Below are positions 1 through 64,000 of a DNA stretch of 64,000 nt, in pieces. Origin of the DNA: Rubrivivax sp. (GTDB lineage: Bacteria; Pseudomonadota; Gammaproteobacteria; Burkholderiales; Burkholderiaceae_C); NCBI GenBank assembly GCA_027487905.1, contig JAIYCR010000094.1, forward strand, positions 1-64,000, read 5' to 3'. The stretch's first letter is position 1, and every line of letters begins with the position of its first letter. A model generated the notes under the pieces. It was not told the DNA's origin. It made no database searches and saw only the letters and a program-made list of their open reading frames with translations. The position numbers and the translations under genes were made by a program.

Positions 1-1496
1 CCGTTGTCGGTGAGGTAGTCGGTCAGCTGCTCGGCCATGCGCTTGGTCAGCGTGGTGATCAGCACCCGCTCGCCCTTGTCCGCCCGGATGCGGATCTCCC
101 CGAGCACGTCGTCCACCTGATGCGCCGCGGGCCGCACCTCGATTTCCGGGTCGACGAGGCCGGTGGGCCGCACCAGCTGCTCGACCACCTGGCCGGCATG
201 CTCGTTCTCCCAGTTCGCCGGCGTGGCCGAGACGAAGACGGCCTGGCGCATCTTGCGTTCGAACTCGTCGAACTTCAGCGGCCGGTTGTCCATGGCGCTG
301 GGCAGGCGGAAGCCGTACTCGACGAGCACCGTCTTGCGGGCGCGGTCGCCGTTGAACATGCCGCCGAGCTGTCCGATGAGCACGTGGCTCTCGTCGAGGA
401 ACATCAACGCATCGCCGGGCAGGTAATCGACCAGCGTGGAAGGTGGCTCCCCCGGCGCCGCACCGGACAGGTGCCGGGTGTAGTTCTCGATGCCCTTGCA
501 GTGGCCGATCTCCTGCAGCATCTCCAGGTCGAAGCGGGTGCGCTGCTCCAGGCGCTGCGCCTCCACCAGCTTGCCCAGGCCGACCAGCTCGGCCGATCGC
601 TGGCGAAGCTCCTCCTTGATGGAGTCGATGGCGTTGACCACCCGGTCGCGCGGCGTGACGTAGTGGCTGGACGGGTAGACGGTGAAGCGTGGCACCTTCT
701 GCCGGATGGTGCCGGTGAGCGGGTCGAACAGCTGCAGGCTCTCGATCTCGTCGTCGAAGAGCTCGATGCGGATGGCCAGCTCGGAATGCTCGGCGGGAAA
801 GACGTCGATGCGGTCACCCCGCACCCGGAAGCTGCCCCGGCTGAAATCGACCTCGTTGCGCTGGTACTGCATGCGGATCAGCTGCGCGATGACGTCGCGC
901 TGCCCGGGCTTGTCGCCCACCCGCAGCGTCATCACCATCTGGTGGTAGTCGCTCGGGTTGCCGATGCCATAGATGGCGCTGACGGTGGCCACGATGACCA
1001 CGTCGCGCCGCTCGAGCAGGCTCTTGGTGCAGCTCAGCCGCATCTGCTCGATGTGCTCGTTGATGGAGCTGTCCTTCTCGATGAACAGGTCGCGCTGCGG
1101 AACGTAGGCCTCGGGCTGGTAGTAGTCGTAGTAGCTGACGAAGTATTCGACCGCGTTCCTGGGGAAGAACTCCCGAAACTCCGAGTAGAGCTGCGCGGCC
1201 AGGGTCTTGTTGGGCGCGAACACGATGGCCGGGCGCCCGAGCCGGGCGATGACGTTGGCCATGGTGAAGGTCTTGCCCGATCCGGTCACGCCCAGCAGGG
1301 TCTGGTAGGCCAGGCCGTCGCGGATGCCCTCGACGAGCGCCTCGATGGCCGCAGGCTGGTCTCCGGCGGGCGGATAGGGCTCGTAGAGGACGAAGGGCGA
1401 CCCTTCGAACTGGGCGAAGCGACCCGCGGGCGCGCCCTCGGAGGCGGCCTGGGTGGCGGCCACGGTGGCGGGATCTGGGGCTTCGGTCACGGGCAT
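1..1496 (-). CDS. uvrB: UvrABC system protein B, 3' end outside window
   Basis: Damage-verifying helicase-like subunit of nucleotide excision repair, which receives DNA from UvrA and recruits UvrC. Translating the minus strand from the ATG at 1496 gives 498 residues before the window edge; the family is about 650-700, so the C-terminal helicase part and the UvrC-binding UVR motif are missing here. Visible are the Walker A motif [10 protein letters not shown] (about residues 69-78), the beta-hairpin region rich in tyrosines ([13 protein letters not shown]), the DEx-box FLDESHV, and the start of the C-terminal helicase domain ([19 protein letters not shown]). A GGAG lies about 11 bases before the start. 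Its partner uvrC is in this window at 33.9-36.0 kb. No LexA-like box was recognised upstream. Confidence 0.97.
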
Positions 1497-1701
1497 GGCG
1501 GATAGACTCCGGGGCTTTGTCCACGCTGCTCGCAGGGCCTGCGTCGTGCAGGTCGGCCGTGGGCAGACGACGACATTCGAGGGTAGCGCAGCGGGCCTTC
1601 GGGCTCGCCGCGTCACCGGGAGGCCCTGCGGCAAGCTCGCCTCCCGCCAATGCCCTCCCCCACCGCCTCCCCTGTGCTCCTTGTCCCTACTCGAGGTCCT
1701 C

Positions 1702-2907
1702 ATGGCTGAATCCCTCTTCGCCCGCGTCGAGCGGGCCCCCCGCGACCCCATCCTCGGCCTGAACGAGCAATTCGCCGCCGACCCGAACCCGCAGAAGGTG
1801 AACCTGGGCGTGGGCGTCTATTACGACGAGAACGGCAAGCTGCCGCTGCTGCGCTGCGTGCGGGAGGCCGAGCGCCAGCTCGCCGAAGCGCCCAAGGCGC
1901 GCGGCTACCTGCCCATCGACGGCATCGTCGCCTACGACCGCGCGGTGCAGGAGCTGGTGTTCGGGGGCGACAGCGCCGCGGTCCGCGCCGGTCGCATCGC
2001 CACCGTGCAGGGCATCGGCGGCACCGGCGGCCTGAAGATCGGGGCCGACTTCCTCCAGCGCCTGAACCCGTCGGCCCGGGTGCTGATCAGCGACCCGAGC
2101 TGGGAGAACCACCGGGCGCTGTTCATCCAGGCCGGCTTTGAGGTCTCGACCTATCCCTACTACGACGCGGCCCGGCGCGGCGTCGACTTCGCCGCCATGC
2201 TGGGCGCCTTGAAGGCCGCGCCGCGCGGAACCATCGTCGTGCTGCACGCCTGCTGCCACAACCCGACGGGCTATGACCTGGACGCCGGGCAGTGGGACCA
2301 GGTGGTCGAAGCCGTTCGTGCCGGCGGGCTGGTGGCCTTCCTCGACATGGCCTACCAGGGCTTCGGCGACGGCATCGCCGAAGACGGCCGGGTGGTGGCG
2401 CGCTTCCTCGAGTCGGGCGTCGACTTCCTGGTGTCCACCTCCTTCTCGAAGAGCTTTTCGCTGTACGGCGAACGCGTCGGCGCGCTCAGCGCGGTGTGTG
2501 CCGATGCCGACGAGGCGGCACGCGTGCTCAGCCAGCTGAAGGTCGTCATCCGGACCAACTACTCCAACCCGCCGACCCACGGCGCCACGGTGGTCGCCAC
2601 CGTGCTGACCACACCGGCCCTGCGCACCCTGTGGGAAGAGGAGCTTGCCGGCATGCGCCAGCGCATCCGCGAGATGCGCCAGGCGCTGCGCGATGGCCTG
2701 AAGGCCGCGGGCGTGGCCGGGGACCTGTCCTTCATCACCACGCAGAAGGGCATGTTCAGCTACTCGGGCCTGAATGCCGCCCAGATGCAGCGACTGCGCA
2801 GCGAGTTCGGGGTGTACGGTGTGGACTCCGGGCGCATCTGCGTGGCGGCCCTGAACCCCGCCAACCTGCCCCGGGTGATCGCCGGCATTGCAGCCGTAGC
2901 GGCCTGA
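1702..2907 (+). CDS. tyrB: Class I aminotransferase (aromatic/aspartate type)
   Basis: PLP enzyme that moves amino groups between aspartate or aromatic amino acids and 2-oxoglutarate. The 401-residue protein matches the family length (about 396-400). It shows [15 protein letters not shown] near the N-terminus, the HACCHNPTG segment, and the PLP-lysine motif [16 protein letters not shown] with the Schiff-base lysine at residue 250. The start at 1702 is preferred over upstream in-frame codons because [17 protein letters not shown] matches the usual family N-terminus and a GAGG lies just before it. It is divergent from uvrB. Aspartate (aspC) versus aromatic (tyrB) preference cannot be settled from sequence alone, so the symbol is tentative. 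Confidence 0.9.
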
Positions 2908-2946
2908 CGCAGGCGCAGCGATTGCCAGCGCAGCGGCCGCCGGTTA

Positions 2947-2961
2947 TGCTGCACTGCAGCA
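2947..2961. promoter_or_regulatory. Putative PhaR operator before phaZ
   Basis: A perfect 15-bp dyad, TGCTGC-ACT-GCAGCA, lies about 100 bases before the phaZ start. It contains CTGC-N3-GCAG, the core described for PhaR, the PHB-responsive repressor, in Paracoccus. A further ACTGCAGCG half-site occurs at 3014-3022. PhaR control of this promoter is inferred from the motif and the downstream gene. Confidence 0.5.
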
Positions 2962-3060
2962 AAACCACGCCCGGGGGCCGTGGACTCGCAGCGACAGTGT
3001 CAGGCTTTTGGAACACTGCAGCGTCAAGCTCCGCAATGTCTGATCCACCCAGGAGATTCC

Positions 3061-4380
3061 ATGCTGTATCAGTGGTATGAGGCGCAACGCGCCTTGCTGA
3101 GCCCGTTCGCCGAGTTCGCCAGCGCCTCTTCCAAGCTGTACAGCCACCCGCTGTCGGTGTTCAGCCACACGCCCATGGCCGACCGTGTGTCTGCCGGTCT
3201 GGACCTGATGCACCGCCTGTCCAAGGACTACGAGAAGCCCGAGTTCGACATCCGCAGCGTGGACGTCGCCGGCGTGGAGGTGGCCGTCCAGGAGCAGGTG
3301 GCGCTGGAAAAGCCGTTCTGTCGCCTGCTGCGCTTCAAGCGCTTCACCGACAACTCCCCGGTGCTCGGGGCCATGAAGGCCCACCCGACGGTCCTGGTGG
3401 TGGCACCGCTGTCCGGCCACCACTCGACGCTGCTGCGCGACACCGTGCGCTGCCTGCTGCGCGACCACAAGGTGTTCATCACCGACTGGACCGACGCCCG
3501 CATGGTGCCGCTGGAAGCCGGCGCCTTCCACCTGGACGACTACATCACCTATGTCCAGGACTTCATCCGCCACATCGGCCCGGAGGTGAACGTCATCTCG
3601 GTGTGCCAGCCCACCGTTCCGGTGCTGGCGGCGGTGTCGCTGATGGCCAGCCGCGGCGAGACCACGCCGCGCACGATGACCATGATGGGCGGGCCCATCG
3701 ACGCCCGCAAGTCGCCCACGGCGGTGAACAACCTGGCGATGAACAAGAGCCTGCAATGGTTCGAGCACAACGTGATCCACCGGGTCCCGGTGAACTACCC
3801 CGGCGCCGGCCGCCGCGTGTATCCGGGCTTCCTGCAGCACACCGGGTTCATCGCGATGAACCCGGACCGGCACCTGAAGTCGCATTACGACTACTTCCTC
3901 GATCTGGTCCGCGGTGACGGCGACAACGCCGACTCCCACCGGGACTTCTACGACGAGTACAACGCGGTGCTGGACATGCCTGCCGAGTACTACCTGGACA
4001 CCATACAGACGGTGTTCCAGGACTTCGCGCTGGTCAACGGCACCTGGCAGGTCCATGGTGAGCCGGTCCGTCCCCAGGACATCACCCACGGCGCCCTGCT
4101 GACGGTGGAGGGCGAGCTCGACGACATCTCCGGTGCCGGGCAGACCCGTGCGGCGCACGAGCTGTGCACCGGCATCCCCAAGCCGCGGCAGTTCCACTAT
4201 GACGCCGTCGGCGCCGGGCATTACGGCATCTTCTCGGGCCGGCGCTGGCGCGAGCATGTGTACCCGGTGGTGCGCGACTTCATTGCGTCCCATCAGTCGA
4301 ACGGCGCCGCTGCAGGCGAGACCACGGACGGCAGCGAAGCACTGCGCAGGCCGCGCGGGCCGCGCGGCAGGCGCGGCTGA
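3061..4380 (+). CDS. phaZ: Intracellular polyhydroxyalkanoate depolymerase
   Basis: Mobilises stored polyhydroxybutyrate granules in the cytoplasm. The 439-residue protein begins MLYQWYEAQRALLSPFAEFA, the standard N-terminus of the Ralstonia-type PhaZ family; an AGGAGA at 3051-3056 fixes this start over the longer open frame. The nucleophile sits in SVCQPTVP, where cysteine (C182) replaces the lipase-box serine as in Ralstonia PhaZ1. The catalytic histidine is probably in VGAGHYGIFSG near the C-terminus. There is no signal peptide, consistent with the intracellular class. The tail after about residue 415 is low complexity and arginine-rich (RRPRGPRGRRG). A PhaR-like operator lies upstream, and the ferredoxin gene follows 22 bases later. 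Confidence 0.95.
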   Translation: MLYQWYEAQRALLSPFAEFASASSKLYSHPLSVFSHTPMADRVSAGLDLMHRLSKDYEKPEFDIRSVDVAGVEVAVQEQVALEKPFCRLLRFKRFTDNSPVLGAMKAHPTVLVVAPLSGHHSTLLRDTVRCLLRDHKVFITDWTDARMVPLEAGAFHLDDYITYVQDFIRHIGPEVNVISVCQPTVPVLAAVSLMASRGETTPRTMTMMGGPIDARKSPTAVNNLAMNKSLQWFEHNVIHRVPVNYPGAGRRVYPGFLQHTGFIAMNPDRHLKSHYDYFLDLVRGDGDNADSHRDFYDEYNAVLDMPAEYYLDTIQTVFQDFALVNGTWQVHGEPVRPQDITHGALLTVEGELDDISGAGQTRAAHELCTGIPKPRQFHYDAVGAGHYGIFSGRRWREHVYPVVRDFIASHQSNGAAAGETTDGSEALRRPRGPRGRRG

Positions 4381-4402
4381 GCGCGCGCAGGCGGCCCGGC
4401 GC

Positions 4403-5089
4403 GTGCAAGGCAATCCCGGGACGTCCCGCGAGCAGCGGGTCTTCCGGATCGACCAGGCCCTGCCGCAGACGCAGTGCACGCGCTGCGGCTACGCCGATTG
4501 CCATGCCTATGCGGTGGCCATCGTCGACGAGGGCGCCGCGATCAACCGATGCCCGCCAGGCGGTCAGGCCGGCGTTCAGCGCCTGGCCGCCCTCACCGGG
4601 CAGGCCGAGCGGCCCCTGGACCGCAGTTGCGGCAGCGAGGGCCCGCGGCGCATCGCCTGGATCGACGAGGCCTGGTGCATCGGCTGCACCTTGTGCATCA
4701 AGGCCTGTCCGGTCGACTGCATCGTCGGCGCACCGAAGGCACTGCACACCGTCATCGAGGCCGATTGCACCGGATGCGACCTGTGCGCGCCGGCCTGTCC
4801 GGTGGACTGCATCCGGATGGAGCTCCGCTCGGACACCCGCACCGGCTGGGCGGCATGGGGCGAGGAGCAGGCGCTGGCGGCCCGGCAGGCCTACGAGGCC
4901 CGGAATCAGCGGCGCGAACGGCTTGACGCGGAGCGCACCGCTGAGCGCGAGGCCGCTGCCCGACACGCGCTGGAGCACCTCACGGAGACCACCGTCCCGG
5001 CTGGCGAGGCCGAGCAGCAGCGCCGGCGGGCGGTGATCGCCGCTGCGCTGGCGCGTTCACGCCGCGACCGCGAGAACCCGACCGGCTGA
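4403..5089 (+). CDS. RsxB/RnfB-like electron-transport ferredoxin, free-standing
   Basis: Iron-sulfur protein related to subunit B of the Rnf/Rsx membrane electron-transport complex. Starting at GTG 4403 gives 228 residues. Near the N-terminus is the four-cysteine cluster region (ALPQTQCTRCGYADCHAYA, later CPPGG), followed by two ferredoxin-type 4Fe-4S motifs, CIGCTLCIKACPVDC and CTGCDLCAPACPVDC. The tail is charged and probably helical. Compared with gamma-proteobacterial RnfB the N-terminal membrane helix is absent, and no rnfA/C/D/G/E genes are nearby. This soluble stand-alone form is common in Betaproteobacteria, where its partner is not well defined. The GTG start is chosen because the open frame further upstream lies inside phaZ; the ribosome site is weak. 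Confidence 0.8.
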   Translation: MQGNPGTSREQRVFRIDQALPQTQCTRCGYADCHAYAVAIVDEGAAINRCPPGGQAGVQRLAALTGQAERPLDRSCGSEGPRRIAWIDEAWCIGCTLCIKACPVDCIVGAPKALHTVIEADCTGCDLCAPACPVDCIRMELRSDTRTGWAAWGEEQALAARQAYEARNQRRERLDAERTAEREAAARHALEHLTETTVPAGEAEQQRRRAVIAAALARSRRDRENPTG

Positions 5090-5124
5090 AGCTTGGGGCC
5101 GCTGGCCCGCGGGCGGCCAAGGCC

Positions 5125-5898
5125 TCAAGGCTCGGGCACAGCCGGCCCCTGGAAGCCTGCGGCGCGGCAGGTCACCACCAGGGTGTCGCGGTGGGACGGC
5201 GTCCCGGCTTGCAGCGGTTGGATGGGCGTGGTTTCGTGGATCACCCGCTCGTCGTCGAGCAGCAGCAGGGTCCAGGGCTCGGTCAAGGTGAAGCGCAGGC
5301 CCAGCGGGCCGTGGGCATCGAAAACCCGGGTCTCGCCGCCCTTCACGCCGCAGCGCGACACCAGCAGCACGGCCACCAGGTCGACGCCGTCACGGTGCGC
5401 GCCCTCGGGCGTCGGACGGCCAATGCCGTCCGTGGTGTCGATGCGGAACTGGTGCAGTTCCATCGACCAGAGCCCGCCCGGCGGTGGACCACGCAGCGCG
5501 GTGGCACAGCCTGCAAGGCCCTGCATCAGCCGTTGCCAGTCGGGTGCTTCGCAGACGCATGCCTCGACCGGCTCGAACCAGCGCTCGATGCCGCCGTGCA
5601 GCGCGTTGTAGTCCAGCGGCTGCCAGTGCGCCCGGTGCGCGACGGGACGTACGGGTGACCGCAAGGCGCCGTCACCGAGCACGCAGGCATGGCGGCGGCG
5701 GCGGTAGCGGCCACCGTCCTTCAGATAGGCGTCCGGCGGCAGCCGGTCCCAGGACTGCGCCAGGGCGTCGAGCCGACGCGGGTCGACATCCCAGGCCTGC
5801 ATCCACTCCGATGCGGCGATGCACGCGTGGCCGTCCTGGCGCAGGGCCGCCATCGCATCGGAGATCGGGAGCAGGGTCGGAGTGAGCCAGGCGGTCAT
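5125..5898 (-). CDS. 2-oxoglutarate/Fe(II) oxygenase, IDO-like (DUF2257 type)
   Basis: Predicted mononuclear iron hydroxylase of 257 residues. The expected facial triad is visible as H168 and D170 in GAHRDGVDLV and H221 in VIHETTPIQP, with R237 in SHRDTLVV as the likely 2-oxoglutarate carboxylate ligand. This architecture resembles the 2OG-Fe dioxygenase family that includes bacillar L-isoleucine 4-hydroxylase, so a free amino acid or small metabolite is a plausible substrate; that is inference. The frame stays open to 6078, but the ATG at 5898 is chosen because the extra segment is encoded by a 12-bp tandem repeat and reads as low-complexity RLLPRLLPRLIP. It is convergent with the ferredoxin gene and divergent from the histidine kinase. 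Confidence 0.75.
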   Translation of the reverse strand: MTAWLTPTLLPISDAMAALRQDGHACIAASEWMQAWDVDPRRLDALAQSWDRLPPDAYLKDGGRYRRRRHACVLGDGALRSPVRPVAHRAHWQPLDYNALHGGIERWFEPVEACVCEAPDWQRLMQGLAGCATALRGPPPGGLWSMELHQFRIDTTDGIGRPTPEGAHRDGVDLVAVLLVSRCGVKGGETRVFDAHGPLGLRFTLTEPWTLLLLDDERVIHETTPIQPLQAGTPSHRDTLVVTCRAAGFQGPAVPEP

Positions 5899-5913
5899 CG
5901 GTGCGGAAGGGAT

Positions 5914-5949
5914 CAGGCGCGGTAACAGGCGCGGTAACAGGCGCGGTAT
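5914..5949. repeat. Three tandem 12-bp repeats
   Basis: The unit CAGGCGCGGTAA occurs at 5914-5925 and 5926-5937, and with one change (final T) at 5938-5949. It lies 16 bases before the oxygenase start in the divergent promoter region shared with the histidine kinase, so copy-number change could alter promoter spacing. Confidence 0.85.
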
Positions 5950-6092
5950 GAGGCGTGGGGGCGGGCACGGGCTCGCGGCGCCGACCGCATCGTCTGTCAA
6001 CGCGGCAAAGCCCCCGCTGTTCGAAGCATAGGCGAGGCCACGCGCCCCCTGGTCGGCCCTTAGACTGAAGCCCGACACGGGTCAGGATCCCG

Positions 6093-9000
6093 ATGACCAC
6101 CACCCCGCCCTCGACGGCTCCACCGACCGAACCCCTCCCCCCGCCCGATGCCGCGGTGGCGCTGGCCGCCGGGCTGGATGCCTGGGCGTCGCTGCTGGAT
6201 GCGCAGGGCCGCATCCTGTGGTCTGCCGAGCACCCCTTGCGCCGTGCCGCGGGAGCGGCGGATGCACGACCCGGGACACCCTGGCACGAGGCCCTGGGGC
6301 TGCAGGAAGCGCAGCCGCTCGACCTGGACGGGCGTCCGCTCAGGCTTGCCCTGCAGGCTGCCATCGAGCAGGGCACCCGCTGGATGGCACAAGCCGCTGC
6401 CACGCCGACCGATCGACCCACCTGGGCACTGCGGACGGCGGCCGAGGACCGGCCCCTGGCTCACCCGATGGCTGGCTGGCGGCTGCGGCTGCTGCCCACC
6501 GGCGATGGGCGGCTGTGGGCACTGGCCGACGATGCGTCCGAGGTGCGAACGCTACGCACGCGGATCCGCGAGGAGACGGAGATCCTCGATGCCGTCCGAC
6601 GCTTCGGCCGGGTGGGCGTCTGGCAGCGCGAAATCCCCTCGGGCCGTGGCCACTGGGACGACACGGTGTTCCGGCTCTTCGGATTCGACCCGCGCGGCGG
6701 CACACCGGACTTCCAGCAGGCGGTCGACCGGGTCAACCCCGAGGACCGGCTCATCGAATCGTTCAACGAAAGCACCCGGCGCGTGGGCGACTACCAGGCC
6801 CGATACCGGGTGATGCTGCCCGACGCCTCGCAGCGCGTGGTCCGATCCCAGTGGACGGTGCTGCCGGGTGCCGACGGACAGCCCCGCAGGATCATCGGCG
6901 TGATGAGCGACGAGACCGAGCTGGAGGGCCTGTCGCGCAGCTTCGGCGTGATGACCGAGCAGCTTCGGCTGGCGGTGCAGATGGCTGCGGTTGGCCTGTG
7001 GGTGCACGACCTCGCGACCGATCGCATGCACTACAACGACGAACTGTTCCGCCTGATGGGCCGCGAACCCCAGCCGCAGGGCCTGTCACTGGCCGAGGTG
7101 CGCGACATCATCCACCCCGATGATCTGGAACTGGTCCAGGACTCGGCGGTGCGGGCGCTTCAGACCCCCGAGCCGGTCGATTTCGAGGCCCGCTACCGGC
7201 GAACCGATGGCCGCTGGCGGCATGTGCTGTCCAGACGGGTCGTCCGGCGCGACGATGCCGGGCGCCCGGTGGCCTTCCTCGGCGTGTCCATGGACGTGAC
7301 CGATCGATTCGACGAGCGGCTGCGCACCCAGGATCTGGTCACGCGCCTGGACCAGATCGTGGACACCGCGGGGGTGGGCACCTGGCGCCGTGATCTCGTC
7401 AGCGACGAGGCGCAATGGAACCCGCGCATGTTCCGCATCTACGGCGTGGACGCCCGAGACGGACCGCTGTCGCGCGCCGCCTGGCTTGACCGGGTCCACC
7501 CGGAGGACCGTTCGACGGCGCTGGGGGCCATGCAGCGCGCGCGCGCACACCCTGGCCTCAGCCAGGAGAGCAAGTTCCGCATCCGATGGCCGGGTGGCGA
7601 GGTCCGATGGCTCGAGCAACGGGCCACCTGCACCGTGGGTGCGGCCGGCTCGGCGGCCCTGTCGGGCATCACGATGGACGTCACCGAACGAACGCGGACC
7701 GAGGCTGCACTGCGGTCGGCCAACGACCGCGCGGCCTTGTCGGCGCGCAGCGCCGGCATGGGCACCTGGTCGGTCGACCACGCCAGTGCCGAGGCCTTCT
7801 GGGATGAGCAGATGTTCCGCCTGCGCGGCCTGCCGCCCGCCCCGACCGCACCGGACCGCCTGGCGCGGCTGGCGTTCGTCCACCCGGAGGATCGAACCCT
7901 GTTCATGGGCGCGGAGGGCCGCGTGGACAGCACGGTCGCCGAGGGACAGACCTATGAGTTCCGCGTGGTGTGGCCCGATGGACAGGTCCGCTGGCTTGCA
8001 TCACGATCGCACCGGGTGCTCGACGAGCAAGGCCGCCCGCTGAGTTCGGTGGGCGTGAACTGGGACGTGACCGAACGTCGCATGGCCGAACGGGTGCGCG
8101 AGGAGCGGGAATCCGCACTGCGCGCCAGCCGGGCGAAGTCGGAGTTCCTGGCCCGCATGAGCCACGAGCTGCGCACGCCCCTGAACGCCGTGCTCGGCTT
8201 CACCCAGCTGCTGCGCGAGGAACTCGCCGGCAGTCCGGCCAGCCAGCGGATGAAGCTGGACCACATCCACGATGCGGGCGAGCACCTGCTGGCCCTGATC
8301 AACGACGTGCTTGCGCTGACGCATGTGGAGACCGGGTCGCTGTCGCTGGACATCCAGCCCCTGGAGCTTGACGCCGCCATTGCCCAGTCCTTGCCGCTGG
8401 TCCAGACCCTGGCCGCCCGGCGCGGCGTGGAGCTGCTCGCGCCCGCCACCGGGCTGTGGCTGCGGGCAGACTCGATGCGGCTGCGCCAGGTCCTGGTCAA
8501 CGTGCTGAGCAATGCGGTCAAGTACAACCGTCCGAGGGGCAAGGTCCGCGTCACCGCCTCGATGGACGCCGGCTCGGTGCGGGTCTGCGTCGCCGATGAG
8601 GGTCCGGGCATCGCCCCCGAACAGCGCCAGCATCTCTTCGAGCCTTTCAACCGGCTGGGCCAGCAGGCGCACGGCATCGAAGGCACCGGCATCGGCCTGG
8701 TGATCGTCAAGGCGCTGTGCGAAGCGATGGGCGGGCAGGTCGAGGTGCTGTCGCCGCCGGGCGGTGGAACCTCGGTGCAGGTGAGCCTTCCCGGGGCGGC
8801 GGCGGCGGCGGCGCCGTCGTCCGTCGAGCCCGCGCCCCGGGGCGGCCCGGTGGCCTCGGCGAGATCGGACGCCAAGCCCGGCTCGCGCGCACCGCTGCGA
8901 ATGGCCGGCACGCGCTCGGCGCGCACCGGCCCGGGCACGGTGCTCTACATCGAGGACAACCCGGTGAACGTGCTGCTCGTGCGCGAACTCATCGAAACGC

Positions 9001-9302
9001 AGACCGCGCTGACCCTGACCGTGGCGACCCACGGTGCCGAAGGCCTGGCCCGCGCCGCCAGCGAGCGGCCTGACCTGGTGCTGGTGGACATGCAGCTTCC
9101 CGACATGAACGGCCACCAGGTGCTCGAACGCCTGCGTCAGGATCCGGCCACCGCCGCGCTGCGCTGCGTGGCCCTGTCGGCCAACGCCATGCGGGAGGAC
9201 ATCGATCAGGCGCTGGCGGCAGGCTTCGAGGACTACTGGACCAAGCCGATCGACTTCGGCACCTTCCTGCGCAGCCTGTCCGAGCGGTTCCCGCCGGGTT
9301 GA
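6093..9302 (+). CDS. Hybrid histidine kinase with four PAS domains and a receiver
   Basis: A 1069-residue soluble sensor kinase. From N- to C-terminus there is an uncharacterised region of about 160 residues, then four PAS/PAC units starting near residues 170, 300, 425 and 555, each closing with a phrase such as GVSMDVTDR or GVNWDVTERR. Next come a HisKA domain with the phospho-acceptor H691 in MSHELRTPLN, a HATPase_c domain with N box (LVNVLSNAVKYN), G1 (VADEGPGIAP) and G2 (GTGIGLVIVK), and a receiver with D999 in LVDMQLPD and the conserved lysine in YWTKPID. No membrane segment is evident. The ATG at 6093 is preceded by TCAGGA. No response regulator or target gene is adjacent, so its output and signal are unknown. 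Confidence 0.9.
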   Translation: MTTTPPSTAPPTEPLPPPDAAVALAAGLDAWASLLDAQGRILWSAEHPLRRAAGAADARPGTPWHEALGLQEAQPLDLDGRPLRLALQAAIEQGTRWMAQAAATPTDRPTWALRTAAEDRPLAHPMAGWRLRLLPTGDGRLWALADDASEVRTLRTRIREETEILDAVRRFGRVGVWQREIPSGRGHWDDTVFRLFGFDPRGGTPDFQQAVDRVNPEDRLIESFNESTRRVGDYQARYRVMLPDASQRVVRSQWTVLPGADGQPRRIIGVMSDETELEGLSRSFGVMTEQLRLAVQMAAVGLWVHDLATDRMHYNDELFRLMGREPQPQGLSLAEVRDIIHPDDLELVQDSAVRALQTPEPVDFEARYRRTDGRWRHVLSRRVVRRDDAGRPVAFLGVSMDVTDRFDERLRTQDLVTRLDQIVDTAGVGTWRRDLVSDEAQWNPRMFRIYGVDARDGPLSRAAWLDRVHPEDRSTALGAMQRARAHPGLSQESKFRIRWPGGEVRWLEQRATCTVGAAGSAALSGITMDVTERTRTEAALRSANDRAALSARSAGMGTWSVDHASAEAFWDEQMFRLRGLPPAPTAPDRLARLAFVHPEDRTLFMGAEGRVDSTVAEGQTYEFRVVWPDGQVRWLASRSHRVLDEQGRPLSSVGVNWDVTERRMAERVREERESALRASRAKSEFLARMSHELRTPLNAVLGFTQLLREELAGSPASQRMKLDHIHDAGEHLLALINDVLALTHVETGSLSLDIQPLELDAAIAQSLPLVQTLAARRGVELLAPATGLWLRADSMRLRQVLVNVLSNAVKYNRPRGKVRVTASMDAGSVRVCVADEGPGIAPEQRQHLFEPFNRLGQQAHGIEGTGIGLVIVKALCEAMGGQVEVLSPPGGGTSVQVSLPGAAAAAAPSSVEPAPRGGPVASARSDAKPGSRAPLRMAGTRSARTGPGTVLYIEDNPVNVLLVRELIETQTALTLTVATHGAEGLARAASERPDLVLVDMQLPDMNGHQVLERLRQDPATAALRCVALSANAMREDIDQALAAGFEDYWTKPIDFGTFLRSLSERFPPG

Positions 9303-9332
9303 AGGGACTCCGGGGCGCCGCGGTCGATGCCG

Positions 9333-9905
9333 TCAGGTGCTTCGCACCTTCTGGGCGAAGACCTTGCGGAACTTGGCCACCTTGGGCGCCACGACGTAGG
9401 CGCAGTAGCCCTGGCCAGGATTGCGGGCGAAGTAGTGCTGGTGGTAGGCCTCGGCCGGGTGGTAGTTCGATTCGCGCATCAGCTCGGTCACGATGGGGGT
9501 GGCCCCGGCCGGCGCCGCCGCTCGCAGTTCGTCCATGACCGCGCGGGCCACCGCTTCCTGGTCAGCATCGTGCCAGTAGATGCCCGAGCGGTACTGCGTG
9601 CCGACGTCATTGCCCTGGCGGTTGAGCGTGGTCGGGTCGTGGATGACGAAGAAGATCGCCAGGATCTCGGGCAGGGCGATCCGGTCGGGGTCGAAGCGCA
9701 CGCGGACCACCTCGTTATGGCCCGTGCTGCCACTGCACACCTGCTCGTAGGTGGGCCGGTGGACGTGGCCGTTCGAGTAGCCCGACTCGACCGCCAGCAC
9801 GCCGTCGACCTGCTCGAAGACGGCCTCGGTGCACCAGAAGCAGCCGCCGCCGAGCGTGATGGTTTCCTCTCGGGCGGCGTCGGGGCGGGCAGGGGCTGAA
9901 GTCAT
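9333..9905 (-). CDS. msrA: Peptide methionine-S-sulfoxide reductase MsrA
   Basis: Repairs oxidised methionine (S epimer) in the cytoplasm. The 190-residue protein contains the signature LGGGCFWCTEAVF with catalytic C22, the GYSNGH segment, the acidic DPTTLNRQGNDVGTQYRS core, and a C-terminal cysteine in GQGYCAYVV that could act in recycling. The only msrPQ pair in the window, which handles periplasmic methionine sulfoxide, is at 46-47.7 kb. A short inverted repeat (AGGTGC-TTC-GCACCT) overlaps the 3' codons but lacks a clear T-tract. Confidence 0.96.
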   Translation of the reverse strand: MTSAPARPDAAREETITLGGGCFWCTEAVFEQVDGVLAVESGYSNGHVHRPTYEQVCSGSTGHNEVVRVRFDPDRIALPEILAIFFVIHDPTTLNRQGNDVGTQYRSGIYWHDADQEAVARAVMDELRAAAPAGATPIVTELMRESNYHPAEAYHQHYFARNPGQGYCAYVVAPKVAKFRKVFAQKVRST

Positions 9906-9961
9906 CTGGGCTCCAGGGCGGGCGGGTCAGTCCATTGTCGCCCCGGGGGGCTGCCCCCTGC

Positions 9962-12181
9962 TCAGCGCCAGGCGTATCGGGCGGTGACGAGCACGGAGGC
10001 GTTGCGCGGGAGCGCCGGCTCGAAGAAGCGCTGGTTGGCGTCGTTGACGATCACCGATCCCGCATAGCGCCGGTCGGTGGCGTTGTCCAGGCGCAGGCCT
10101 TGCGCGAAGCGCCATGAACCCCAGCGCTGTTCCAGCCCGGCGCGCAGGTTGAGCACCACCCACGACGGCGCCGCGTCGGTGTTGACGTCGTTGACCAGGA
10201 TGCCGCCGGTGGCCACCACCTCCGCTGCGAGCGTCAGGCCGCCCCAGGCCGATGCGGGTTTCCAGGCCAGTTCGGCAAACCCGTACTTCTCCGGTGTGCC
10301 GGGCAGGCGTGCGCCATCGGCGACCGGCTGCGCACCGGTTCCGCTGCCGCTGACGAAAGAGTCGGCGAAGCGCGCGGTCATCACCGTGGCCGCGACGCTG
10401 GCCTGCAGCCCCGCCGGCAGGCGCGCCGACGCGGCGATTTCAACCCCCTGCCGCTGGGTGCGGCCCGCGTTCTTGAAGGTCGAGCGCCCGCCGGTGTTGG
10501 TGTCCACGACGATCTCGTCCTGGGTGCGGATGTCGAAGAGCGCCAGGTCGCCTCGCAGCCAGTCGGCCAGCTTCACCTTGGCGCCGACCTCGGCGTGCCG
10601 GCTGCGCGAGGCATCCAGGCCGAAGTTCAGCCCCGTCGCGCCGGGCCGGTAGGCCAGCTCGGTGAAGGTGGGCGTCTCGAATCCCCGGCCCAGGTTGGCG
10701 TAGAGGTTCACGCTGGGCAGCACCCGCCAGCTCAGCCCGAGCACCGGGTTGGTGGCGGAGAAGTCGACGCTGCCGCTGTCGTCGGGGTTGCCAGGTGCGA
10801 TGAACCGGTCCTGGCTGGTGAATCGGACCTGGCTGCTGCGCAAGCCGGCGGTGAGCGCCAGCGTGCCGCTCAGGTCGACCGACCCTTGCAGGAACACGTC
10901 CTGGTTGCGGACGGTGTTGAGTTCGTCGCGCTTGAGCGCGCCACGAACGCCGTTGGTGTTCAGGTAACCCTGTCGGTCCTCGACCAGGCGGTCGGTCTCG
11001 ATGCCGGCCACCAGCCGCGCACTCTGGTCGGCGCTCAACGGGATTCGGTGGTTGACCTGCAGCCCGAAGCCGGAATAGCGGCGGTCGAAGGCGACGATGC
11101 CACCCGCCGAGGTGGCCGCCGCCTGCGCGGCCGGCGGAATGCTGAGCTTGTTGTCCAGCTTGCGGGTGCCGCCATAGAGCCGGGCCTGCAGCGTGGTGTC
11201 GACCCCCAGCGCCTGTTCCAGCGTCACGCCCGCCTGCTGCTGCTCGACGCTCTTGCTCGCATCCTGCTGCAGCGCCAGCGGTACCGTCTGCGCAGGGTTG
11301 GCGTTGAACTGCGCCCGGGTCAGCCCCAATGGGTCCTTGGAGTCGGGCTGGTCGAGGTTGTTGAAGGTCACGCCCACCCGGGTACCGGTGGCGAAGTCGC
11401 CCTGCCAGCGGGCATTGATCTGCTGGCGCTCGGCCGAGCTGTGGGGCCGGTAGCCATCGGTGCGGAAGTCCGCCAGGTCCAGCACGAGGGCATCGCTCGG
11501 GCCGACCCGGTTCAAGCGCAAGCCGGTCTTGACCTGTCCGAAACGACCGCCGCCGACGACGGCGGTCAGCGCACTGCCTTCGCCCTCGATGCCGCCGGTC
11601 ATGTCGGTGAACACCTGCACGACGCCGCCGGCGGCATTGCCGTAAAGCTGGGCCAGCGGGCCGCGCAGCACCTCGATGCGCCCGGTCGAGCTCAAGGCGA
11701 CGTTGGACGCCTGGCCCTGACCGTCGGGCATGGACGCCGGAATGCCGTCGACCAGCAGCCGCACGCCGCGGATGCCGAAGGTCGAGCGGGAGCCGAAGCC
11801 CCGGATGGACAGCTGAAGGTCCTGGGCGTAGTTCTGCCGGTTCAGCACGGCGATGCCCGGAACGCGGTTGAGCACCTCGGAAAGATTGACCTGAAGGCCC
11901 CCGGCTTCGATGGTGTCGCGGGTCACCGCGCTGATCGACGCCGGTGCGTCGAAGCTGGACTGGCGGCTTCGACCTGCGCTGATCACCACCGGGTCGAGCG
12001 TGGAGGCCGGGCTTGCGGACGCCGGGCTGCTGGCGGCATTTGCCTGCGCCAGTGCCTGCAGGCTTGCCGGGCCGGTCAGGGCGAGCGCGGCGGCGAGCGC
12101 CACGGCGCGTCGAGCAGGCGGCCCGCGCCGGGCGGAACCGCGGATTTCGGATGCGAAGGAGTTGTGCATGTCGGAACTCAT
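9962..12181 (-). CDS. TonB-dependent outer-membrane receptor
   Basis: A 739-residue outer-membrane beta-barrel transporter. After an N-terminal leader with a hydrophobic stretch (AVALAAALALTGPASLQALAQA) come a TonB-box-like DPVVISAGR, the plug domain (LNRVPGIAVLNRQN, IRGFGSRSTFGIRGVRLLVDG, IEVLRGPLAQLYGNAAGGVV) and a barrel ending in ARYAWR. The start at 12181 is chosen over the longer frame, which would run into the upstream cytochrome gene; a second in-frame ATG at 12169 is equally possible. It is the last gene of a three-gene set with a PQQ-type dehydrogenase and a cytochrome c, suggesting import of a sugar-like compound or cofactor connected with that oxidation. The ligand cannot be read from sequence. 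Confidence 0.9.
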   Translation of the reverse strand: MSSDMHNSFASEIRGSARRGPPARRAVALAAALALTGPASLQALAQANAASSPASASPASTLDPVVISAGRSRQSSFDAPASISAVTRDTIEAGGLQVNLSEVLNRVPGIAVLNRQNYAQDLQLSIRGFGSRSTFGIRGVRLLVDGIPASMPDGQGQASNVALSSTGRIEVLRGPLAQLYGNAAGGVVQVFTDMTGGIEGEGSALTAVVGGGRFGQVKTGLRLNRVGPSDALVLDLADFRTDGYRPHSSAERQQINARWQGDFATGTRVGVTFNNLDQPDSKDPLGLTRAQFNANPAQTVPLALQQDASKSVEQQQAGVTLEQALGVDTTLQARLYGGTRKLDNKLSIPPAAQAAATSAGGIVAFDRRYSGFGLQVNHRIPLSADQSARLVAGIETDRLVEDRQGYLNTNGVRGALKRDELNTVRNQDVFLQGSVDLSGTLALTAGLRSSQVRFTSQDRFIAPGNPDDSGSVDFSATNPVLGLSWRVLPSVNLYANLGRGFETPTFTELAYRPGATGLNFGLDASRSRHAEVGAKVKLADWLRGDLALFDIRTQDEIVVDTNTGGRSTFKNAGRTQRQGVEIAASARLPAGLQASVAATVMTARFADSFVSGSGTGAQPVADGARLPGTPEKYGFAELAWKPASAWGGLTLAAEVVATGGILVNDVNTDAAPSWVVLNLRAGLEQRWGSWRFAQGLRLDNATDRRYAGSVIVNDANQRFFEPALPRNASVLVTARYAWR

Positions 12182-12267
12182 GGAGGTCGGGGCCGCCCCG
12201 CCCTGCACGGGAGGCGAGGCGGTGCTCCGATGCACCCGCCAGAAGCAGGCGCACGGGAGCGCTGGCG

Positions 12268-12702
12268 TCAGTTGGGTGCGGTGGCCTCCAGCCGGATGGC
12301 TGAGTACCAGGCGGAGAGATCGGCGATGTCGTCGTCGGTCAGCGGCCGCGCGATCACGGACATGATCTCGTTGGGACGCTTTCCGCTTCGATAGGCCTTG
12401 AGCTGCTCCACCAGGTACATCGCCGGCTGTCCGGCCAGGTTGGGCGCATTGGGCACGCTGCTGATGCCCAGCTGGCCGTGGCACACGGCGCAGCTGCGCG
12501 CCTTGTCCTGCCCGGCCTTGATCTGCGCAGCCGACTGGGCCTGGGCCGCCTGGGGCGACAGCAGGCCCAGGCCAAGCGCGCAGGCCAGGGCCAGCCAGGC
12601 GCCCAGCGGGCCCAGGCTGCGAGGAGCCGGGCCCGCCCCGCGGGCCCCGTGCAGCCGGGCCGACGCCTTGCCGGCCACGGTCTGCAGAGAAGCCCGCCTC
12701 AT
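12268..12702 (-). CDS. Periplasmic c-type cytochrome
   Basis: A 144-residue monohaem cytochrome. An N-terminal arginine-rich leader and hydrophobic core (LGAWLALACALGLGLLSP) ending near QAAQAQ suggest Sec export. The haem motif CAVCH is at residues 71-75, and a downstream methionine in NEIMSVIARPL is the probable sixth ligand. The class I fold is indicated by the LTDDDIADLSAWYSAI helix. Its ATG shares one base with the TGA of the dehydrogenase gene (TGATG at 12704-12700), so the two are translationally coupled; it probably accepts electrons from that enzyme. Confidence 0.88.
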   Translation of the reverse strand: MRRASLQTVAGKASARLHGARGAGPAPRSLGPLGAWLALACALGLGLLSPQAAQAQSAAQIKAGQDKARSCAVCHGQLGISSVPNAPNLAGQPAMYLVEQLKAYRSGKRPNEIMSVIARPLTDDDIADLSAWYSAIRLEATAPN

Positions 12703-14012
12703 CACGGCGCCGAGTAGGTGACGCGGTAGATGGCGCCGGCGAAGTCGTCGCTGATCAGCAGCGAACCGTCCTTCATCACCGCCACGTCCACCGGACGACC
12801 CCGGTAGATGCCGTTCTCGTCGAGCCAGCCTTCGGCGAACACCTCGTTGCCCGCTGCCGTTCCGTCCGCCTTCAGCGGCACGAAGTTGATCAGCGCGCCA
12901 CTCGGCTTGGTGCGGTTCCACGAACCGTGGGCAGCCACGAACATGCCGCCGCGGTACTTCTGCGGGAACATGTTGCCGGTGTAGAAGGTCATGCCGAGCT
13001 GGGCCTGGTGGGCCGGGAACTCGATCTGCGGCGCGATCAGCGGCGTGTTGGCCGGCGGCGGCACGTCCTTCAGGTCAGGCGCCGCGGGCGATCCGGCAAC
13101 GCGGAACTTGCCGTTGAACCAGGGGAAGCCGAAATGCTCGCCCACCTTGGTGGAGCGGTTCAGCTCACCCGGGGGGATGTCGTCGCCCAGGCCGTCGACC
13201 TGGTTGTCGGTCCACCACAGCGAGCCGTCCTTCGGATTGAAGTCCTGGCCCACGGAGTTGCGCATGCCGCGCGCGAAGACCTCGCGCTTGCTGCCGTCGA
13301 AGGCGTTCATCCGCACGATGCCGCCGATGCCGACCTTGTCGTACAGGTCGATCTTCTCCTTGGGCTGCACGTTGTGCGGCTGGCCCAGCGTCACGTAGAG
13401 CATGCCGTCCGGCCCGACGCGGCAGGTGCGCGCGCCGTGGTTGAAGCTCTCCTCTTCCGGCGGGATCAGCTTGCCCTGCGGCACGACCTCGATCACCGCG
13501 ACGTCCGGGCCCTCGTAGAAGAACTCGGCGGCCGGGAAGTTCAGCACCCGGTTGTGCTCGACCACGACGAGGAAGCCGTCCTTGGTCCAGCACACGCCGT
13601 TGGGGTTGGTGAACTTCAGGCTCGGCGCAAAGCTCTTGACCTCGTCGGCGCGGCCCGAGCTGTCGCGGTCGGTGACGGCCCACACGGTGGTCTTGCGCGT
13701 GCCGACGAACAGCATGTTGGTGCTGGGCGCGACGGCCATGTGGCGGGCGTCGGGAACGATCGCGTAGAGGTCGATCTTGAAGCCCGGCGGGAGCTTCACC
13801 CGCTTGAGGTTCTCGCGCAGCTGGTTGGCCTTGGGGCCATCCTGGGCGACGGTCGGGATGTTCAGGTCGGTGGTCGCGACCTTCATCTGCTTGAGCGTCT
13901 CGAGGTTGGACGGGCGGGCTGCGCCGCTGGCCTGCTGGGCCGCCACGCCACCGGTGGCAAGGGCCAAGGCGGCGGCAACGCCGGCAAGGGCGTGCTGACG
14001 GAATCGGGTCAT
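12702..14012 (-). CDS. PQQ-dependent sugar/sorbosone-type dehydrogenase
   Basis: A secreted beta-propeller quinoprotein of the soluble glucose/L-sorbosone dehydrogenase family, 436 residues. The ATG at 14012 follows a good AGGAGA and opens a signal peptide (MTRFRQHALAGVAAALALATGGVAAQ). Propeller landmarks include VKLPPGFKIDLYAIVPDARHMAV, GVCWTKDGFLVVVEHNRVLNFP, ARTCRVGPDGMLYVTLG, MRNSVGQDFNPKDGSLWWTDNQ and RGRPVDVAVMKDGSLLISDD. It heads an operon with a cytochrome c and a TonB receptor. Real substrate is unknown; aldoses or aldehydes are usual in this family, and PQQ binding is inferred from family, since no PQQ synthesis genes are in the window. Confidence 0.85.
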   Translation of the reverse strand: MTRFRQHALAGVAAALALATGGVAAQQASGAARPSNLETLKQMKVATTDLNIPTVAQDGPKANQLRENLKRVKLPPGFKIDLYAIVPDARHMAVAPSTNMLFVGTRKTTVWAVTDRDSSGRADEVKSFAPSLKFTNPNGVCWTKDGFLVVVEHNRVLNFPAAEFFYEGPDVAVIEVVPQGKLIPPEEESFNHGARTCRVGPDGMLYVTLGQPHNVQPKEKIDLYDKVGIGGIVRMNAFDGSKREVFARGMRNSVGQDFNPKDGSLWWTDNQVDGLGDDIPPGELNRSTKVGEHFGFPWFNGKFRVAGSPAAPDLKDVPPPANTPLIAPQIEFPAHQAQLGMTFYTGNMFPQKYRGGMFVAAHGSWNRTKPSGALINFVPLKADGTAAGNEVFAEGWLDENGIYRGRPVDVAVMKDGSLLISDDFAGAIYRVTYSAP

Positions 14013-14205
14013 GAAGTCTCCTGGGTTGGTTGTCGTGGCGTCGACGCCGGGCTTGACGAAGCGCAAGGCCGGGTCGCCGCGAGTGCAGTATTTGGCTAAG
14101 CGCGCGATCGGCGCTGCGGGTGCACCCGCAGTTGGGCGAACATCGCCGGGAAAACGATGATGCGGAAAGCCCGGCTGTGCAAGCCGGCGGACCTTCCACC
14201 TGACC

Positions 14206-15024
14206 ATGCAATCCTTCTTCTCGCTGCTGGCGCTGGACGCCTGGAAACCGGCGCTGGCCGCCCTGCTGCTGCCGCCCGTGCCCCTGCTGCTGCTGTGCAT
14301 CGTCGGCGCGCGCCTGATCCTGCGTCACCGGGTGCGGGGCTGGCTGCTGGTGCTCGTCGGCCTGCTGCTGCTCGCCTTGTTCTCGCTGCGCGGAACGGCG
14401 GTCATCCTGCGCGACCAGTTCCTGCGTCCGCCACCCGCGCTGGCCGAAGGACCCCTGGCCGACCTGCAGGCGCGGGTGAAGGCGGGCGAACGGGTGGCCA
14501 TCGTGGTTCTGGGCGGTGGCCGCCGGGCCTACGCGCCGGAGTACGGCGTGGCCGATCTGGAGCCGCCCACACTGGAGCGCCTGCGCTACGGCGTCTGGCT
14601 TTCGCGGCGCATCGGGGCGGACCTGGCCTTCAGCGGCGGCCTTGGCTGGGAGGCCGGAGGACGCGAGGGCAGCAGCGCCACCGAGGCCGAAGTGGCCGCG
14701 CGCGTGGCCAGGTCGGAGTTCAACCAGCCCATCCGCTGGCTCGAAGCGACCTCCCGGGACACCCGGGAAAACGCGGCCCTGAGCCTGCCGCCGCTTCGCG
14801 CCGCCGGCATCAGGACGGTCGTCGTGGTGACGCATGCCTGGCACATGCCCAGGGCACTGACCCATTTCCAGCGCAGTGCCGGCGCTGATCTCAAGGTGAT
14901 CCCCGCGCCGATGGGGCAGGTTCTCCTCACCCACAGATGGGTGTCCGACTGGCTGCCATCCGGCGACGGTTTGCAGGAGAATCGGCGGGTGCTGCGGGAG
15001 TTGCTGGCCACACTGGCCGGCTGA
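14206..15024 (+). CDS. DUF218/YdcF-family inner-membrane protein
   Basis: A 272-residue protein with two N-terminal hydrophobic segments (about residues 15-35 and 44-60), followed by a DUF218 domain: AIVVLGGGRRAYAPEYG, LRYGVWLSRRIGADLAFSGG, EATSRDTRENAALS, and VVVVTHAWHMPRAL. Members such as ElyC/SanA/YdcF are linked to envelope maintenance, but the reaction is not established. It is divergent from the quinoprotein operon; the 193-bp gap between them holds both promoters. Confidence 0.88.
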   Translation: MQSFFSLLALDAWKPALAALLLPPVPLLLLCIVGARLILRHRVRGWLLVLVGLLLLALFSLRGTAVILRDQFLRPPPALAEGPLADLQARVKAGERVAIVVLGGGRRAYAPEYGVADLEPPTLERLRYGVWLSRRIGADLAFSGGLGWEAGGREGSSATEAEVAARVARSEFNQPIRWLEATSRDTRENAALSLPPLRAAGIRTVVVVTHAWHMPRALTHFQRSAGADLKVIPAPMGQVLLTHRWVSDWLPSGDGLQENRRVLRELLATLAG

Positions 15025-15163
15025 CCCCTGCGTCGCCCCTGCGGCCCCACCCTTCGGCTCAAGTTCCGCCGGAAGGCGCCGACATCCGATCACGGTTGTT
15101 TCGAAGGCGGTGCCGTTCTGCCCGGCCCGGGCATGGCGCCCCCTCGTGGCGCGAGGCCCATTC

Positions 15164-15847
15164 ATGTTCAAGAAGAACCCCACCGCCTACACCGGCAACG
15201 GCTTCGCCGCCGACAAGCCCGCACCCGAGCGCACCTTCGAGTCCGCGGCGCTTCGTCGGCTGTCCGAGCCGCTGGAGTTCCCCTCGCTCGAGTGGCCGGA
15301 AACCGCGCCGCAACCCCTGCCACCGGACCCGACGGCGCCGGTCCGGATGCCCGCCCTCTCCCCGGTCGGCGTCAAGGAGCTGCCGCCGGCGGACCGCCGG
15401 GTGCACGGTCGCTCCCAGGACCACTGGCCCAATCCGCCCCCCATCCGCGCCGGCCTGAGGCCCGAACCAGCCGTCCTGGCGATGCGGCGCCCGCCCGCCC
15501 CCTTCGACCGCGAACTGACCCGGCTGGGCGTTCGCTGGATGCTGTCCATCCCCCGTCGGCACAGGCCGCGCGAACTGGCCGCCCGCTTTCCGCATGTCGT
15601 CAACCGGATGGCGCTGCTGTGGGGCAAGCGCGACCTCGTCAGCCGCTACTTCGACGACCTGATGGTCGACCGGCGCGGCAATCGCCAGGGCTTTCCCCGC
15701 GAGGTGACCCAGGAGATCCTCGCGCTGCATGGTCACTTCGAAGCCTTGTTCGACCGGAACATGCGCCCTTTCGGGTTCAACCTGGACAGTGACAGCACCC
15801 AGGGCGAGCCCACCGTGCCCATGCCGCTGGAGTGGTCTGTGGGTTGA
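15164..15847 (+). CDS. Conserved hypothetical protein
   Basis: I do not recognise this gene. The 227-residue product starts MFKKNPTAYTGNGFAADKP; an upstream ATG at 15110 is possible but adds atypical sequence. The first half is proline-rich and looks disordered. The second half (from about residue 105) is denser, with FDRELTRLGVRWMLSIPRRHRPRELAARFP and GKRDLVSRYFDDLMVDRRGNRQGFP, suggesting a small helical domain. No signal peptide, membrane helix or catalytic motif is seen. It is isolated, with no operon partner. Confidence 0.6.
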   Translation: MFKKNPTAYTGNGFAADKPAPERTFESAALRRLSEPLEFPSLEWPETAPQPLPPDPTAPVRMPALSPVGVKELPPADRRVHGRSQDHWPNPPPIRAGLRPEPAVLAMRRPPAPFDRELTRLGVRWMLSIPRRHRPRELAARFPHVVNRMALLWGKRDLVSRYFDDLMVDRRGNRQGFPREVTQEILALHGHFEALFDRNMRPFGFNLDSDSTQGEPTVPMPLEWSVG

Positions 15848-15863
15848 GTTCGACCTTGCACGC

Positions 15864-15877
15864 GTGCCTGGAGGCAC
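15864..15877. other. Short perfect hairpin in ANTAR-gene leader
   Basis: GTGCCT-GG-AGGCAC forms a 6-bp stem 18 bases after the end of the previous gene. It may be a weak terminator remnant; there is no T-tract. It is noted because ANTAR proteins act on leader RNA hairpins, and the ANTAR gene follows at 16035. Confidence 0.3.
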
Positions 15878-16034
15878 GATCCATCGCGTTGGAGTTGAGG
15901 ACGGGAATCGAGCACACGGGGCAATCCCCGATCAGGGAGCAGTCCGCGGCGGACGACACTAGACTTCGCCGCGCAGTCATGGGTTAACCGGTGCCGCCAG
16001 AGCCCCCGGAAGCCCGAGGTATGAGGGTAAAGAG

Positions 16035-16616
16035 ATGATTCTGGGATTGGTTCTGCGCCAGCCGGCTCAAACCGTGCTGGCCCAACATGACTATCTGGCC
16101 AACCTGGGTTGGCAGGTGAAGCCGCTGTCAGGACTCGAGGAAGCGCTCGACCCCGATTCGCTGCCTGGCTCCACGCCGCTCGTGGCGGAGTGGTTGGACG
16201 ACGGCGACGAGATGCTCGCCCGGGTCTGCCACCATCGACCGACGGTGCTGCTCAGCCGCGCGCCCTGTCCGGAGAAGGCTCAGCAGGCCATGGGCATCGG
16301 GGCCAGCGCGCTGCTCGACATGTCGGCCGACCCGGCCTGGTGGGCCGCCAGCCTTCCGCTGTGGATGGCCCAGCACGCCGAGCGCCGCGCTGCCCGCCAG
16401 CGCGACCATGAACAGCGTCAGGCCATCGCCGACGCCCGGTCGATCAGCGCGGCGGTCGGCTTGATCGCCGAGCGGGCGCACCTGAGCATCGATCAGGCTT
16501 TCGCGCAGCTGCGCAGCACGGCGAGGTCGCAACGGCGTCGCCTGGAGCTCGCAGCGGCCGACGAGATCGCCGCCCACCGGCGCCGGGTGGTCGTGCAGGC
16601 GAGCGACGGCTCCTGA
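16035..16616 (+). CDS. ANTAR-domain protein with degenerate receiver-like N-terminus
   Basis: A 193-residue predicted RNA-binding antiterminator. The C-terminal part (about residues 125-185) fits the ANTAR pattern: ISAAVGLIAERAHLSIDQAF, then QLRSTARSQRRRLELAAADEI. The N-terminal 110 residues have the size and alternating pattern of a receiver domain (LGLVLRQPAQTVLAQHDYLANLG), but the usual LVxD phospho-acceptor strand and the KP lysine are not evident; the corresponding strands read PLVAEWLDDG and TVLLSRAP. It may therefore be a pseudo-receiver or bind a ligand. The gene stands alone, with no nitrate-assimilation or amidase genes nearby. The target leader RNA is unknown. Confidence 0.65.
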   Translation: MILGLVLRQPAQTVLAQHDYLANLGWQVKPLSGLEEALDPDSLPGSTPLVAEWLDDGDEMLARVCHHRPTVLLSRAPCPEKAQQAMGIGASALLDMSADPAWWAASLPLWMAQHAERRAARQRDHEQRQAIADARSISAAVGLIAERAHLSIDQAFAQLRSTARSQRRRLELAAADEIAAHRRRVVVQASDGS

Positions 16617-16700
16617 GCCCTCCAGGCTTCCTTCACCCGGTGGCTGAAGTTGCCGGGTTCGGCAGGCCTTGCTGATCTGCGCCTGCGATCATCCGGGTTC

Positions 16701-18284
16701 ATGACCGAATCCGATCTGCGCCGTGTGTGTCTCCTGGCTGCTTTCGAGCGCCCGATGACGCCGCCCTGGCGCGAGGCTGACGCCCTGTGGGCATCGGACG
16801 AAGCCCGCAGGCGTTGCGGCTCACAGGCTTCGCTGGACCGCTGGGCCGCTGCGCGGGCCGAATGTGGCTTGACGCGGCTGGCCGAACGTTCGCCCGGTCT
16901 CGGCGCCTGGCTGGCCCGTGCTACCCCGATGCGGCTGGGCCTGCGCGGGTTGGGTGCCGCAGTGGCGCTTGCCGGCTTGTTCGCAGGCGCTACGCTGGGC
17001 TCGATCGGTCGCCTTGACCGGTTCGACCTGCTCGCACCCCCTCTCGTGGGCCTGCTGGCCTGGAACCTCGCGGTCTATGCGGGGCTGTTGACCTGGGGCG
17101 TGGGCCTGGTCTTGCGACGATCGGTCTCTCGCACCGAAGGTGCTTCCGCCGCCCGCGGCGACGCCGGCTTCGCCGCGGCGCTGGTCCGGATGATCCATCG
17201 GCTGAAGCGGGCTTGGCGCGACCCGCTGGGCCGGTCGGCGGGCGATTCCTCCGCCCTCGGCCTGGAGGCCGAGCCGGCGGCGGCCCTGGCTCGTTTCCAC
17301 GGCCAGTGGGCTCGGTGGTGCATGCCGCTGTGGAAGCAGCGGCTGACCCTTGCCCTTCACCTGGCAGCGGCGGCGGTGGCCTTGGGCGCGCTGGGCGCCC
17401 TCTATCTCAGAGGGCTGGCCTTCGAACTGAGGGCGGTGTGGGACAGCACCTTCCTGGTTCCGCAGCAGGCCCTGACGGTGCTGGGGTGGGTGCTGGGGCC
17501 GGCCAGTGCCCTCAGCGGCCTGACCCTGCCCTCGGTGGATGCCTTTGCCTCCCTTCGAAGCTCGGTCGGCTCCGGCGAGAACGCGGCACGTTGGATTCAC
17601 CTGTGGGCCGTGACCCTGGCGATCTTCGTCGTGCTGCCCCGCCTGCTGCTGGCCAGCGTGGCCGGCCTGCAGGCGCATCGACTTGCCCGTTCGATGCCGA
17701 TCGCGTGGCTGGACGAACCGGCGCTTGCCGCGCTGGCCACCCAGCACGGCCGCGGCGATGTGCGTGTTCGGTTGCTCCCCTACCGGATCGAGCCGGGCGA
17801 CCAGGCCCGACAGGCGCTGCGCGAGCAGTTGACGGCCGCACTGGGCCGCGCGCCCACACTGGACTGGATGGCGGCGGCCGCCGAGGGGGACGAGGAGGTC
17901 TGTGCAGCGCGCGCGGCATCGCACCCCAAGGCCGCCTCCAGCGCAAGCGACGGGCCGTCCACCCCGCTGGCCTGGATGTCAGCCGCACAGACCCCCGAGC
18001 GGGAAACCCACGGGCGCCTGATCCTGGCGCTCACCGCGGCCAGCCGCGCGACGGGCGCCGCACGCCGATTCATCGTCGACGAAACCGGATTCGGCTCACG
18101 CCTGACGGCTCACGATGCGCGCCTGCGTCGGGCCGAGCGGCGGCAGGCCTGGGCCGCGCTGGCCGAGGAGATCGGCCATCAAGCCGTCTTCGTCGACTTG
18201 TCGGAACCGACGGAGCCCGCCTTGGCGGACGCCCGACGCGCCGCCCTGGTCCGCGCCTTCGCGCCGCCCGACACCGCGGACTGA
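16701..18284 (+). CDS. DUF2868 membrane protein
   Basis: A 527-residue inner-membrane protein of unknown function. An N-terminal cytoplasmic part of about 90 residues precedes four hydrophobic spans, near residues 92-112, 115-145, 215-245 and 300-325. A soluble C-terminal domain follows (VRVRLLPYRIEPGD, RFIVDETGFGSRL, QAVFVDLSEP). Family members are regularly adjacent to a DUF3482 GTPase, as here, where the next gene begins 4 bases after the stop. The ATG at 16701 is used because it lies in a clean intergenic region and gives a normal N-terminus. Confidence 0.85.
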   Translation: MTESDLRRVCLLAAFERPMTPPWREADALWASDEARRRCGSQASLDRWAAARAECGLTRLAERSPGLGAWLARATPMRLGLRGLGAAVALAGLFAGATLGSIGRLDRFDLLAPPLVGLLAWNLAVYAGLLTWGVGLVLRRSVSRTEGASAARGDAGFAAALVRMIHRLKRAWRDPLGRSAGDSSALGLEAEPAAALARFHGQWARWCMPLWKQRLTLALHLAAAAVALGALGALYLRGLAFELRAVWDSTFLVPQQALTVLGWVLGPASALSGLTLPSVDAFASLRSSVGSGENAARWIHLWAVTLAIFVVLPRLLLASVAGLQAHRLARSMPIAWLDEPALAALATQHGRGDVRVRLLPYRIEPGDQARQALREQLTAALGRAPTLDWMAAAAEGDEEVCAARAASHPKAASSASDGPSTPLAWMSAAQTPERETHGRLILALTAASRATGAARRFIVDETGFGSRLTAHDARLRRAERRQAWAALAEEIGHQAVFVDLSEPTEPALADARRAALVRAFAPPDTAD

Positions 18285-18288
18285 AGCC

Positions 18289-19863
18289 GTGCAACGGTTC
18301 GCCCTGCTGCTGGTCTCCCACACCAACGTGGGCAAGACGGCCACTGCGCGCACGCTGCTCGGCCGTGACGTCGGCGAGGTCCGTGATGCGGCACATGTGA
18401 CCCAGTCCGCGCAGGCTCACGAACTGATCTCGACCGCGGAGGGCGACCGCCTCGACCTGTGGGACACCCCCGGCTTCGGCGACAGCGTCCGGCTCGAGCG
18501 GCGCCTTCGCCACCTGGGCGACCCCATCGGCTGGTTCCTGACGGAGGTCTGGGACCGCTTCCGGGACCGGGCCTTCTGGTCGACCCAGAAAGCCCTGCGC
18601 GCCGTGGTCGACGAGGCCGATGTGGTGCTGTTTCTCGTCGACGCCTCGGGGGTGCCGGAACCCGGGGGGCCCTTTGAGGCCGAGCTTCGCCTGCTGGCCC
18701 GGCTGGGCAAGCCCGTTCTCATGCTGCTCAACCAGCTCGGCGTGCCGCGAGGGCCGCAGGCCGATGCCGAGGAGGTGCGCTTGTGGCAGCAACGCGCCGC
18801 GGCGGCCGCGCCCGGCTGTGTCCGGACGGTGCTGGCCTTCGACGCCTTCGCCCGCTGCTGGGTGCAGGAAGCGGTTCTGATGCGCGCGATCGCCGCGGTG
18901 CTGCCCGCCGGGCAGCGAGCTGCGTTCGACCGGGTTCAAGCAGCGTGGATGGGGCGTCACCGGGCCGTCCACGCGGCCTGCATGAGCCTGCTGGCACGCC
19001 ATGTGGTCGAGGCGGCGCTGGACAGCGAGCCGGTCCAGCCGCCCGAGCTGCGCGATCGGCTGAAGCAGGGGCTGGACTCCGTGCTCGGCAGGGCTTCGAC
19101 GGCCGGCGCGGCCGGCGACGCGGCCGGGCCCGAACTCGATGCCGCGGAGCGCCTTGCGCACGGTGCGCTGGTCCGCCGGCAGCAGGCCCGGCTGCGCTCA
19201 GCCACCGACGCGATGATCCGACTGCATGGGCTGGACGGCAGCGCCACCGAAGCGGTGATGCGCCGGATGGCCGCGGGCTTCGACCTTCAGCGCCCCTTGA
19301 GCGAAGGCCGGGCAGCCGTCGTCGGCGGCACGCTCGCCACCACGGTGGCCGGTGCGGTGGCTGGCCTCAAGGTGGACCTGGCGAGCGGGGGCTTCACCCT
19401 GGGCGCAGGTCTGCTGGCGGGCGCGCTGCTCGGCGCGGCGGGCGGTGCCGGACTGGCGCGGCGCTGGAACCAGCTGCGCGGACGGCAGCAGGCGCAGATC
19501 ACCTGGGCAGAGCAGGCGCTGGAACTGGCGCTGCAGGACGGGCTGCTGCACTACCTGGCCGTTGCTCACTACGGCCGCGGGCGGGGGGAATGGCGCGATG
19601 CGGAGCACCCGCCGATCTGGCCGCCGCTGGTTCGCGATTGCCTGGATCGCCGCCGGGTCGCCTGGCTGACCTGGACGACCCAATGGCGTGCGGCGCAGGA
19701 GGGCCGTTCGCCCGAGGCTTCGACCCGACAGTCGCTGGTCGACGGTCTTCAACCGCTGGTGGAAGCGGTCGGCATGGACCTGCTGGGCCGCCTGTATCCA
19801 GGGGCCTTGGACGGTGATCCTGGGCACGGCAGCCGTGGGCCGAAGCCTGAGGGGCGGGCATGA
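18289..19863 (+). CDS. DUF3482 GTPase
   Basis: A 524-residue GTP-binding protein. The GTG at 18289 immediately opens the G domain: P-loop SHTNVGKTATAR, G3 motif DLWDTPGFGDS and a degenerate G4 NQLG instead of NKxD. The central region is helical; near residues 345-385 there is a glycine/alanine-rich hydrophobic hairpin (AAVVGGTLATTVAGAVAGL and GAGLLAGALLGAAGGAGLA), suggesting membrane insertion. The gene sits 4 bases after the DUF2868 gene and overlaps the next gene by ATGA, so the three are probably co-translated. The family is widespread in proteobacteria and its role is not known to me. Confidence 0.87.
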   Translation: MQRFALLLVSHTNVGKTATARTLLGRDVGEVRDAAHVTQSAQAHELISTAEGDRLDLWDTPGFGDSVRLERRLRHLGDPIGWFLTEVWDRFRDRAFWSTQKALRAVVDEADVVLFLVDASGVPEPGGPFEAELRLLARLGKPVLMLLNQLGVPRGPQADAEEVRLWQQRAAAAAPGCVRTVLAFDAFARCWVQEAVLMRAIAAVLPAGQRAAFDRVQAAWMGRHRAVHAACMSLLARHVVEAALDSEPVQPPELRDRLKQGLDSVLGRASTAGAAGDAAGPELDAAERLAHGALVRRQQARLRSATDAMIRLHGLDGSATEAVMRRMAAGFDLQRPLSEGRAAVVGGTLATTVAGAVAGLKVDLASGGFTLGAGLLAGALLGAAGGAGLARRWNQLRGRQQAQITWAEQALELALQDGLLHYLAVAHYGRGRGEWRDAEHPPIWPPLVRDCLDRRRVAWLTWTTQWRAAQEGRSPEASTRQSLVDGLQPLVEAVGMDLLGRLYPGALDGDPGHGSRGPKPEGRA

Positions 19864-20693
19864 AGGCCCCTGCTCTGCCCGTTCCGTCGGCGCTCGCCGG
19901 AGCCGCTGCCGTCGAGTGGCCGGATGTCCGCGCCGGCCCGCCGGTCGTGCAGACCGCGACGCCGCGCCTGTGGCGGCTGGATCTGACCTTGCCGCTGGGG
20001 CCTGCCGATCGGCTGCTGCTGAGCGCCGAAGAGCGCCAGCGGGCCCAGCGCTTCGTCTTCGAAGACGATCGCCAGCGCTTCGAAGCCGCGCACCTGGGGA
20101 TGCGCCACCTGCTCGGCCGGCAAGCAGGCGTCGCCCCCGGCGAGCTGCAATTCGAAGCCGGCCCCTGGGGCAAGCCAGCGCTGCGAGGCCGGCAGCGTGG
20201 GGGGTTCAACCTCAGCCACAGCGGCGACGTCGGGCTGCTGCTGTGGGTCCCGGATGACCTCGAGTGCGGCGTGGACGTCGAGGTGCTCAGGCCCGTGCGC
20301 GACCGCGACGCCGTCGCCCACAGCGTCTTCACGGCCGAGGAATGCAGGGCGCTCGAGGCCATGCCGGCGGCCACCCGGGACGAAGCCTTCCTGCGGCTGT
20401 GGACCCGCAAGGAAGCCTGCATCAAGGCCATCGGGACCGGGCTGGCCCTGGCGCCGCGCCTCCTGCAGGTCGGCCTGGACACACCGGCGCGTGAGCTGAG
20501 CGTCGCCTTCCCGGCCGAACTGGCCGATTCGCTGGGCGGCTCCGCGCGGCTGTTCGTGCTCGATCTGCAGGTGGGTCCGGATGTCCGCGCAGCCGCCGCC
20601 TTCCGCCTGGACGGCGCAGGCGCCGGCCCATCGAAGGGCACCGCGCCAGAGCCTGACCGTGCAATACACTGGCCCCACATCAGGAGAGCGTGA
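19860..20693 (+). CDS. 4'-phosphopantetheinyl transferase, Sfp type
   Basis: Moves the phosphopantetheine arm from coenzyme A to a serine on carrier domains. The 277-residue protein shows the family motifs in order: GPWGKPAL, FNLSHSGDVGLLLW, the metal-binding GVDVEVLRP, and WTRKEACIKAIGTGL. Length and motifs are of the broad-specificity Sfp class rather than the 120-residue AcpS class, so secondary-metabolite carriers such as the PKS carrier domain at 62 kb are likely substrates. The start overlaps the GTPase stop (ATGA), and the 3' end runs into the glycine riboswitch. Confidence 0.9.
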   Translation: MKAPALPVPSALAGAAAVEWPDVRAGPPVVQTATPRLWRLDLTLPLGPADRLLLSAEERQRAQRFVFEDDRQRFEAAHLGMRHLLGRQAGVAPGELQFEAGPWGKPALRGRQRGGFNLSHSGDVGLLLWVPDDLECGVDVEVLRPVRDRDAVAHSVFTAEECRALEAMPAATRDEAFLRLWTRKEACIKAIGTGLALAPRLLQVGLDTPARELSVAFPAELADSLGGSARLFVLDLQVGPDVRAAAAFRLDGAGAGPSKGTAPEPDRAIHWPHIRRA

Positions 20694-20937
20694 CCGAAGG
20701 GGACTTCCCCCGGTCGCCGCCGACGGCGCAGGCCCACCGAACGCTCAGGCAAAAGGACTGATGCCCAACCTCACTGGAGAGAGGCTGCCGGCCGGTTCGG
20801 CGATGCAGCCCACCGAAGGGGCAAGTTCCGTCGACGCGGCCACGGGTGGCCGGGTGCGGCGAGGACGAATCTCTCAGGTAAAGCGGACAGCGAGGGCCCC
20901 TTTCCGGCCGTTCATCCGGCCGGGCCGATGCCCTCGC
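20679..20937 (+). promoter_or_regulatory. Tandem glycine riboswitch before gcvT
   Basis: Two consecutive aptamers are recognisable. The first (about 20681-20760) has CAGGAGAGCGTGACC and CACCGAACGCTCAGGCAAAAG. The second (about 20769-20896) has CTGGAGAGAGGCTGCC, CCACCGAAGGGGCAAG and CTCTCAGGTAAAGCGGACAG. The element starts inside the last codons of the phosphopantetheinyl transferase. After it, GCGAGGGC (20890-20897) can pair with GCCCTCGC (20930-20937); the same 5' strand also closes the P1 stem of aptamer 2 with CCTC at 20769-20772. This suggests mutually exclusive folds controlling gcv expression. Confidence 0.92.
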
Positions 20938-20944
20938 CAGCCCC

Positions 20945-22123
20945 ATGGGCCCGCCTGCCATGTCCGCCTCAACCCCCGTCTCCGCTTCCGCCGAGTCCGC
21001 GAGCGCCCCAGGGGCTGTCCTCCTTCGCACGCCGCTGCACGACCTTCATGGCCAGTGGGGCGCCCGCCGGGTTGCCTTTGCCGGCTACGACATGCCGGTC
21101 AGTTTCCCCGCCGGCATCGTGGCCGAGCACCGGCATGCGCGCGCGGCGGCTGCGCTGTTCGATGTCTCGCACATGGGGCAGATCCGGCTGACGGGTCCGC
21201 GGGTGGACCTGGCGCTGGAAAGGCTGGTCCCGATGGACATCGTCGATCTGCCCGTGGGTCGCCAGCGCTATGCCTTGTTCACCGACGACAACGGCGGACT
21301 GCTGGATGACCTGATGGTGCTGCGACGCGCGGACGACCTGCTGCTGGTGGTCAACGCCTCGCGCAAGTCGGCCGACCTGCAATGGCTGCAGCAGGGCATC
21401 GGCAACGACGGACGTGTCGAGGCCTTGGCCGACCGGGCGCTCCTGGCCCTGCAGGGGCCGCAGGCCGTGCAGGCACTCGCGCGGCTGAACGATCGGGTGG
21501 GCGGCCTGAAGTTCATGGACGGTTGCGACCTGACCCTGGGGCCCTGGCCCGCCACCGTGACCCGCAGCGGCTACACCGGCGAGGATGGTTTCGAGATCTC
21601 GGTGGCCGCCGACGATGCAGCGCCGCTCGCCCGCGCGCTGCTGGCCATGCCCGAGGTTCGGCCCGCCGGGCTCGGGGCGCGGGACACGCTCAGGCTCGAG
21701 GCGGGCCTGTGCCTTCATGGCCACGACATCGACACCTCCACCACACCGGTGGAAGCCGCCCTGGCCTGGGCGCTGCCCCGGGTGCGGCGACCGTCAGGCG
21801 CCAGGGCCGCGGGCTATCCGGGCGCCGCGGTGATCGAGCAGCAACTGCTGCAGGGTCCGGCACGCCGCCGCGTGGGCTTGCTCGGCGCCGAGCGGGTGCC
21901 CGTGCGCGAAGGCGCGGTGCTGCACGATGCCCACGGGGAGGTGATCGGCGCGGTCACCAGCGGAACCCTGGCCCCGACGGCTGACCGGGTGGTGGCCATG
22001 GGCTATGTGCTCACGCGTTGCTCCGAGCGGGGCAGCACGGTCTTCGCCGCCGTCCGCAACCGTCTGCTGCCCCTGGAGGTCGTGGCCCTGCCCTTCGTGG
22101 CGCACCGCTACCACCGAGGCTGA
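20945..22123 (+). CDS. gcvT: Glycine cleavage system T protein (aminomethyltransferase)
   Basis: Transfers the methylene group from the aminomethyl-lipoyl H protein to tetrahydrofolate, releasing ammonia. The 392-residue frame contains LLRTPLHDLHGQWGARRVAFAGYDMPVSF, LFDVSHMGQIRLTG, VTRSGYTGEDGFEI and the C-terminal barrel (GEVIGAVTSGTLAPTADRVVAMGYV). Two starts are possible, 20945 or 20960 (MSASTPV); neither has a strong ribosome site, in keeping with riboswitch-controlled initiation. First gene of gcvT-H-P. Confidence 0.96.
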   Translation: MGPPAMSASTPVSASAESASAPGAVLLRTPLHDLHGQWGARRVAFAGYDMPVSFPAGIVAEHRHARAAAALFDVSHMGQIRLTGPRVDLALERLVPMDIVDLPVGRQRYALFTDDNGGLLDDLMVLRRADDLLLVVNASRKSADLQWLQQGIGNDGRVEALADRALLALQGPQAVQALARLNDRVGGLKFMDGCDLTLGPWPATVTRSGYTGEDGFEISVAADDAAPLARALLAMPEVRPAGLGARDTLRLEAGLCLHGHDIDTSTTPVEAALAWALPRVRRPSGARAAGYPGAAVIEQQLLQGPARRRVGLLGAERVPVREGAVLHDAHGEVIGAVTSGTLAPTADRVVAMGYVLTRCSERGSTVFAAVRNRLLPLEVVALPFVAHRYHRG

Positions 22124-22219
22124 GGCGGCTTCAGGCGCCTGCCCACCCTGCGGCGTCTGCCGGGTCTCCTCGTCCGACACTCCCTGCTCCTCAACCCCTG
22201 GCCCCGAGGCCCTTCACCC

Positions 22220-22600
22220 ATGACCAAACAGTTCACCCCCGACCACGAGTGGATCGAATCCATTGACGGCGATGCCGCCGCCGCCACGGTGGGCATCACC
22301 GTTCATGCCCAGGACGCACTGGGCGACGTCGTCTTCGTCGACCTGCCCGAGGTGGGCAGGACCTTCCGCAAGGGAGAGGTCGCCGGCGTGGTCGAGTCGG
22401 TCAAGGCAGCGGCCGACCTGTACATGCCGGTCACCGGGGAAGTCACCGAAGTGAACGAGGCGCTCAGGGCCGATCCGGCGCTGGCCAACACCGACCCGCT
22501 GGGCGCTGGCTGGTTCTTCCGCGTTCGCCTGGCGGACCCGTCCGAGCGCAGCCAGTTGATGGACGAGACCGCCTACGACGCGCTGCTCAAGACGCTCTGA
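22220..22600 (+). CDS. gcvH: Glycine cleavage system H protein
   Basis: The 126-residue lipoyl carrier that shuttles the aminomethyl group between GcvP, GcvT and dihydrolipoamide dehydrogenase. It starts [14 protein letters not shown], and the lipoylated lysine is K62 in [19 protein letters not shown]. It lies 96 bases after gcvT and 52 bases before gcvP. Confidence 0.98.
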
Positions 22601-22652
22601 TCGCCAAGCGCCCCCGCTGACGCCCCTTCATCGAACGCACCGGAAGCCCGCC

Positions 22653-25580
<2,928 letters not shown>

Positions 25581-25643
25581 AGACTGCGGACGACCGCTGA
25601 CCCCCTGTGCGTGCCGGCGCGTTCCGCCGGCCTGGGGTGGGGG

Positions 25644-26135
25644 TCAGGCCATGGCCTCGGAGCGCAAGACCTTGCGCAGGCGGATCGCCGTTTCCTGGCC
25701 GCCGTAGTAGCCCATCACACTGCCCACCTTGGCATAGCCGAGGTGGCGGTAGAAGCAGATGCCATCGTGGTTGCTCTCACGCGCCTCGAGCGTGATGCGC
25801 GCCATGCCGGCCGCTCGCGCGCAGGCCTCCAGCCACTCGACCAGGCGCCGGCCGATGCCCTGCCCGGCACAGTCCGCACGGACCGCCAGCAGTTGCAGGT
25901 GCCCGTTTTCCTCCCCCAGCGACATCATCCCCACGCCGTGCAGGGCACCGCCCGGATCGGTGGCGACGATGACGTCGGTTTCGGCATCGCGGATGGCGTC
26001 CTCGATGCGCGCAGGTCGCCAGGCCCAGCCCAGCCCATGGCCCGCCAGGTCGCGCAGCAGGCCGGCGATGTCGAAGATGTCGTCCGGCTGCGCCAGACGG
26101 ACTTGCAGATGTGAATCGTGATCGCGCGGGTTCAT
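25644..26135 (-). CDS. GNAT-family N-acetyltransferase
   Basis: A 163-residue acetyl-CoA-dependent transferase. The GNAT fold is shown by VRLAQPDDIFDIAGLLRDL at the N-terminus, the acetyl-CoA loop LLAVRADCAGQGIGRRLVEW (motif A, Q/R-x-x-G-x-G/A), and the C-terminal ESNHDGICFYRHLGYAKVG (motif B). The ATG at 26135 is preceded by AGGAG, which decides it over a longer frame. The substrate is unknown. Confidence 0.88.
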   Translation of the reverse strand: MNPRDHDSHLQVRLAQPDDIFDIAGLLRDLAGHGLGWAWRPARIEDAIRDAETDVIVATDPGGALHGVGMMSLGEENGHLQLLAVRADCAGQGIGRRLVEWLEACARAAGMARITLEARESNHDGICFYRHLGYAKVGSVMGYYGGQETAIRLRKVLRSEAMA

Positions 26136-26438
26136 CGGTGAAACTCCTGCCGTGAACGGTCCAGCGGGCGCGCCGCACAAGCCCCGAAGTCGGGGCGACC
26201 CTGAAAATCAGGACCGGAGTTTCGCGCACCGACCTTGACGCCACGCTGGCAAGAACCCTCCTCCACCAGGGGAACTCGGGTCGATCGGGCTCTCGTCATG
26301 CCCGAAACCCGGGATGGCGCCACCACCGCCAGGGTTTTTCAGGCTGCGGAACTTTCCGCTGGATCCCGGGTCAAGGACACTGTTGTCCGGTTCGCGCGTG
26401 CCCGCGCCTTCCCAAACCCTTTCCCCTCGAGGAACTCG
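26136..26438. other. Divergent intergenic region rich in inverted repeats
   Basis: This 303-bp gap holds the promoters of the acetyltransferase and the Tim44-domain gene. Visible structures are a perfect dyad GCCCCGA-AG-TCGGGGC at 26181-26196, a small CCTGA-AAA-TCAGG at 26200-26212, and a looser TCGGGC/GCCCGA pair around 26288-26310. No open frame with a plausible protein was seen. Confidence 0.5.
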
Positions 26439-27494
26439 ATGAAAACCTGGATCGTCGGAGCCTGCATCACGGCCCTGGCCGCTACCCTCAGCTTCGTGCC
26501 CGTCGACGCCGACGCCAAGAAGCGCTTCGGTGGCGGCAATTCCTCGGGTATGCAGCGCGACATGCCGACCCGCAACGCACCCGATGCTCCGCCGGCCAAG
26601 CCCGCCACGCCGGCGCCGGCAAACACGCCCGGGGCGCCCGCCACGGCTGGTGCCACCGCTGCCGCGGCCGGTACCGCTGCTGCCGCATCCAAGCGCTCCT
26701 GGCTCGGCCCGATCGCCGGCATTGCAGCCGCCGTCGGCCTGGTGGCGCTGATGAGCAGCCTCGGCCTCGGAGAGGCCTTCGCGAACTTCCTGATGATGGC
26801 CCTGCTGGCCGTGGCGGTTCTCGCGCTCGTCTTGTGGGCGGTTCGCCGCTTCGGTCGCAAGGCCGGCGCCGGCTCCACCCCGGCCTACGCCGCAGCGGGT
26901 GCCGACGCCGCGGCTGGCCGGCCCGCCTTCGAGCGGATGGCCCCCGCCGCCGAGACGCCGATGCAGCGCCAGGCTGAGCCTTCGGGCGCTGCTGTGCCCG
27001 CCCGGGATGCTGGCTTCGTTCCGGCCTGGCCCACTGCGGACGGGGCGCAAGCGGCCACTCCGACCGGTCTTGCCACTGCCGGCGCGCCCATCGCCTTCCA
27101 GCGCGGCAGCATCCCGGCCGATTTCGACACCGCCGGCTTCGAGCGCGTGGCCAGCATGATCTTCATCCGCATGCAGGCGGCGCACGACGCGGCGGACCTG
27201 AACGACCTGCGCACCTTCACCACCCCGGAGATGTTCGCCGCGGTGAAGATGGACCTTCAGGACCGCGTCTCCGGTGCTGCGCAGTACACCGAAGTCGAAC
27301 AGGTGAATGCCGAGGTTCTGGACGTCGCCACCGATGCGGACCGGCAGGTGGTCAGCGTCCGCTTCCACGGCCGCATCCGCGAGGACCAGGAAGCCGCCGA
27401 GGCTTTCGACGAAGTGTGGCACCTGGTCAAGCCGATCGATAACAGCCGCAACTGGGCCATCGCCGGTATCCAGCAGCAGCCGATGGCGGTCTGA
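26439..27494 (+). CDS. Tim44-like domain protein, membrane-anchored
   Basis: A 351-residue envelope protein. The ATG at 26439 has GAGGAAC before it and opens a signal-like segment (MKTWIVGACITALAATLSFV). An alanine/proline-rich linker follows, then two hydrophobic spans (about residues 88-108 and 112-134: GLVALMSSLGLG, NFLMMALLAVAVLALVLWAV). After another linker the C-terminal 125 residues carry the Tim44/MRP-L45-type domain (FERVASMIFIRMQAAHDAAD, LRTFTTPEMFAAV, and EVWHLVKP near the end). Bacterial members are of uncertain role. It is followed by two hairpins that could terminate transcription. Confidence 0.85.
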   Translation: MKTWIVGACITALAATLSFVPVDADAKKRFGGGNSSGMQRDMPTRNAPDAPPAKPATPAPANTPGAPATAGATAAAAGTAAAASKRSWLGPIAGIAAAVGLVALMSSLGLGEAFANFLMMALLAVAVLALVLWAVRRFGRKAGAGSTPAYAAAGADAAAGRPAFERMAPAAETPMQRQAEPSGAAVPARDAGFVPAWPTADGAQAATPTGLATAGAPIAFQRGSIPADFDTAGFERVASMIFIRMQAAHDAADLNDLRTFTTPEMFAAVKMDLQDRVSGAAQYTEVEQVNAEVLDVATDADRQVVSVRFHGRIREDQEAAEAFDEVWHLVKPIDNSRNWAIAGIQQQPMAV

Positions 27495-27543
27495 CGCGGG
27501 CCGCTGCCACGCAGCCCTTTCGGGCCATCTGGCGGTCGAATGG

Positions 27544-27594
27544 GCCCCCCAAGGGGGGCTTGCACAAGGGGTTCCACCGACGAGGGGAACCCCT
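27544..27594. terminator. Two strong hairpins after the Tim44-domain gene
   Basis: GCCCCCC-AA-GGGGGGC (27544-27559) is followed by arms AGGGGTTCC/GGAACCCCT (27567-27575 and 27586-27594) around a 10-base loop. Neither has a T-tract, so rho-independent termination is uncertain. They may instead mark the edge of the accessory patch that follows. Confidence 0.4.
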
Positions 27595-27697
27595 ATGTCG
27601 TTTCCGCGCCGCGGCCTGTCCGTCCGCCGGGTCGCATAGGCGCCGCCCGAGCCGACGCGACGGCGCCCGTGGTGTAGCTCGCGTGTGCGCCGCAGGC

Positions 27698-27842
27698 GTA
27701 ACCATCGACGCCTCCGCCCGAGAAGTGAGGGTCCAGGGTCAGCCGGTGCAGCTGACCACCGCCGAGTTCGACCTGCTGTGGACGCTCGCGTCCGCGGCGG
27801 GCCGCATCGTGTCCAGGGACGAGCTGATGCAGGGACTGCGAG
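27698..27842 (+). pseudogene. Remnant of an OmpR-type winged-helix DNA-binding domain
   Basis: About 48 codons read VTIDASAREVRVQGQPVQL, then TTAEFDLLWTLASAAGRIVS and RDELMQGLRG. This is the first half of an OmpR/PhoB C-terminal domain. The receiver domain is absent upstream, and the recognition helix (normally followed by DxHxxxLRRKL) is missing downstream, where the sequence changes directly to an RraA-like fragment. It is therefore a broken piece of a response-regulator gene, with no start codon of its own. Confidence 0.7.
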
Positions 27843-28214
27843 GACGCCGGCGGCGACCTCACCAACTCCATCATCGGCGAACGCATGATGGTGAAGGCCC
27901 AGCGGCGCGGACTGGCCGGCTGGGTGGTCGACGGCGCCATCCGTGACCTCGCCTGGGTCGGCGTAAATGCGTTTCCGGTGTTCGCAGCCGAGGTGACGCA
28001 CCGGGGCCCCTACAAGAACGGGTCGGGGGAGGTCAACGTGCCGATCGCGATCGACGGCATGGTGGTGCGACCGGGGATCTCATCGTCGGAGACGAGGACG
28101 GGATCGTCTGCGTCCCCTGCGAAGCGGCGGAGGCGGTGCTTGCAAAGGCGCAGTCGAAGTTCGCCCACGAGACCTCGACCTTCGACGACATCGGCCGTGC
28201 AACCCCCTTTTTAG
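27843..28214 (+). pseudogene. RraA-like/HMG-aldolase gene remnant with frameshift
   Basis: The reading starts abruptly at about EDAGGDLTNSIIGERMMVKA and continues WVVDGAIRDLAWVGVNAFPV and THRGPYKNGSGEVNVPIAID, matching the core and catalytic GxIRD region of the RraA / 4-hydroxy-4-methyl-2-oxoglutarate aldolase family. In the G-run at 28073-28076 one base appears to be missing: the expected VRPGDLIVGDEDGIVCVP continues in the +1-related frame up to TFDDIGRATPF near 28210. The N-terminal third is lost. With the winged-helix remnant fused directly before it, this looks like a deletion/recombination scar. A sequencing error could explain the frameshift, but not the missing 5' third. Confidence 0.75.
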
Positions 28215-28366
28215 GAACGCGAACGGCTGGTGCGCGAGTTGAAGTCGCTGGGCTGCGGGTTCCCGTCGGACTGGGCTTGAGCCCGGGTAGTAGAGCGCAG
28301 CAGTCTCGCGGTGGCGCTGTTGACTACAACGTACGCAACTCCTGTGTCACGCCGTCGAGGCCGACG

Positions 28367-28807
28367 TCAGGCAACCGCTGTTCCTTCGTGCTTGACCTTG
28401 AGCTTGGATTTGCTGGCAGGGCGAGCCGCCGACTTGCGAGCCACGCCGGAAGCGCGCGCGCGATGCGGTGTCGATGGCTTGGCGAGGGAGCTCAGGCTAT
28501 CAAGCATGATCACGGTACCAGCGCCTGTTCTGACAGCCACGGCCAGTTCTCCGCCCATGGCTTCCACGTACTTGCGTAGCGTCGAGAGCAGCAGGTCCGA
28601 ACGCTTCTCCAGCTGGGCCACGGCGTTTTGCTTGACATTGAGCACCCGTGCCACTTCGTCCTGGGTCTTGACCAATGCCGAGCGGACCTCGGCCAGCGAG
28701 TCCGCGTGGCGAACCATCTCCTCGGCCAGGACGCTCGCCTTGCTCCGGATGAGTTTCTGATCCTCAGCGGAAAACTCTTCGATGATGCTTTGCAGGGTGG
28801 TGCTCAT
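28367..28807 (-). CDS. higA: HigA-type antitoxin, XRE family
   Basis: A 146-residue helix-turn-helix protein. The N-terminal third is helical; the HTH spans about residues 45-95 (LVKTQDEVARVLNVKQNAVA, QLEKRSDLLLSTLRKYVEAM, followed by GGELAV). This is the pattern of antitoxins paired with Gp49-like HigB toxins. A basic C-terminal tail (ASKSKLKVKHEG) is longer than usual. Its ATG overlaps the toxin stop as ATGA (28807-28804), so it is translated behind the toxin in the order toxin-antitoxin typical of higBA. It probably represses its own promoter at the palindrome at 29243-29274. Confidence 0.85.
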   Translation of the reverse strand: MSTTLQSIIEEFSAEDQKLIRSKASVLAEEMVRHADSLAEVRSALVKTQDEVARVLNVKQNAVAQLEKRSDLLLSTLRKYVEAMGGELAVAVRTGAGTVIMLDSLSSLAKPSTPHRARASGVARKSAARPASKSKLKVKHEGTAVA

Positions 28808-29244
28808 GGTGATTCCTTCTTCGCCTTGGCGAGCTTCTTCAGGTGGGCGTCGAACCGCTTGTCGGCCGTCTTGATCAGGGTTTTGTAAAACGCTGCCTCG
28901 TCCTGCCCCTGCTTGTCGCCAGCCACCAGCACATAGGCCTTTCGCTGGGGATCGAAGGCGAAAGCCGCCCGCCAGATCTCCGAGCCGTTGTGGGCCTTGA
29001 AGCGCAACTCCTTCATGTTGTCGTGCTTCTAGCCATTCAGCGTGTCGACATGAGGTCGTCCTGTCTTCGGCCCTGCCAGTTCGATGGCCTTGGCAGCAGC
29101 AGCCAGTTCGCGGCGTACGTCCAAGTCAAACGCGCGGAACTCCGGCAGGAACTCATCGTGAAAGATTACCTCCCACTTCTCCGAGGGTGCCGGTACGGCA
29201 GGCTCCGACGCCGACGACGATTTCTTAGATCTTGCCGCCATCAT
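28804..29244 (-). pseudogene. higB: HigB-type (Gp49-like) toxin gene interrupted by an amber codon
   Basis: The frame of 147 codons encodes a RelE/HigB-superfamily toxin. The first part contains WEVIFHDEFLPEFRAF and GRPHVDTLNG; the second contains NMKELRFKAHNGSEIWRAAF, AFDPQRKAYVLVAGDKQG and FYKTLIKTADKRFDAHLKKL, all in one frame. A TAG at 29031-29029 separates them where relatives carry a serine (NG-S-KHxNMKELR); a single C-to-A change from TCG would create it. The two halves are each about 70 residues, and the downstream half has its own ATG at 29016. The antitoxin is intact. Most likely the toxin is inactivated; readthrough or reinitiation cannot be excluded. Confidence 0.8.
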
Positions 29245-29274
29245 AATTTTAACGTGATATCACTTTAAAATTAT
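29243..29274. promoter_or_regulatory. 32-bp near-perfect palindrome, operator of the higBA locus
   Basis: The dyad is centred between 29258 and 29259 with the core GTGATATCAC (29254-29263). It extends through ATAATTTTAA on the left and TTAAAATTAT on the right, and only the pair 29253/29264 mismatches. It overlaps the toxin start codon and is the most AT-rich spot in the neighbourhood. Autorepression by the HTH antitoxin is the natural reading. Confidence 0.7.
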
Positions 29275-29505
29275 CTCGCAAGCAGAGCTCGGCTGTCAGA
29301 AAACGCGACGCCTTGATGGCCGCAACAAAGGCGACATGCGTCCCGCATGACCTGTTGAGGCATTGCTTGCCGGCGATTCTTGAGTGAGTCGATCTGCGCC
29401 GAGGCAGTAAAGACCCGCCTCAGACTGGAATTCCGATCAGGCCGCCCAAGCATCAGGACAACAGTCGGCGATTTCCGCTTCGCCCCTGGCGTGTCCCTGA
29501 AACGA

Positions 29506-29532
29506 AACAAGGACCCGCAGGTCCTTGTTTTT
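29506..29532 (-). terminator. Terminator after tRNA-His
   Basis: A perfect 10-bp stem AACAAGGACC / GGTCCTTGTT with a 4-base loop lies 12 bases beyond the tRNA 3' end. On the minus strand it is followed by TTTCGTTTC, and on the plus strand by TTT. This fits rho-independent termination of the minus-strand ppiD/tRNA-His transcript. Confidence 0.7.
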
Positions 29533-29543
29533 ACTGGCATTTT

Positions 29544-29620
29544 TGGGGTGGCTGATGGGACTCGAACCCACGGCGACCAGAATCACAATCTGGGACTCTA
29601 CCAACTGAGCTACAGCCACC
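29544..29620 (-). tRNA. tRNA-His (GTG)
   Basis: The minus strand folds as a 77-nt tRNA with an extra 5' G (G-1) pairing with C73, as in all bacterial tRNA-His. The anticodon loop is ATTGTGATT (anticodon GTG), the T loop is GGTTCGAGTCC, and CCA is encoded at 29546-29544. Confidence 0.97.
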
Positions 29621-29689
29621 ACCGAACTCGACAGTATAGCGGCTCCCGCGGCGGATCCAAGCCCTCCGCGGGCGCCGATCAAGGCCTGA

Positions 29690-31621
29690 TCAGCGGGGCG
29701 CGCTGGCGGCGCTCACACCGGCTGCGGCGGCGGTGCTGCCGGCGGTGATCTTCAGGTCCAGGCGTCGGCTCAGAGCGGTGTAGTAGGCCTCGGCCTCGGC
29801 TGCAGCCCAGGCCTGGGCGTACTGCTGCCGGACCTGCCCGGCGTCGGCCGCGATCGGGTCGCGGCCCAGCACCCGGGTGAGCTTGACCACCACATAGCCG
29901 TCGCGGGTGCCCAGGTCGACGCCGATGAAGGCAGGCAGCTTGTCGGCCGGTTCACGCAGCACGGCGTCCAGCAGCGCGGGCGGGATGTCGCGGGCCTGGG
30001 CACGCGACACCACGGCGTTGGGGCCGAGCGCCGTCTCGGGCGCCTTGCGCAGCTCGGCCAGCCGGGCCTCGCCTGCGGCGCGCGCCTGCTCGGCCGCCTT
30101 GCGGTTGACGACGCCCGCGCGGACCTGGTCGCGCACCTCGGCCAGCGGCAGCACGCGGGCCGGCTGGTGCTGGACCACACGCCCGGACGCCAGCTGGCTG
30201 CTGCCGATCTCGATGGCCTCGGTGTTGCGCTTGTTGCGAAGGTTCTCCGCCGAGAACAGCGCCTCGATGAACTTGGCATTGGCCAAGGGGCCGGCGGCGC
30301 CCGGCGCCGGGCTGCGGGTGACGACGGGAGCGGTCTGGATGCTCAGGCCGAACTTGTCGGCGGCGGGCTTGAGGCTGTCCGGCTGCTCGTAGACGAGGTT
30401 GCCGAACTCGGTGGCCAGCTCGGCGAAGCGCCGCTGCGCCAGTTGACCCCGCACCTCGGCCAGCAGCTCGGCCTTGACCTCGTCGAAGCCCTTCTTCTGC
30501 CCGCCACGCACCGCGGTGACGCGGATGATGTGGAAGCCGAAGTCGGTTTCCACGATGCCGCTCGTCTGTCCGGCCGCCAGCCGGAACACCGCATCCTCGA
30601 AGGGCTTGACCATCGCCCCGCGGGCCACGAAATCGAGGTCGCCCCCCTGGGCCTTGGAACCAGGATCGTCGGAGTTCTGCCGCGCCTCGTCGGCAAAGCT
30701 CGCAGGCTTGGCGGTCACCCGGGCCAGGATGGCTTCGGCCTTGGCCTTGGCGGCGGCGCGCTCCTCGGGCTTGGCGCCGGCCTCGGCCTTCACCAGGATG
30801 TGGCTGGCACGGCGCTCCTCGGGTGTGGCGAAGCGCGCCGCGTTCTCGGCGTAGTACTTGCGCAGATCGTCGTCGGAGACGCTGATGCCCTTTTCCACCG
30901 AGGCGAGGTCGAGCACGAGGTATTCGATGCTCGCCTGCTCCGGCGCGCGGTAACGCTCGGCATTCGCGGGGTCAGAATAGTAGGCCTCGATCTCCGCATC
31001 GGTGGGAACGATCTTCGGCGCGAAGGTGCGAGGCTCGAAGCGCTGCAACTGAAGTTCGCGCTGCTGCAGCAGGGCATCGAAGGCGGCACCGGCGACGGCG
31101 TCGGTGGCCAGTGCGGAACCCCCGATGCCCGCCATGACCTGGCGGACGGAGAAGTCCTGGCGCAGCCGCTGGGCGAAGAGTTCGGAGCTCATGCCCTGGG
31201 CGGCCAGCACGTCGCGGTTGACGCTGCCGTCCGGGTTGCGCAGGAAGGCGAACTGCGGGTCGCGCACGAACAGCCGCTGCAGCCGCTCGTCGGTGGTGAC
31301 CAGGTGCAGGTCGTTGGCCGCGGCGAGCAGGACGCGCTCGCGGATCAGCGAATCGAGCGTCTGCTGCTTGAACATCGGCGAGTCGAGCATCGCCGCGTCC
31401 ACGTTGGGCATCTGGCGCCGGATGCGTTCGGCCTGGTTGCGGTGGGCGTTGTCCCATTCGGCCTGGGTGATCTTCTGGCCCTTGACCGTGGCGACCGCCG
31501 CATTCGCGCCCTCGCGCATCCGGGTGTAGCCGTCCATGCCCAGGAAGACGAAGGACGGGATGATGAGCAGCACCAGCAGCGCCAGCAGCAGGCGGGTGTG
31601 CGACCGGAAGAACTCGAACAT
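29690..31621 (-). CDS. ppiD: Peptidyl-prolyl isomerase PpiD / SurA N-terminal domain protein
   Basis: Inner-membrane-anchored periplasmic chaperone that helps newly exported proteins fold. The 643-residue protein starts MFEFFRSHTRLLLALLVLLI, giving one N-terminal membrane span. A SurA-like chaperone region follows (QTLDSLIRERVLLAAANDLH), then a parvulin domain (about residues 275-380: RRASHILVKAEAGAKPEERA, FADEARQNSDDPGSKAQGGD, DFGFHIIRVT), and a degenerate second isomerase-like region. It lies between tRNA-Val and tRNA-His behind HU, the usual order in Burkholderiales. Confidence 0.94.
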   Translation of the reverse strand: MFEFFRSHTRLLLALLVLLIIPSFVFLGMDGYTRMREGANAAVATVKGQKITQAEWDNAHRNQAERIRRQMPNVDAAMLDSPMFKQQTLDSLIRERVLLAAANDLHLVTTDERLQRLFVRDPQFAFLRNPDGSVNRDVLAAQGMSSELFAQRLRQDFSVRQVMAGIGGSALATDAVAGAAFDALLQQRELQLQRFEPRTFAPKIVPTDAEIEAYYSDPANAERYRAPEQASIEYLVLDLASVEKGISVSDDDLRKYYAENAARFATPEERRASHILVKAEAGAKPEERAAAKAKAEAILARVTAKPASFADEARQNSDDPGSKAQGGDLDFVARGAMVKPFEDAVFRLAAGQTSGIVETDFGFHIIRVTAVRGGQKKGFDEVKAELLAEVRGQLAQRRFAELATEFGNLVYEQPDSLKPAADKFGLSIQTAPVVTRSPAPGAAGPLANAKFIEALFSAENLRNKRNTEAIEIGSSQLASGRVVQHQPARVLPLAEVRDQVRAGVVNRKAAEQARAAGEARLAELRKAPETALGPNAVVSRAQARDIPPALLDAVLREPADKLPAFIGVDLGTRDGYVVVKLTRVLGRDPIAADAGQVRQQYAQAWAAAEAEAYYTALSRRLDLKITAGSTAAAAGVSAASAPR

Positions 31622-31699
31622 GGCGGCGTGGAAGGTGAGAGCCCGGAACGGGCGGCAGGCCGGCGGCAACGCCCGGGAGTGGGCCTTGCCGTCGCGATG

Positions 31700-31775
31700 T
31701 GGTGGGTGCTGACGGGTTCGAACCGCCGACCTACGCCTTGTAAGGGCGCCGCTCTACCGGCTGAGCTAAGCACCC
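31700..31775 (-). tRNA. tRNA-Val (TAC)
   Basis: The minus strand gives a 76-nt cloverleaf starting GGGTGCTTAGCTCAGC, with anticodon loop CTTACAA (anticodon TAC), T loop GGTTCGAACCC and encoded CCA at 31702-31700. It sits between HU and ppiD. Confidence 0.97.
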
Positions 31776-31830
31776 CGGTGCCGCCGAGGATAGCTGACCG
31801 GCCCGCGCGGGGTGCCGGGCCGGGGAAAGC

Positions 31831-32100
31831 TTAGAGGGCGTCCTTCAGGGCCTTCCCGGGCCGGAACTTGGGGACCTTGCTGGCCTTGATCTTGATGGTG
31901 GCGCCGGTGCGGGGGTTGCGGCCGCTGCGGGCTGCGCGCTTGGTGACCGAGAAGGTTCCGAAGCCGACCACCGACACGGTGCCGCCCTTCTTGAGCGTGA
32001 CCCGCACGCCGCCGATGAGCGCGTCGAGCGCGCGGCCGGCCGCAGCCTTGGAGATGTCGGCCTGCGTGGCCATGTGTTCGATCAGTTCGGACTTGTTCAC
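31831..32100 (-). CDS. hupB: HU-family nucleoid protein
   Basis: An 89-residue histone-like DNA-binding protein starting at GTG 32100. The IHF/HU signature is [20 protein letters not shown], and the body has [20 protein letters not shown] and [12 protein letters not shown]. It bends DNA non-specifically and organises the chromosome. A GAGGGG precedes the start. Nothing else of note was seen in the 198-bp gap upstream. Confidence 0.96.
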
Positions 32101-32298
32101 GCGCTAACCCCTCTTGTGTGTCTTTGTTTCTTCGAGTCTTGTGTTCTGCGGACGGCACGGCCTTCGATGGCGCCGGGCGCTGCGGGACCGAGAAGCTTAC
32201 CGCCCCCCGCACCGCAGGTGTCAAGCGCGGAGCGCTCCGGGAAGGCGGGGATACGGGTTAGCGCTCAGAGGCGTGTGGCCTTTGTGCCGCGCAGGGCC

Positions 32299-33231
32299 TC
32301 AGACGGCGCCGCGCGCGGCCGCGGCAGGCACCGGCGCGGTGCGCACGACGAGCGCAACCCCGGTGGCGCACAGCACCAGGCCCAGCAGGGCCAGGGGGGT
32401 CATCGACTCGCCGAACAGCCACCAGGCCATGACGGCGGTGCAAGGCGGCACCAGGTACATCAGGCTGGTGACCCGGGTGGCGGCACCACGCTGCAGCATC
32501 AGGTAGAGCATGGAGCTGCCGCCCAGCGTGAGCACGAGCACCGACCAGGCCATCGCCCCGACCAGTTCAGGATGCAGACGGACGGCCTCGGTCTCCAGCC
32601 ACGACAGGGGCCAGGTGACGCAGAAGGCGGCGGCCAGTTGCACCGTGTTCGCGGTGCGGACATCGCAGGGCCGCACCCACCGCTTCTGGTAGAGCGAGCC
32701 GATGGTGATGGACGCCAGGGCCGCCAGGGCCAAGCCGATGGTCAGCGCGTTCAGCTGGCCCAGCCCGAGCTTGCGCCACACCACCATGGCCAGACCGGCA
32801 AAGCCCAGCAGCAGCCCGAGCCATTGCAGGCGGCTCAGGCGCGACTCGTGGCCGCTCCAGGTGACCCACAGCGCGGTGAGCACCGGCTGCAAGCCGACCA
32901 TGAGGGCCACGGTGCCCGCCGGGGCGCCGGCCTTGATGGCCGCCCACACGAAGCCCAGGTAGCCGGCGTGGATGAGGGCCCCGGTGACGGCCAGGTGCAA
33001 CCACTGCCCGCGGCCCTGGGGCCAGGTCGGCCGGGTGAAGGCGATCCAGACGGCGAAGGCCAGGACCGACAGCGCATAGCGCCAGGCGAGGAAGCTCAGC
33101 GGCGGCGCATGCGGCATGCCGAAGCGCGCTACGACGAAGCCGGTGCTCCAGATGAGCACGAACACCGCCGGCATGGCCGCGATCCAGCGGGCATCGAAGG
33201 ATGTCGGGCCCGCAGACGCGGCCACGGTCAA
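32299..33231 (-). CDS. EamA/DMT-family transporter
   Basis: A 310-residue inner-membrane permease of the drug/metabolite superfamily, with about ten hydrophobic spans arranged as two EamA repeats (for example VFVLIWSTGFVVARFGMPHA and VTSLMYLVPPCTAVMAWWLF). The substrate is unknown; amino-acid or metabolite efflux is common in the family. The start is probably the TTG at 33231, which overlaps the pgsA stop (TTGA), or the GTG at 33225; both are weak and suggest coupling to pgsA. Confidence 0.85.
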   Translation of the reverse strand: MTVAASAGPTSFDARWIAAMPAVFVLIWSTGFVVARFGMPHAPPLSFLAWRYALSVLAFAVWIAFTRPTWPQGRGQWLHLAVTGALIHAGYLGFVWAAIKAGAPAGTVALMVGLQPVLTALWVTWSGHESRLSRLQWLGLLLGFAGLAMVVWRKLGLGQLNALTIGLALAALASITIGSLYQKRWVRPCDVRTANTVQLAAAFCVTWPLSWLETEAVRLHPELVGAMAWSVLVLTLGGSSMLYLMLQRGAATRVTSLMYLVPPCTAVMAWWLFGESMTPLALLGLVLCATGVALVVRTAPVPAAAARGAV

Positions 33232-33794
33232 CGCACCTTGGCCCGGATCTCCGGCAAGGCCTTCTGCAGGTAATAGACCATCGACCAGATGGTCAGCACC
33301 GCCGCGGCGTAGATCAGCACCGTGCCCCAGAAATGGGTGTCGATGAAACCGAACAGCGGGTCATGCCACAGCAGGAAGGGGATGGCCACCATCTGCGTGG
33401 CCGTCTTGACCTTGCCCAGCATGTGGACCGCGACGCTGCCGGACGCGCCGATCTGGGCCATCCACTCGCGCAGCGCGGAAATGGCAATCTCGCGGCCGAT
33501 GATCACCAGCGCCACGAGCGCATGCAGCCGGTTCAGGTGCACCAGCACCAGCAGGGCCGCACAGATGAGGAACTTGTCGGCCACCGGGTCGAGGAAGGCG
33601 CCGAAGGAGGAGGTCTGCTTCAGGCGCCGGGCCAGGTAGCCATCGGCCCAATCGGTGAGCGCGACGACGACGAAGAGCACCGTGGCCACGCGGTTCTGCG
33701 TGAGGGTGTCGATCGGCAGGTAGAACAGGCCGACGATGAGGGGGATCGCGACGATGCGCGCCCAGGTCAGCAACGTCGGAAGATTGAAGAACAT
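33228..33794 (-). CDS. pgsA: CDP-diacylglycerol-glycerol-3-phosphate 3-phosphatidyltransferase
   Basis: Makes phosphatidylglycerophosphate, the committed step to phosphatidylglycerol and cardiolipin. The 188-residue membrane protein starts MFFNLPTLLTWARIVAIPLI and carries the CDP-alcohol phosphatidyltransferase motif as DWADGYLARR, then GAFLDPVADK. An upstream ATG at 33815 would add seven residues. It lies 74 bases behind uvrC in the conserved uvrC-pgsA order. Confidence 0.95.
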   Translation of the reverse strand: MFFNLPTLLTWARIVAIPLIVGLFYLPIDTLTQNRVATVLFVVVALTDWADGYLARRLKQTSSFGAFLDPVADKFLICAALLVLVHLNRLHALVALVIIGREIAISALREWMAQIGASGSVAVHMLGKVKTATQMVAIPFLLWHDPLFGFIDTHFWGTVLIYAAAVLTIWSMVYYLQKALPEIRAKVR

Positions 33795-33868
33795 GGCCGC
33801 ATTGTGCAGGGGCATGGCAGGGCCCTGGCTGACGCCGCCAGGACGCCTGCCGCAATGGCCGCTGCCGC

Positions 33869-36046
33869 TCAGTGCAGCGCCCGGTAGATGGCCTCGGCCA
33901 GGGACGGCGAAATGCCCTCGACGCCGGCCAGTTCCTCGACGCTGGCCTGGGTGACGCCCCGGGTGCCGCCGAATCGCTGCAGCAGCCGGGCCCGCTTGCG
34001 CGGACCGACGCCGGGGATGTCCTCCAGCCGGCTGCCGCCGGTGCGAACGCTGGCCCGGCGCGCCCGCATGCCGGTGATGGCAAAGCGGTGGGCCTCGTCG
34101 CGGATCTGCGCCACCAGCATCAGCGCGGCGGAGTCGGGCGGCAAGGTCGCCTTGGGGCGGCCGTCGGCGAAGACGAGTTCTTCCAGGCCCACCTTGCGGC
34201 CCTCGCCCTTTTCCACGCCGACGATGGCGCCGATGTCCAGGCCCAGCTCCTCGAACACCTCGCGGGCCATGGAAACCTGGCCGCGTCCGCCGTCCACCAG
34301 GACGACATCCGGCAGGCGCGACAGGCCGGAGGTGCGGCGACGCGAGGCGGCGGGCGTGGCGGCGGCCGGATCGGCGTCGGACCCGGTCGAGGAAGGCGGG
34401 GCATCGACCGCAGGAGCCCCATCGGCACTGGCACTGGCACTGGCACTGGCACTGGCACTGGCACTGACACTGGCACCGGCACTGGCACCGGCGCCGGCCA
34501 TCGCCGCCGCCAGCGGCCCATAGCGCCGCTGCAGTACCTGGCGCATGGCGGCGTAGTCGTCGCCGCCGGTGATGCCCTGGATGTTGAACCGGCGGTACTG
34601 GTCGGGCCGCATCGCGTGGTTCTCGAAGACCACGCAGGACGCCTGCGTGGCCTCGCCAGCGGTGTGGCTGATGTCGAAGCACTCCACCCGCAGCGCGGCG
34701 AGATCGTCCGCGGGCAGGTCGAGCACGGTCACCAGGGCCCGGGTTCGCGCCTGCTGCGAGCCTTCCTCGCTGAGCAGCTGCGCGAGCTTGAGGTCGCAGC
34801 CCTTGATGCACATGTCCAGCCAGGCCCGCCGCATCTCTCGCGGCTGGTGCTGGGCCTGCACCCGGTGGCCGGCCTGGTCGCCCAACGCGTCGATCAGCGC
34901 AGCGTCCACCGGGTGGCTGAGCACCAGCAGCGGCGGCACCGGCGCCTGCAGATAGTGCTGGGCGATGAAGGCCTCCAGCACGCGCGTCTCCAGCAGCGCC
35001 AGCCGCGCCGCCGGCGAGCGGCCGGGTGGATTCGACGCGTCGTCATCCGGGCCGGTGCCGGCGGCAGCCGGGGGCGAGGCCGCGTCGGGCGAAGCCTCCC
35101 CGTCCAGGGCTTCGGCCAGCTCGGTGCCCTCTTCCACATGCGTCGGGAAGTAGGGCCGGTCGCCCAGGTGGCGTCCGCCGCGCACCATGGCCAGGTTCAC
35201 GCAGGCCCGGCCCCCGGACACCTTCACCGCGAGGATGTCCGCGTCGCGGGTGGGCGCCCCGGTGTTGTCTTCCACCGACTGCTGGTGCAGCACCCGGGAC
35301 AGCGCGCCGATCTGGTTGCGGATCTCCGCGGCCAGCTCGAACTGCAGGGCGTCGGCGTGGGCCATCATCTGCTCCTGCAGCGCATCGAGGATCTGCTGCT
35401 GCTCGCCCTGCAGGAAACGCTCGGCGTTGGCCACGTCGCGGCCGTAGGACTCCGGCCCGATCAGCCCGACGCACGGGCCGCTGCAGCGCTTGATCTGGTA
35501 GAGCAGGCAGGGCCGGGTGCGGTTGGCATAGACGCTGTCCTCGCAGGTGCGCAGCCGGAACACCTTCTGCAGCAGCTGGATGGTTTCCTTGACCGCCCAG
35601 GCGTTGGGATAGGGCCCGAAGTAGCGGTGGCGGCGGTCGACGGCGCCCCGGTAGTAGGCCACCCGCGGGAAGGCGTGGCTGGCGATCTGCAGATAGGGGT
35701 AGCTCTTGTCGTCGCGGAAGAGGATGTTGTAGCGCGGCGCCAGCGCCTTGATGAGGTTGTTCTCCAGCAGCAGCGCCTCGGCCTCGGAGCGCACCACGGT
35801 GGTCTCCATCCGCGCGATCTTGCTGACCATGTGGCCGATCCGCGTGCCGCCGTGGTTCTTCTGGAAATAGCTGGAGACGCGCTTCTTCAGGTCGCGGGCC
35901 TTGCCCACGTAGAGCACCGTGCCCTCGGCGTCGAAATAGCGGTAGACGCCGGGCAGCCCGGGCAGGCCGGCCACTTCGGCCAGCAGGCGGGCGTGGGGGT
36001 CGGGCGCCGCGGGTTCGGAAGGAGGAAGAATCGGCGTGTTGCTCAT
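33869..36046 (-). CDS. uvrC: UvrABC system protein C with low-complexity insert
   Basis: Dual-incision nuclease of nucleotide excision repair. The 725-residue protein has the GIY-YIG domain ([20 protein letters not shown]), a UVR motif (about residues 220-255), the RNase H-like endonuclease domain beginning [20 protein letters not shown], and a C-terminal helix-hairpin-helix pair ([30 protein letters not shown]). Bacterial UvrC is usually about 600-650 residues. The excess comes from two inserts: an acidic/proline segment near residues 310-350, and an alanine/serine run with flanks at about 515-570, placed between RRYGPLAAA and [11 protein letters not shown]. The second is encoded by a hexanucleotide repeat. 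Start ATG 36046 is 34 bases from the divergent earP start. Confidence 0.96.
34424..34495. repeat. Hexanucleotide microsatellite inside uvrC
   Basis: Seven perfect GGCACT units (34424-34465) are followed by five degenerate units (GACACT, GGCACC, GGCACT, GGCACC, GGCGCC) to 34495, 72 bp in all. On the coding strand they give alternating Ser-Ala, then Ala-Gly/Val-Ser variants, at about residues 518-541. Because the unit is six bases, gain or loss keeps the frame. Confidence 0.95.
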
Positions 36047-36080
36047 CGGGCCGGATTGTGCAAGCCGGCCGCCCGACGCC

Positions 36081-37340
36081 ATGCCCCTCTCAGCCGACGC
36101 TGCCGAACCCGCGCCCGCCGCCGGCACCCTGCCGGGCTGGGAGCTTTTCTGCCGCGTCATCGACAACCGGGGCGATGCCGGCGTGGCCTGGCGGCTGGCC
36201 CGCAACCTCGCTCGGCGGGGTCAGTCGGTGCGGCTGTGGATCGACCAGCCGCAGGCCCTGGAGGGCATGGCCGATGCGGTCGACCTGCAGCTCGTCGCGG
36301 CCGGGCAGGTCCAGGTGCGGGGTTGGCCGAGCGAGCCGGACGGCGGCTGCGGCGGCGCGCTCCAGGCGACGCTTACGCAGTGGTCGCCCCGCCCGGGCAC
36401 GCAGGCGGTGGTGGAACTGTTCGGCTGCACCTTGCCGTCGGCGGTGCAGCGCTGGCTGGCCCTGCCGGACGCACCGGTCTGGGTGAACCTCGAATACCTG
36501 AGCGCCGAGCCCTATGTGCGGCGTTCCCACCGGCTGGCCTCGCCCCGCAACGACGGACCTGGCGCCGGTGCGGTGACCTGGTTCTTCTATCCGGGGTTCA
36601 CCGAGGGCACCGGCGGGCTGATGCGCGAAGATGCCTGGGCGCCATCCGAGCCCCGTGTGGCGCGTGCCCCCGCTGACCTGCAGGTCAGCCGCTTCGACTA
36701 CGACCCGCCCCACGCGCTGCCCTGGCTGCACGGGTGGGCCCGGGCCCGGCCGCAGGGTGTGCTTCACCTGGTGGTGCCGGGCGCGGCCAAAGCTGCAGGC
36801 CAGGCCACCCACGCAGACGAAGCGGCGTGCGAACCCCCGAACACGCCGTCCACTCCGCCGGGCGCGCCGTGCCGGCTGCGCCTGCACGCCCGCCCCTGGC
36901 TGACGCAGGCTGCCTATGACGCGCTGCTGGCTGCGAGCGACCTCAACCTGGTGCGCGGCGAAGACAGCTTCGTGCGCGCGCAATGGGCCGGCAAGCCGCT
37001 GCTGTGGCAGATCTATCCGCAGCACGACGGGGCGCACGCGGCCAAGCTCGAAGCCTGGCTGGACCTCTACCTGGACGGAGCGTCGAGCACGCTGGCTGGC
37101 ACGGTGCGCCGCGTGCATCGGTGGTGGAACCAGGTGCCGGGCGCTGGTCCCGTTCCGGCCGGCGGCGCCTTGCAGGCGCTTGACGATGCCCTTCTGCGCG
37201 ACTGGCGCCTTCACGCGCAAGCCTGGAACCGGGCCTTGCGCCAGCGGCCGGATCTGGCCCGCCAGCTGATCGACTTCGTGGCGGAAAAGCGGCGCGCCGT
37301 CACGGCACGCGGGAACGCCTTTCCTGCGAAGCTAGAATAG
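36081..37340 (+). CDS. earP: EF-P arginine rhamnosyltransferase EarP
   Basis: Attaches rhamnose from dTDP-rhamnose to Arg32 of elongation factor P, activating it to rescue ribosomes at polyproline. The 419-residue protein carries the N-terminal motif [20 protein letters not shown] with the aspartate pair D28 and D32, equivalent to D13/D17 of studied EarP. The C-terminal catalytic region [20 protein letters not shown] contains the conserved glutamate. The ATG at 36081 gives an N-terminal extension of about 15 residues. The target gene efp follows 143 bases later. No dTDP-rhamnose synthesis genes are in the window. Confidence 0.93.
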
Positions 37341-37483
37341 AGGGCTTTGCGCGGGGCCGGTCCGGTCTTGCTGCATCCCACCACCCTGCGAGGGGGCTCG
37401 AGCGGCCGCGCCAGCGCCTGATCGGGCCGGGGCGAATGGCCACCAGGCCCTGCCCGCCTCGCGACGGACAGGCCAACGCCACC

Positions 37484-38038
37484 ATGAAAATCGCTCAGGA
37501 AATCCGCGCCGGCAACGTGATCATGCAGGGCAAGGACCCGATGGTCGTGCTCCGCACCGAATACAGCCGCGGCGGCCGCAATGCGGCCACCGTCCGGATG
37601 AAGCTGAAGAACCTGTTGAACGCCTCCGGCACCGAAGTGGTGTTCAAGGCGGACGACAAGATGGACCAGATCATCCTGGACAAGAAGGAGTGCACCTACT
37701 CCTACTTCGCCGATCCGATGTACGTGTTCATGGACACCGAGTACAACCAGTACGAGGTCGAGGCCGAGAACATGGGCGACGCCATCCAGTACCTGGAAGA
37801 CGGCATGCAGGTCGAAGTGGTGTTCTACGACGGCAAGGCCATCTCGGTGGAAATGCCCACCTCGGTGGTCCGTGAGATCACCTGGACGGAACCCGCGGTC
37901 AAGGGTGACACCTCGGGCAAGGTGCTCAAGCCGGCCAAGATCGCCACCGGCTTCGAGATTCCGGTGCCCATCTTCGTCGCCCAGGGCGACAAGATCGAGA
38001 TCGACACCCGCACGCACGAGTACCGCAAGCGCGTCTGA
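37484..38038 (+). CDS. efp: Elongation factor P, Arg32 type
   Basis: The 184-residue translation factor that relieves stalling at consecutive prolines. It starts [20 protein letters not shown]; the longer open frame upstream is not used, because this is the conserved N-terminus. The modified tip loop reads [13 protein letters not shown] with arginine exactly at residue 32, matching the EarP rhamnosylation class rather than the lysine-type EpmA class. Three hairpins follow its stop. Confidence 0.98.
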
Positions 38039-38070
38039 CCGGGCGCCGGGAATCGGAGCTGGCAGGATCC

Positions 38071-38160
38071 ACGGACACCGACAGGTGTCCTTTTTCTGCG
38101 GAGGGCACCGACGGGTGTCCTTCATCTTCGGAGGGCACCCACGGGTGCCCTTTCGCTTTT
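38071..38160 (+). terminator. Array of three tandem 30-bp hairpin units
   Basis: Three related units of 30 bp follow efp. Hairpin 1 is GGACACC-GACA-GGTGTCC (38073-38090) with TTTTT; hairpin 2 is GGGCACC-GAC-GGGTGTCC (38103-38120, imperfect); hairpin 3 is GGGCACCC-AC-GGGTGCCC (38133-38150), followed by TTTCGCTTTTTG. Hairpins 1 and 3 look like good rho-independent terminators. The array ends only 7 bases before the mnmC ATG at 38168. Confidence 0.85.
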
Positions 38161-38167
38161 TGTCCTG

Positions 38168-40294
38168 ATGCCCGCGCCCGCCCCTGCCGCCGCCCACCTC
38201 GCCGCGCACGATCTGCCCCGGCGCTGGCAGGGCCGCTTGGCCTTCGTGCTGGTCGACTCGGGGTCGGGGGCAGCAGAACGCTTCGAGGCCACCTGGCGGG
38301 CCTGGCAGGCCGACCCGAAGGCCTGCGCCTGCCTGGTCTACTGGATCTTCGTCGAACCCGCGTGGGCGGCCGCGCTCGCTGCCACGGACGGTTCGCCGGC
38401 GACCGGGGAACCCGCCCGCGCGATCGACCACTGGCGCAGTTCCCTGTCCGGCCTGCTCGCCGGCGTGCAGGTCCGAAGCTTCGAGGACGGGCGGGTGCGC
38501 CTCTACCTGGCGGTCGGGCCGCTCGCGGACCTGGCCGGTGAGCGGGTGGGCGAGGCCGATGCCTTCAACCTGGAGGCTGCGCCGGGCCTGGGCCGAGGAC
38601 TTCGCTCGACGGTGGCCGCGCTGACCCGGCGACGCCGTCCGGACGCCTCGCTGGCGCTGGTCAACGCCGCCGGAAGCGATTCGGCCCAGCCGGCGACGGA
38701 TGCCGTCTCGGCGGCCGGTTTCACCGGCTTCACCGGCTTCACCGGCGGCGTCGATGCACTCGCGCTGGCATCGGCGTCGAACGTCCCGGTTCTCGCCTTC
38801 AAGGCCCGGCCCACTCGGCAGCCGGTGGTGGTGGACCACCGGTGGCGGCCGCTCGTGGCGGACGCCGGGGCGATCGCGGCGACCCACGCGTCCACCCACA
38901 CCCACACCCACACCCACGCTCCCATCGCCTCGACCCATCGCGCAGCGCCTGCTCCCCTGCTTCCGCTGTCGGGAATGGTCATCGGCGTCGTCGGCGCCGG
39001 CCTGGCGGGTTGCGCGACTGCCGCCTCGCTCGCGCGCCTGGGTGCCCGGGTGCATCTGATGGACCGGCAGGACCGTCCAGCCGCCGAGACCTCAGGCAAC
39101 CCGGCCGGGCTGGTGCACAGCGTCTTCCACCATCCGGCGACCCCGCACGCCCGCTTGCTGCGCGCCGCCGCGGTCGATGCGGCCCTCGACGCCGGCGAGG
39201 CCCTCCACGCGGTGCCGGGCGATGGCCTGCGCCCGGGCTTGCTGCAGCTGCAGGGGGCCACGAGCCCCGAATCGATGCGATCGGCCCTCGCCGCGTCAGG
39301 TTTGCCCGCCGGGTCTGTGCAGGCGGTGGATGCAGACGGGGTGCGGCAAGCCACCGGGCTGCGGGGGACAGCGGTGCAAGGCCAGGCGGGCTGGCTGCAT
39401 CCCCGGGGCGGGTGGGTGGACCCGGTGGCGCGCTGCCGCAGCTGGATGGCGCGCGGCGCGCACACGCCCGGCGGCGGGTCGATCGCGTGGCACCCGCTCA
39501 CCGAAGTGCAGGCGCTGCAGCGCGACGGCGGCCGCTGGCGACTGCAGGCGTCGCAGCAAGGTCAGCCAGCTGGCGAGCTGTCGTCGGTGACGCTGGACGC
39601 GGTGGTGGTGGCTGCTGCGGGCCAGGCCAGCCAGCGACTGCTCGCGCCCCACAGTGATGCCGCTCTGTGGCCGATCGAACCGGTGCGGGGGCAGTTGCGG
39701 GTGTGGTCTGCGCAGACCCCGGGCCTGATCGGCCCGGCGATGGCGATCAGCGGCGGGCCCTACGCACTCACGCTGGACGACGGGCGGGTGCTGGTGGGTG
39801 CCACCAGTCAGCCGGGCGACGACAACACGGCGACGCGGGAGGAGGATGCGCAGCGTCTGGCGGGCATCGCCCGTGACCTGGGGGTGCTGCCGCAGGCCCG
39901 AAGTCCCCAGCCTGCGCCCCTGCCGTCGACGCTGCCGGGCGACCAGCACCGCTGCGGCGTTCGCTGGCGCACGCCCGATCGCCTGCCCATCATCGGTGCG
40001 GTGTTGGCACCCGCCGAACCGCAGGCCCGGCCGACGCGCGGCGACAGTGCCCGCTTCCTGCCCCGCACGCCGGGTCTCTATGCCTTCACCGCACTGGGTT
40101 CGCGCGGCATCGCCTGGGCGCATTGGGGCGCCGAGCTTCTGGCCTCGGCGCTGGCCGGCCTGGCCGCTCCGGTGGAAAGCAGCCTGCTCGAACGCATCGA
40201 CCCGGGACGTTTCGAGGTGAAGCGCAGGCGGCAGCCGGGCGAAGGGCTGACAGCGTCCGGCCTCAGCCAGCCGACGGCGCGGCCTGGGGGTTGA
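38168..40294 (+). CDS. mnmC: MnmC-like tRNA-modification protein, methyltransferase half degenerate
   Basis: MnmC normally has an N-terminal SAM methyltransferase and a C-terminal FAD oxidoreductase that together finish mnm5s2U34 in tRNA. The C-terminal half (from about residue 270) is complete: VIGVVGAGLAGCATAASLAR (FAD site), GNPAGLVHSVFHHPATPHAR, a substrate domain, and GLYAFTALGSRGIAWAHWGA. The N-terminal 265 residues are recognisable by position (LPRRWQGRLAFVLVDSGSGA, RFEATWRAWQADP) but lack the glycine-rich ETGFGxGxNF SAM motif and the later DGFxP motif (here AFNLEAAPG). They also contain TGF and His-Thr repeats. Translation may start at 38168 or only at the internal ATG 38975, which would make an oxidoreductase-only protein. 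Confidence 0.82.
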   Translation: MPAPAPAAAHLAAHDLPRRWQGRLAFVLVDSGSGAAERFEATWRAWQADPKACACLVYWIFVEPAWAAALAATDGSPATGEPARAIDHWRSSLSGLLAGVQVRSFEDGRVRLYLAVGPLADLAGERVGEADAFNLEAAPGLGRGLRSTVAALTRRRRPDASLALVNAAGSDSAQPATDAVSAAGFTGFTGFTGGVDALALASASNVPVLAFKARPTRQPVVVDHRWRPLVADAGAIAATHASTHTHTHTHAPIASTHRAAPAPLLPLSGMVIGVVGAGLAGCATAASLARLGARVHLMDRQDRPAAETSGNPAGLVHSVFHHPATPHARLLRAAAVDAALDAGEALHAVPGDGLRPGLLQLQGATSPESMRSALAASGLPAGSVQAVDADGVRQATGLRGTAVQGQAGWLHPRGGWVDPVARCRSWMARGAHTPGGGSIAWHPLTEVQALQRDGGRWRLQASQQGQPAGELSSVTLDAVVVAAAGQASQRLLAPHSDAALWPIEPVRGQLRVWSAQTPGLIGPAMAISGGPYALTLDDGRVLVGATSQPGDDNTATREEDAQRLAGIARDLGVLPQARSPQPAPLPSTLPGDQHRCGVRWRTPDRLPIIGAVLAPAEPQARPTRGDSARFLPRTPGLYAFTALGSRGIAWAHWGAELLASALAGLAAPVESSLLERIDPGRFEVKRRRQPGEGLTASGLSQPTARPGG
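38720..38746. repeat. Three tandem 9-bp repeats in mnmC
   Basis: TTCACCGGC occurs three times head to tail and encodes FTG-FTG-FTG in the degenerate methyltransferase half. In-frame length change is possible. Confidence 0.9.
38893..38916. repeat. Four tandem CACCCA hexamers in mnmC
   Basis: Four units of CACCCA encode alternating Thr-His (STHTHTHTHA) in the linker between the two MnmC halves, about 20 residues before the FAD-binding region. The same type of hexamer appears in the ModE-like gene at 57.8 kb. Confidence 0.9.
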
Positions 40295-40505
40295 GGGCCG
40301 CCGAAGCGGGGTTGGCCGGCGCGTCGTCCGACGGCGCGGAGCCGGCTGCAGGCAGCGCAGGCACGGCGCCATCGTCCGCCGCGGAAGGGTCGTCCGGTCC
40401 GTCGCCCGACTTGCGTGCCGCGCGCTCGGCCAGCTTGCCTTCCTTCTTCTTTTTCTTGGCCAGCTCGCGCTGGCGCTTCTCGAACGAGTAATTCGGCTTG
40501 GCCAT
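40263..40505 (-). CDS. Small lysine-rich conserved protein
   Basis: An 80-residue protein starting MAKPNYSFEKRQRELAKKKK, with a strongly basic first 30 residues (KEGKLAERAARKSG) and a low-complexity acidic/alanine tail. This N-terminus is familiar from short conserved hypothetical proteins of Burkholderiales; the function is unknown and nucleic-acid binding is only a guess. The 3' end overlaps the mnmC 3' end by 32 bp on the opposite strand. Confidence 0.65.
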   Translation of the reverse strand: MAKPNYSFEKRQRELAKKKKKEGKLAERAARKSGDGPDDPSAADDGAVPALPAAGSAPSDDAPANPASAALNPQAAPSAG

Positions 40506-40597
40506 TCAGCACCCTCTGCAATGCGTGGCGCCCCAAGGATCGGGCGGATCTGAGAGGGTAAGCCCATTTGCCGGCGGGGCCACCCGCGCGGACGGGC

Positions 40598-41257
40598 TCA
40601 GAAGTGCAGGGTCTTCACGCCCTCGGAGGTTCCAAGCAGGCACAGCTGCGCGCGGTGGCGGGCGAAGATGCCCACGGTGACCACCCCCGGCCACTGGTTG
40701 ATCTCGCCTTCGAGCGCCAGCGGATCGTCGATGTGCAGGCCCCGCACGTCCAGGATGTGGCCTCCGTTGTCGGTGACCACGCCTTCGCGCAGCGTGGGCT
40801 GGCCCCCCAGCGCCGCCAGACGGCGGGCCACCTGGGCGGATGCCATCGGGATGACCTCCACCGGCAGCGGGAAGCGGCCCAGCCGGTCCACCTGCTTGGA
40901 CGCATCGGCGATGCAGACGAAACGCTCGGCGAGGTCGGCGACGATCTTCTCCCGCGTGAGCGCGGCGCCACCGCCCTTGATCATGCAGCCCCGCGGGTCG
41001 ATCTCGTCGGCGCCGTCGATGTACACCGGCAGGCGCTCGACCTCGTTGGCCGACAGCACCCGGATGCCCGCGGCGCGCAGCCGCTCGGTGCTGCGCTCGC
41101 TGCTGGACACCGCGGCCGCGACGCGACCGGCGTCCGCGGCCAGGGCGTCGATGAAGCGGTCGACGGTGGAGCCCGTGCCCACGCCGACGATGCAGCCGCG
41201 GGGCACGTGTTCGACGGCCGCACGGCCGACGGCTTCCTTGAGTTGGTCCTGGTTCAT
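40598..41257 (-). CDS. rpiA: Ribose-5-phosphate isomerase A
   Basis: Interconverts ribose 5-phosphate and ribulose 5-phosphate in the pentose phosphate pathway. The 219-residue protein shows the phosphate loop [15 protein letters not shown], the catalytic [20 protein letters not shown], and [20 protein letters not shown]; length is standard. It stands alone and is divergent from pyrD. Confidence 0.97.
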
Positions 41258-41361
41258 GGGGGCAGAAGATCGGTTGGAGAGGAAGGGGCGGCTGGCGCAT
41301 CGACAATGCCGCGATTGTCCCGGATGAAGCCGGGGCTTCCCGCCGCCAACCGTCTGTCCGC

Positions 41362-42414
41362 ATGGCCCTGCTGCCCTACGCCCTCGCCCGCCCCTTCCTC
41401 TTCGGCCTCGACCCCGAGGCGGCCCATGACCTCACGATGGGTGCCATCGAACGCCTTCAGCACACACCCCTGGCCTGCACCTGGCGGCAGGACCGGGTGG
41501 ACGACCCTGTCACCGTGGCCGGCCTGCGATTTCCCAACCGCATCGGCCTGGCCGCAGGGCTGGACAAGAACGGCCGCTGCATCGACGGTCTGGGCGACTT
41601 CGGCTTCGGCTTCATCGAGGTGGGCACGGTCACGCCGCTCGCGCAGCCGGGCAACCCCAAGCCGCGCATGTTCCGGCTGACCGAGGCGCGCGCGCTGATC
41701 AACCGCCTGGGCTTCAACAACGAGGGCCTGGCGTCCTTCCTGGCCCATGTGCAGCAGGCCCGCCGTTTCCGTCGCTCGGGCGGCGTGCTGGGCCTGAACA
41801 TCGGCAAGAACGCGGCCACGCCGCTCGAGCGCGCGGTGGACGACTACGCCATCGGCCTGCAGGGCGTCTACCCGCACGCCGACTACGTGGCGGTGAACAT
41901 CTCCAGCCCCAACACGAAGAACCTGCGCGCGCTGCAGACCGACGAGGCCCTCGACGCCCTGCTCGCCCCGCTGGCCGCGCAGCGCGAGCGGCTGGCTGTG
42001 CAGCACGGGCGACGCGTGCCGATGTTCGTGAAGATCGCGCCCGACCTGGAGGACGACCAGGTCGGGCTGATCGCCGCGACGCTGCGCCGGCACGGGCTGG
42101 ATGGGGTCATCGCCACCAACACCACCGTGTCGCGCACGGCGGTGGCCCACCTGCCCCACGGCCAGGAAACCGGCGGCCTGTCCGGCGCGCCGGTGTTCGA
42201 GGCCAGCAACCGGGTGATCCGGCAGCTGCGATCGGAGCTCGGTCCGGGCTTTCCGATCATCGGCGTGGGTGGGGTGATGAGCGCTGCCGATGCGAAGGCC
42301 AAGATCGACGCGGGCGCCGACCTGGTCCAGGTCTACACCGGCTTCATCTACTCGGGCCCGCCGCTCGTGACGGAATGCGCACGGGCGCTGCGGCGCCCAC
42401 CGGTATCGGGTTGA
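41362..42414 (+). CDS. pyrD: Dihydroorotate dehydrogenase (quinone), class 2
   Basis: Membrane-associated FMN enzyme that oxidises dihydroorotate to orotate with quinone as acceptor in pyrimidine synthesis. The 350-residue protein has the class 2 N-terminal helix ([20 protein letters not shown]), FMN-binding [21 protein letters not shown], the catalytic-serine segment [15 protein letters not shown], and the C-terminal [20 protein letters not shown] and [11 protein letters not shown]. Confidence 0.97.
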
Positions 42415-42493
42415 AACACCCCTCAAGTCGGGGGAAGGAGGGCCGAAGTCCTGACGACACGCCGCTTCCGCGTCGGCCTCCAGGACCCAGCCC

Positions 42494-43255
42494 ATGCCTG
42501 CTCCCGCCAAGCTCAGAACGCCTTCGAACTCCGGGAACTCCGGATCCGCTCCCTCCGGTCCGACCGGCGTGATGGGCACCGTCTGGCGGGCGCTGGTGGG
42601 CGACACCTCCGGCCGGCGCGACGTCGGCGAGGAAAGCCGGCCCCGCCGCATCCGATCGTCCGCTGCGGCAGGTCCGGACACCCGGGCGGAAATCGCCGAC
42701 AGCCGGTGCGAGCGCATGCGGTCGGATCTGAAGGAGGTGTTCGCACGGGTGAACGGCAGCCGCTATGTGCTTCGCCACCTCGCCACCCTCGAGCATGAGA
42801 TGAAGAAGAAGGGGGATGCGGCCTTCGAGGACCTGCCGCTGGGCGTGCTGCAGAAGGCCGCGCTGCAACTCGAAAGCCTGATCGAGCCCCCGGTGCCGGT
42901 GGGGGTGGCCGCGTTGAGGTCGCGGCTGGGCGTGGCGCTGCTGGCACGCGAGCGCGTCACCGTGGCCGGCGAGCCGCCGATCGCTGCGACCACCTTGCCG
43001 ATGCCGCCGCCGGCGCCGCAGCCGCGGCGTCCGGGATCCCCGGGTTCGGGACGCCTGGCATCCTCGTCGCTGGCGCCGGCGCAGGCCGCACCCGACACCC
43101 AGCCGGCGGTGCTGGTGCGCGAGCGCATCAGCAGCTACATCGCCGACGGTCACATCGAGGTCAGCGAGGCCAGCGTGTCCGACTTCGAGCAGGCGGTCAC
43201 CGACTGGGGACTGCTGCGCGAACTGCCGCCGCCGGGGCAGCGCAACGGCAAGTGA
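42494..43255 (+). CDS. Hypothetical protein with a short helical core
   Basis: I do not recognise this gene. The 253-residue protein has a disordered N-terminal 65 residues and a helical stretch at about 70-145 (MRSDLKEVFARVNGSRYVLR, EHEMKKKGDAAFEDLPLGVL, LESLIEPP). A proline-rich linker follows, then a C-terminal helix pair (VLVRERISSYIADGHIEVSE, FEQAVTDWGLLREL). No signal peptide or membrane span is visible. It follows pyrD by 79 bases and could be cotranscribed with it. The codon pattern fits the neighbours, so a real gene is likely. Confidence 0.6.
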   Translation: MPAPAKLRTPSNSGNSGSAPSGPTGVMGTVWRALVGDTSGRRDVGEESRPRRIRSSAAAGPDTRAEIADSRCERMRSDLKEVFARVNGSRYVLRHLATLEHEMKKKGDAAFEDLPLGVLQKAALQLESLIEPPVPVGVAALRSRLGVALLARERVTVAGEPPIAATTLPMPPPAPQPRRPGSPGSGRLASSSLAPAQAAPDTQPAVLVRERISSYIADGHIEVSEASVSDFEQAVTDWGLLRELPPPGQRNGK

Positions 43256-43292
43256 CAGGGGTCTCAGGGCGGCGCGTGCCGCGCCGCATGGC

Positions 43293-43931
43293 TCACTGCA
43301 GCGGCACGCCCGTCTTCGCCTGAAGCTCCTCGCGGGTCACGCCGGGGGCCATCGCCACCACTTTCAGGCCGTGCGGCGTCACATCGAGCACGGCCAGGTC
43401 GGTGATGATGCGGTCGACCACGCCCACGCCGGTCAGCGGCAGGGTGCAGGCCGGCAGGATCTTCAGGTCGAAGCTGCCGTCCTTCTTCTTCGCCACGTGC
43501 TCCATCAGCACCACCACGCTCTTGACGCCGGCCACCAGGTCCATGGCGCCGCCCATGCCCTTGACCATCTTGCCGGGGATCATCCAGTTGGCCAGGTCAC
43601 CCTTTTCGCTGACCTGCATGGCGCCCAGGATGGACAGGTTGATCTTGCCGCCGCGGATCATCGCGAAGCTGTCGTGGCTGCCGAAGATGCTGCTGCCCGG
43701 GATGGTGGTGACGGTCTGCTTGCCGGCGTTGATCAGGTCGGCGTCGACCTGGTCTTCGGTGGGGAAGGGGCCGATGCCCAGCATGCCGTTCTCGCTTTGC
43801 AGCCAGACCTCGATGTCTGGGCTGACGAAGTTGGCCACCAGCGTGGGCAGTCCGATGCCCAGGTTGACGTAGAAGCCGTCCTGCAGTTCGGCGGCAGCGC
43901 GGGCCGCCATCTGGTCGTGGGTCCAGGCCAT
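43293..43931 (-). CDS. scoB: 3-oxoacid CoA-transferase subunit B
   Basis: The 212-residue beta subunit of succinyl-CoA:acetoacetate (3-oxoacid) CoA-transferase, which activates acetoacetate. The catalytic glutamate is E47 in the motif [13 protein letters not shown], and the glycine-rich [11 protein letters not shown] and [16 protein letters not shown] regions are intact. It follows scoA by 44 bases, so they form one operon. Confidence 0.95.
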
Positions 43932-43975
43932 GGGGTGTTCCTCGTTCGGGTTCGGTGGGGCGGTGGCGGGCGGGC

Positions 43976-44683
43976 TCAGGCGGCGGCGCGTTCGGTGATC
44001 GTGCGCTTCTCGATGCGCTTTTCCGGCGTCGCGTTGAGCACCAGCCGGTGCACGTAGATGCCCGGCAGGTGGACGGCATCGGGGTCGAAGCTGCCGGTCT
44101 CGACGATCTCCTCGACCTCCACCACCGTGATGCGGCCGGCCATGGCCACCGCCGGGTTGAAGTTGCGGGCCGTGCGGCGGAACACGAGGTTGCCGCTGCG
44201 GTCGGCCTTCCAGGCCTTGACCAGCGAGATGTCAGGCACCAGCGAACGCTCCATCACGTAGACATGGCCATCGAACTCACGGGTTTCCTTGCCCTCGGCC
44301 ACTTGCGTACCCACGCCGGTGCGGGTGAAGAAGGCGGGAATGCCGGCGCCACCGGCCCTGAGCTTCTCGGCCAGCGTGCCCTGGGGCGTGAACTCCAGTT
44401 CCAGCTCGCCCGCCAGGAACTGACGCTCGAACTCCTTGTTCTCGCCCACGTAGCTGGAGATCATCTTGCGGATCTGCCGCGTCTCGAGCAGCTGGCCCAG
44501 GCCGAAGCCGTCCACGCCGGCGTTGTTGGAGATGACGGTCAGGTCCTTCGCGCCGGTGTCGCGCAGCGCGGCGATCAAGGCCTCGGGAATGCCGCACAGG
44601 CCGAAGCCGCCCACGGCGAGCAGCTGGCCATCGCGTGCGATGCCGTCCAGGGCGGCGGCGGCGCTCGGGAAGATCTTGTTCAT
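43976..44683 (-). CDS. scoA: 3-oxoacid CoA-transferase subunit A
   Basis: The 235-residue alpha subunit partner of ScoB, with the CoA-binding [16 protein letters not shown] and [20 protein letters not shown] segments. The ATG at 44683 is chosen because [15 protein letters not shown] is the usual start; the longer frame runs into the divergent promoter. Together with phaZ at 3-4.4 kb this links acetoacetate to PHB turnover. The promoter lies opposite that of a thioesterase and LuxR regulator, with TACGTA-type repeats between them. Confidence 0.95.
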
Positions 44684-44737
44684 GCAGGGTCTCCGCAGGA
44701 GTAGGGGCAGACGCGGTGGAAACCACCGGCGCGGGAG

Positions 44738-44785
44738 CGTACTACGTAAGGGCTTAAGTAGGCGGTACGTAGAATTTCGTAAGGC
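44738..44785. promoter_or_regulatory. Cluster of TACGTA-type repeats in the scoA/thioesterase divergent promoter
   Basis: Within 48 bp there are TACGTAAG (44743-44750), TTAAGTA (44754-44760), TACGTAG (44766-44772) and TTCGTAAG (44776-44783). The stretch is more AT-rich than its flanks and lies between divergent starts at 44683 and 44853. It may be the binding region of the adjacent PAS-LuxR regulator; that link is an inference from location. Confidence 0.45.
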
Positions 44786-44852
44786 GTGGCCCGCACCGGG
44801 CCGGCAGCCATCCCGCCCCTCCTCGAACGGAACCCTCTGCTCCGCAGTCGCC

Positions 44853-45308
44853 ATGCCCGCTACAGAAACCGTGTCCATCGAGCCCTTGTCCGCCGGGCCC
44901 TTGTCCATCACTCAGTTGCAGGCCGCGCTCGATGCGGTGCTGGCACCCTGGGTGCGGTCGCTGGGATTGACGGTGCAAGCCCGCGTGCCGCAAGGCGTGG
45001 ACCTGACGCTGCCGGTGACCGCCGAGCTGGTGCATGGCGGCGGCGTGCTCAGCGGGCAGGCGGTGCTGGCGGCGGCGGACACTGCGATGCTGGTGGCGCT
45101 GATCGCCGAGCTCGGCGGCTTCAGGCCCATGACCACCGTGCAGCTGTCCACGAGCTTCATGGCCGCCGTGCCGCCCGAGGCCAAGAGCCTTCGCGTCGAA
45201 GCCCGGGTCACCCGGCTGGGCCGGCGGCTGTGCTTCGGCGAGGTGTGGCTGCGCCGCCCCGACGGCAGCGCCGCCGCCCACGCCACCACCACCTACACGC
45301 TGCTGTGA
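44853..45308 (+). CDS. PaaI-like hotdog-fold thioesterase
   Basis: A 151-residue predicted acyl-CoA thioesterase: VTAELVHGGGVLSGQAVLAA, ADTAMLVALIAELGG and TTVQLSTSFMAAVPPEAKSL follow the PaaI/hotdog pattern. The usual catalytic Asn/Asp-rich HG.. loop reads LVHGGGVLSG. The ATG at 44853 was chosen to start just outside the divergent promoter. Its stop overlaps the next start (GTGA at 45305-45308). Confidence 0.8.
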   Translation: MPATETVSIEPLSAGPLSITQLQAALDAVLAPWVRSLGLTVQARVPQGVDLTLPVTAELVHGGGVLSGQAVLAAADTAMLVALIAELGGFRPMTTVQLSTSFMAAVPPEAKSLRVEARVTRLGRRLCFGEVWLRRPDGSAAAHATTTYTLL

Positions 45309-45907
45309 CCGCGGCGCCGTCGGCGCTGGCGCCCATCGAGGCCATCGCGGCGATCGACTACCGCACCGCCTTCGAACTCGCGCCCATCGGCCTGGTGCTG
45401 TCGCGGGACCGGCTGATCGTGGACTGCAACGCGCAGCTGCGGGCGATCTTCCGCGGCGAGGCCGGCGACTTCATCGGCCAGTCCTTCGAGATCCTCTACC
45501 CCACGGGCGAGGAGTTCGAACGCACCGGTCAGCGCATCACCGCGCGGCTGGACCCGCAGGGCCACTATGCCGATGAGCGGGTGATGAAGCGCCAGGGCGG
45601 CGAGCTCTTCTGGTGCCACGTCAGCGGGCGATCGCTCGACCCGGCGCGGCCGCACGCCGCGGGCATCTGGGCCTTCGAGGACCTGTCGGCCCGAAGGCCC
45701 CTGTCGGTCAAGCTCACCGGCCGTGAACGCGAGATCGCAGCGCTGCTGATCGAGGGGCTGACCAGCAAGGGCATCGCCAGGCGGCTGGACATCAGCCCCC
45801 GAACGGTCGAGGTGTATCGCAGCCGCCTGATGAAGAAGTACGAGGCGGCCACCAGCGGCGAGCTGGTCAAGCGCCTGCTCAGTGCCCCGGACGGCGCGGC
45901 GCCCTGA
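45305..45907 (+). CDS. PAS-LuxR family transcriptional regulator
   Basis: A 200-residue single-component regulator. An N-terminal PAS domain covers about residues 15-125 (TAFELAPIGLVLSRDRLIVD, EGELFWCHV-like core, GIWAFEDLSARR). The LuxR/FixJ HTH follows at about 135-195 (LTGREREIAALLIEGLTSKG, ISPRTVEVYRSRLMKKYEA). No receiver domain is present, so it senses a ligand or redox cue directly. It is translationally coupled to the thioesterase and probably controls it and the divergent scoAB. Confidence 0.87.
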   Translation: MTAAPSALAPIEAIAAIDYRTAFELAPIGLVLSRDRLIVDCNAQLRAIFRGEAGDFIGQSFEILYPTGEEFERTGQRITARLDPQGHYADERVMKRQGGELFWCHVSGRSLDPARPHAAGIWAFEDLSARRPLSVKLTGREREIAALLIEGLTSKGIARRLDISPRTVEVYRSRLMKKYEAATSGELVKRLLSAPDGAAP

Positions 45908-46036
45908 GCGCCCGGCGTGCGCCGCGCCATCAACCCGGCCGTCGGCGCGAGGCGCCGGCTTACCTTACCCTCGGGTGGCGCTGCGCCGGCTCCATCCCCT
46001 TCCGCCGTGCACCGCCGCCTGCCCTCTGGAGGTCCC

Positions 46037-47023
46037 ATGCGCCTGCTGAAACACCACCGATTCGATCACCCGCTGTCGTCGGAGATCACGCCCCGGGCCG
46101 TCCACCTGCGGCGGCGGGAATGGCTGGGAGGCCTGGCCGCCGGTGCGGCGGCACTGGCCCTGCCGGGCGCTTCCTTCGCCCAGGCGGCGGCCACGCCGCC
46201 GGGCAAGCTGCCCGCGCTGCCCGGCGCCCGAAGCGCGGTGCCCGGCAGCATCACGATGGAGCGGGCCACCGCCTATGCCGACATCAGCACCTACAACAAT
46301 TTCTACGAGTTCGGAACCGACAAGGCCGATCCGGCCCGCAGCGCCGGACGTCTGAAGACGCGCCCGTGGACGGTGCAGGTCGAGGGCGAGGTGGCCCGCC
46401 CGGGCACCTACGACATCGAGACGCTGCTGCGCCTGGCGCCGATGGAAGAGCGCATCTACCGCCTGCGCTGCGTGGAGGGCTGGTCCATGGTCGTGCCGTG
46501 GGTGGGCTACTCGATGGCCGAGCTGATCCGGAGGGTGGAGCCCACCGGCAATGCGCGCTTCGTCGAGTTCGTCACCCTGGCCGACCGCAGCCAGATGCCG
46601 GGCCTGTCGTCCGGCGTACTGGACTGGCCCTACCTGGAAGCCCTTCGACTGGACGAGGCGCGCCACCCGCTGACGATGCTCGCCTTCGGCCTGTACGGCG
46701 AGATCCTGCCCAACCAGAACGGTGCGCCGGTGCGCCTGGTGGTGCCCTGGAAATACGGCTTCAAGAGCGGCAAGTCCATCGTGAAGATCCGCTTCGTCGA
46801 GAAGCAGCCGCGCACCAGCTGGCAGAAGGCCATCCCGGGCGAATACGGCTTCTACAGCAACGTGAATCCGAACGTCGACCACCCACGCTGGAGCCAGGCC
46901 ACCGAGCGGCGCATCGGCGAGGACGGCCTGCTCGCCCGCAAGCGGCCCACGCTGATGTTCAACGGCTACGAGGCCCAGGTGGGGCAGCTGTACGCCGGCA
47001 TGGACCTGAAGAAGGACTTCTGA
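46037..47023 (+). CDS. msrP: Protein-methionine-sulfoxide reductase catalytic subunit MsrP
   Basis: Periplasmic molybdoenzyme that repairs oxidised methionine in envelope proteins. The 328-residue precursor has a twin-arginine signal ([20 protein letters not shown]). The molybdopterin domain carries the metal-ligand cysteine C145 in [17 protein letters not shown] and the [20 protein letters not shown] segment. A CTGGAGG ribosome site precedes the ATG. Its cofactor would be supplied by the moeA/mobA genes at 53-55 kb. msrQ follows 4 bases after the stop. Confidence 0.96.
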
Positions 47024-47027
47024 GGCC

Positions 47028-47657
47028 GTGTCCTGGCCCGCCGTGGGCCGGCTGATCGCCGGCCCCTACGCCAAGCCCGCGGCCTTCGGCCTGGCGCTGC
47101 TGCCGCTGCTGGGGCTGGTGGCCGGCGTCGCGACGAACACGCTGGGGCCCAACCCGGCCGAAGCGCTGATCCGCAGCACCGGCGACTGGACGCTGCGCCT
47201 GCTGTGCGCGACGCTGGCGGTCACGCCCCTGCGCCTGTGGACCGGCTGGACCGCCCTCGCCCGCCTGCGCCGGATGCTCGGGCTCTTCACCTTCTTCTAC
47301 GCGCTGCTGCATTTCGCCTGCTTCGCCTGGCTGGACATGGGACTGGACCTGCAGGCCATCGTGCAGGACATCCCGAAGCGGCCTTTCATCCTGGTGGGCA
47401 CGCTGGCCTTGCTCTTGATGCTGCCGCTGGCCGCCACGTCCTTCAACGCGGCCATCCGGCAGCTGGGCAGCCGTCGCTGGCAGGCGCTGCACCGGCTGGT
47501 CCATGCCAGCGCGCTGCTCGCGCTGCTGCACTTCTTCTGGATGCGCTCGGGCAAGAACGACTTCGCCGAATGGAGCGTCTATGCCGCGGTGCTGGCCGTG
47601 CTGCTGGGGGATCGGCTGCGGCGTCGCTGGCGGGCCGCTCGCCCGGCTGCGCGCTGA
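47028..47657 (+). CDS. msrQ: MsrQ, haem-containing membrane partner of MsrP
   Basis: A 209-residue inner-membrane b-type cytochrome that feeds electrons from the respiratory chain to MsrP. It starts at GTG 47028 and has about five to six membrane spans of the ferric-reductase-like type, with haem-ligand histidines in FFYALLHFACFAWLDMG, RLVHASALLALLHFFWM. The length and the msrP-msrQ spacing are typical. Confidence 0.95.
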   Translation: MSWPAVGRLIAGPYAKPAAFGLALLPLLGLVAGVATNTLGPNPAEALIRSTGDWTLRLLCATLAVTPLRLWTGWTALARLRRMLGLFTFFYALLHFACFAWLDMGLDLQAIVQDIPKRPFILVGTLALLLMLPLAATSFNAAIRQLGSRRWQALHRLVHASALLALLHFFWMRSGKNDFAEWSVYAAVLAVLLGDRLRRRWRAARPAAR

Positions 47658-47676
47658 AGCAGCGCCCCGCGCGCCT

Positions 47677-48096
47677 TCAGGCGATGAGATCGCGCAGCCA
47701 CGCCGGCATCGGCGTGGACTTCTGCGCCTTGAAGTCGGTCCACACCGTCTTGGCCCCGCCCTCGGCGAAGAGCACGCCCGGCTGGTCGGTGCGTTCCAGC
47801 GTGATGTAGGTGTCGAAGCTCGAGCGACCGGGGTTGGCCACATAGTGCCGGGCGAGCAGCTCGCCGGGGAACTCCACCTGCCGGATGAAGTTGCAGAAGG
47901 CGTTCACGATGACCGGCCCTTCGCCCTCGGGGTTGGGCGTGGCGCCGATCTTGAAAAGCCATTCCAGGCGGGCGATTTCCAGGTAGCGGAAGTACAGGGT
48001 GTTGTTGACATGGCCCATGGCGTCCATGTCGCCCCAGCGGACCGGGATGACCATCTCCAGGGTGAGCTTCTTGTCGACCGGAACGGTGAAACGCAT
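47677..48096 (-). CDS. ybgC: YbgC/4HBT-family acyl-CoA thioesterase
   Basis: A 139-residue hotdog-fold thioesterase with the 4-hydroxybenzoyl-CoA-thioesterase-type motif RWGDMDAMGHVNNTLYFRYL carrying the catalytic aspartate. It ends shortly after msrQ in convergent orientation and lies 27 bases behind the yceH gene, with which it may be cotranscribed. The physiological acyl-CoA is not evident. Confidence 0.88.
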   Translation of the reverse strand: MRFTVPVDKKLTLEMVIPVRWGDMDAMGHVNNTLYFRYLEIARLEWLFKIGATPNPEGEGPVIVNAFCNFIRQVEFPGELLARHYVANPGRSSFDTYITLERTDQPGVLFAEGGAKTVWTDFKAQKSTPMPAWLRDLIA

Positions 48097-48123
48097 GGGA
48101 GACCTTCAGTGGGTACGCCGGGA

Positions 48124-48816
48124 TCAGGCGGCGTCGCCGGCCTGCGGGTCCACGCCCAGGCCGATGGCCAGGCGGTGCACCAGCGAGCGCAGCGCGGCGA
48201 GTTCCTCGCGCTGGCGGTCGATCTCCGCCTTCAGGCTGGACAGTTCGGCGATGGACACGCCCGAGGCCTGAGCAGCCGTGGCGGACGCTGCCGCCAAGGC
48301 CGCGACATCGACCGGGCCACCCAGCAGTTGGGCCCAGCGGGCCTCGCGGGCCCCGGGGGCGCGCGGCAGCTTGACCGCCAGCGGTCCGCCCCGTTCAGGC
48401 GACCGGGCCGCCAGTTCCTCGAGGAAACCATCGACCGAGGAGATGTCGGCGAACCGGTGCAGCCGCTCGGCATGGCTGCGCAGCTCGGCGCTGGTCTGCG
48501 GCCCGCGCAGGCACAGCAGCGTCAGCAGCGCCACCGAGGCGGCGGGCAGCGCGAGCACGCGGCCCAGGTTGTGCTCGTAGCGGCTGACGCGCGAGCCGCT
48601 GACCTCGACCACCAGCGACAGCGCCCGCAAGGCATCCAGCGCCTCCCGGACCTCATCCTCGGAGGCGTTCATCACCGGCTCGCGCGCGGTCTTCTGGTTG
48701 CAGCCCAGCGTCAGCGTGTTCAGTGACAGCGGATAGCTGTCGGGGACGGTGTGCTGCTTTTCCGCCAGCGTGCCCAGCACGCGCAGTTCCAGCGGCGTGA
48801 GGCGGCGAAGGTTCAT
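48124..48816 (-). CDS. YceH family (DUF480) protein
   Basis: A 230-residue protein with two winged-helix repeats: LTPLELRVLGTLAEKQHTVP, DSYPLSLNTLTLGCNQKTAR, and a second set around VALLTLLCLRGPQTSAELRS. A C-terminal coiled-coil-like segment (LKAEIDRQREELAALRSLVH) follows. DUF480/YceH is conserved, but its role is unknown. It starts 10 bases downstream of the SDR stop, on the same strand. Confidence 0.93.
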   Translation of the reverse strand: MNLRRLTPLELRVLGTLAEKQHTVPDSYPLSLNTLTLGCNQKTAREPVMNASEDEVREALDALRALSLVVEVSGSRVSRYEHNLGRVLALPAASVALLTLLCLRGPQTSAELRSHAERLHRFADISSVDGFLEELAARSPERGGPLAVKLPRAPGAREARWAQLLGGPVDVAALAAASATAAQASGVSIAELSSLKAEIDRQREELAALRSLVHRLAIGLGVDPQAGDAA

Positions 48817-48826
48817 GGCCAGGGCT

Positions 48827-49609
48827 TCAAACGCCGAAGCCGTCGTCCGCCTGGATGATGGCGCCGTTGATGAAGTGGCTTTCGTTGGCGCACAGCATCA
48901 GCAAGGCCGTGTCCAGGTCCTGGGGCTGCCCCACGCGCTTGCGCGGCAGCATGTCCACCAGGCGCTTGCCGGCTTCCGTCTGCCAGTGGTGGTGGTTGAT
49001 CTCGGTGTCGATGTAGCCCGGGCAGATGGCGTTCACGTTGATGCCGAACTTGCCCCACTCGAGCGCCATGGAACGCGTCATGTGCACCACCGCGGCCTTG
49101 CTCATCGCATAGACGCCGATCTGGCTGAGCACCCGAAGGCCGGCCATCGAGGCGACGTTGACGATGCGCCCGCCGGTGAAGGTGCCCGGTGCCGAGCCGC
49201 GGGCGCGGGCCAGCATGCGCTTGCCCACCTCCTGCGCCACGAAGAAGGCACCGCGGGTGTTGGTGTTGAAGATGAAGTCGTAGTCGTCCTCGGTCACGTC
49301 CACGAGCTTCTGCGTGGTGCTGACGCCGGAGTTGTTGATCAGGATGTCGATGGTGCCCAGCTCGGTCTCGGTGTGGGCCACGGCGCTGCGGATGCTGGCC
49401 ACGTCGGTCACGTCCAGGTGCACCACGTGGGCGTCGCCGCCGGTCGACTCGATCTCCGCGCGCAGCGTCTTCAGGCGCTCGGCCCGCCGGCCCGCCAGCG
49501 CGACGGCCGCGCCCGCCCGGGCCAGCGTCTTGGCGAACTGCTGCCCCAGGCCGCTGGACGCGCCGGTGACCAGGGCCACGCGGCCGGAGAGATCGATGGG
49601 ATAGGACAT
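48827..49609 (-). CDS. Short-chain dehydrogenase/reductase
   Basis: A 260-residue SDR oxidoreductase. The nucleotide site is VTGASSGLGQQFAKTLARAG, the NNSG motif is present, and the active site is Ser (VASMAG) with YAMSK. An arginine pair in AGRRAERLK suggests NADP(H) preference. The ATG at 49609 was chosen from MSYPIDLSGRVALVTG. A role in fatty-acid or PHA metabolism is possible given the neighbours, but the substrate cannot be read. Confidence 0.92.
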   Translation of the reverse strand: MSYPIDLSGRVALVTGASSGLGQQFAKTLARAGAAVALAGRRAERLKTLRAEIESTGGDAHVVHLDVTDVASIRSAVAHTETELGTIDILINNSGVSTTQKLVDVTEDDYDFIFNTNTRGAFFVAQEVGKRMLARARGSAPGTFTGGRIVNVASMAGLRVLSQIGVYAMSKAAVVHMTRSMALEWGKFGINVNAICPGYIDTEINHHHWQTEAGKRLVDMLPRKRVGQPQDLDTALLMLCANESHFINGAIIQADDGFGV

Positions 49610-49736
49610 GGTCGCCTTCGCTGTTCGGTTTGCCGAAGATGGTAAACCGCCTGCGCGGGCCCGCCGACCGCCTCGGGCGCGGGCCTTGCCGCAGCCTCCT
49701 AGAATTTCGGGTTGCCGTCGCCTTGGACCTGACCCC

Positions 49737-51425
49737 ATGAAAACGCCCTCTTCCCTTCTTGAGCAGTTCGGCCCGCGCGAGGCGATGGACTACGACGTCG
49801 TCGTCGTGGGCGGAGGGCCGGCGGGCCTGGCCACCGCCATCCGCATCAAGCAGAAGGCGGCGGCGGCGGGCCAGGAGGTGTCGGTGGTCGTGCTGGAGAA
49901 GGGCTCCGAGCCGGGTGCCCACATCCTGTCCGGCGCGGTGATGGACCCGCGCGCCATGGCCGAACTCTTCCCTGACTGGAAGGAGCGAGGCTGCCCGCTG
50001 AACCAGCCGGTCACCTCCGACGACATCCTCTTCCTGTCCGAAGGCGGCAGCACCCGCACGCCGGACTGGCTGGTGCCCCGCACGCTGCACAACGACGGCT
50101 GCTATGCCATCTCGCTGAGCGACGTGGTCAAGTGGATGGCCCAGCAGGCCGAGTCGCTGGGCGTGGAGGTGTTCGCCGGCTTCGCGGCCTCCGAACTCGT
50201 CGTCGACGATGAAGGCCGGGTGGTGGGCGTGGCCACCGGCAACCTGGGCATCGGCAAGGACGGCCAGCCGCACGACGGCTTCCAGCTGGGCATGGAGCTG
50301 CGCGGCAAGTACACCGTCTTCGCCGAAGGCGCGCGCGGGCACCTCGGGCGCGAGCTGCTCGCGCGCTACAAGCTGGCCGAAGGCCGCGACCCCCAGACCT
50401 ATGCCATCGGCATCAAGGAACTCTGGGAGGTGCCGGCCGACCGCGCCCAGCCCGGCAAGGTCGTGCACACCGCCGGCTGGCCCATGGACGGCGACAGCTT
50501 CGGCGGCGGCTTCCTCTACCACCTGGCGGACAACAAGGTGACGCTGGGCTTCGTGATCGGCCTGGACTATTCCAACCCCTGGCTCAGTCCCTTCGACGAG
50601 ATGCAGCGCTGGAAGACCCACCCGGCCATCCGCGCCCACATCGAGGGCGGCAAGCGCATCGGCTACGGCGCGCGAGCCATCAACAACGGCAGCCCCCAGG
50701 CCCTGCCCCGCACGGTGTTCCCCGGCGGTGCGCTGGTGGGCTGCGACGCCGGCTACATGAACGCGGCGCGCATCAAGGGCAGCCATGCGGCCATCAAGAG
50801 CGGCATGCTCTGCGCCGACGCCATCGTCGATGCGCTGGCCGCAGGTCGCAGCCTGGACCTGCTGCACGCCTACCCCGCCGCCTTCGAGCAGAGCTGGCTG
50901 CACGAGGAGCTCCAGCAGACCCGCAACTTCAAGCTGTGGTTCAAGAAGGGCCCGCGGCTGGGCCAGCTGATGACCGGCATCGAGCATTGGCTGCTGCCCA
51001 GGCTGGGCGTGCAAAGCCCGCCGTGGACGCTGCACGGCCACCGCGCCGACCATGAATGCCTGCGCCCGGCGGCCGAGTGCGCACCCATCGCCTACCCGAA
51101 GCCGGACGGCAAGCTCAGCTTCGACAAGCTGTCCAGCGTGTTCATCAGCAACACCAACCACGAGGAGAACCAGCCGGCCCACCTGACGCTCAGGGACGCG
51201 TCCGTGCCGGTGCAGGTCAACCTCGCCCGCTACGCCGGGCCCGAGAACCGCTACTGCCCCGCCGGGGTGTACGAGTACGTGAAGTCCGACGATGGCGCCG
51301 ACCGGCTGCAGATCAACGCGCAGAACTGCGTGCACTGCAAGACCTGCGACATCAAGGACCCCACGCAGAACATCGTGTGGGTCACGCCCGAAGGCGGCGG
51401 CGGTCCGAACTACGCCGGCATGTGA
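49737..51425 (+). CDS. Electron-transfer flavoprotein-ubiquinone oxidoreductase
   Basis: Passes electrons from ETF (fed by acyl-CoA dehydrogenases) to ubiquinone. The 562-residue protein has an N-terminal FAD site (DVVVVGGGPAGLATAIRIKQ), GSEPGAHILSGAVMDPRA, the quinone-pocket region, and a C-terminal 4Fe-4S domain (RYCPAGVYEY, NAQNCVHCKTCDIKDPTQNI) ending GGGGPNYAGM, all standard for the family. The ATG at 49737 fits this N-terminus, and TAGAAT at 49700-49705 could be its -10 element. It points to active beta-oxidation. Confidence 0.97.
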   Translation: MKTPSSLLEQFGPREAMDYDVVVVGGGPAGLATAIRIKQKAAAAGQEVSVVVLEKGSEPGAHILSGAVMDPRAMAELFPDWKERGCPLNQPVTSDDILFLSEGGSTRTPDWLVPRTLHNDGCYAISLSDVVKWMAQQAESLGVEVFAGFAASELVVDDEGRVVGVATGNLGIGKDGQPHDGFQLGMELRGKYTVFAEGARGHLGRELLARYKLAEGRDPQTYAIGIKELWEVPADRAQPGKVVHTAGWPMDGDSFGGGFLYHLADNKVTLGFVIGLDYSNPWLSPFDEMQRWKTHPAIRAHIEGGKRIGYGARAINNGSPQALPRTVFPGGALVGCDAGYMNAARIKGSHAAIKSGMLCADAIVDALAAGRSLDLLHAYPAAFEQSWLHEELQQTRNFKLWFKKGPRLGQLMTGIEHWLLPRLGVQSPPWTLHGHRADHECLRPAAECAPIAYPKPDGKLSFDKLSSVFISNTNHEENQPAHLTLRDASVPVQVNLARYAGPENRYCPAGVYEYVKSDDGADRLQINAQNCVHCKTCDIKDPTQNIVWVTPEGGGGPNYAGM

Positions 51426-52321
51426 GGTCCGCGGCCGCCGGCGCGCTGCTGCTGGCGCTCGCAGCGCTGAGCGCAGGCGGCGCGCGGGCCGGCGCCAACG
51501 ACGCGCCCTCGCCCCCAGGCCGGGCCAGCGCACAGGCCTGGTTCTCGCAGATCGACGGGGACCGCGCGGAGCCGCTCGACGCCGAATGGTGGCTGCCGAC
51601 GGAGGTGAACCCTTCGGCGCTGCTGCTGCTGCAGCATGGCTTCGCGCGGCGCTGCGCCAACCTCAGACCGCTGCTGCAGGCGCTGGCCGAAGCCGATCTG
51701 GCCGTGGTGTGCGTGAATGCCGACATGGCGCGGGGGGCGCCCGGGCTCGCCCGGCAATGGGCCGCCCGGCTGGGCCAGGGGGCGCCTGACTTCCGACTGC
51801 CCGACGGGCGTGCCCTGCCCGCCACCTGGATCACCGCCGGCCACTCGGCCGGTGGCGCCTGGGCGGTGCGGATGGCCGCTGCGCTTCGACGCGGACCCGC
51901 GGCGGCTTCGCTGGCCGGGGTGCTGCTGCTCGATCCGGTGTCCGGGGGTGCCGACTTCGACCCAGCCCTGGCCAGCCTGCTGGACGCGGACGCGCGGACC
52001 GGCGCCCCGCCGGTGCCGGTGAAGGTGCTCGCCGCCGAACCCGGGCGATGCAATGTCCAGGGTCGGACGACCGAGTCGATGTCGACGCGAGCAGGCCCGC
52101 TGCGCATCGAGCGCTGGCCGGGCAGCACCCATGTGGACGCGGAAGGCGAGGCCACCGACACCCTGGCCGTGATGGCCTGCGGCCAGGGGCCGCCGACCGA
52201 GGCACTGATCGCCCGGACGCAGGCCTGGATGGTCCTGTCGGCCCGTCAGATCGTCGACGACGCCAGCAGGAAGGGCAAGGCCTCGCGCAGCAACGCGTCC
52301 GGCGCTTCCTCCGGGATGTAG
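51422..52321 (+). CDS. Exported alpha/beta hydrolase
   Basis: A 299-residue secreted or periplasmic hydrolase. The GTG at 51422 overlaps the ETF-QO stop (GTGA) and opens a signal peptide (RSAAAGALLLALAALSAGGA). The nucleophile elbow is TAGHSAGGAWAV (Ser in GHSAG), preceded by LLLLQHGFARRC, where the oxyanion region is expected. The candidate acid and histidine lie in LLDPVSGG and STHVDAEGEA. The last 76 bp overlap the convergent dehalogenase-like gene, so the true C-terminus may be shorter. The substrate is unknown. Confidence 0.7.
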   Translation: MRSAAAGALLLALAALSAGGARAGANDAPSPPGRASAQAWFSQIDGDRAEPLDAEWWLPTEVNPSALLLLQHGFARRCANLRPLLQALAEADLAVVCVNADMARGAPGLARQWAARLGQGAPDFRLPDGRALPATWITAGHSAGGAWAVRMAAALRRGPAAASLAGVLLLDPVSGGADFDPALASLLDADARTGAPPVPVKVLAAEPGRCNVQGRTTESMSTRAGPLRIERWPGSTHVDAEGEATDTLAVMACGQGPPTEALIARTQAWMVLSARQIVDDASRKGKASRSNASGASSGM

Positions 52322-53142
52322 TGGCCACAGGGCAGTGCCCGACCCACGACATCGTCGGCCACGCGGCGCCACTCGGCCAGCGGGTCGAAGCACCGGCCGA
52401 TGACGCCCTGTTCGCCCCACAGCACCGGCAGCGGCATTGGCAGCCTGCGCCCGGCATCGCGATCCGCTCGATCGTGTTGAAGGTCCAGCGTGGCCGCAGC
52501 GCGATAGTCCTCGCACATCGCATGGCAGGCTTGCGGGTCGCGCAGGTTGCGCTCGTATTCGGCCAGAGCCGCCTCGGTGAAGGGCGCGAGGCCGGCATGC
52601 CGTCCGCCCATCAGCGAGCGCAGGTAGAAGGCCGGATCGGCGGCGATCAGGGTCTCGGGAAAGGGCGCGGGCTGGATCAGGAAGAACCAGTGCCAGTAGG
52701 CGGTGGCGAAGGCCATCGAGGTCTGCTCGTACATCGCCAGCGTCGGCGCGATGTCCAGCAGCGTGAGCCGTTCGACGCGGTGCGGATGGTCGGCGGCCAG
52801 TCGGTGCGCGACGCGCGCGCCCCGGTCGTGCGCCAGCACGCTGAAGCGCTCGAAGCCCAGCGAGTGCATCAGGGGCGGGAAATCGGCGGCCATCGCCCGC
52901 TTGCCGTAGGGCGCGTGGTCGGGCGTCGACGGGGGCTTGTCGCTGTCGCCATAGCCGCGCAGGTCCGCTGCCACGACGGTGAAGTGCCGGGCCAGGCCTG
53001 CGGCCACGCGCTGCCAGATGGCGTGGGTCTGCGGGTGTCCGTGCAGCAGCAGCAGGCCAGGGCCCTGCCCGCCCACCTGGACTTGCAGGGTCGCGCCGGC
53101 GCCGGCCACGCGCTGTGCAGTGAAGCCATCGAATCGGATCAT
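52246..53142 (-). CDS. Fluoroacetate-dehalogenase-like alpha/beta hydrolase
   Basis: A 298-residue alpha/beta hydrolase that lines up with characterised fluoroacetate dehalogenases. The nucleophile is D106 in LAHDRGARVAHRLAADHP, with R107 and R110 as expected for carboxylate binding. The acid D130 follows exactly 24 residues later (TLLDIAPT), H151-W152 lie in TAYWHWFFLIQP, Y213 lies in CEDYRAAATLD and the base H274 in CGHYIPEEAPD. H-W-Y is the halide pocket in the known enzymes. The ATG at 53142 gives the MIRFDGFTAQRV N-terminus. Haloacid or epoxide-like substrates remain possible. Confidence 0.78.
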   Translation of the reverse strand: MIRFDGFTAQRVAGAGATLQVQVGGQGPGLLLLHGHPQTHAIWQRVAAGLARHFTVVAADLRGYGDSDKPPSTPDHAPYGKRAMAADFPPLMHSLGFERFSVLAHDRGARVAHRLAADHPHRVERLTLLDIAPTLAMYEQTSMAFATAYWHWFFLIQPAPFPETLIAADPAFYLRSLMGGRHAGLAPFTEAALAEYERNLRDPQACHAMCEDYRAAATLDLQHDRADRDAGRRLPMPLPVLWGEQGVIGRCFDPLAEWRRVADDVVGRALPCGHYIPEEAPDALLREALPFLLASSTI

Positions 53143-53261
53143 CGACGGATGATGGCATTGGGCGGGACCCTGGCGGGCCGGAACGCCCCGGCTGCGCCGG
53201 CGGGCACGGCGCATGCACGGTCCGGGCGCCGCGACAATGCCTGCAGCTTTGACTGCCCGCC

Positions 53262-54592
<1,331 letters not shown>

Positions 54593-54596
<4 letters not shown>

Positions 54597-55279
54597 TCGC
54601 GCCGCCCGGGTGCCTCGCGCTGGAGCCGGTCCAGTTCCTCGACGGTGTTCGCGCTGCGGAAGGCAGCGGGGTCGTCCCAGCGGACGGTCACACGGCCCTG
54701 GCGCTCGAACCAGCGGTCCACCTTGCGCTCTCCCGCCTGGAGCCAGGCCAGAAGCGCCGCCGCGCAGTCGGTTCGGACCAGCGCATACACCGGTTGAGCC
54801 CGAAGCTGGCCGTCTTCGAGCGTGGCGGCCATGGCCACCGGCACGCGCTCCCGGACGGCCGCAGCGCCCAGGCGTTCGACGAGGTCGGCCGGGAAGACCG
54901 GGCCGTCGCAAGGCACGGTGACCAGCCACGGCGTCGAGCAGTGCTGCAGGCCCGCCAGCAGGCCGGCCAGCGGGCCGGGATGGTCGGGCAAGGGGTCGGG
55001 CAGCACCGGCAGGCCCAGCGCCGCATACCGCTCGTGGTTGCGGTTGGCGTTGATCAGCATCGGGCCCACCTGCGGCGCCAGGCGGTGCAGCACCGAGGCC
55101 ACCAGCGGCTGTCCGCGCCAGTTCACCAGCCCCTTGTCCACACCGCCCATGCGGCTGCCCTGTCCGCCGGCCAGCACCAGCCCGGTGACCTGCGCTCGCG
55201 CGGGACCGAGCCCCGGCGCTGCCAGGGGCTCGGCCGAGGAAGGCGACATCGGGACAGGCGGGTTCATGGCGGTGGGCAC
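54593..55279 (-). CDS. mobA: Molybdenum cofactor guanylyltransferase MobA
   Basis: Adds GMP to the molybdenum cofactor to form the guanine-dinucleotide form used by formate dehydrogenase and DMSO-reductase-type enzymes. The 228-residue protein has the GTP loop GLVLAGGQGSRMGGVDKGLV and the VTVPCDGPVFPADLV core. It is divergent from fdhD over a 73-bp gap. Confidence 0.95.
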
Positions 55280-55352
55280 GAGTCAGGGAACGCAATCGGC
55301 CTTTGAAGCGGGCCGGCAGACCCTCAGTCTAGGCAGGGCCTAAGCTTGCCCC

Positions 55353-56264
55353 ATGACGGCCACGAGTTCTGCACCCGCACCCGCACCCCCACCCGCACCC
55401 GTCCTGGCCTTCGAGGCCGTTCAAGCACCGCCCCTGGCAGCCGGTGCCCCCCGGATGACCGACTGCCCCGGCCTGCAGCTTGAATCCATCGAAGTGGTCG
55501 ACGAGACCGGCCGCGCACGCCGCATCGACATCCCGGGCGAACGTCCCTTGACGCTCTACCTGGACCGCATCGAGCTGGTGACGCTGATGACGCTGGGCGC
55601 CCAGCCCGAGCTGCTGACGCTGGGCTATCTGCTCAACCAGCGCATCGTCGACCGCATGGACGAGGTGGCGTCCATCACCGTGGATTGGTCGGTGGACAGC
55701 GCCGCGATCCGCACCCGCGGCGGCGTTCCCGACCTGGCCGAGCGGACTGGCAGCCGGGTGGTCACGACCGGTTGCGGCCAGGGCACGGTCTATGGCCAGG
55801 CCATGGCCCGGCTGGCGTCGCTTGCGCCAGCGGCGCTGCAGGTGCGCCTGCGGCAGTCCACCCTGCTCTCGATGCTCGAGCGGCTGCGGCTGCGCGACAG
55901 CGTTCACAAGCGCGCGGGTTCGGTGCACGGCTGCGCTCTCTTCGAGGAGGACCGCCTGCTCGTCTTCGTGGAGGACGTGGGACGGCACAACGCGGTGGAC
56001 ACCATCGCCGGCTGGATGGCGGTCCACGGCGTCGCGGGGGCGGACAAGGTCTTCTACACGACGGGCCGGTTGACCAGCGAGATGGTGATCAAGGCCGCGC
56101 AGATGGGCGTGTCCATCCTGGTGTCACGCAATGGCGTGACGGCCATGGGCCTGCGCATCGCGCGCGAACTGGGCATGACGCTGTTCGGGCGGGCCTTCAA
56201 CCGCCACTTCCTCTGCTACTGCGGTCGTGAACGTTTCGACGCCGCCGACCCGGCCCGGCCCTGA
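55353..56264 (+). CDS. fdhD: Formate dehydrogenase accessory sulfurtransferase FdhD
   Basis: Transfers sulfur onto the molybdenum cofactor for formate dehydrogenase. The 303-residue protein has a repeat-encoded N-terminal tail (AP-rich), LDRIELVTLMTLGAQPELLT, the sulfur-carrying segment RVVTTGCGQGTVYG (one cysteine rather than a CxxC pair), and HKRAGSVHGCALFEEDRLLV, then FVEDVGRHNAVDTIAGWM. A formate dehydrogenase structural gene is not in the window. Confidence 0.93.
   Translation: MTATSSAPAPAPPPAPVLAFEAVQAPPLAAGAPRMTDCPGLQLESIEVVDETGRARRIDIPGERPLTLYLDRIELVTLMTLGAQPELLTLGYLLNQRIVDRMDEVASITVDWSVDSAAIRTRGGVPDLAERTGSRVVTTGCGQGTVYGQAMARLASLAPAALQVRLRQSTLLSMLERLRLRDSVHKRAGSVHGCALFEEDRLLVFVEDVGRHNAVDTIAGWMAVHGVAGADKVFYTTGRLTSEMVIKAAQMGVSILVSRNGVTAMGLRIARELGMTLFGRAFNRHFLCYCGRERFDAADPARP
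55371..55400. repeat. Five tandem GCACCC-type hexamers at the fdhD 5' end
   Basis: Units GCACCC, GCACCC, GCACCC, CCACCC and GCACCC encode an Ala-Pro repeat at residues 7-16 of FdhD, only 18 bases after the start codon. Copy-number change would keep the frame. Confidence 0.88.
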
Positions 56265-56313
56265 GCGATTCAAGTCGCAGCCGACGGCGCCGAAAGCCCC
56301 CCAAGGCAGCCCC

Positions 56314-56673
56314 ATGGCAGACGAATCCCCCACACCCACCCCAGAGAACCGGCGGCACGAACGGCGGGCGCTGCGCAGCCAGGCCACGCTGCTGCTGCCC
56401 GGCGGCATGACCTTCCCGGTGCAGACGGTGGACATCAGCGTGGGCGGCGTGGGCGTGCTGGCGCCGGCCAACGCCCGCATCGGAACCCGGGTGTCGATCC
56501 GGCTGACGCTTCCGGTGCGGCCCGTGGGCACCACCACCTTCGACGCGCCGGTCACGGTGGTGCACAGCGTGCTCAGCCGCCGGGAGGAAGGCTTCAAGAT
56601 CGGCCTTCAGTTCGTCGACCTGGAGGCCCGCTCGGCATCGGCCATCCGCCACTACATCGCCATCCACAGCTAG
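56314..56673 (+). CDS. PilZ-domain protein (c-di-GMP binding)
   Basis: A 119-residue single-domain PilZ protein. The c-di-GMP motifs are RRHERRALR (R-x3-R) and DISVGGVGV (D-x-S-x-x-G), followed by the beta barrel and IGLQFVDLEARSASAIRHYI. The ATG at 56314 lies after the fdhD stop; a longer frame overlapping fdhD is unlikely. It sits inside a molybdenum-cofactor cluster, with no motility or polysaccharide genes nearby, so its partner is unclear. Confidence 0.88.
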   Translation: MADESPTPTPENRRHERRALRSQATLLLPGGMTFPVQTVDISVGGVGVLAPANARIGTRVSIRLTLPVRPVGTTTFDAPVTVVHSVLSRREEGFKIGLQFVDLEARSASAIRHYIAIHS

Positions 56674-56752
56674 GGCTGGCCCTTGCGGCGGGCGGGCTGG
56701 CCGGGCACAGGGCCGCCGATAGGGCGTTCGCTTCGCTGGCAACATCGGCGGC

Positions 56753-57910
56753 ATGCGCCCTGAAGGCATCCACCTGCACTACCGGTTCGAAGGCGACGAT
56801 GCTCCGGCAGGCGAGAGCGGCGCGACGGCGCTCGATCATCCCCTTTACCGCCTGCTCGACGCGCTCGCGCGGGAGGGCTCCGTGCAGCACGCAGCCCCGG
56901 CACTGGGCATCAGCTACCGCCACCTGTGGGGCAGCCTGCGCCAGTGGGAGGAGCGCCTGGGCGAGCCTCTGGTGCTGTGGGTGCGGGGCCAACCGGCCCG
57001 CCTGACCGAGTCGGCGCGCCAGCGGCTGGATGCGCAGCGGATGGCCTGTGCCCGCGTGGCCGCACAGGTGGATGCCATCCGTCAGGAACTGGCCGCCGCG
57101 ATGGACCTGCAAGCACCCGGCGCGGCCCCGGTGCTGCGCTTGCACGGGCCGTACGACCCGGCGCTGCTGGGCCTGAGAGCCGCGGCGGCGGCCCACGCCG
57201 GCGGCCCGGTGCTTCGCCTGCAGGCGAAGCCTGCGGAAGAGGCGATGAACACGCTGGCCCGGGGCGGCTGCGAGGCGGCGGCCTGGAGCGAAGCGGTCCA
57301 GGCCGAACCGCCGCCGCCGGGCGCCGCCCTGCCGGAGCGACAGGCCCAGCCAGACGCCGTCGAGTTGGCAGCCTGGACGCTGCTGCCCTGCCTGCGACGC
57401 AGCGTGGGGCTGATGCTCGCGCCGGGCGACACGCACACCCTGGCGGCGCTGGCCAGCGCGCAGGCGCGGCGTCTGCGCTTCGTGGGCAGCGAGACCGGTC
57501 CGCAGGCGGCGGGCGTGCTGGGGCGGGCAAGGCTCGGTCTGCACGGGATGCAGGCAAGCGATCCGGAACCCACGCCCCTGGCCGCGGCCACGGCGGTGGC
57601 GCTGGGTCGCGCCGACCTCGCCATCGGCTGGCAGGCCGTCGCCGAGCCGCTGGGCCTGCAGTTCCTGCCCCTGGAGACCGAAGACCTGTGGATCGTCTGC
57701 CGCACGGAGGGCACCGAGCCGGCGGCTCAGCGCTCGCTGTCGGCGCTGCTGCGCAGCGCCGACTGGCGGCGCCGGGTGGTGGAGATGCCAGGCTGTTCGC
57801 CCCACCCCGGCGCGGGCCAGCCGCGGCCCGGCCAGCCGCATTCCACACCCACACCCACACCCACACACCCACCGACACCCGCCCTCGCCCGGGCCCGGGT
57901 CCGAGAATGA
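56753..57910 (+). CDS. ModE-type HTH regulator fused to a substrate-binding-like domain
   Basis: A 385-residue predicted regulator. The N-terminal winged helix (LYRLLDALAREGSVQHAAPA, LGISYRHLWGSLRQWEERLG) is of the ModE/LysR type. The rest (residues about 120-340) resembles a periplasmic-binding-protein fold of the molybdate/tungstate-sensing kind (VLRLHGPYDPALLGL, LARGGCEAAAWSEAV, AVALGRADLAIGWQAVAEPL). The C-terminal 35 residues are low complexity, with Thr-Pro repeats. Genes of this design often sit by formate dehydrogenase or molybdate genes, which matches fdhD, moeA and moeB here. Its stop overlaps moeB (ATGA). Confidence 0.8.
   Translation: MRPEGIHLHYRFEGDDAPAGESGATALDHPLYRLLDALAREGSVQHAAPALGISYRHLWGSLRQWEERLGEPLVLWVRGQPARLTESARQRLDAQRMACARVAAQVDAIRQELAAAMDLQAPGAAPVLRLHGPYDPALLGLRAAAAAHAGGPVLRLQAKPAEEAMNTLARGGCEAAAWSEAVQAEPPPPGAALPERQAQPDAVELAAWTLLPCLRRSVGLMLAPGDTHTLAALASAQARRLRFVGSETGPQAAGVLGRARLGLHGMQASDPEPTPLAAATAVALGRADLAIGWQAVAEPLGLQFLPLETEDLWIVCRTEGTEPAAQRSLSALLRSADWRRRVVEMPGCSPHPGAGQPRPGQPHSTPTPTPTHPPTPALARARVRE
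57844..57866. repeat. CACACC hexamer repeats at the end of the ModE-like gene
   Basis: Nearly four copies of CACACC encode Thr-Pro repeats (STPTPTPTHPPTP) about 15 codons before the stop. This is close in sequence to the hexamers in mnmC. Confidence 0.85.
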
Positions 57911-58707
57911 ACGACGACCAGCTGCTGCGTTATTCCCGGCACATCCTGCTGGACGACATCGGCATCGACGGCCAGCAGCGCCTGCTTGCGGCGCGGGTGC
58001 TGATCATCGGCGTCGGCGGTTTGGGCTCGCCGGCCCTGCTCTACCTCGCATCGGCCGGCGTGGGCCAGATCACGCTGGTCGATCCGGACGCGGTGGACCT
58101 CACCAACCTGCAGCGGCAGATCGCGCACCGGACGTCCAGCGTGGGCCGGGCCAAGGTCGATTCCGCGCGGGAGCGCATCCACGAGCTCAATCCGGACGTG
58201 AAGGTGGAGACCGTTGCCACACGCGCCGACGCGGCCTTGCTGGACAGCCTGGTGGCCCGCTGCGACCTGGTGCTGGATTGCAGCGACAACTTCCCCACCC
58301 GGCAGGCGGTCAACGCCGCCTGCGTGCGCCATGGGCGGGCGCTGGTGAGTGGCTCGGCCATCGGCTTCGACGGGCAGGTGTCGGTGTTCCACGCGGCCGC
58401 GGGCGGCCCGTGCTATGCCTGCCTCTTTCCCGCCGACCAGGCCGTCGAGGAGGTGGCGTGCGCCAGCATGGGCGTGTTCGCCCCGTTGGTGGGCATCGTC
58501 GGCAGCGTGCAGGCAGCCGAGGCCCTGAAGCACCTGCTCGGCGCCGGGCACGGCCTGGCGGGTCGGCTGCTGATGCTGGATGCCCGCCGCATGGAATGGG
58601 ACAGCCTGACGGTGAAGCGGCGGCAGGGCTGCCCGGTGTGCGGTTCGGGCACTCGGGCAAGCCCGGGGTCGGGGTCTGGGCCAGAGCAGGACGACGGCGC
58701 CGTTTGA
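57907..58707 (+). CDS. moeB: Molybdopterin-synthase adenylyltransferase MoeB / ThiF family
   Basis: Adenylates the C-terminus of the small sulfur-carrier subunit (MoaD, or ThiS in ThiF relatives). The 266-residue protein has RYSRHILLDDIGIDGQQRLL, the ATP site VLIIGVGGLGSPALLYLASA, DLTNLQRQIAHRTSSVGRAK, and zinc cysteines at CYAC and CPVC. The last 20 residues are a low-complexity extension. The ATG overlaps the regulator stop (ATGA at 57907-57910). MoeB is favoured by the molybdenum context, although ThiF cannot be excluded. Confidence 0.92.
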   Translation: MNDDQLLRYSRHILLDDIGIDGQQRLLAARVLIIGVGGLGSPALLYLASAGVGQITLVDPDAVDLTNLQRQIAHRTSSVGRAKVDSARERIHELNPDVKVETVATRADAALLDSLVARCDLVLDCSDNFPTRQAVNAACVRHGRALVSGSAIGFDGQVSVFHAAAGGPCYACLFPADQAVEEVACASMGVFAPLVGIVGSVQAAEALKHLLGAGHGLAGRLLMLDARRMEWDSLTVKRRQGCPVCGSGTRASPGSGSGPEQDDGAV

Positions 58708-58756
58708 CGTCGCAGGCCCTTCGGGCGGGGCCGCCAACCGACTGGGAGGTTCCGCC

Positions 58757-59245
58757 TCAGCCCGAGCAGCGGGCGCTGCCGCAGCCCGTCATCGCCGGGG
58801 CGGCTGCCGCCGCAGGTGCAGCGCGCAGGCCGGTCGCCGGGTCGAAGCCCTGTTCCTGCATCACCAGCGCCAACCCGGCGTCCATCGACGGTGCATGCAC
58901 CGCGAACCACTCGTCCAGCGCCTGCACCAGCGTCTGCAGCAGTCCCAGGTCCTGCGCCTGCGCATGGCGGCGGCGCGCCTCGACCATCACCTCCAGCACG
59001 GAAGCATGCTGAAGCGCGTGGCAGTTCTGGGCATCGAAGCCCAGCGCCTGCATCCAGCGGTCTTCCTGCTCGAAGTGCGCGCGCGTGTGCCGCAGCAGTT
59101 CGTCCAGGCAATCGTCCGCCTCGTGCGGGGCGTTGCGCACCGCCTCCTGCAAGGCGCCCAGGCGATCGACGAACTCATGGTGGGTTCGATCCATCTCCGG
59201 CTGGTTCAGGGTGTGCTCGGGGTTCCAGGCAATGGTGGCAGTCAT
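58757..59245 (-). CDS. Bacteriohemerythrin-like protein
   Basis: A 162-residue non-haem di-iron O2-binding protein. All seven expected ligands are seen: H22, H57, E61, H76, H80, H117 and D122, in MDRTHHEF, RAHFEQED, HALQHASVL and HAPSMD. The C-terminal 25 residues add an alanine run and two cysteines (MTGCGSARCSG), which is unusual. The ATG at 59245 fits MTATIAWNPEHTLNQ. Oxygen delivery or sensing is likely. It is convergent with moeB. Confidence 0.9.
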   Translation of the reverse strand: MTATIAWNPEHTLNQPEMDRTHHEFVDRLGALQEAVRNAPHEADDCLDELLRHTRAHFEQEDRWMQALGFDAQNCHALQHASVLEVMVEARRRHAQAQDLGLLQTLVQALDEWFAVHAPSMDAGLALVMQEQGFDPATGLRAAPAAAAAPAMTGCGSARCSG

Positions 59246-59284
59246 GGGCCGCAAGTGTGCCCGGGCGCCCGCGAGGCGCGCTTG

Positions 59285-59317
59285 AGGCGGCGCAAAGGCG
59301 GCGCAAAGGCGGCGCAA
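59285..59317. repeat. Three tandem 11-bp repeats
   Basis: AGGCGGCGCAA occurs three times head to tail between the hemerythrin start and the lipoprotein gene. It lies 40 bases upstream of hemerythrin and could lie in its promoter region. Confidence 0.9.
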
Positions 59318-59427
59318 TATCCGCTCAATACCCGCGCGCCCAGCGCCGTCTTCGGCGCCTCGATGCCCCTGAAGCCATGTCCCCGAACGCGCTCGCAACG
59401 CGCGCTCCTGGGCTACCGTTCGCGCCC

Positions 59428-60684
59428 ATGCCTGCACCCTCCCGTCCTGCATCCACTCGGCCATCGCAAGCCCTGCCCGCCCGGCCCTCCCACCCAGGTC
59501 AAGCCGGCCCGTTCTGGCGCCGAGCCATCCCGATGCTCGCGGGCCTGGCCACCGCAACGTCCCTGCTGAGCGCTTGCGCGCCCAGCCAGCCGGCCGGCAG
59601 CGCCTGGCCCTCGCTGGCGAAGCCCGCACCCCTCGTACCCCCCGCCCCCACGACGCCTGCCATGCCCCAGCGCATCTTCTACTCCGGCCACAGCCTGATG
59701 GACAGGCCGCTGCCGGACCGGGTCGAGGCCATCGCACGCGGCGAAGGGCAGCCGGTGCAATGGGACCGCCAGTACCGGCTGGGCTCCTTGCTGCGGGAAC
59801 GGGCCCAGCCCGCCGCCCCAGGCCAGTCGGGATGGACGAACGGTGACAACCGCGAAGGCAGCGGCCTGGACGTGGAGGCCGCCTTGTCCGGTCGGGTGAG
59901 CGGGCTCGAGCCCTTCGACGTGCTGGTCGTCACCGAAAGGCACGACATCCTGTGGGCGATGCAGAACGAGTCGACCGCCCGCCACCTGCGGGCGATGCAC
60001 GACCAAAGGCAGCAGGGGCGCCCCCAGGGGCGGACCTGGTTCTACGAGTCCTGGCAGAGCTTCTCGCCCGAGCGCATCGCCGAATGGGCGGCCTACGAGC
60101 GGGCCGCGGCCGGGGCCTGGCAATGCGTCGCTGCCGAGGTCAACCGCTCGCTCCAGGCCGAAGGGCGCAGCGACCGCGTCCACTCGCTGCCGGCCGCCCG
60201 GGCGCTCGCACTGCTGGTCGAGCGCGCCACCTCGCCCGAGGGGCTGCCCGGTGTTTCCGCAGCGACGCCGCGGGCCACCGTCGAGCGGCTGTTCACCGAC
60301 AACGTGCACCTCACCGAGGCCGGCTTCCACTACATGGCCCTGGTCACCTGGGCCTTCGTGAACGGCAAGCCGGCCTCGGCGGACCCCGCGTCCCCGGTGC
60401 CGGCGCCAGCGGGCCTGGACCCTGCCCTGGACCGGGCGCTGCGGCTTGCGGCCGCCCAGGCGCATGCCGCGCTCCAGGGCGAGACGCTTGCCGAGGCGCC
60501 CGCCGAAGCCTGCCAGGCCCGCCTGCAGGCCTTGTGTCCGGTCGTGTGGTCCTACATGGCCACCCGGTTCCAGGCCGACGGCCAGAGCTGGCCGGGTGCA
60601 CGCTGGAAGCAGTTCAAGCTGCAGCGGCAATGCGAGGCGGGGGTGCGGGACGGGCGCCACCGCCTGGTGGCTGCAGGGCGCTGA
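59428..60684 (+). CDS. SGNH-hydrolase-like lipoprotein
   Basis: A predicted lipoprotein of 418 residues from ATG 59428; an upstream ATG at 59377 would add 17. A signal segment (WRRAIPMLAGLATATSLLSA) ends at a lipobox cysteine in LLSACAP. The body begins RIFYSGHSLMDRPLPDRVEA, like the nucleophile block of SGNH enzymes, and has a late DNVHLTEAGFHYMALVTWAF resembling block V (D-x-x-H). Between them lie DVLVVTERHDILWAM and the tail CPVVWSYMATRFQADGQSW. Esterase or envelope-modifying activity is inferred from fold only. Confidence 0.65.
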   Translation: MPAPSRPASTRPSQALPARPSHPGQAGPFWRRAIPMLAGLATATSLLSACAPSQPAGSAWPSLAKPAPLVPPAPTTPAMPQRIFYSGHSLMDRPLPDRVEAIARGEGQPVQWDRQYRLGSLLRERAQPAAPGQSGWTNGDNREGSGLDVEAALSGRVSGLEPFDVLVVTERHDILWAMQNESTARHLRAMHDQRQQGRPQGRTWFYESWQSFSPERIAEWAAYERAAAGAWQCVAAEVNRSLQAEGRSDRVHSLPAARALALLVERATSPEGLPGVSAATPRATVERLFTDNVHLTEAGFHYMALVTWAFVNGKPASADPASPVPAPAGLDPALDRALRLAAAQAHAALQGETLAEAPAEACQARLQALCPVVWSYMATRFQADGQSWPGARWKQFKLQRQCEAGVRDGRHRLVAAGR

Positions 60685-60731
60685 CGCGCTGAGCGGGCCT
60701 CGGCCCACCGCCCCTTGCAGGGCGGCGACGC

Positions 60732-63700
60732 TCAGCTGATGGTCGTTTCGTCGGGGCGCGGGCGGGCCACCTCGGCCGGTGGGGATGGCGACACGGACGG
60801 CGCCGCAACGCCCGCCGCCGATGCCGCAACGCTGGGTCCATCGCCCCCGGCGGCGCTGCCGCGCGAGGCCGCCGTCGTCGCCCGCTCTGCCTCGTGGCGG
60901 GCGTGCGCCCGGCGCAGTTCCAGGCGCATGGCCTCGGCCAGCACGCTGACGTTGGGGGCCTGCAACAGGCTCGCATGCCCCCCCGGAATGTCGTGCACGA
61001 CGATGCTCTCGCGGGTGCGCGGCGCCCAGCCGAACAGCGGGTCGCTGTACTTCTCGATGTAGGGAATGTCGGCCACCGTGCCGTCGCCCTTCTGCCCCCG
61101 GAACAGCACCACCTGGCCACCCGCGAACAGGCCGGACGGGCGGTGCTGGCGATGGGCCACTTCATACAGGGGCAGGAAGTCGATGGGGGGCAGGTCGCTG
61201 AGCGGGCCGGAAACCCCGTCGCGCAAGGCCTCGACGAGCTGCTGGTTGCGCCGACGGTTCATCCGCGACTCCAGCTCCCACCGGGCCGCGTTGACCGCCT
61301 TGCGCGCCATGGTGGGCAAGGCCGCGCCGAGGCGACGGTGCACCGGCCCGTCCAGGTCGGCCGGGGTGGTCAGCGTGTCGACGAATCGGTTCAGCCGCTC
61401 GCGGGCGATGCGGAATCGCCGCTCGGCGGCGTGCACGTCGGCCGCGTCGATGATGCCCAGGAAGGCGGTGGTCTGTCCCGCGTCCTGCAGCTGGCGCGCC
61501 ATCTCGAAGGCGATGACGCCGCCCGCGCACAGGCCCGCGAGGTGATAGGGACCATCGGGCTGGACGTTGCGGATCTCCTGCACGTAGTGCGACGCCATTT
61601 CGGCGATCTGGGTGTGCACGAAGCTGCCGTCCTCGCGCTGCAGCGGCTGCAGGCCGAGGACGGGTCGCCCCGGCTCCAGGGCAAGGGCCAGCGTTCGGTA
61701 CAGCAGCGTCTCGCCGTTGCCGTCGTGAACGAAGAACAGTGGCGGCCCGTCGCCGCCCGGACGGATGGGAACGATGATGCGGCTGCCCATCGGCGAAGGC
61801 GTGCGCAGCGTCAGCGCGTTCGCCGCCGTTGCGGCTCCCGGCGCGCCGGACGCGTTGGCAGGCACGGCGCCGGCGGCGGCCAGCGCCGCGCCTTCAGGGT
61901 CGATCAGCGCGGCGAGCGTCTCCACCGTGGGCGCCTGCATCAGCGCCGTCAGCGCCAGCGGCTTGCCGGTGCGCTTGCGCAGCCGGGTGATCACCTGCAC
62001 GGCCAGCAGCGAATGCCCGCCGAGGTCGAAGAAGTTGCCGGTGGCGCTGACGCGGGGCAGTCCGAGGAGATCCGCCCACAGCTGGGCGATCAGCTTCTCC
62101 ATGGGCGTGGACGGGGCTCGCCAGCTCGGGTCGTCGCCGTCCGGAACGGACTCCGCTGCGGTCGGCGTCGCGCTCGCATCGGGTCTCAGGCGGGCCAGCA
62201 GCACGTCCAGGTCGTGCGGGGACACGGCGATCTGCGGACCGGCCTGCCAGGCGATGGCCCGTTCCAGAATCTCCAGTCCCTCCTGCGGACGGATGCCCTC
62301 CTGCAGCCCCAGCGAGAGCAGCGGATTGGCCACCGCGCGGGCCTGCGCCGGCTCCCCCGCCGGCGTCGGGGTGGCGGACAGGGACGAGAAGGACTTGTCC
62401 TGGATGCGCACCATCGCGAAGTCGACGATGTCGACCACCACCCGACCCTGCTCGTCCATCAAGGTGACGTCGTAGACGGCCACGCGGGCACTGCCCGGCA
62501 CCGCCTCGGCGCCGGCCTTCAGGCGGACATGGCTCACCAGGCGCTGGGGCAGCGGCGCCCACTGGCGCAGCAGGCCATAGGAGCCGGGCACGAAGAAGTC
62601 GCGCTCCTCGTCGAAGCCCGGCAGCAGCGATTGCGCACCGGCGGTGGCGAGGTCCAGCAGCGCCGGGTGCAGCGCGTGCTCGCGCAGATCCGCGGCGAAG
62701 GCCGGGGCCAGTTCCAGCGTCAGCAGCGCCTCGCCGGGCGCGCGGTCCAGCCGGTGCAGGTTGGCCCAGCGCGGGCCGAAGACCAGGTGGGCCGGCTGGC
62801 GCGCCGGGTCCACCGCGCCGCCTTGGGCGCAGCGCGAGCGGATGGCCGCGACGTCCACCGCCGCCCGGGCGGCCTGGGCCGAGGCGTCGGCACTGCCCAC
62901 CACGCCGCGCACGCACTCGACCCAGCCCGTGCCATCCAGCGCACGGCCCTTGACGGTGAAGGTCTGAAGCGACGCGTCCTTGCTGCCGTTGCTGCGGTCC
63001 GATCGGCCTGCCGGCTCGAAGTGCACGCGCAGATCGCGCGACACCCCGGGCGGCACCGCGAACGGCGCGAGGAAGCTCACCTCGCGAAGCTCGAGTGCAG
63101 CTCCGGCGGGCACGGTCTGCGCCCAGCCGGTGCGGACGATCTCGAGGAAGCCGGTCCCAGGGATCAAGGCCTCGCCGCCGCGCACCCGGTGCTCGGACAG
63201 CAGCCAGTGGGTGTCGATGGAGAAGGCGGTCTGGTAGACCCGCTGGCGGGCATCCGACACGAGCACATGCCCGAGCAGCGACAGGCCCAGCGGCCGGGTG
63301 CCCGGAGCGCCCGGCTCGGGCAGGCTGTCGTCGGCACTGATGCCCAGGCGCCTGGCCAGTTCGGCGGCCATGCCCACCTCGGCCCACTGCGCCCAGTCCA
63401 CTGCGATCCAGCTGCCCGCCGATCGGCGCGCGCGCGACTGCGCGAAGGCATCGAGGAAGGCATTGGCCGCCGCGTAGTCGACCTGGCCGGCCAGGCCGGC
63501 GAAGGAGGAAATGGACGAGAAGAGCACGACGAAATCCAGGCCATCGGCAAGCCCGGCTTGTCGAAGCGCCTGCTCCAGCACCAGCGTGCCCTGCACCTTG
63601 GGCGCCAGGACCGCGGCAGCGTCGCTCGCCTCCTTGAGCTGTATGGGTCCGTCCTGCAGCACACCGGCTGCATGCAGCACGCCATGGAGCCCTCCATGCA

Positions 63701-64000
63701 CCTGGACCACCTCGCGCAGCACCCGCTGCATCTGGGACAGATCGGTGATATCGGCCGCGTGCGTGCTGACCTGCACGCCCTGCGCGCGCATTGCCTGCAG
63801 TTCCTGCAGGCGGCGCGACACCGGGTCGTCGGCCGCGTGCGATTCGATCCAGCCTGCCCAGCCGGCGGGCTCGGGCAGCGCCGAGCGGCCCACGAGGGCC
63901 AGCCGTACGCCGCCCCGGTCGGCCAGCTGGCGGGCCAGTGCAAGGCCGACGCCGCCCAGGCCGCCGGTGATGAGCACGGTGCGGCCCGCGGACCACGGCG
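60732..64000 (-). CDS. Modular polyketide synthase, C-terminal part (KR-DH-carrier-thioesterase)
   Basis: An incomplete gene whose 5' part lies outside the window. Counting from 63977, a ketoreductase covers about residues 1-205 (NADPH site TGGLGGVG, catalytic SSISS and Y168 in DYAAANAF). A dehydratase-like domain covers about 225-530 (H263 in EHRVRGGEALIPGTG, then HPALLDLA). A carrier domain has its phosphopantetheine serine at S656 in LGGHSLLAVQ, and a thioesterase covers about 760-1040, with nucleophile C817 in LAGLCAGGVIAFEMA and a histidine in PGGHASLLQAP. Ketoreductase before dehydratase is not the order usual in cis-AT modules. The NRPS-like carrier motif and the Cys-type thioesterase suggest hybrid ancestry. 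The thioesterase makes this the terminal module of its pathway. Confidence 0.9.
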   Translation of the reverse strand, partial: PWSAGRTVLITGGLGGVGLALARQLADRGGVRLALVGRSALPEPAGWAGWIESHAADDPVSRRLQELQAMRAQGVQVSTHAADITDLSQMQRVLREVVQVHGGLHGVLHAAGVLQDGPIQLKEASDAAAVLAPKVQGTLVLEQALRQAGLADGLDFVVLFSSISSFAGLAGQVDYAAANAFLDAFAQSRARRSAGSWIAVDWAQWAEVGMAAELARRLGISADDSLPEPGAPGTRPLGLSLLGHVLVSDARQRVYQTAFSIDTHWLLSEHRVRGGEALIPGTGFLEIVRTGWAQTVPAGAALELREVSFLAPFAVPPGVSRDLRVHFEPAGRSDRSNGSKDASLQTFTVKGRALDGTGWVECVRGVVGSADASAQAARAAVDVAAIRSRCAQGGAVDPARQPAHLVFGPRWANLHRLDRAPGEALLTLELAPAFAADLREHALHPALLDLATAGAQSLLPGFDEERDFFVPGSYGLLRQWAPLPQRLVSHVRLKAGAEAVPGSARVAVYDVTLMDEQGRVVVDIVDFAMVRIQDKSFSSLSATPTPAGEPAQARAVANPLLSLGLQEGIRPQEGLEILERAIAWQAGPQIAVSPHDLDVLLARLRPDASATPTAAESVPDGDDPSWRAPSTPMEKLIAQLWADLLGLPRVSATGNFFDLGGHSLLAVQVITRLRKRTGKPLALTALMQAPTVETLAALIDPEGAALAAAGAVPANASGAPGAATAANALTLRTPSPMGSRIIVPIRPGGDGPPLFFVHDGNGETLLYRTLALALEPGRPVLGLQPLQREDGSFVHTQIAEMASHYVQEIRNVQPDGPYHLAGLCAGGVIAFEMARQLQDAGQTTAFLGIIDAADVHAAERRFRIARERLNRFVDTLTTPADLDGPVHRRLGAALPTMARKAVNAARWELESRMNRRRNQQLVEALRDGVSGPLSDLPPIDFLPLYEVAHRQHRPSGLFAGGQVVLFRGQKGDGTVADIPYIEKYSDPLFGWAPRTRESIVVHDIPGGHASLLQAPNVSVLAEAMRLELRRAHARHEAERATTAASRGSAAGGDGPSVAASAAGVAAPSVSPSPPAEVARPRPDETTIS

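Follow-up and report, generated by a model that had tools for sequence, protein, structure and literature searches.

Organization of the Locus

The window, that is, the whole 64,000-nucleotide stretch of Rubrivivax sp. DNA analyzed here (C41:1-64000, on a contig of 67164 bases), ends within a type I PKS gene, whose convergent neighbor encodes an SGNH/GDSL-hydrolase-like protein (Table 1). The PKS frame is open on the minus strand from 63998 to 60732, i.e., over 1088 codons up to the window edge. The original prediction had left the strand unstated. Past the window, the frame reaches the contig end (C41:67163) and encodes KS (C-terminal part)-AT-KR-DH-T-TE over 2143 codons. A second contig, C95, overlaps the end of C41 over 163 bases, of which 161 are identical, and supplies the KS start (L008:9811-10368), so that the gene comprises about 2,275 codons. 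The composition of the module beyond 64 kb, where the original prediction had proposed to look, turned out to be ordinary, with KS and cis-AT both present, but its order is still not ordinary. The presence of these two domains speaks against a trans-AT PKS, with modules lacking AT (PF00698 is matched at aa 416-691, E 1.1e-45), and the reading as a split module was rejected as well, KS and AT being encoded beyond the window.

Table 1. Features of the PKS gene and its convergent neighbor in the window.
Feature	Position	Strand	Basis or remark
3' part of type I PKS gene, KS-AT-KR-DH-T-TE	60732..64000	-	Pfam domains and open frame
KR domain	63378..63980	-	PF08659, aa 7-207, E 4e-48
DH domain	62397..63278	-	PF21089 (PKS_DH_N) and PF14765 (PS-DH)
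Carrier domain, LGGHSL	61902..62093	-	PF00550 (PP-binding), aa 636-699, E 1.9e-16
Thioesterase, Cys nucleophile GLCAGG, Cys codon 61529-61527	60960..61742	-	PF00975, aa 753-1013, E 1.6e-28
SGNH/GDSL-hydrolase-like protein, start codon approximate	59428..60684	+	Convergent neighbor of PKS

The predicted order KR-DH-carrier-TE is borne out by the Pfam matches to KR, PKS_DH_N plus PS-DH, PP-binding and Thioesterase, which follow one another in that sequence in one frame. In a textbook cis-AT module, DH lies ahead of KR, an arrangement that the window PKS does not have. The KS Cys/His, AT GHSMG, KR Ser-Tyr, DH His/Asp and carrier Ser motifs are all present. The KR carries an Asp (VLQD in the window copy, VDD in the family consensus) at a position where we take this residue to be the mark of a B-type reductase. 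Within the DH, PKS_DH_N is matched at aa 241-332 (E 1.2e-13) and PS-DH at aa 383-534 (E 6.1e-22) by Pfam, the catalytic His codon (63191-63189) lies inside HRVRGGEALIPG (Hx4Gx4P), the Asp is that of HPALLD, and the DH profile matches PksJ (8qk4) with E 1.6e-30. In place of HAFH or YASH, the AT motif reads VAAH in the window copy and IAAH in four relatives, which makes the extender uncertain. The carrier motif LGGHSLLAVQ, originally listed among the oddities, is present and of the GGHSL type, but it is no separate anomaly and was dropped as one, because the same GGHSL carrier is common to all 9 rows of our family alignment (A1). The Cys nucleophile claimed for the thioesterase was indeed found.

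By its predicted structure, the convergent neighbor is a member of the SGNH hydrolase superfamily. Block I (GHSL) and block V (D..H) are invariant in 10/10 aligned rows, and the model (mean pLDDT 78) superimposes on the DUF4886 structure 4i8i with a Z score of 17.8 and an rmsd of 3.0 over 214 residues; Foldseek alone returned no match at E <= 0.001 for the model. The structure matches include carbohydrate esterases and a periplasmic LPS acetyltransferase, and the start of the protein, read by eye, is lipobox-like (LLSAC).

The gene preceding the PKS, placed there on the strength of the C41/C95 overlap, encodes an NRPS-like FT-A-LLM-A-T protein, composed of a formyltransferase (FT), an adenylation domain into which a luciferase-like monooxygenase (LLM) is inserted, and a carrier. 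The LLM matches TIGR04020 (E 1.4e-158) and 6ket (E 4.3e-122), and the A-domain code is glycine-type, a DILQ-type code presumably denoting glycine. By pattern reading, the code DILQ-x-G-M/L-I/V-W recurs in 54 of 63 LLM frames, a set to which plasmid records and the window genome contribute; as the codes were taken from text patterns, misreading may account for some of the 9 that deviate.

A Widespread Two-Enzyme Family

At least 586 related DH-encoding stretches occur in one collection, from marine roseobacters to Chloroflexota and Planctomycetota, and the best 80 of them, chosen on the DH motif, were compared here as loci. Because the HPALLD-type Asp motif was used in choosing them, it is no independent test for these loci, and because the stretches stop about 10 kb from the DH, a missing neighbor is missing in that stretch only. 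KR precedes DH in 78/80 of these loci, which were fetched by DH similarity (one has DH-KR and one is a fragment), and in 12/12 of the plasmid records fetched, so the order does not make the window copy odd. An LLM gene stands beside the PKS in 57/80 loci, at a median gap of 940 bases, and in 53 of these 57 its frame also encodes the FT; the spacing Hx4Gx4PG occurs in 80 of the 85 readable DH His motifs, the window included. The window genome likewise encodes KS-AT-KR-DH-T-TE on one chain, an adjacent FT-A[LLM]-T protein with a glycine-type code and the DH motif Hx4Gx4PG; the window PKS almost certainly belongs to this conserved NRPS-like/T1PKS two-enzyme family. What remains special among the oddities first listed is the Cys thioesterase, which was seen in only 3 of the 82 TEs whose motif could be read, namely those of the window and of its two nearest relatives, the Sphingomonas sister loci.

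In a search of genome contigs for close relatives with the single protein, 0/29 pattern matches were confirmed. The PKS is matched at E <= 1e-20 in 10/60 genomes (its own and 59 relatives) and at full length only in its own. A DH profile searched against 399 genomes of the order, with at most 6 candidates scored per genome, gave 9 genomes with E <= 1e-20, and below 1e-40 only the window genome (2.3e-95) and G291 (4.0e-47). The weaker matches of this search include both DH-KR and KR-DH frames, so the KR-DH order extends beyond the close family.

Part of the family has been seen before. The accessible part of PMC10584327 reports orphan 'NRPS-like/T1PKS hybrid' clusters with low similarity to known clusters in Rhodobacteraceae, in 18 species of 37 analyzed, and the gene coordinates given for Roseibaca domitiana V10 (350,790-355,316 and 356,309-362,641) coincide, after conversion by hand, with our locus L106, which identifies the same gene family as the window PKS. 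That part of the paper does not describe the domain order, starter chemistry, GT2, SGNH or polysaccharide linkage, and 'glycosyl', 'luciferase', 'thioesterase' and 'ketoreductase' occur 0 times each in its main text; unlike the PKS described there, the window copy has a Cys thioesterase. The PKS/NRPS hybrid common to Roseobacter relatives, as presented in the accessible part of PMC10608839, is probably the same family.

Comparison With Characterized Systems

In the enediyne iterative PKS, PksE, the carrier lies between AT and KR, and a PPTase domain ends the chain. Like the window PKS, PksE has KR ahead of DH on one chain, but in the window PKS the carrier follows the DH, the TE is terminal and an amino-acid starter enzyme is present; given the different carrier position and terminal domain, an enediyne PksE was rejected. 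Oxazolomycin and conglobatin start with formyl-glycine on FT-A(Gly)-T, in longer lines with oxazoles, and the starter enzyme resembles theirs, differing by the inserted monooxygenase and by the single PKS module with TE. Inserted monooxygenases are also carried by MtaG-type A-domains (myxothiazol), and the monooxygenase domain of PuwE (puwainaphycin, PDB 6ket) is luciferase-like, as is that of the starter enzyme; what distinguishes the LLM here from PuwE and MtaG is that its host A domain is glycine-type, that a formyltransferase accompanies it and that it feeds a PKS of one module. Among solved structures, the window TE is closest in sequence to the terminal TE of Acinetobacter AB3403 (PDB 4zxh), which also has a Cys (GWCFGG) and belongs to an NRPS context, whereas in the window PKS family Cys is seen in one clade only. 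In the accessible parts of the respective papers, the KR-DH pair is called specific for PksE (PMC9967187), and the aminotransferase and monooxygenase domains of PuwE are proposed to give a 3-amino-2-hydroxy acyl group (PMC4219810). No functional study or known product of the two-enzyme family was found in the literature searched. The original prediction of a non-textbook assembly line thus stands: KR does precede DH, the order is nonstandard, and the searches returned neither a product nor a characterized relative.

Glycan Genes Around the Pair

Neighborhoods were measured in 39 genomes, our own pick from those of the 80 loci; 25 of them are Rhodobacterales, so the counts are not independent. 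The PKS has a PF02397 sugar transferase within 30 kb in 25/39 genomes, against 1.6 expected (four fragment rows were left out beforehand), and none at this distance in 14/39; outside the Rhodobacterales, 6/14 genomes have one. In 16/39 genomes, against 0.6 expected, relatives of the SGNH protein are encoded no more than 30 kb from the PKS; the figure is 12/35 once L066, L085, L092 and L094, which also gave query-alignment rows, are removed. The SGNH family was found in 25/39 genomes and not found in 14/39, among which is the genome of L047, the closest relative.

A GT2 frame, detected with a model built partly from L047 and L113, both among the 80, is present in 44/80 loci. In 41/80, both sister Sphingomonas loci among them, no more than 100 bases separate it from the PKS frame. 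In the stretches examined, no GT2 frame was found in 36/80 loci, including all those of Chloroflexota, Planctomycetota and Acidobacteriota, and GT2 beside the PKS is therefore not a strict defining feature. WecG-type transferases occur in 26/80 loci. The window genome has its GT2 not beside the PKS but on contig C12, together with a group-1 glycosyltransferase; this GT2 is orthologue-like, being 48-50% identical to the GT2s of the two sister loci. Both PF02397 genes of the window genome lie on other contigs (C78 and C66), no polysaccharide gene was recognized near the pair among the 20 flanking proteins scanned, which represent part of the window's genes, and of the glycan-associated genes the SGNH gene alone stands beside the pair. 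In the 59 relatives of the window genome, GT2 gave no match at E <= 1e-30 and the SGNH gene none at E <= 1e-6.

Proposed Pathway and Alternatives

Judging from sequence comparison, it is an even call that the whole system is a two-enzyme NRPS-PKS line whose product, a small acyl group derived from formyl-glycine, is destined for a surface glycan. Enzyme 1 (C95) would load glycine, as its A-domain code suggests, and then formylate it, and its LLM would, by analogy, oxidize the glycine alpha carbon; a formyl-glycine starter is likely. The starter would pass onto the KS of enzyme 2, the window PKS, which would add one malonyl-type unit and would reduce and then dehydrate it, KR acting first and DH second. 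The TE would release a small N-formyl-aminobutenoyl-type acyl group, a skeleton that we put forward tentatively, and this group would probably go onto a cell-surface polysaccharide, with the dedicated GT2 and the SGNH esterase/acyltransferase-fold protein, the latter exported to judge by its start, acting downstream. A B-type KR Asp predicts a trans double bond, and a butenolide-type lactone product was dropped for this reason. The linkage to glycan genes is well supported and a functional link of the line to glycans is reasonably probable, while the chemistry is what we infer.

The proximity of polysaccharide genes might instead reflect shared regulation or a biofilm lifestyle, with the line making a free diffusible small molecule such as a signal, a metal binder or an antibiotic. 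Release by the TE could yield a free acid, the pair in the window genome is set apart from recognized polysaccharide genes, and in some lineages no GT2 or SGNH was seen; nevertheless, we consider a free molecule unlikely, given that the window genome has both GT2 and SGNH in addition to the pair, neither of which was found in the 59 relatives, and that GT2 comes immediately after the PKS in each of the two sister loci and lies between the two synthase genes in 35/80. Quite improbable in our estimate is a GT2 that glycosylates the small acyl product to an exported metabolite or glycolipid, trimmed or transferred outside the cell by the SGNH protein, so that no polymer is decorated. One dedicated GT2 would suffice for this, the SGNH fold with its lipobox-like start would fit, and the weak NCBIfam matches of GT2 include the mycofactocin glycosyltransferase MftF (6.6e-13, 48.3 bits vs. 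a cut-off of 280), but the PF02397 initiating transferases nearby and the WecG-type enzymes point to polymer synthesis.

Two further readings concern the module itself. The family DH motif, Hx4Gx4P, exceeds the canonical Hx3Gx4P by one residue, and a DH that is inactive after KR or has another role (isomerase, pyran-forming, docking) would leave a beta-hydroxy acyl product; this is very improbable, since all 9 rows of A1 keep the active-site His and Asp and the profile matches solved dehydratase domains. That the PKS gene is split across two contigs might suggest an assembly or frame artefact behind the KR-DH order, but KR, DH, T and TE lie in a single uninterrupted frame within one contig and the order recurs in other assemblies; this recurrence already refutes an artefact, which we give practically no chance.

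Returning to the glycan-directed line, a fuller scenario, possible although doubtful, is that it supplies non-sugar decorations of exopolysaccharides: a formylated, alpha-oxidized glycine would be extended once to a reactive butenoyl group, transferred by the GT2 and edited outside the cell by the SGNH lipoprotein, the system having spread horizontally over several phyla and the release enzyme of one clade having changed from Ser to Cys.

Significance

The family is already published as an orphan 'NRPS-like/T1PKS' cluster; what is new here are its partners, the PF02397 transferase, the GT2 and the SGNH-fold protein. For prediction of products from domain order, it matters that KR before DH is a stable and widespread module order and no enediyne hallmark, and the Cys-TE clade offers a natural experiment in release chemistry. 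The glycan link, for its part, shifts the target of chemists from a secreted antibiotic to a modified surface polymer or a glycosylated small molecule.

Domain order and extent of the PKS gene

The original prediction described the end of the window as a polyketide synthase (PKS) module with KR before DH, an NRPS-like carrier and a cysteine thioesterase (TE), and took this combination as the mark of an unusual assembly line. The order itself is sound, the four domains being encoded as listed in the table. The draft genome comprises 115 contigs; contig C41, the source of the window (1-64000), extends to 67164, and the PKS frame continues there into the remainder of a KS and then an AT. The end of another contig, C95, overlaps that of C41 by 163 bases, 161 of them identical, and supplies the start of the same KS gene, so that the complete gene is KS-AT-KR-DH-T-TE, of about 2,275 codons. 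The extender unit is uncertain because the AT motif is unusual, reading VAAH in the window copy and IAAH in four relatives.

Coordinates of the PKS and starter genes and of other features in the same genome
Feature	Location	Strand	Remarks
KR, DH, carrier, TE (in this order)	window 63998-60732	minus	one open frame
Start of the KS of the same gene	contig C95, L008:9811		
NRPS starter gene	contig C95, L008:4407-9704 (frame)		formyltransferase, A domain split by a luciferase-like monooxygenase (LLM), carrier; probable start further in
SGNH gene	window ~59428-60684		adjoins PKS
Molybdenum-cofactor genes	window 45917-47023, 53262-58707		MoeA, MobA-like, FdhD, ThiF family, LysR-type HTH protein with PBP-like domain; molybdopterin oxidoreductase gene in the same stretches; beyond the SGNH and hemerythrin genes
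Glycine riboswitch aptamer	window 20764-20900	plus	Rfam RF00504, 49.4 bits; upstream of the stretch holding the next gene
Glycine cleavage P-protein gene	window 22653-25580		
Stretch of lower third-position G+C	contig C95 4922-13710 (L040)		

When the PKS was compared with plasmid records by tblastn, 35 of 1538 matching records had one place spanning at least 80% of the query, and the top alphaproteobacterial plasmid rows were co-linear with it at about 38-42% identity. Nine aligned DH domains (A3) retrieved at least 586 relatives from the genome collection; the best 80 loci were retained, and their order was read with domain models derived from the window copy together with seven relatives on plasmids. 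KR precedes DH in 78 of these best 80 of at least 586, as in the window copy and all 12 fetched plasmid records, the exceptions being a Streptomyces locus (L103) with DH before KR and a fragment lacking KR (L054). The DH spacing Hx4Gx4PG is found in 80 of the 85 motifs read. In 57 of the same best 80 loci the PKS adjoins a starter gene with a split A domain (the LLM gene), at a median gap of 940 bases, and 53 of these 57 carry the formyltransferase (FT) in the same frame; several loci lacking the LLM gene are truncated at contig ends, and five from Acidobacteriota have a plain A-T gene in its place. Since the order recurs in 78 of the best 80 loci and in the plasmid records, KR-DH is the normal architecture of this NRPS-PKS family. 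One paper treats KR-DH as specific for the enediyne synthase PksE (PMC9967187), a general rule that the present family contradicts.

Starter enzyme and proposed product

The starter gene stops about 100 bases ahead of the PKS gene and matches PF00551, PF00501 (in two pieces), PF00296 and PF00550, as well as TIGR04020 of the MupA/Atu3671 family (E 1.4e-158); no condensation domain was among the matches listed in the domain scan of the NRPS-PKS frames. Read at the GrsA positions, its A-domain code is D-I-L-Q-M-G-M-I-W, close to the glycine code DILQLGLIW; seven other aligned NRPS genes keep the code positions, the fifth varying. The pattern DILQ-x-G-M/L-I/V-W fits 54 of 63 LLM frames (own genome and plasmid records included), and the FT motif N-x-H is present in 59. 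The inserted monooxygenase matches the PuwE domain 6ket (E 4.3e-122), and in MtaG an A-inserted monooxygenase hydroxylates glycine. Among solved structures the DH profile finds dehydratase domains, with PksJ (8qk4) as the best match. For PuwE, the relevant study proposes its aminotransferase and monooxygenase domains as the source of a 3-amino-2-hydroxy acyl group (PMC4219810). On the strength of the code, the FT motif and these monooxygenase and DH matches, the starter would be N-formyl-glycine, perhaps alpha-oxidised, and a single extension would yield a butenoyl group.

In the five Acidobacteriota loci (L056, L058, L070, L072, L084) the same PKS is paired with a short A-T starter protein, mostly with a glycine-type code, and formyltransferase and monooxygenase are absent from these starter genes; this is a natural simpler form of the line. 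In three Anaerolineae loci (L048, L050, L051) further NRPS genes follow the pair, though the PKS retains its TE, and this line may feed a longer peptide.

Surface-glycan genes and partner enzymes

On annotated plasmids of Shinella, Aminobacter, Paracoccus, Ruegeria conchae and Parasedimentitalea the NRPS-PKS pair lies with sugar transferases, WecB/TagA/CpsF transferases, flippases, O-antigen ligase or dTDP-rhamnose genes. It is accompanied by a sugar transferase and polysaccharide genes in Deinococcus, by glycosyltransferases and a sugar transferase in Ruegeria sp. SCSIO 43209, and by a WecB-type gene and exosortase genes in Tateyamaria; the Planktothrix record has no glycan-type genes annotated near the pair, and three further plasmid records carry no annotation. 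Of 39 genomes drawn from the best 80 loci, 25 have an initiating sugar transferase (PF02397) no more than 30 kb from the PKS, against 1.6 expected from random scatter, an expectation that ignores contig ends and the relatedness of the genomes; outside Rhodobacterales the figure is 6 of 14. WecG-type genes occur in 26 and a PPTase in 36 of the best 80 of at least 586 loci. The NRPS-PKS family is linked to glycan genes.

Two candidate partners recur. A GT2 frame is found in 44 of the best 80 of at least 586 loci; in 41 it lies no more than 100 bases from the PKS frame, and in 35 it separates the PKS from the LLM gene. In the Sphingomonas loci L047 and L053 it starts where the PKS frame ends. No GT2 stands beside the PKS in the window genome. 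A GT2 on contig C12 shares 48-50% identity with the two sister GT2s and 36-42% with eight others aligned; it adjoins a group-1 glycosyltransferase, flanked by dihydrouridine synthase and EamA transporter genes, and none of 59 related genomes matches it at E <= 1e-30. It is now apart from the PKS, unlike the SGNH gene.

The SGNH gene matches nothing in Pfam at 1e-4 or in NCBIfam at 1e-3. Its product, in which GHSL and D..H are retained, is predicted to adopt an SGNH fold (model mean pLDDT 78), closest to 4i8i (DUF4886; Z 17.8), with carbohydrate esterases and a Salmonella LPS acetyltransferase domain lower in the match list. By blastp it has relatives in other PKS loci (L121, E 2e-38; L036, E 2e-36), and a profile trained partly on these loci matches in 13 of the best 80 of at least 586. 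In 16 of the 39 genomes such a relative is no further than 30 kb from the PKS, against 0.6 expected, and no match at E <= 1e-6 was found among the 59 relatives. Three genes were compared with the 59 relatives, namely the full-length PKS module, the GT2 and the SGNH gene; the own genome has each of them, and none was found in any relative. Ten loci (L085, L088, L092, L094, L105, L109, L116, L118, L123, L126) have two adjoining SGNH-profile frames, so that two SGNH enzymes may act there in sequence.

Cysteine thioesterase and origin

Among 93 PKS frames the TE motif has Ser in 79 and Cys in three, with two unreadable and nine having no TE match. The predicted Cys is present, as a local variant: the three Cys TEs belong to the window copy, L047 and L053. 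These group as a single clade (SH-aLRT 100) when 84 PKS proteins are placed in a tree by a quick method with no bootstrap; the window PKS is 49% identical to that of L047. The best solved TE match, AB3403 (4zxh), also has Cys at the nucleophile, so Cys TEs as such are already known.

Of the order, 399 genomes were searched with the DH, and two of them, the own genome included, give a match below 1e-40; the single same-genus genome (81% complete) gives none at 1e-20. The family appears in two MAGs of betaproteobacteria, one of Aquincola (L096) and one of Hydrogenophaga (L113). On these grounds the system is read as sporadic and horizontally acquired. Among the loci compared, the NRPS enzyme is closest to that of the Aquincola MAG (57.7%) and the PKS to Sphingomonas (49%), and since these closest relatives differ, each gene may have been exchanged between lines independently of the other. 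The stretch of lower third-position G+C precedes the NRPS gene by a few kb. It encodes a 1594-aa protein carrying Sacsin and NO VEIN C-terminal domains, followed by a NERD and integrase-core frame, and resembles a mobile or defence-type island.

Significance of the family

In a Roseibaca domitiana study, exactly the two genes of L106 are given as an NRPS-like/T1PKS cluster with no product assigned; clusters of this type occur in 18 of 37 species analysed (PMC10584327). No functional study of the family was found in the literature searched, most subscription papers being beyond reach. Because a large family has the same domain order and carrier type, the observation is mostly ordinary as an oddity of this genome: the KR-DH order is real, yet shared, and LGGHSLLAVQ is no anomaly. 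The interest lies instead at the level of the family, which is widespread, linked to glycan genes and apparently uncharacterised.
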